A DNA stretch of 20,315 nucleotides from Deltaproteobacteria bacterium RBG_13_61_14 (GTDB lineage Bacteria; RBG-13-61-14), in the NCBI GenBank assembly GCA_001797815.1, contig MGQK01000033.1:414-20728 (forward strand), given 5' to 3'. The position numbers and the translations under genes are program-made. Of this stretch, positions 1 to 20,315 are shown one piece after another; position 1 is the first letter of the stretch, and every line of letters begins with the position of its first letter. The notes under the pieces were generated by a model. The model saw only the letters and a list, made by a program, of their open reading frames with translations. It was not told the origin of the DNA and searched no databases.

Positions 1-233
1 CATCTTACCCCGGAAAGAGGGTTTCTGCCAAGATAAAGATGCTTGGCCGGGCCCCGGGCCGAAAGAAATTTTTCCAGCCGTTTGGAGTCCAATCCTACCG
101 GAAAAATTGGCCTGTGTCAAGCAATAAACGGCAATTTTGCCGATATTTTAGCTACAAAGGACATTGCCGTTGGATTTCATTCCTAGTTTATAACTAATTG
201 ATATATAATATAAAATTATTTTTAAAATAACTC

Positions 234-262
234 TTGACAAGATCATGTCTTAATGCTAATCT
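234..262 (+). promoter_or_regulatory. Sigma70-type promoter of the FMN glutamate synthase-like gene
   Basis: A perfect -35 box TTGACA (234-239) is followed after 17 bp by TAATCT (257-262). An AT-rich tract lies directly upstream and could act as an UP element. Transcription would start near 269, leaving a leader of about 110 nt before the start codon at 381. Confidence 0.75.
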
Positions 263-278
263 GGCAATAGATTGCCAG
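261..278. promoter_or_regulatory. Operator-like perfect palindrome at the transcription start
   Basis: CTGGCAAT and ATTGCCAG form a perfect 8-bp inverted repeat separated by two bases. It overlaps the -10 box and the expected start of transcription, where a dimeric repressor would block initiation. Which regulator binds is unknown. The site is visible in the sequence; the operator role is inferred. Confidence 0.55.
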
Positions 279-331
279 TTAATTGTTTTGTAATTGCTTT
301 GGGCCCATTGCACAGCACCTTGCTTAGAGCC

Positions 332-349
332 AACGGCCGCGCGGCCGTT
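332..349. promoter_or_regulatory. GC-rich 18-bp palindrome in the leader
   Basis: AACGGCCGC is followed directly by its reverse complement GCGGCCGTT. In RNA it could fold into a stable hairpin ending 17 nt before the AAAGGAGA ribosome binding site. It has no U-run, so it is not a normal terminator. It could be a second protein site or an RNA-stability element. Confidence 0.4.
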
Positions 350-380
350 AACTATTTTGCCAAGTAAAGGAGAGTTAGGA

Positions 381-2024
381 ATGAACCTGCAACGTCCGAA
401 TGCCAATGAGGCGCTTCAGACCACCAACCGCTCCAAGGACGTCGCCCCGCAGTCGGGGATCTGCAGCCGCTGCCAGGACGGCTGCCGCGGCGGGTGCGAC
501 CTGTTCACCGCCAGCTTCCGCGGCCGGGAGCTGCTCTACCCGGGTCCCTTCGGCGAGGTCACCGCGGGCGCGGACAAGGACTACCCGGTGGACTACTCGC
601 ACCTCAACATCAACGGCTACGCGCTCGGCGCCGCCGGCATCCAGGGCGACCCGGATCATGCCACTTTCCCGTCGGTGAACACCGAGACCGCGTTCGGCAC
701 CAAGCACCAGGTCAAGATGAAGGTGCCCATCTTCACCGGCGCGCTCGGCTCGACCGAGATCGCCCGCAAGAACTGGGAGCACTTCGCCGTGGGCGCGGCG
801 ATCAGCGGGATCAGCCTGGTCTGCGGGGAGAACGTGTGCGGCATTGACCCGAAGCTTGAGCTGGACAGCCACGGCAAGATCAAGGAAGCGCCGGACCTGC
901 GCCGGCGGGTGGAAGAATACCGCCGCTTTCACGAGGGCTGGGGCGACATCCTGGTGCAGATGAACGTGGAAGACACCCGCTTCGGGGTGGCCGAATACGC
1001 GCTCGGGAAGCTCGGGGTCGAGAACATCGAGCTCAAGTGGGGCCAGGGCGCCAAGTGCATCGGCGGCGAGATCCGGGTCAACACGGTCGAGCGGGCGCAG
1101 GAGCTCAAGAAGCGCGGCTACATCGTCACCCCCGACCCCGAAAATCCCGCCAACATCGCCGCCTTCCAGGACGGCGCCATCAAGCAGTTCGAGCGCCACT
1201 CCCGGCTGGGCTTCGTGGACCAGGAGGGCTTCATGAAAGAGGTTCTGCGGCTCCGCAAGCTCGGGGCCAAGCGGGTCACCCTCAAGACCGGCGCTTACCC
1301 CATGCGCGAACTGGCCATGGCCATCCGCTGGTCCTCCGACGCCAAGATTGACCTCCTCACCATTGACGGCGCTCCCGGCGGCACCGGCATGAGCCCCTGG
1401 CGCATGATGAACGAGTGGGGCATCCCCTCCCTCTACCTCCATTCCATGACCTACGAGCTCTGCGCCCGCCTGGCCAAGAAAGGCGCCTGGGTGCCGGACA
1501 TCGCTTTCGCCGGCGGCTTCTCCGCCGAAGACCACGTCTTCAAGGCCCTCGCGCTCGGCGCGCCCTTTGTCAAGGCCGTGTGCATGGGCCGGGCGCTGAT
1601 GATCCCGGGCATGGTGGGCAAGAACATCGCGCTCTGGCTCAAGGGCGGCGACGGGGGCATGCCCAAGACCGTGTCCAGGTTCGGCTCCAGGAAGGAAGAG
1701 ATCTTCGTCTGCTACGAGGAGCTCAAGGCCAAATACGGCCGCGAGGTGGACCAGATGCCGCTGGGCGCGCTCGGGGTTTACAGCGTCATCGAAAAGCTCC
1801 AGGTCGGCCTGCAGCAGATCATGGCCGGCGCCCGGAAGTGGCGGGTGGACCTGATCTCCCGCAACGACCTGGTCTCCCTCACCGAAGAGTGCGCCAGGAT
1901 CACCGGCATCCCCTATGTCATGGACTCCTTCCGCGACGAAGCCCTCGCCATCATTGACGGCAAGTCCAACGGCAAGGGCCGGCCGGCCAAGAAGACTATC
2001 AAGGCCAAGCCGCGGAAAAAGTAA
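381..2024 (+). CDS. FMN-binding glutamate synthase-family protein (stand-alone synthase domain)
   Basis: This 547-residue protein resembles the FMN-dependent TIM-barrel synthase domain of glutamate synthase, which in GltB adds ammonia to 2-oxoglutarate. Family signatures seen are the segment around KWGQGAKCIGGE, the glycine-rich IDGAPGGTGMSPW, and AFAGGFSAEDHVFKALALGA near the phosphate-binding end. No N-terminal glutamine amidotransferase domain is present, so any glutamine-derived ammonia would come from another protein, and the true substrate may differ. A cysteine cluster, C28-x2-C-x3-C-x3-C39, near the N-terminus could bind an iron-sulfur cluster; the usual GltB 3Fe-4S motif was not seen. 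The C-terminus is Lys/Arg-rich. ATG 381 is chosen because AAAGGAGA lies just upstream, although the frame is open back to 294. The gene is single, with its own promoter and terminator. Confidence 0.85.
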   Translation: MNLQRPNANEALQTTNRSKDVAPQSGICSRCQDGCRGGCDLFTASFRGRELLYPGPFGEVTAGADKDYPVDYSHLNINGYALGAAGIQGDPDHATFPSVNTETAFGTKHQVKMKVPIFTGALGSTEIARKNWEHFAVGAAISGISLVCGENVCGIDPKLELDSHGKIKEAPDLRRRVEEYRRFHEGWGDILVQMNVEDTRFGVAEYALGKLGVENIELKWGQGAKCIGGEIRVNTVERAQELKKRGYIVTPDPENPANIAAFQDGAIKQFERHSRLGFVDQEGFMKEVLRLRKLGAKRVTLKTGAYPMRELAMAIRWSSDAKIDLLTIDGAPGGTGMSPWRMMNEWGIPSLYLHSMTYELCARLAKKGAWVPDIAFAGGFSAEDHVFKALALGAPFVKAVCMGRALMIPGMVGKNIALWLKGGDGGMPKTVSRFGSRKEEIFVCYEELKAKYGREVDQMPLGALGVYSVIEKLQVGLQQIMAGARKWRVDLISRNDLVSLTEECARITGIPYVMDSFRDEALAIIDGKSNGKGRPAKKTIKAKPRKK

Positions 2025-2047
2025 AATCTCCGCCCGCATCCCACCCG

Positions 2048-2080
2048 GCGGGGTCGGCTATCCGGCCCCGCTGTTTTTTT
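2048..2080 (+). terminator. Rho-independent terminator of the FMN glutamate synthase-like gene
   Basis: A 10-bp GC-rich stem (2048-2057 with 2062-2071, one G-U pair) with a CTAT loop is followed by TG and seven T residues. It begins 23 bases after the stop codon. Confidence 0.9.
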
Positions 2081-2160
2081 GCTCGCGACCAACGGAAGCG
2101 GGCCATATTTCAACCGGCGGCAGCCGGCGGCTCGATGATTTAAGCCCGCGACCAGCGGTC

Positions 2161-2204
2161 CTTCGACCCTGAGCTCCCTTCGGGTCTGAGCCTCAGGGTC
2201 GAAG
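2161..2204. repeat. Extragenic palindrome, 13-bp arms
   Basis: CTTCGACCCTGAG (2161-2173) and its exact reverse complement (2192-2204) flank an 18-base loop that contains a second possible pairing of GACCC with GGGTC. It resembles the CTTCGAC/CTGAG class of dispersed palindromes found in many bacterial genomes. It lies about 80 bp past the terminator and has no T-run. Confidence 0.75.
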
Positions 2205-2552
2205 ACAGGCCGAAGCGGGAGCGGGCCAAGGTTGAGTCCAGGGATCATCCCTGGAAACTGCAACAAACTTACACTAATAGGGGACAGTGAATTTTGAAGG
2301 GTGAAGGGTGAAGGATGAGGTCTGAAATCAAACGATGGTTCGAGATGCTAACCCGGCGATTTCTCAAGACCTTTTTGTCCCAGCGCCCCCAAGATGCACC
2401 CCCATTCCTGCCATCGGCTCTTCCAAATCCCCAAATACTCCTCTCCGACTACCCGGGAACCAACTTAACCTGGCGAAATTTCTCTTGGTTTCTTCTTCTT
2501 CTCTTCCCCGACCTACTACCTACGACCTACTACCTACTCTCTTCAAACGTCC

Positions 2553-2640
2553 CCCCATTCTGCACGCCAACCACCCCATTCTGCGCGGCAAGCCCCCCAT
2601 CCTGCACAGCAACCACCCCATTCTGTGCGGCAACCACCCC
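2553..2640. repeat. Four tandem 21-bp repeats
   Basis: The CCCCAT step recurs with an exact spacing of 21 bases (A at 2557, 2578, 2599, 2620, then a final partial step). The unit is close to CCCCATTCTGCGCGGCAACCA. Because 21 is divisible by three, any frame across it encodes a heptapeptide repeat, for example NHPILHA/NHPILCG. No ribosome binding site or start supports translation. Confidence 0.85.
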
Positions 2641-2737
2641 AGGTTTTCCGCCTGGGGACCACCTCTCCCGGTCTATCAACCGCGAACACACCTGGCTGCC
2701 CGGCTCTTAAACTTTATTTGAAGACCTGACCCCAGCC

Positions 2738-2766
2738 TTGATTTTCTTATCCATCCGGGTTAGCAT
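2738..2766 (+). promoter_or_regulatory. Possible weak promoter for the R-M gene
   Basis: TTGATT (2738-2743) and TAGCAT (2761-2766) are spaced by 17 bp and would place the transcript start about 14 bases before the TTG start codon at 2787. Both boxes deviate from consensus. Confidence 0.35.
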
Positions 2767-2786
2767 GAGCGCCAAGGATCAAGGCC

Positions 2787-5700
2787 TTGACCGCTCCTCC
2801 CATCATCGCCCAACTGATCGCCACCTTCGACCGCAACCGCGATTCCTACCGCTCGCCGGCCTACAACGAGCACCAGCTCCGCGTCGAGTTCCTCGATCCC
2901 TTCTTCATCGCGCTCGGCTGGGACGTTTATAACGCCGCCGGCTACGCCCTCCAATACCGCGACGTGGTCCACGAGGATGCCATCAAAATCGGCGTTGCCA
3001 CCAAGGCCCCCGACTACTGCTTCCGGGTCGGCGGCCGGCGCAAGTTTTTCCTCGAAGCCAAAAAACCATCCCTCGACATCAAAACCAACCCCGAGCCCGC
3101 CTTCCAGCTCCGCCGCTACGCCTGGTCCGCCAAGCTCCCCCTCTCCATCCTCTCCGACTTCGAGGAGCTCGCGGTTTACGATTGCCGCGTGAAGCCCGAG
3201 CCCGGCGACCCCGCCGCGGCCGGCCGCCTCTTCTTTTACCGCTACCCCGATTACCTCGAGCGCTGGCCCGAGCTCGAAAGCGTCTTTTCCAAGGAGGCCG
3301 TGCTCAAAGGCAGCTTCGATCGTTTCGCCGAGTCCGCCAAAAAGAAAAAAGGCACCGCGGAGGTGGACGACGCCTTCTTGAAGGAGATCGAGTCCTGGCG
3401 CGAGCTCCTCGCCAAAAACATCGCGCTCCGCAATCCCCGCCTCACCAACCGCGAGCTTAACTTCGCGGTCCAGGCCACCCTTGACCGCATCATCTTCCTC
3501 CGCATCTGCGAAGACCGAGGCATCGAAAATTACGGCCTCCTCCAGGCCCTCCTCAACGGACAGAATCTCTACCGCCGCCTCTTCCAGCTCTTCGACCGCG
3601 CCGACGACAAATACAACTCCGGCCTCTTCCACTTCAAACCCGAAAAAAACCGGCCCGAACCCGATACCCTCACCCCCCGGCTCGCCGTGGACGACAAGCC
3701 GCTCAAGGAAATCATCAAGCGGCTCTATTATCCGGAAAGCCCTTACGAGTTCTCGGTCCTGCCCGCGGATATCCTGGGCCAGGTTTACGAGCAGTTCCTG
3801 GGCAAGGTCATCCGCCTGACCGCCGGCCATCAGGCCAAGGTGGAGGATAAGCCCGAGGTCAAAAAAGCCGGAGGCGTCTATTACACACCGACTTATATCG
3901 TGGATTACATCGTCAAAAACACGGTGGGCAGACTCCTGGAAGGCAAAACTCCGGAAGATGTAGCCGCGACCGCTCCTCGGTCGCGGAATAGCTCAGGAAA
4001 GAAAAAGAAAGGTGGGACAGACATTCCTGTCTGTCAACCTTTGAGAATCTTGGATCCGGCTTGCGGTTCTGGATCCTTCCTCCTCGGCGCTTACCAATAC
4101 CTCCTCGACTGGTATCGCGATCAATATGTCCAACAAATGACCGCCGATTCTGACCGTAGGGGCGCACCCCTGTGTGCGCCCCCTACTGGGCAGACACGGG
4201 GGTCTGCCCCTACAAAAATCTACCAGACCGCCGCCAACGAATGGCGCCTCACCATCTCCGAACGCAAACGCATCCTCCTCGATCACCTCTTCGGCGTGGA
4301 CATTGACCCCTCGGCCGTCGAAGTCACCAAACTCTCCCTGCTCCTCAAATGCCTGGAAGGCGAGTCCGAAGAAACCCTCAAACAAATGATGCTCTTCCAC
4401 AAAGAGCGCGCGCTCCCTGACCTCTCCGCCAACATCAAATGCGGCAACTCCCTGATCGGCCCGGACTTTTACCAGCAAAAACAACTCAGCCTGATTGACG
4501 AAGAAGAAAGGTACCGGATCAATGTCTTTGACTGGAAGGCAGGATTTCCGGAAGTTTTTCACCACAGAGACACAGAGAGCACAGAGGGCAGAGGTGTTAA
4601 GGGAAACCGCGAACCGGGAACCGCGAACCATCAGACCGGCTTCGATGTAGTCATCGGGAATCCGCCGTATGTAAATTTAGCAAACATAACGGATAAAAAT
4701 ATTAGAGAATATCTTCAAAAGGAATTTGAGACTTGTAAGAATAAATCAGATCTTTATAGTTTTTTTGCAGAGAGAGCAATAGGCTTGCTAAAAGAGCTTG
4801 GAGTATTAGGTTTTATATTTTCAAATAGTTGGCTTGGAACTGATAGTTTTAGCAAGTTTAGAGAATATCTGATTAACAATATTACGATATATGAATTGGT
4901 AAAATTGCCGCCAGGAGTATTCAAAGGAGCGACCGTCACAACGGTTTTGATATTCTTGAGAAAAGAAAAATCAAAACAAGATCATAGTATTGAGCTTAAA
5001 GAATACACAAGTGGAGATTTTAGAAGCCTGCCATATAATTTGTCTTACAAAAGAATAAAAAGTTTGCCTAAGCTAGGTTTTTCATTTAATCCTCAAATAA
5101 GCTTTAAAATTCCAACTATCAAATTAGAGGAGACCGCAAACTTTTCTTTAGGAATAAAAACAAGCGATGATAAAAGATTTATCCTTGATAAAAAGAAAGA
5201 TTACTGTTCATATCCTCTTTTAAGAGGCAAAGATGTGAGAAGATATTTTTATAGATATGCTGGCAAATGGATTTGGTATATGCCTGATTTAATGATGCAA
5301 AAGGTGGGTGCTGGACCAAGAAAAGCAGAGTATTTTACAACAAAAAAGATTATGTTTAGATCTATATCTGGAGGTTCAATTATGGCTACATTAGAACCTG
5401 GTAAATATTTTACAAATGATAAAGTTCATATTTTATATGACCTACAAAAATATTCTTTTGAATTTATATTGGGATTGCTTAATTCTAAAGTAATTGAAAT
5501 GTGGATAAGGTCTTCTTTTGGAGATTTATTAGAAATTAAAATAAACCAATTACAGGAAATTCCTATTCCAGTATTGAATTTCTCCGACCCCTCCGACAAA
5601 GATTGTCACGACCGGATGGTGGATTTTGTGGATCGGATGTTGGATTTGCACAAGCGGAAGGCGGCGGCGAAGGTTCCGGCGGATCGGGATGCACTGGAGC

Positions 5701-5798
5701 GGCAGATCGCTGCAACGGATGCAGAGATAGATCGGTTGGTGTATGAGTTGTATGGGTTGACGGAGGAGGAGATAAAGATTGTGGAAGGTGAACATTGA
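2787..5798 (+). CDS. Single-chain Type IIG restriction-modification enzyme (Eco57I-like nuclease-methyltransferase)
   Basis: This 1003-residue protein combines DNA cleavage and adenine methylation. Domains in order: a PD-(D/E)xK nuclease with D76 and E90-A-K92 (FLEAKKP); a helical connector; VYYTP at 364; the SAM-binding motif DPACGSGSF at 423-431; the FGVDIDPSAVEV strand; the catalytic NPPY at 625-628; a target-recognition region of about 300 residues; and a C-terminal EIDRLVYELYGLTEEE helix typical of the family. The start is uncertain: TTG 2787 follows AAGGA, while an ATG at 2765 with a better codon is in another frame. Four stretches matching dispersed palindromic repeats are read through in frame (residues about 393-417, 457-476, 591-618). 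The recognition region, 4670-5578, is strikingly AT-rich compared with both flanks, which suggests a swapped specificity segment. A HEPN gene follows 138 bases downstream. All catalytic motifs are intact. Confidence 0.88.
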   Translation: MTAPPIIAQLIATFDRNRDSYRSPAYNEHQLRVEFLDPFFIALGWDVYNAAGYALQYRDVVHEDAIKIGVATKAPDYCFRVGGRRKFFLEAKKPSLDIKTNPEPAFQLRRYAWSAKLPLSILSDFEELAVYDCRVKPEPGDPAAAGRLFFYRYPDYLERWPELESVFSKEAVLKGSFDRFAESAKKKKGTAEVDDAFLKEIESWRELLAKNIALRNPRLTNRELNFAVQATLDRIIFLRICEDRGIENYGLLQALLNGQNLYRRLFQLFDRADDKYNSGLFHFKPEKNRPEPDTLTPRLAVDDKPLKEIIKRLYYPESPYEFSVLPADILGQVYEQFLGKVIRLTAGHQAKVEDKPEVKKAGGVYYTPTYIVDYIVKNTVGRLLEGKTPEDVAATAPRSRNSSGKKKKGGTDIPVCQPLRILDPACGSGSFLLGAYQYLLDWYRDQYVQQMTADSDRRGAPLCAPPTGQTRGSAPTKIYQTAANEWRLTISERKRILLDHLFGVDIDPSAVEVTKLSLLLKCLEGESEETLKQMMLFHKERALPDLSANIKCGNSLIGPDFYQQKQLSLIDEEERYRINVFDWKAGFPEVFHHRDTESTEGRGVKGNREPGTANHQTGFDVVIGNPPYVNLANITDKNIREYLQKEFETCKNKSDLYSFFAERAIGLLKELGVLGFIFSNSWLGTDSFSKFREYLINNITIYELVKLPPGVFKGATVTTVLIFLRKEKSKQDHSIELKEYTSGDFRSLPYNLSYKRIKSLPKLGFSFNPQISFKIPTIKLEETANFSLGIKTSDDKRFILDKKKDYCSYPLLRGKDVRRYFYRYAGKWIWYMPDLMMQKVGAGPRKAEYFTTKKIMFRSISGGSIMATLEPGKYFTNDKVHILYDLQKYSFEFILGLLNSKVIEMWIRSSFGDLLEIKINQLQEIPIPVLNFSDPSDKDCHDRMVDFVDRMLDLHKRKAAAKVPADRDALERQIAATDAEIDRLVYELYGLTEEEIKIVEGEH
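3964..3986. repeat. In-frame palindrome A inside the R-M gene
   Basis: CCGCGACCG and CGGTCGCGG are a perfect 9-bp inverted repeat around a CTCCT loop. It encodes part of the ATAPRSRN stretch between the VYYTP region and the SAM motif, where relatives usually have a short link. It looks like an intergenic repeat captured in the reading frame. Confidence 0.7.
4016..4035. repeat. In-frame palindrome B inside the R-M gene (GTDIPVC type)
   Basis: GACAGACA and TGTCTGTC pair around TTCC. The reading frame gives GGTDIPVCQ, a peptide that recurs in databases where this kind of repeat is translated. A close relative of the palindrome lies in the intergenic region at 7734-7761 in this same window. Confidence 0.75.
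4156..4213. repeat. In-frame double palindrome C inside the R-M gene
   Basis: Two different inverted repeats lie head to tail. The first pairs GTAGGGGCGCAC (4156-4167) with 4174-4186, with one bulged base. The second pairs GGGCAGAC (4188-4195) with GTCTGCCC (4202-4209). Each is followed by CTAC. The product is SDRRGAPLCAPPTGQTRGSA, a low-conservation insert after motif I. Confidence 0.75.
4558..4638. repeat. In-frame repeat insertion D inside the R-M gene
   Basis: A CACAGAGA-rich tract (4558-4592), read as FHHRDTESTEG, is followed by three GCGAACC/GGGAACC-like units (4606-4630). Both tracts are of types usually found between genes. They end a few codons before the catalytic NPPY motif. Confidence 0.7.
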
Positions 5799-5870
5799 TA
5801 AACCGTTAACCGTGAACTGGAAAATTAGTTGTATGGGTTGACGGAGGAGGAGATAAAGATAGTAGAAGGT
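5746..5870 (+). repeat. Duplicated 3' end of the R-M gene
   Basis: Bases 5746-5789, the last codons of the R-M gene, recur at 5827-5870 with two differences in 44. The offset is 81 bases, so the second copy is in frame with the gene but lies after its TGA. It would read LYGLTEEEIKIVEGNN then TAA at 5877-5879. The spacer contains a short CCGTTAACCGTGAAC repeat. It is either a remnant of an older 3' end or a local duplication. Confidence 0.85.
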
Positions 5871-5936
5871 AACAACTAAATTATCAATTATGTTCCTTCT
5901 GCTATATTTTGATCAGAGGTTGCTTGGAGAGTTTCA

Positions 5937-7502
5937 ATGGAAATGGCAATTATTGAACTGGCAAAAGAAGCAAGGAAATCACTTGATGAGGGGAGGTTTG
6001 TAGATGCCTATAATCAGGTTGAGAATCTAAAAAAGCAAGGAGATAATTATTATGTTTCTTACCTGGTAAGCGCCTTATTAATTGATATATCTCAGGCTAT
6101 GAGGAAAGAAACAATACTCCTAGAAGGACTCAACTTATTAAAAGCTAATTTTGAAAAGATCATTAAAGAGGATCGACTCGTCCAATCAGCATACTATAAT
6201 TTGGCAAATGGTTATTCCAGTTTATTTTATTATGAAAGAATAAGAAATCAATATGCAGCTCTATTCAAATCTTCATCATTAGATAAAGCAAAAGAACTGT
6301 ATAGAAAGGCCATCGGTTATGGTCTTTCAGACAAGATGCTTGCCTCAGAAATATATGTAAACATGGGAAATTGTTTTGATCAATTGGGTAGAGTTGTAGA
6401 TGCATTAGATTGTTACGAAACAGCCATTAGATGGAAGCCTGATCATGGAATGGCTCTTGGCAACAAGGCAAAGGCATTATATTACTATTCAAAATTAGCA
6501 GGTCAATTCGAAAATACTATTTTGATTGAATCATACAATCTTTTTATCCAGGCACTTAAGTTTGGAGTTGTTCCTGAAGCAATCGAAACATTTACAAAGT
6601 CAAAAGATAAAATCAGAAGCTTTTTCTCAGATAAAAGTTTCCTCGATAATCCACTTGATTATCCAACAATTGAAGTCAAAGGAGAATCAGATATTGAAAA
6701 ACATCTAATTAACTATTGTCTCAAAAATAAGCTATATTTGAATATTTGCAATTATTGCCAGAAATGTAATGCTGCAATAGGAGATAGAGTAGTCATAAAA
6801 AGAATGTTTACTCAACCGCCTAGGAGTAATGAAATAGAGGATAATCGCTTTTTATATCTTTCTAGCATAATCAATCAAATGAAGCAAGATTATATTGCTG
6901 CTAGATTTTTACTAGTCCTTTCGAAATATGAAGGATTAAATCTAAGCTTTGTTGATAAAAATGTTAGAATAATAGATACTATGGATTGTAGCGTGCATAA
7001 TATTTATATTCAAATGATGAAAATTGCATTTAAGTGTTTCTATGATATATTAGATAAGATAGCACTTTTTCTAAATGAATACTTAAGGATTGGTATGGAT
7101 AAGTTCAAATTGTATTACTCAAATATATGGTATAAGAATTTTAACAACAAAATCATTTGGCCGATTATATTAGAAACTAACAGCTTTTCTTTAAACGCAT
7201 TATTTAATTTGCATATGGATCTTCTTGACGGTCCATTTATAACATTAAGAAAAATTAGAAATAGGTTGACACATGGAATTGTTAATATAAGAATGTTTCA
7301 GGAAAAAGAAACGTATGCCGATATGAAAGATGAAACTCTTTTTAATCACTCAATGGAATTAGCAAAAATTGTACGGAGTGCTATTCTTTACTTGTTAATG
7401 TTTGTTTATAACCAGGAGGAAAAGAAGGAAAGAGAATTAAATAAAATAAGCGTTACTCAAATTGTTCCTGATTTGCCAGATCACCTTAAGAGTTCCAGAT
7501 AG
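5937..7502 (+). CDS. TPR-HEPN protein, LA2681-like (putative defence RNase)
   Basis: This 521-residue protein has helical TPR-like repeats in its first 200 residues (clearest around EIYVNMGNCFDQLGRVVDAL) and a C-terminal all-helical domain with IRNRLTHG. There R441-N-R-L-T-H446 fits the RX4-6H motif of HEPN domains. From memory, this architecture matches the LA2681-like HEPN family, one of the HEPN groups proposed to act as RNases in conflict systems. A C271-x2-C-x2-C277 cluster lies between the two parts and might bind metal. ATG 5937 is preceded by GGAGA at the right distance; ATG 5943 is possible. The gene is strongly AT-rich, like the recognition region of the upstream R-M gene, and unlike the housekeeping genes, which suggests transfer. 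RNase activity and defence function are inferred from family and context. Confidence 0.75.
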   Translation: MEMAIIELAKEARKSLDEGRFVDAYNQVENLKKQGDNYYVSYLVSALLIDISQAMRKETILLEGLNLLKANFEKIIKEDRLVQSAYYNLANGYSSLFYYERIRNQYAALFKSSSLDKAKELYRKAIGYGLSDKMLASEIYVNMGNCFDQLGRVVDALDCYETAIRWKPDHGMALGNKAKALYYYSKLAGQFENTILIESYNLFIQALKFGVVPEAIETFTKSKDKIRSFFSDKSFLDNPLDYPTIEVKGESDIEKHLINYCLKNKLYLNICNYCQKCNAAIGDRVVIKRMFTQPPRSNEIEDNRFLYLSSIINQMKQDYIAARFLLVLSKYEGLNLSFVDKNVRIIDTMDCSVHNIYIQMMKIAFKCFYDILDKIALFLNEYLRIGMDKFKLYYSNIWYKNFNNKIIWPIILETNSFSLNALFNLHMDLLDGPFITLRKIRNRLTHGIVNIRMFQEKETYADMKDETLFNHSMELAKIVRSAILYLLMFVYNQEEKKERELNKISVTQIVPDLPDHLKSSR

Positions 7503-7551
7503 CAAAATAAGATTGTGGTCAGATCTAAACATAAAACATCATGGGAAGATT

Positions 7552-7610
7552 GGGGTCAGAGCTTCACATGAAACTTAACTCAGTTATCTTCTAAGTGAAG
7601 CTCTGACCCC
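7552..7610. repeat. Long palindrome of the GGGGTCAG class
   Basis: GGGGTCAGAGCTTCAC (7552-7567) and its exact reverse complement (7595-7610) form a 16-bp stem with a 27-base loop. GGGGTCAG-ended palindromes resemble those mobilised by REP-associated Y1 transposases, but no such transposase is in the window. Confidence 0.75.
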
Positions 7611-7733
7611 AGATGCCGACCCCAGATGCCGAAGGATGAAGGATGGGGTCGGATCTAAACGAAGGATGGGGTCAGATCTAAAACATAAGAAGCAGTGAAC
7701 AGAGCACAGTGCACAGTGGACAGTGATTCAAAT

Positions 7734-7761
7734 GGGGGACAGACAAGAATGTCTGTCCCCC
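7734..7761. repeat. 11-bp palindrome, relative of in-frame palindrome B
   Basis: GGGGGACAGAC (7734-7744) and GTCTGTCCCCC (7751-7761) are perfect inverted repeats around AAGAAT. The core matches the copy translated inside the R-M gene at 4016-4035. Confidence 0.8.
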
Positions 7762-8013
7762 TGCCCGATTGATAAGCTTCTATCTTTTCTGAAAATCTGC
7801 GGATGACCGGAGAGTAGGCAGTAGATAGTCGGCGGTAAACAGGGCAGAAAAAACTGTTTTTGACCCTTCGTGTCCCTTCGTGTTTTTTCGTGGATAGCTC
7901 CCATCTTTTTAATCGGCGAAATCTGTGGATGATCCTTCTTCGGATACGTTCACGGCAACGTTCACGTTCACGGGCAATTGGACTGTGCCCTGTGCACTTT
8001 AGAAAGGGATAGC

Positions 8014-8100
8014 TGGTGCGAGGAGGGGGACTTGAACCCCCATAGGCTTTCGCCCACAAGGCCCTCAACCTTGCGTGTCTTCCAGTTCCACCATCCTCGC
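8014..8100 (-). tRNA. tRNA-Leu (anticodon GAG)
   Basis: Read on the minus strand, the acceptor arms GCGAGGA and TCCTCGC pair perfectly. The anticodon stem CAAGG/CCTTG encloses TTGAGGG, giving anticodon GAG, which reads CUC and CUU leucine codons. A long variable arm (GGGC-GAAA-GCCT) marks it as a class II tRNA, as expected for leucine. The T arm is GGGGG-TTCAAGT-CCCCC. The 3' CCA is encoded (8014-8016). It starts 10 bases after the secG stop codon, so it is probably processed from the operon transcript. Confidence 0.96.
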
Positions 8101-8110
8101 AGATAACCGG

Positions 8111-8551
8111 CTAAGGAGCCGGAGGAGCGCTTGGGGGAGCCGGTGCCGGCGGGCTTTCCGGGGCCGGAGCGGCCTGGCCTTCGGAAGGCGCGGGCGTCGC
8201 TTCACCCGTTGCGGGAGCCGGTGCGGCTTCGGTTCCCGGCAGAGGCGCGGGCGCGGTGGCGCCGGCCGGGGCGCCGGGGGCCGCGGGCGATTCGGAAAAG
8301 TTCTTCATCACGCCCTTGCTCACGCCCTGGGAGGAATACCAGGCCAGGAACAAGCAGGTGATCATGAACACCACCGCGGCGCCGGCGGTGAGGCGGGTGA
8401 GGAAGGTCTTGCGGCCGGTGCTGCCGAACACGGTCTGGCTGGCCCCGCCAAAGGCCGCGCCCATATCCGCGCCCTTGCCGGTCTGCAAGAGCACGATCAC
8501 GATCAGCGCCATGCTCACGAGAAGGTGAAGCGAATAAATTGCTGTGATCAC
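8111..8551 (-). CDS. secG: Preprotein translocase subunit SecG
   Basis: SecG is the small accessory subunit of the SecYEG channel in the inner membrane. The first 75 residues show the family pattern: a helix from about residue 3 to 22, the conserved LLQTGKGADMGAAFGG loop with FGSTG, and a second helix ending LAWYSS. The remaining 60 or so residues are a Pro/Ala-rich tail not needed for the fold, making the protein (146 residues) longer than typical SecG. The start is GTG at 8549-8551, preceded by GAGGGAAG. It lies 71 bases after tpiA and just before tRNA-Leu, a common bacterial arrangement after glycolytic genes. Confidence 0.93.
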   Translation of the reverse strand: MITAIYSLHLLVSMALIVIVLLQTGKGADMGAAFGGASQTVFGSTGRKTFLTRLTAGAAVVFMITCLFLAWYSSQGVSKGVMKNFSESPAAPGAPAGATAPAPLPGTEAAPAPATGEATPAPSEGQAAPAPESPPAPAPPSAPPAP

Positions 8552-8622
8552 TGTCTTCCCTCGTTAACAGAATAGAAAAATTTTATCACAGTCGAGGCCG
8601 CAAGTCCAGCCCGGCGCTCCCT

Positions 8623-9378
8623 TCAGCCCTGGAAGCGGACGATGGCGGTGAACGAATCGGCCTTGAGGCTGGCCCCGCCGACTAAAGCGCCGTCCAGGTC
8701 AGGCTGTTGCATCAGCTCGGCGATATTATCGGCCTTGACACTGCCGCCGTATTGGATGCGGACCTGATCCGCCAGTTCCTGGCCGTAAAGCCGGGCGAGC
8801 AGGCTGCGGATCTGGGCGTGCACTTCCTGGGCCTGGGCCGGGGTGGCGGTCTTGCCGGTGCCGATGGCCCAGACCGGCTCGTAGGCGACCACGATCTTGG
8901 CCGCGTCAGTGGCCGGGATGTCCTGCAGGCCGCCTTTCACCTGGCGCTCGACCACGGCAAAAGTCCGGCCCTGTTCGCGCTCGGCGAGCGTCTCGCCCAC
9001 GCAAAAGATGGGGACCAGCCCGGAGGCGAAAGCGGCCTTGAGTTTCTTGTTCACGCTCTCGTCGGTCTCGCCGAAATGCTGGCGGCGCTCGCTGTGGCCC
9101 ACGATCACGTGGGAGCAGCCCGCGTCCTTGAGCATGGGCCCGGAGACCTCGCCGGTGTAGGCCCCGCTGTCCACCCAGAACAGGTTCTGGGCCAAAAGCT
9201 GGACGTTGCTGCCCCGGACCACCGCGGCCACCGCGGGGAGCACAGTATAAACCGGCGCGATCCCGATCTCCACCTGGGTGACCCCGGCCAGGCTCTCCAC
9301 CAGCTTCTTGGCCAGGGCGGTAGCCTCGCGCGTCGTCAAATTCATTTTCCAGTTGCCGGCGATAAAGGGTTTCCGCAT
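8623..9378 (-). CDS. tpiA: Triosephosphate isomerase
   Basis: It interconverts dihydroxyacetone phosphate and glyceraldehyde 3-phosphate in the cytoplasm. All active-site elements are present: N9-W-K11 in AGNWKMN, H95 in VGHSERR, E167 in VAYEPVWAIGTG, and the phosphate-binding IQYGGSVKADN and GALVGGASL loops. The length of 251 residues is normal. ATG 9376-9378 overlaps the pgk stop by one base, and its GGAGGT site lies inside the end of pgk, which implies translational coupling. Confidence 0.98.
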   Translation of the reverse strand: MRKPFIAGNWKMNLTTREATALAKKLVESLAGVTQVEIGIAPVYTVLPAVAAVVRGSNVQLLAQNLFWVDSGAYTGEVSGPMLKDAGCSHVIVGHSERRQHFGETDESVNKKLKAAFASGLVPIFCVGETLAEREQGRTFAVVERQVKGGLQDIPATDAAKIVVAYEPVWAIGTGKTATPAQAQEVHAQIRSLLARLYGQELADQVRIQYGGSVKADNIAELMQQPDLDGALVGGASLKADSFTAIVRFQG

Positions 9379-10568
9379 TACGATACCTCCAATGCCGAGA
9401 TCCCGGGCAGTTTTTTGCCCTCGATAAATTCCAGCGAGGCGCCGCCGCCGGTGGAGATATGGGTGATCTTATCGGCCACGCCGGCCTGGTGCACCGCGGC
9501 CACCGAGTCGCCGCCGCCGATCACGCTCAGGGCGCCGGATTCAGCCACCGCCCGGGCGATGGCAATAGTGCCCTGGTTGAAAGGCTCGATCTCGAAGGCG
9601 CCGGCCGGTCCGTTCCAGAAAATCGTTTTGGCCTTCTTGATCTCGGCGACAAATTTGGCAATGGTGGCCGGACCGATGTCCAGAGCCATCTGGTCGGCCG
9701 GGATTTTTTTCAGTCCCTTCACCTGGCTCTTGACCCCTTTTTCCAGGGCCGGGGCCACCACGTGGTCTTCCGGCAGGAGCAGGGGGATCTTCTTGGTCTT
9801 GGCGCGGTCCAGGAGCTTCTTGGCGGTGGGGATCTTGTCGTCTTCGAGCAGCGACTTGCCCACCTCGATCTTTTGGGCCTTGAGGAAGGTGTAGGCCATG
9901 CCCCCGCAGATGAGGATGCCGTCCACCTTGCTGAGCAGGTTCTCGACCACCCCGATCTTGTCCGAGATCTTGGCCCCGCCGAGGATGGCGAGGAAGGGCC
10001 GTTCCGGGTCCTCGATCAGCTTGCTCAGGTAGTTGATCTCTTTCTGCATGAGAAAGCCCACGCCCTTTTCCTTGACGAACTCCGCCATGCCGGCTGTGCT
10101 GGCGTGCGCCCGGTGCGCGGTGCCGAAGGCGTCGTTGATATAGACCTCGCAGAGCTGGGCGAGCTTTTGCGCGAAGCCCGGATCGTTTGCCTCTTCCTCG
10201 GGATGGAAGCGCAGGTTCTCGAGCAGGATTACTCCGCCCGGTGCCAGGTCCTGCACGTTCTTGCGCACGCCGTCGCCGATGCAGTCGTCGGGAAAAATCA
10301 CGTCCTGGCCCAGAAGCTCGGAGAGCCGCTGCGCGACCGGCAAGAGCGACATCTCCGGGACCGGCTTGCCCTTGGGCCGGCCGAAATGGCTGGCCAGGAT
10401 GACCTTGGCTTCCTGCTCCAGGGCAAAGCGGATGGTGGGCAGGGCTTCGCGGATCCGGGTATCGTCGCTGATCTCGCCGGTCTTTTTGTCCTTGGGCACG
10501 TTGAAGTCCACCCGGATAAAGACCCGCTTGCCGGAGATCAGGAGCTCGTTAATCGCTTTGATGGCCAC
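9378..10568 (-). CDS. pgk: Phosphoglycerate kinase
   Basis: It transfers phosphate from 1,3-bisphosphoglycerate to ADP. Signatures are [10 protein letters not shown] near the N-terminus, [29 protein letters not shown], and the C-terminal nucleotide-site loop GGGDSVAAV. The length of 396 residues is standard. The start is GTG (10566-10568) with GGAGG seven bases upstream. The gene sits between gap and tpiA in one operon, 39 bases after gap. Confidence 0.98.
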
Positions 10569-10607
10569 GCGACCGCCTCCTTCTTGACTCCGCCGCCGGT
10601 CCCAGAC

Positions 10608-11673
<1,066 letters not shown>

Positions 11674-11851
11674 CCTTGACCGGGACTGACCGTCTCTCAC
11701 ATTTTTCAGAAAGAAACCACAGATTTTCCAGCGCGGCGAGCCGCAACTAAAGAAGAATTGGAAACCGCCGATGGACGCGGATAAACGCCAATGAAGAGGA
11801 AGAAAGGATTGATCCACGAAAAGATTTTGGATTTCACTTTGATTGAAAATT

Positions 11852-13267
11852 TCAATCGGGTCTCTGGGCCTGAGCATAGAGTTGACGGTAGGCTTTTTTC
11901 AGCGCGAGTTGAGTGAAAAAGGAGGCCAAGGCATAATCCATGGAAAAACGATGTCGCAAGGCTTGCAGGGTCCGCTTGAGAATCCGGGTCATGCGATAAC
12001 CCTCCCCCATGACCTCGGCATCGAGATCAACCATCGTCCTGGCCGACATGGTGGGATGCTTGTAAACAATGTAGCCGCCCCCGTAATGGTCCCAGGGATG
12101 ATCCGTCAAGATCCGTCCTTGCTCCAAATACTCCTGATAGATCTGACTGCCGGGCATGGGATTGAGGTTAAAAATGAACGGAACAATGTTGCACTCGTTG
12201 CAAAAATCCAGGGTCCGGCGGTAGGTTTCCGGAGTATCCTCGTCCCAGCCGACGATGAAAAAGCCGAAAATTTCAATGCCCAGGCTCTGGATCAGCCGGA
12301 TGTTGGCCTTCATTTTTTGGAGATCAAAGGCGTCCGGGGAAGTATAGTGGAGCTTGCGCCAGGCCCCGGATTGATTCTGCCCTTTGGCGGAGATGGACTC
12401 CAGGCCCGCGGCGATGCTGCACAGACCGCTGGCCGCAGCCAGTTCCAGGATTTTGCGGCCGTCCTTGTAATCCACGGCGGACAAGCCGCCGGCACCCGCC
12501 CACAGCCGGCGCGGACGCAGTTGGGCCAGTTCCTGGTAAAGATCAAGATAATAGCGGTTCTCTTGCGGCCGGTCCACGATCTGGGGATGGCCGAACACGC
12601 TGTCATCCACGTTGAAATAGCGTTTGCCCAGGGTCGCCACTTCCGCGACCACCTCCTCGATCGGCCGGTGCCGGATCTTGGCGCCGAAGATGTCGGTGAC
12701 CGGACAAAACCGGCAGTGGTTGGGGCAGCCGCGCGTGGTGAAGATGGAATCCATCAAATAGCGTGCTCGGGGAAGCAGGTCCCGCCGCATCATCGGAAGG
12801 TTGACCAGGGTCGGTCTCTCTTTCTCATGATAGATTGTCCCGTTCAATCTCTCCATGGCATACGGCCCGCACACATAAAAATCCTTGAGCCGGTTCTTCG
12901 CTGCATCCTGCAGGATCATCGGCCAGAGTGCTTCGCCTTCGCCGATCGCGACCGCGGTGGCATGGCTCTTGGCCTCTTCGGGAAAAGTGAAGAGGTGCGG
13001 CCCCCCTAAAATCACCTTTTTCCCTTGCTTCCGATATTGGTCGGCGATTTCATAGGCCTTCACCGCGAGCGGGGTCCGAACGGTAATGCCCACCACCTCG
13101 GCCGCAGAGTCATAATCCACCGGATCGCCCGCGAACATGTCCACCAGGGAAACCTCGTGTTCCGGCGGGGTGAGGGCAGCCAACAAAGTCAGGGACAACG
13201 GCATGACCGAACCCGTAGCCTTTGCCGTTTCGAGGCTGCGGCCGGGGAAAATCAAGGTTACCTTCAC
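11852..13267 (-). CDS. B12-binding domain radical SAM protein
   Basis: The 471-residue protein has an N-terminal Rossmann-like domain of the cobalamin-binding type (VTLIFPGRS, then GITVRTPLAVKAYEIA and ILGGPHLFTFPEEA), followed by a radical SAM barrel whose TTRGCPNHCRFCP holds the CxxxCxxC 4Fe-4S ligands. The family includes BchE-like and hopanoid- or lipid-modifying enzymes that do methyl transfer or cyclisation; the substrate here cannot be read from sequence. The classic DxHxxG cobalamin ligand was not found, so B12 binding is not assured. I start it at the GTG 13265-13267, which has AAGGAGG seven bases upstream; an ATG 20 codons earlier lacks such a site. It stands alone with its own promoter. 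Confidence 0.85.
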   Translation of the reverse strand: MKVTLIFPGRSLETAKATGSVMPLSLTLLAALTPPEHEVSLVDMFAGDPVDYDSAAEVVGITVRTPLAVKAYEIADQYRKQGKKVILGGPHLFTFPEEAKSHATAVAIGEGEALWPMILQDAAKNRLKDFYVCGPYAMERLNGTIYHEKERPTLVNLPMMRRDLLPRARYLMDSIFTTRGCPNHCRFCPVTDIFGAKIRHRPIEEVVAEVATLGKRYFNVDDSVFGHPQIVDRPQENRYYLDLYQELAQLRPRRLWAGAGGLSAVDYKDGRKILELAAASGLCSIAAGLESISAKGQNQSGAWRKLHYTSPDAFDLQKMKANIRLIQSLGIEIFGFFIVGWDEDTPETYRRTLDFCNECNIVPFIFNLNPMPGSQIYQEYLEQGRILTDHPWDHYGGGYIVYKHPTMSARTMVDLDAEVMGEGYRMTRILKRTLQALRHRFSMDYALASFFTQLALKKAYRQLYAQAQRPD

Positions 13268-13370
13268 GTTCTTTCCTCCTTGAATAATGAGAAAGAAGAA
13301 AGAAGGGCGATGCGCCAGCAAAAACAAAGCCCGCTTCCGCGCGCCAAGTGGAACCGCTTCTTCTTATTAA

Positions 13371-13399
13371 ACCATAGCGCCCGAGGGAGGCCCTGTCAA
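13371..13399 (-). promoter_or_regulatory. Promoter of the radical SAM gene
   Basis: On the minus strand TTGACA (13394-13399) and TATGGT (13371-13376) are spaced by 17 bp. The leader would be about 95 nt. A repeat element begins roughly 10 bases upstream of the -35 box. Confidence 0.7.
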
Positions 13400-13408
13400 T
13401 CATGTGAT

Positions 13409-13660
13409 TGGGGTCAGGTCCTAATGCTGTTCACTTAAGGGAGATCTCAGAAGGAGGAATTCTCGCGCAAAGCCGCAAAGTTGCAAAGACTGACAAAGCC
13501 AAGAGGCTTGGCGCCTTGGGAACTCATCCTCTTCTGCGGCTCAAGTCGGCCGGCTTAGTCGCAAAGGATTTTAAGCCGCCAATCGTTTAAAATTTTTGCG
13601 CCTTTGCGTCTTGGCGTGAAAATCCTTTCTTAACTGAACAGCATTAGGTCAGGTCCTGAC
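13409..13660. mobile_element. Nested MITE-like inverted-repeat element
   Basis: The outer arms CCTAATGCTGTTCACTTAAG (13420-13439) and the complementary 13629-13648 match at 19 of 20 bases. They are flanked by an 11-bp direct repeat GGTCAGGTCCT (13412-13422 and 13647-13657). A second, looser inverted repeat rich in CGCAAAG lies just inside (about 13451-13485 against 13590-13625). No transposase is encoded. It looks like one non-autonomous element inserted in a GGGGTCAGGTCCTGAC-type repeat. Confidence 0.65.
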
Positions 13661-13722
13661 AATTCACAATTTGTCTTTGCGCTGCCCTCGGCCGGCCGGC
13701 TCGGTTTCTTGCCTGATTCGCC

Positions 13723-13751
13723 TTCCTAATTGCCGCTCCTTTTGCTATGAT
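13723..13751 (+). promoter_or_regulatory. Possible promoter of the TPR gene
   Basis: TATGAT (13746-13751) has a weak -35 TTCCTA (13723-13728) 17 bp upstream. If it is used, the transcript begins near 13757, after the ATG at 13747, which supports the later start at 13786. Confidence 0.4.
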
Positions 13752-13785
13752 TGACTGCAAGATCATGAACCGAAAGGGCTTCCGA

Positions 13786-16776
13786 ATGCGAAGATTGATT
13801 TGGGCAGCATTGGCGGTTTGGATGCTGGCCGCGGCTGGAAAGTCTCAGTCCGCACCGGCGGCTGCAGCGAAGACGGCCAAGCCCGGCACTCCTGCCGCCA
13901 CTAGGCCTGCTCAGCCTGCCCCGGCGGCGCAAATTGTGCCAACTTCCCCTGACCAGGATCTGTTCAAGCTGGCCAAGGGGCTGTTTCAGGACGGGCTGTA
14001 TGAGAACGCGGCCGGCCAGTTCCGCCGCTACTTGCAAGAGTTTCCCCAGGGCGCGAACCGGGAGGAGGCCGGGTTTTTGCTGGGCCGCTCGCTCTACTTG
14101 ATCCAGGATTACCCCGGCGCCCTGGCGGTTTTTACCGATGAACTGCCAGCCGCCAAGGCCTTCCGCGACCAGATCCTGTTTTACACGGGCGAGTGCGCTT
14201 ACCTCCTCCACCAGGACGAGCGGAGCGTAAGCGCTTTCCGGCAGTTGCTGGAGAGCTATCCCAAATTCTCTGACGCCGACCGGGCCAAGCGCCGGCTGGC
14301 CCAGATCGCCTATCGCCAGGGCAACCGCAACCTGGCCCTGGGCGCCTACGCGCGCGCCTTGGGTTTTTACCAGCAGGCCGGCTCGCCGCCCCCGGACCTA
14401 GAGCCCCTGATTTGGTATAAGACCGGCGAATGCCTTTTCCGCCTGGGCCGCCTGGAGGAGGCCGATACCGCGTTAAAGAAGGCTCTAGCGACCATTGTTT
14501 CTTCCGATCCGGACACTGCCGGCCTGGTGATGTTCCGCCGGGCCCAGCTCCTGGCCGAGGCGGGCCGGCCGGAAGAGGCGATCCCGGCTTTTCAGGAATT
14601 CCTCAAAGCCAATCCCCGGCACCCCCTGGCCGCGGCGGCGCATCAGGCCATTGCCCGGGCCTATGGCGAGCGGGACGATTTCAAGGCAGCGGCGGCCTAT
14701 TTGCGCGAGCAAGGCCCGATCCAGGCGGTGGAGCAGGCGAGTCAGGCCTTTGAGAGCGCCCGGGACCATTTTTTGCTGGGGGAATATGCCGACGCCGAAA
14801 AAATCTTGAAAGGACTGACCCAGGGCCAGGCCGACCCGGAACTGCGGGCCTTGTCTTTCCGGCTGCTGGCCCGGGTTTATGTAGAAGAGGATAAAGCCGC
14901 GGAGGCGGCGCGGCTGCTAAAAGGGTGGAGCCAGGCGGACCCGGGCCGGGTGGATGACGCGCGCCGGCTGGAGATCGCGGAGTTCCTGTTCCAGAGCAAC
15001 CAGCTCGCCCCGGCTGAAACCTTGCTGCAAGCGATCAGTCCCGGCGCTCCGGCCAGCCTCGCCGACCGGGCCGATTTCCTGCTGGCGGAAACCCGCTTTC
15101 GCCGGGGCGAGCCGGCCGCGGCCGAGAAAGACTATAAGAATTACCTGGCCAGGCATCCGGCCGGGCCCTCGGTGCCCGAGGCCTGGCTGCGGCTGGGCGA
15201 GATCAAGGCGCAGCAAGGCGATGATGCCGGCGCCATCGAGGTCTTGCGCAAGGCCACCCCTGCCGGCGCCGACCCGGAAATCCTGATCCGGGGGTATGGG
15301 CTGCTGGCGGAATCGTATCGCAAGCAGGGGCTGGTGGACTCGGCCCTGGAAGCGAGCGAGGCGCAGAAGAAACTTTTGCCGCAACTGGCCTCGGCGGAGG
15401 AACAGGCGCTGGTGCGCCAGGCCGAGCTCTATTTTCGCAAGGGCGACTACGAGAAGGGGCTGGCCATTTACGCGGAGCTGGCCGGCCAGGGCCAGACCTC
15501 CCGGCACCTGGACTATCGCTGGCACCAGGGCTTTGGCCTTTATCGCCTGGGCCGGCTGGAGGAGGCGAATTCGGTGTGGCAGGAGTTGGCCGCGGGCCCG
15601 GAGGAGTCCTCGGCCAACCTGGCCCGGTTCTGGCTGGCCCGGCTCCAGGCCGAGGCCCATGACTTTGCCGGCGCGAACGCGACGCTGCAAGCGATTGTCA
15701 CCGATGAGGCGGACTTTGCCGCGGGGGTGCGCTGGCAGATGGGCCGCAACCTCGAAGCCCTGGGCGATTATGCCGGCGCGCGCCAGACCTATCAGGAGCT
15801 CAAGCAAACTTGCCCGGATGCGCTGGTGGACACGCGGGGCCGGCTCTTGGCGGTGGCGCTGCAAAACGAGGATTACCAGGGTTACGTGGAACGGGTGGAG
15901 TCCGCCTTGGGTTCCGCGCCAGTGAGCTTTTCCGAAGCGGAGCTTTTGGCCCGGGTCCGGGCCGCGGCTAATACCAAGGATGAAGCGGAGCTTAATCGCT
16001 GGGCGCGGGCGCTCTTGCTGGTGGCGGTGGAGGAGGCTTCGGTGGAAGAAGCGGCCTTCCGCCAGGCCGCGTTGAAAATTTACCAAGACCAGCGGGAGGA
16101 GGGCTTGAAGGATCTGGAGAAGATCCTGGATGAGGACCCGGCCACGCCCTTTGCGGACGAGATCAACTTGTACCTGGGGGAAGAGCTTTGGCGGCAATCG
16201 CGCTGTGACCTGGCCCTGGCCCGGCTCAAAGGCCTGGACTTGAGCCAGGGCGGCCCGGAGCGGATCGCGCGCATCCTGTTCATGACTGGGGTTTGCCAGG
16301 GCAAGCTCGGCCACACCCAGGAGATGGTGCAGAACTTTTCCCGGCTGATCACCAACTATGCGGGCTACTCGTCGTTCCTCGCCGAGCGGCTGCAGGTGGG
16401 GATCGCGCTCAAGCTGGCGGAGGAATATGATCTGGCCATCACCGCGTTTGAGCAGGCGTTGGAGCAAGAGGAGGACCGGGCGGTTTTGGCGGAGGCCCAG
16501 TATTGGATCGGGGAGTGTTATCAAGCCCAGGGCGACGATCACCGGGCCATTACCGAGTTTATGAAAGTCAGTTATTTGTATCCGGAGCAGGCGATCTGGT
16601 CCACCACGGCCAAATACCAGGCGGCCACCATCCTGGAGCGGCTGGGCCAATACCAGGAGGCGGTGCGGCTTTACGAGATGGTGGTCAAGGAATCTCAGAA
16701 CTCCAAGCAAGAGGCCTTCGCCAAGCAGAAGCTGGAAGCAGCCAGGCAGAAGCTGGGCGGAAAGCCCCAAAAGTGA
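13786..16776 (+). CDS. Exported protein with many tetratricopeptide repeats
   Basis: The 996-residue protein begins with MRRLIWAALAVWMLAAAG, a typical signal peptide, then a short Ala/Pro-rich linker and about twenty TPR-like helix pairs running to the end (for example GDYEKGLAIYAELAGQG, YAGARQTYQELK and YDLAITAFEQALEQEED). It is probably periplasmic or attached to the outer membrane as a scaffold, like large BamD/YbgF-type TPR proteins, but no specific partner can be named. ATG 13786 is preferred because the signal peptide starts there and AAAGGG lies upstream; the frame is open from 13747. The gene is GC-rich and acts as a single unit. Confidence 0.8.
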   Translation: MRRLIWAALAVWMLAAAGKSQSAPAAAAKTAKPGTPAATRPAQPAPAAQIVPTSPDQDLFKLAKGLFQDGLYENAAGQFRRYLQEFPQGANREEAGFLLGRSLYLIQDYPGALAVFTDELPAAKAFRDQILFYTGECAYLLHQDERSVSAFRQLLESYPKFSDADRAKRRLAQIAYRQGNRNLALGAYARALGFYQQAGSPPPDLEPLIWYKTGECLFRLGRLEEADTALKKALATIVSSDPDTAGLVMFRRAQLLAEAGRPEEAIPAFQEFLKANPRHPLAAAAHQAIARAYGERDDFKAAAAYLREQGPIQAVEQASQAFESARDHFLLGEYADAEKILKGLTQGQADPELRALSFRLLARVYVEEDKAAEAARLLKGWSQADPGRVDDARRLEIAEFLFQSNQLAPAETLLQAISPGAPASLADRADFLLAETRFRRGEPAAAEKDYKNYLARHPAGPSVPEAWLRLGEIKAQQGDDAGAIEVLRKATPAGADPEILIRGYGLLAESYRKQGLVDSALEASEAQKKLLPQLASAEEQALVRQAELYFRKGDYEKGLAIYAELAGQGQTSRHLDYRWHQGFGLYRLGRLEEANSVWQELAAGPEESSANLARFWLARLQAEAHDFAGANATLQAIVTDEADFAAGVRWQMGRNLEALGDYAGARQTYQELKQTCPDALVDTRGRLLAVALQNEDYQGYVERVESALGSAPVSFSEAELLARVRAAANTKDEAELNRWARALLLVAVEEASVEEAAFRQAALKIYQDQREEGLKDLEKILDEDPATPFADEINLYLGEELWRQSRCDLALARLKGLDLSQGGPERIARILFMTGVCQGKLGHTQEMVQNFSRLITNYAGYSSFLAERLQVGIALKLAEEYDLAITAFEQALEQEEDRAVLAEAQYWIGECYQAQGDDHRAITEFMKVSYLYPEQAIWSTTAKYQAATILERLGQYQEAVRLYEMVVKESQNSKQEAFAKQKLEAARQKLGGKPQK

Positions 16777-17185
16777 GGATCCCGGGGAAAAAGAAAGTCA
16801 CCGTCATCAAGGCCATTTCCGGTATTTCCTGAGGGGGTTCGCTTCCTCCACCCAGGGCGCCGGCCCGCAAGCTTTACTTTTTTTGTTTCCAGACCTAAAC
16901 GAAAGATTTCAGAGAACCTGTGGATAACTTTTTTCTCTTCGGCTGCATTTTTCGCTTGACTTTAATCGAGTGACTTATTATATTATTGTAAAGATTCTTA
17001 GGGAGCATTTAACTCCCGGGATTATCGGCGAAAAGGGGGGAAAGGGCTCATTAAAGTAACTGAATTAATCTGAAAAAGATAGCCAACGGGATTGGAATCC
17101 CGAACGATTTTCTAGAGTATAAAGTTCTGGAGGCGCCGGTAATACACCTTAATTTTACCCTTTGAGGACAATTAAGGAGGCCAAG
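16777..17185. other. Intergenic region with a long leader for the small cysteine protein
   Basis: No gene is supported. Bases 16777-16950 show no clear terminator. From 16956 a good promoter is followed by a leader of nearly 200 nt with hairpins GGGAG/CTCCC (17001-17017) and CGGGATT/AATCCCG (17087-17102). I compared it by eye with common riboswitch classes and recognised none. Confidence 0.55.
16956..16984 (+). promoter_or_regulatory. Promoter of the small cysteine protein
   Basis: TTGACT (16956-16961) and TATATT (16979-16984) are spaced by 17 bp in an AT-rich patch. An overlapping TATTAT at 16981 is an alternative -10. The start codon is almost 200 bases downstream. Confidence 0.65.
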
Positions 17186-17389
17186 ATGAGTTGTCTTTAC
17201 CTGACCGGCCGGCAATTCAAGATGTGCAACGCGGTGGAAGGCTCGCTGGTATTAAGTTTGGACGAGCTCTCGGGAAAGTGCCTGAGTGACCAATACCACA
17301 TCTGCAAGATTTATCAGCGCTACCATGCCAAAGGGATGAAGATCCCCCTGATCGAATATCAGCGGGGTCTGACCGTCAATAAGTTCTAA
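17186..17389 (+). CDS. Small four-cysteine protein of unknown function
   Basis: The 67-residue protein MSCLYLTG...NKF has AAGGAGG five bases before ATG 17186. Cysteines at 3, 14, 32 and 40 (C-x10-C-x17-C-x7-C) suggest a metal or iron-sulfur site. From memory it resembles a family of short proteins in Geobacter-like and related bacteria with the pattern CLYL...C.A...EL..YC.....C; none has a function I can name. There is no signal peptide or membrane segment, so it is probably cytoplasmic. It is transcribed alone from the promoter at 16956, with an unusually long leader. Confidence 0.75.
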   Translation: MSCLYLTGRQFKMCNAVEGSLVLSLDELSGKCLSDQYHICKIYQRYHAKGMKIPLIEYQRGLTVNKF

Positions 17390-17456
17390 TTGCCGGCGGC
17401 ATTCGTCTCAAGACCAGGAATGGTTTTGTTTTGTGCTTTTCAGAGGGGCATACACT

Positions 17457-17569
17457 TGATGCCCTCGTAAAAAGTTGAAATTGCAAGGGATGCGTGATTG
17501 TAACCGCCTGAAATGATTGCTATTCAGTTTTGCAAGATGGCTCCTTTTGGACTTTTTACGAGTTCATCA
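17457..17569. mobile_element. 113-bp MITE-like element with 4-bp target duplication
   Basis: The ends TGATGCCCTCGTAAAAAGT (17457-17475) and ACTTTTTACGAGTTCATCA (17551-17569) are inverted repeats matching at 17 of 19. They are bounded exactly by CACT at 17453-17456 and 17570-17573, as expected of a duplicated target. CTCGTAAAAAGT ends occur in dispersed repeats of several bacteria. It encodes nothing. Confidence 0.75.
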
Positions 17570-17572
17570 CAC

Positions 17573-17600
17573 TTGACTTTTTTAAGCCTTACGGTATGCT
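17573..17600 (+). promoter_or_regulatory. Promoter of the Hsp20 gene
   Basis: TTGACT (17573-17578) and TATGCT (17595-17600) are separated by 16 bp, about 35 bases before the start codon. The -35 box begins at the last base of the target duplication of the adjacent element, so everything upstream of -36 was supplied by the insertion. No CIRCE-type operator is visible. Confidence 0.7.
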
Positions 17601-17635
17601 AAGGAGCGTTCGGAGCGTGGTGAGGGAGGGTCCGA

Positions 17636-18073
17636 ATGGTCCGGAAGTGGGATCCCTTTCGCGATTTAATCACCCTGCACGACCAGATGTCCCGGCTGTT
17701 TGACCTGGAGGGCGGCAGACCCCGGCCCGGGCCGGAGGGTCTAGGTTACTGGCATCCGGCCGCGGACGTCAGCGAGGACGAGGCCGCGATTTACCTGCAC
17801 ATCGAGATTCCGGGCATGAACGAGGCTTCCCTGGACCTGGTGGTGGAAGACCGGACCTTGATCCTGCGGGGAGAGCGGAAGCGGTCCCGCGTGCAGGGAA
17901 CTAGCTATTTACAAAGCGAAATCCTGATCGGACCCTTCCAGCGCCGGTTTCATCTGCCGGCCCAGGTGGAGCGCGAGAAGATCTCGGCCCATTACCAGAA
18001 CGGCATCCTGGAAGTGATCCTTCCCAAAAAGCAGCCCGAGGCGAAAAGCGTAGACATCCGTTCCGCGTCTTGA
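17636..18073 (+). CDS. Small heat shock protein, Hsp20/alpha-crystallin family
   Basis: A 145-residue ATP-independent chaperone that holds unfolding proteins. The alpha-crystallin domain covers about residues 40-140, from HPAADVSEDEAAIYLHIEIPGM through LILRGERK and GPFQRRFHLP to the GILEVILPKK motif. The N-terminal WDPFRDL is typical of bacterial members. The C-terminal I-x-I/V tail motif, used for oligomer contacts, is at best weak (VDI). ATG 17636 has GGGAGGG five bases upstream. Confidence 0.95.
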   Translation: MVRKWDPFRDLITLHDQMSRLFDLEGGRPRPGPEGLGYWHPAADVSEDEAAIYLHIEIPGMNEASLDLVVEDRTLILRGERKRSRVQGTSYLQSEILIGPFQRRFHLPAQVEREKISAHYQNGILEVILPKKQPEAKSVDIRSAS

Positions 18074-18126
18074 CCTTTTGTCCCCTTCCTCGAGTCAGGG
18101 ACATTTCTTCAGCCTCAAGCCTAAAG

Positions 18127-18208
18127 AGTGCACAGTGCACAGTAAACAGTGCACGGTCTGGATTCCTCATGATTCTTCACTGTGCACCGTGCACTGAGCA
18201 CTGTGAAC
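18127..18208. repeat. AGTGCAC repeat cluster with inverted arms
   Basis: AGTGCACAGTGCACAGT-like units (18127-18154) face a complementary block (18178-18208) across about 23 bases. Similar units occur at about 7692-7726 and a trace near 7981-7998, so this is a dispersed family. It lies between Hsp20 and the kinase gene. Confidence 0.75.
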
Positions 18209-18212
18209 AAGA

Positions 18213-18241
18213 TTGCCATTGTCCCGGACAAGTGTTAGCAT
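18213..18241 (+). promoter_or_regulatory. Possible promoter of the NtrY-like kinase
   Basis: TTGCCA (18213-18218) and TAGCAT (18236-18241) are spaced by 17 bp. The transcript would start near 18248, leaving a leader of about 20 nt with no strong ribosome binding site before ATG 18269. Confidence 0.4.
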
Positions 18242-18268
18242 GACTATCAGCCAGACCGCTCATCCGTC

Positions 18269-20315
18269 ATGACCCCTAAAACCGACAGACGCGCTCAGAT
18301 TCAAGAGGATATCCGCCGGGACCTGGCCCGGAGGCGGCGCGAGGCGATCCTGATCGTGGTCTTCACTCTGGTCTTCGGACTCGTCTTCTATTTACAATTC
18401 CGGTTCAGCAAGATTGCCGAGGAAAGCCCGCCCTTCAACCTGGGCACCAGCCTGATCTTCTTCACGTTTCAGACCCTCATGGTTTTTCTGGCGCTGGTGC
18501 TTCTTTTCCTGGTGGTGCGCAACGTGGTCAAGCTCTTGTTCGAGCGCCGGCGGGGGATCATGGGATCGCACCTGCGCACCCGGCTGGTCGCGGCTTTCCT
18601 CGGTTTGACCCTGGGCCCGACCGCCATCCTCTTCGGCTTGTCCACCTTCTTCCTCAACGCCTCGATCACGCGCTGGTTTGATCCCCAGGTGCAAACCGTC
18701 TTCGATACCTCCCGCGGCATCATCGGGAGCGTGTATGCGGATAATGGGGAGCGGGCCCTGCATTTTGCTCGACAGATCGCCCGCACCATCACCGAGCAAC
18801 ACCTGCTCCAGGCTCAGCAGGAAGAAGCTTTGACCCAGTTCTTGTCCGCCAAAGCCGCGGAGTATGGGCTGGGCATGATCCAGGTGCTGGACGGCCGGGG
18901 CGAGGTGGTGGCCTGGGTGGCCCAGCCGGACTTGCAGATCAAGGCGGCGGTCAAGCTTCCAGCCGAGGCGCGCGAAAAAGTGCTCTCCAGCCAGGAGGGT
19001 TACTTCACCGAGCCGGCCGGTTCCGCGGAGTTGCTCTGGGGCCTGGCTCCCATCCCCTCGGCCGGAAGTCCGCACCAGGTGGTGGGAGCGGTGGCCGCCG
19101 GCAAATACATGGAGCAAGGTCTGGCCCGCCAGCTCCGCCAGAATTTGGCTGCGCTCGAGCAATACCAGCAACTCAAAATGGAGCAGAGTCCGATCAAGCG
19201 CCAGCACTTTACCCTGCTGATCCTGATCACCCTGGTGGTGATCTTCCTGGCGGTGTGGTTCGGGTTTTACCTGGCCAAGGGCGTGACCGTGCCCATCCAG
19301 TTGCTGGCCGAAGGCACCCGGGAAGTGGCCTTGGGCAACCTCGACTACCGGATTGACGTCCAGGCCGAGGACGAGATCGGCACCCTGGTCCAACATTTCA
19401 ACACCATGACCGAAGACCTGAGCCGCTCCCGCTCCGAGCTGGACCATGCCCATGAAAACTTGAGCCGCACCAACCTGGAACTGGATCAGCGCCGGCGCTA
19501 CATGGAGACCGTGCTGGCCCGGGTGGCGGCCGGGGTTTTTTCGGTGGACCCGCTCGGCCGCTTGTCCACCTTGAACCCCGCGGCCGAGGCCATGCTGGGG
19601 CTGAAGCGGGAAGAAGTGCTGGGCCGGCCGGCCGACCAGGTGTTGCCCGATCCCCTGGCCGCTTTTCTGCACGAGCTGCGCGACACCCTGGGCCGGGGCG
19701 ACCGCCAGTCGGTCGAGCGCCAGGTGAACGTGGCCAACCCGGATCAGAACCGGGTGCTGCGGGTGACCGCCACCCGCCTGGTGGGCGACGACTCTTCCGA
19801 CCAGGGGCTGGTGGCGGTGCTTGACGACATGAGCGAGATCGCCCGGGTGCAGCGGGCCCTGGCCTGGCGGGAAGTGGCCCGCCGGATCGCGCACGAGATC
19901 AAGAACCCGCTCACGCCCATCCAGCTCTCGGCCCAGCGGCTGCAGCGGCACTACGCCGAGACCTTGCCGGACAGCGACCGGGAGCTGCTCTCCGAGGCCA
20001 CCCGGACCATCATCACCCAGGTGGAGGAGTTGAAAGAGCTGGTCAACGAGTTCTCCAATTTCGCGCGCCTGCCCACCGCCAACCCCGCGCCCAATGACCT
20101 GAACGCGGTGCTCTCTGAGGCGGTGGCGCTCTACCGGGAGGCGCATCGGCATCTCGCCTTTGAGCTGATCGAGGAAAAGCGGATTCCGGTTTTTGATTTT
20201 GACCGGGACCAGATGAAGCGGGCGGTCATCAACCTGCTGGACAACGCGGTGGACAGCATTTCCGGCTCGGGCCGGATCGAAGTGGAAAGCCTGTATAATG
20301 AGCACTTGGAGTTGG
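18269..20315 (+). CDS. NtrY-like sensor histidine kinase, 3' end beyond the window
   Basis: At least 682 residues are visible and the frame is still open at the edge. Order: three membrane helices near residues 26-43, 60-83 and 106-128; an extracytoplasmic sensor region; a fourth helix at about 313-335; a HAMP domain; a PAS domain from about 412 (ARVAAGVFSVDPLGRL); then the dimerisation domain with the phospho-acceptor H542 in RIAHEIKNPLTPIQL, and the start of the ATPase domain with NLLDNAVDS (N655, N659). The ATP lid lies beyond the edge. This layout is that of NtrY, which signals to a sigma54 activator of the NtrX type in nitrogen or envelope responses; such a partner would be expected just downstream. 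ATG 18269 is the only start after an in-frame stop at 18236. Confidence 0.9.
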   Translation, partial: MTPKTDRRAQIQEDIRRDLARRRREAILIVVFTLVFGLVFYLQFRFSKIAEESPPFNLGTSLIFFTFQTLMVFLALVLLFLVVRNVVKLLFERRRGIMGSHLRTRLVAAFLGLTLGPTAILFGLSTFFLNASITRWFDPQVQTVFDTSRGIIGSVYADNGERALHFARQIARTITEQHLLQAQQEEALTQFLSAKAAEYGLGMIQVLDGRGEVVAWVAQPDLQIKAAVKLPAEAREKVLSSQEGYFTEPAGSAELLWGLAPIPSAGSPHQVVGAVAAGKYMEQGLARQLRQNLAALEQYQQLKMEQSPIKRQHFTLLILITLVVIFLAVWFGFYLAKGVTVPIQLLAEGTREVALGNLDYRIDVQAEDEIGTLVQHFNTMTEDLSRSRSELDHAHENLSRTNLELDQRRRYMETVLARVAAGVFSVDPLGRLSTLNPAAEAMLGLKREEVLGRPADQVLPDPLAAFLHELRDTLGRGDRQSVERQVNVANPDQNRVLRVTATRLVGDDSSDQGLVAVLDDMSEIARVQRALAWREVARRIAHEIKNPLTPIQLSAQRLQRHYAETLPDSDRELLSEATRTIITQVEELKELVNEFSNFARLPTANPAPNDLNAVLSEAVALYREAHRHLAFELIEEKRIPVFDFDRDQMKRAVINLLDNAVDSISGSGRIEVESLYNEHLEL

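Follow-up and report, generated by a model that had tools for sequence, protein, structure and literature searches.

In the genome of Deltaproteobacteria bacterium RBG_13_61_14, the gene for a Type IIG restriction-modification (R-M) enzyme is followed by a gene for a protein with TPR-like repeats and a HEPN motif. A preliminary description of the window, the 20,315-nucleotide stretch of DNA analysed here, regarded these two genes as a candidate defence module in which coupled action is plausible. The question raised by this locus is whether the two proteins form a dedicated pair or act side by side.

Type IIG enzyme

The following features were located in the first gene:

2787–5798 (+): Type IIG (Eco57I-class) single-chain R-M enzyme, 1003 amino acids, TTG start (Pfam, PADLOC)
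3006–3065 (+), amino acids 74–92: nuclease motif APDY...FFLEAK of the PD-(D/E)xK type in the N-terminal domain (conserved in aligned homologs)
4053–4073 (+), amino acid 423: methylase motif I, DPACGSG (motif reading, homolog alignment)
4659–4670 (+), amino acid 625: methylase motif IV, NPPY (end of backbone homology to paralog C53)
4672–5586 (+): AT-rich exchanged segment with the target recognition domain, 30% GC (DNA comparison with C53, TaqI_C match, GC content)
5590–5798 (+): conserved, GC-richer C-terminal segment (...LVYELYGLTEEEIKIVEG) (homolog alignment, GC content)

The open reading frame is intact and displays Pfam matches to Eco57I (2.6e-40), N6_Mtase, HSDR_N (1.3e-6) and, at amino acids 810–927, TaqI_C (3.4e-17), which represents the C-terminal target recognition domain. 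The PADLOC model REase_MTase_IIG was matched with an E value of 2.8e-193. In one of the paralogs, the position aligned with the TTG start is ATG. The nuclease motif and the N6-adenine methylase motifs I and IV are present in one chain and intact, in agreement with the preliminary description of a complete single-chain enzyme. By its domains, this is a standard R-M enzyme, predicted to cut and methylate DNA.

The domain order corresponds to that of other Eco57I-class Type IIG enzymes, namely a single chain with an N-terminal nuclease, an N6-adenine methylase and a C-terminal TaqI_C domain. The difference is that no separate Eco57I-type methylase adjoins the enzyme in the window; the HEPN gene is located downstream instead. 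Such separate methylases are frequent with distant Type IIG relatives on plasmids and proviruses, where some occupy an overlapping downstream position. As to BREX, DISARM and Pgl systems, the PglX models scored far below the cut-off on the window enzyme (165.5 versus 500 bits), and no pglZ or drm genes were apparent among the open reading frames of the window.

TPR-HEPN protein

The second gene is also intact and has the same direction as the first one:

5937–7502 (+): LA2681-family TPR-HEPN protein, 521 amino acids, candidate RNase effector (Pfam, alignment)
7257–7274 (+), amino acids 441–446: HEPN catalytic motif RNRLTH with R441 and H446 (family alignment)

The TPR-like repeats and the HEPN motif read earlier from the sequence were both recovered by Pfam, as TPR_1 (4.7e-9) and HEPN_LA2681 (PF18733; amino acids 306–492; 1.1e-38; 133.1 bits versus a gathering cut-off of 27). 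Residues R441 and H446 are conserved without exception in the 18 aligned LA2681 members, which originate from bacteria and an archaeal plasmid, and the protein is a predicted RNase that would act via these two residues. With the TPR-LA2681 architecture catalogued already in the 2013 HEPN survey (PMC3710099), the protein falls into a described family, with which it shares the TPR N-terminus, the LA2681 HEPN C-terminus and the invariant R-x4-H. None of the PADLOC models matched the HEPN gene (0 families), and the structure model was poor across the HEPN part (mean pLDDT 58).

The HEPN gene starts 139 bp past the stop codon of the Type IIG gene and, therefore, is not translationally coupled to it. 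A ribosome-binding-like GGAGAG precedes its ATG, and a weak promoter-like match is present in the gap between the two genes.

Base composition and repeats

The pair had been assigned to a patch differing in base composition from the genes on both sides. This is true for the recognition domain (30% GC) and the HEPN gene (31%), but the first 1.85 kb of the Type IIG gene, i.e. its backbone, are close to the flanking genes (59% versus 61–64% GC), so that a uniform difference is rejected for this part. The C-terminal segment of the enzyme, located between the two AT-rich parts, returns to 54% GC. The GC content shifts at the NPPY motif and again close to the C-terminal segment, in line with an exchange of the recognition domain. 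Chimeric assembly was judged an unlikely source of this mosaic, because the same pattern recurs in genomes from other phyla. One neighbouring open reading frame, 294–2024, contains a Glu_synthase (FMN) domain and is apparently an ordinary metabolic gene.

The repeats said to bound the patch are indeed present on both sides. Also, they occur within the Type IIG reading frame:

4010–4036 (+): in-frame palindromic repeat insert in a linker (GGGACAGACATTCCTGTCTGTC); missing from most aligned homologs
4150–4216 (+): in-frame repeat-like insert (GGGGCGCACCCCTGTGTGCGCCCC...); missing from most aligned homologs
4558–4636 (+): in-frame dispersed-repeat insert (CACCACAGAGACACAGAG...) just ahead of the recognition-domain boundary (comparison with paralog C12, recurrence in the genome)

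All three are located at linkers and leave the frame unbroken. A copy related to the palindromic insert was found at 7733–7760. The third insert is 96% identical to its counterpart in paralog C12, compared with approximately 78% for the surrounding DNA, and its first ~38 bp recur across the genome. In a Type IIG homolog from another phylum (L140, 2986–5997), the same linker contains a repeat-derived peptide of another kind, REGGNP...VIPAKAGIQ, which implies that repeats were inserted there more than once.

Downstream of the HEPN gene, positions 7519–7760 contain clustered hairpin repeats of the GGGGTCAGA type together with a GGGGGACAGACAAGAATGTCTGTCCCCC palindrome; related pieces are present genome-wide. 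The tRNA-Leu(GAG) gene at 8014–8100 (-) ends beside this patch rich in repeats, towards which its 3' end points. This end is a possible island attachment site, but no integrase gene was seen.

Paralogs in the same genome

Two further Type IIG paralogs, C53 and C12, are encoded in the same genome. They possess other recognition domains and other downstream genes: a 323-amino-acid protein with the motif RNSIAH in C53, and a 293-amino-acid protein with weak TIR/deoxyribosyltransferase similarity plus a 337-amino-acid protein in C12. No homologs of the C53 accessory protein were found in plasmids, viral contigs or the 386 sampled genomes.

The DNA of the window and that of C53 share 88.6% identity up to the recognition domain, are not alignable across it, and share 82% identity from there through the end of the enzyme gene and a duplicated remnant of its 3' end. 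The accessory genes that follow are unrelated, and the hairpin right after them is again identical. The edges of this slot are:

5825–5874 (+): duplicated copy of the Type IIG 3' end, left edge, common to C53 (DNA comparison)
7545–7617 (+): 73-bp hairpin repeat, right edge, with a 100% identical copy following the C53 accessory gene

By this comparison, the slot in the window is delimited by the duplicated 3' end and the hairpin, and both edges are shared with a differently occupied paralog. The hairpin has a predicted RNA fold of -35.2 kcal/mol (z -6.6). Four near-full and many partial copies of this dispersed element are present in the genome, so that finding it at both slots counts for less than the identity suggests; it may be a handle for recombination or a repeat present by coincidence.

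Genes downstream of the Type IIG enzyme in other genomes

Of 386 genomes, 34 contained relatives of the Type IIG enzyme, and the 45 loci read include those of the own genome; this is one sample of the enzyme family. The combination of a conserved backbone, a divergent recognition domain and an unrelated downstream gene was observed in three lineages. In two other small phyla, it is seen in the groups L140/L142/L192, L193/L195 and L194/L196. Within these groups, the backbones are 78–95% identical and the last 70 amino acids 79–94% identical, while the recognition domains share only 24–29% identity and the accessory genes are unrelated. Co-inheritance of recognition domain and accessory gene was not supported, as even recognition domains that are 42–60% similar occur with unrelated accessories. 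Across the sample, the downstream genes are mutually dissimilar, except for one near-identical orthologous pair (L156/L157).

In 35 of 42 cases, the first gene downstream has the same direction as the enzyme gene, versus 22 of 39 for the first upstream gene (Fisher p 0.014); the downstream gene lies within 30 bp of the enzyme gene or overlaps it in 17/42, versus 7/39 upstream (p 0.031). The upstream neighbours are mostly housekeeping genes. Downstream occupants include SIR2 and TIR proteins (L163), a TIR/SEFIR protein (L151), DUF3800 (L159, L168), DUF4268 (L194), M.Eco57I (L162), nuclease-like proteins and transmembrane proteins. HEPN genes of three Pfam families follow this enzyme: LA2681 in the window, AbiU2 in L166 and Cthe2314 in L143, the last as the second gene downstream. 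Such effector-like types recur in several phyla. At other loci (L139, L141, L146, L147, L152, L156), this position has housekeeping genes, a transposase or no co-directional gene.

About half of the scanned downstream proteins gave no clear Pfam match, and for many accessory proteins the term effector is a guess because they have no recognised domain. The motif R[NHD]xxxH occurs in 4 of 19 unassigned accessories versus 0.8 in shuffled sequences (p 0.005). It is the sole basis for putative HEPN domains in the accessories of C53, L161 and L201, which were not confirmed by Pfam, NCBIfam or profile comparison.

Two of these loci contain longer gene runs. In L151 (3077–12253), the enzyme gene is followed by an AT-rich run of four genes, which encode a 480-amino-acid membrane protein overlapping the enzyme stop codon, the TIR/SEFIR protein, an ATPase-like 665-amino-acid protein and a 314-amino-acid protein; this looks like a larger defence operon. 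In L163 (2630–11362), genes for SIR2-like, 1188-amino-acid TIR and RES-domain proteins follow, the SIR2 gene overlapping the enzyme stop by 4 bases.

Taken together, the comparison suggests that, in this enzyme family, the second position serves as a slot for many different probable anti-phage effectors, which replace one another. The comparison covered this Type IIG family only, and so the enrichment of effectors downstream may partly be due to general clustering in defence islands.

Genomic context of LA2681 genes

LA2681 genes are rare, being present in 3 of the 386 sampled genomes, the window genome included. Two scans of the genome collections revealed just two relatives, both distant, and one viral scan revealed none. 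The two other chromosomal copies have no R-M neighbour, and a Type IIG gene is beside none of the 15 plasmid copies. A dedicated pair of Type IIG enzyme and LA2681-HEPN protein is therefore rejected, since the partner is missing from all other LA2681 neighbourhoods sampled (0/17), and the position after the enzyme holds many unrelated genes.

The LA2681 genes on plasmids adjoin Qat (L038, L048), CBASS and AbiEii (L045), a NACHT gene (L042) or a cluster of helicase and site-specific methyltransferase genes (L039); the remaining ones have helicases, toxins and unknown genes as neighbours. In this respect the window member, which adjoins a Type IIG gene, differs from its relatives. The location of these relatives beside several unrelated defence systems fits the expectation for an autonomous effector.

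The preliminary description is therefore to be divided. Its assignment of the locus to defence is well supported, by the standard R-M enzyme, the frequent location of LA2681 genes in defence neighbourhoods and the three HEPN families downstream of this enzyme family, but the dedicated pairing is not. Within the sample the exact pair occurs in this genome only, although HEPN homologs lie near defence genes elsewhere. The two genes do not constitute a conserved two-gene system, and the HEPN protein is probably able to function in the absence of the window enzyme, because the other LA2681 neighbourhoods sampled never include a Type IIG gene.

Functional interpretation

At the level of sequence, the integrity of both genes, the conservation of their motifs, the exchanged recognition domain, the slot anatomy and the recurrence of unrelated downstream genes are demonstrated. 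The reading we prefer, with a probability of roughly 60%, is that the Type IIG R-M enzyme is sufficient on its own and has a downstream slot for interchangeable effectors, which in this genome holds an autonomous LA2681 TPR-HEPN protein sharing the locus. The enzyme would methylate host DNA and cut unmodified phage DNA as a first layer of defence. The TPR-like helical N-terminal part of the second protein may serve as a sensor or brake that keeps the HEPN domain silent until infection, upon which the RNase (R441/H446) would cut RNA and stop the cell or the phage. The HEPN protein would thus be an autonomous second layer, not switched by the enzyme but having its locus, and probably its transcript, in common with it.

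PrrC and RloC are known suicide effectors linked to R-M loci. By analogy with these HEPN nucleases, the enzyme or the state of its product could restrain the HEPN RNase, and inhibition or evasion of the enzyme by a phage would release it and shut down the cell; similar logic has been proposed for other R-M-linked HEPN proteins (PMC3710099). The predicted HEPN RNase at a restriction locus makes such fail-safe logic possible, and the three HEPN families downstream of the enzyme and the common overlapping stop-start junctions in its family point the same way. Still, we consider this explanation unlikely in view of the 17 LA2681 contexts lacking the enzyme. Completely different accessories on near-identical backbones also speak against specific binding of the two proteins to each other, provided that no common adaptor exists. 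Moreover, PrrC and RloC belong to another HEPN family, are fused to an ABC ATPase and are associated with Type I systems, whereas the window combines an LA2681 HEPN with a Type IIG enzyme. By Pfam, the 521-amino-acid protein contains TPR and HEPN domains only, with no fused ABC ATPase, and no hsdS, hsdM or hsdR genes of a Type I locus are apparent among the open reading frames of the window. The autonomous effector is favoured over a guard of this kind because both partners are also found with other companions.

Still less probable is the absence of any functional link, with both genes being horizontally acquired defence-island cargo juxtaposed via repeat-mediated recombination and the HEPN protein acting independently of its location. 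The restriction of the exact pair to one genome of the sample, the abundance of dispersed repeats in the patch, and the HEPN gene's own GGAGAG and weak promoter-like match are consistent with this. Against it, downstream genes are co-directional with, and abut or overlap, the enzyme gene more often than upstream neighbours, and effector-like types recur in several phyla. A toxin-antitoxin unit, in which a partner gene or the protein's own TPR part neutralises the HEPN toxin and which mainly stabilises the locus, is very improbable: HEPN domains are common as toxins of such systems (PMC3710099), but no small antitoxin-like or MNT open reading frame adjoins the HEPN gene, the next open reading frame is repeat debris on the other strand, and LA2681 relatives have no constant partner.

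The interchangeable slot of the preferred reading would extend what is known of R-M genes. Recognition-domain exchange has been described in Helicobacter pylori (PMC3077401, PMC3983042), where, as in the window, the backbone is kept and the target recognition domain is replaced; in the Type IIG family studied here, the downstream gene is replaced too. Linkage of HEPN proteins to R-M systems is established (PMC3710099), and backup effectors have been proposed for Dnd systems (PMC10853773). Type IIG enzymes are scored as one-gene systems in defence surveys (e.g. PMC12988326). In the open-licence literature searched, no description was found of Type IIG enzymes with exchangeable effectors downstream, nor of linked suicide effectors of these enzymes.

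Should the slot prove real, new anti-phage effectors could be sought directly downstream of Type IIG enzymes, and it would become testable in a minimal system of two genes whether cell suicide is set off by failed restriction. A more far-reaching and quite tentative proposal is a modular immune platform, in which a constant nuclease-methylase backbone would be combined with a replaceable recognition domain and, downstream, a replaceable suicide effector (a HEPN RNase, a SIR2/TIR NADase, a nuclease or a membrane protein) released when restriction is blocked. If true, this would mean that one enzyme can be both re-aimed and re-armed through recombination.
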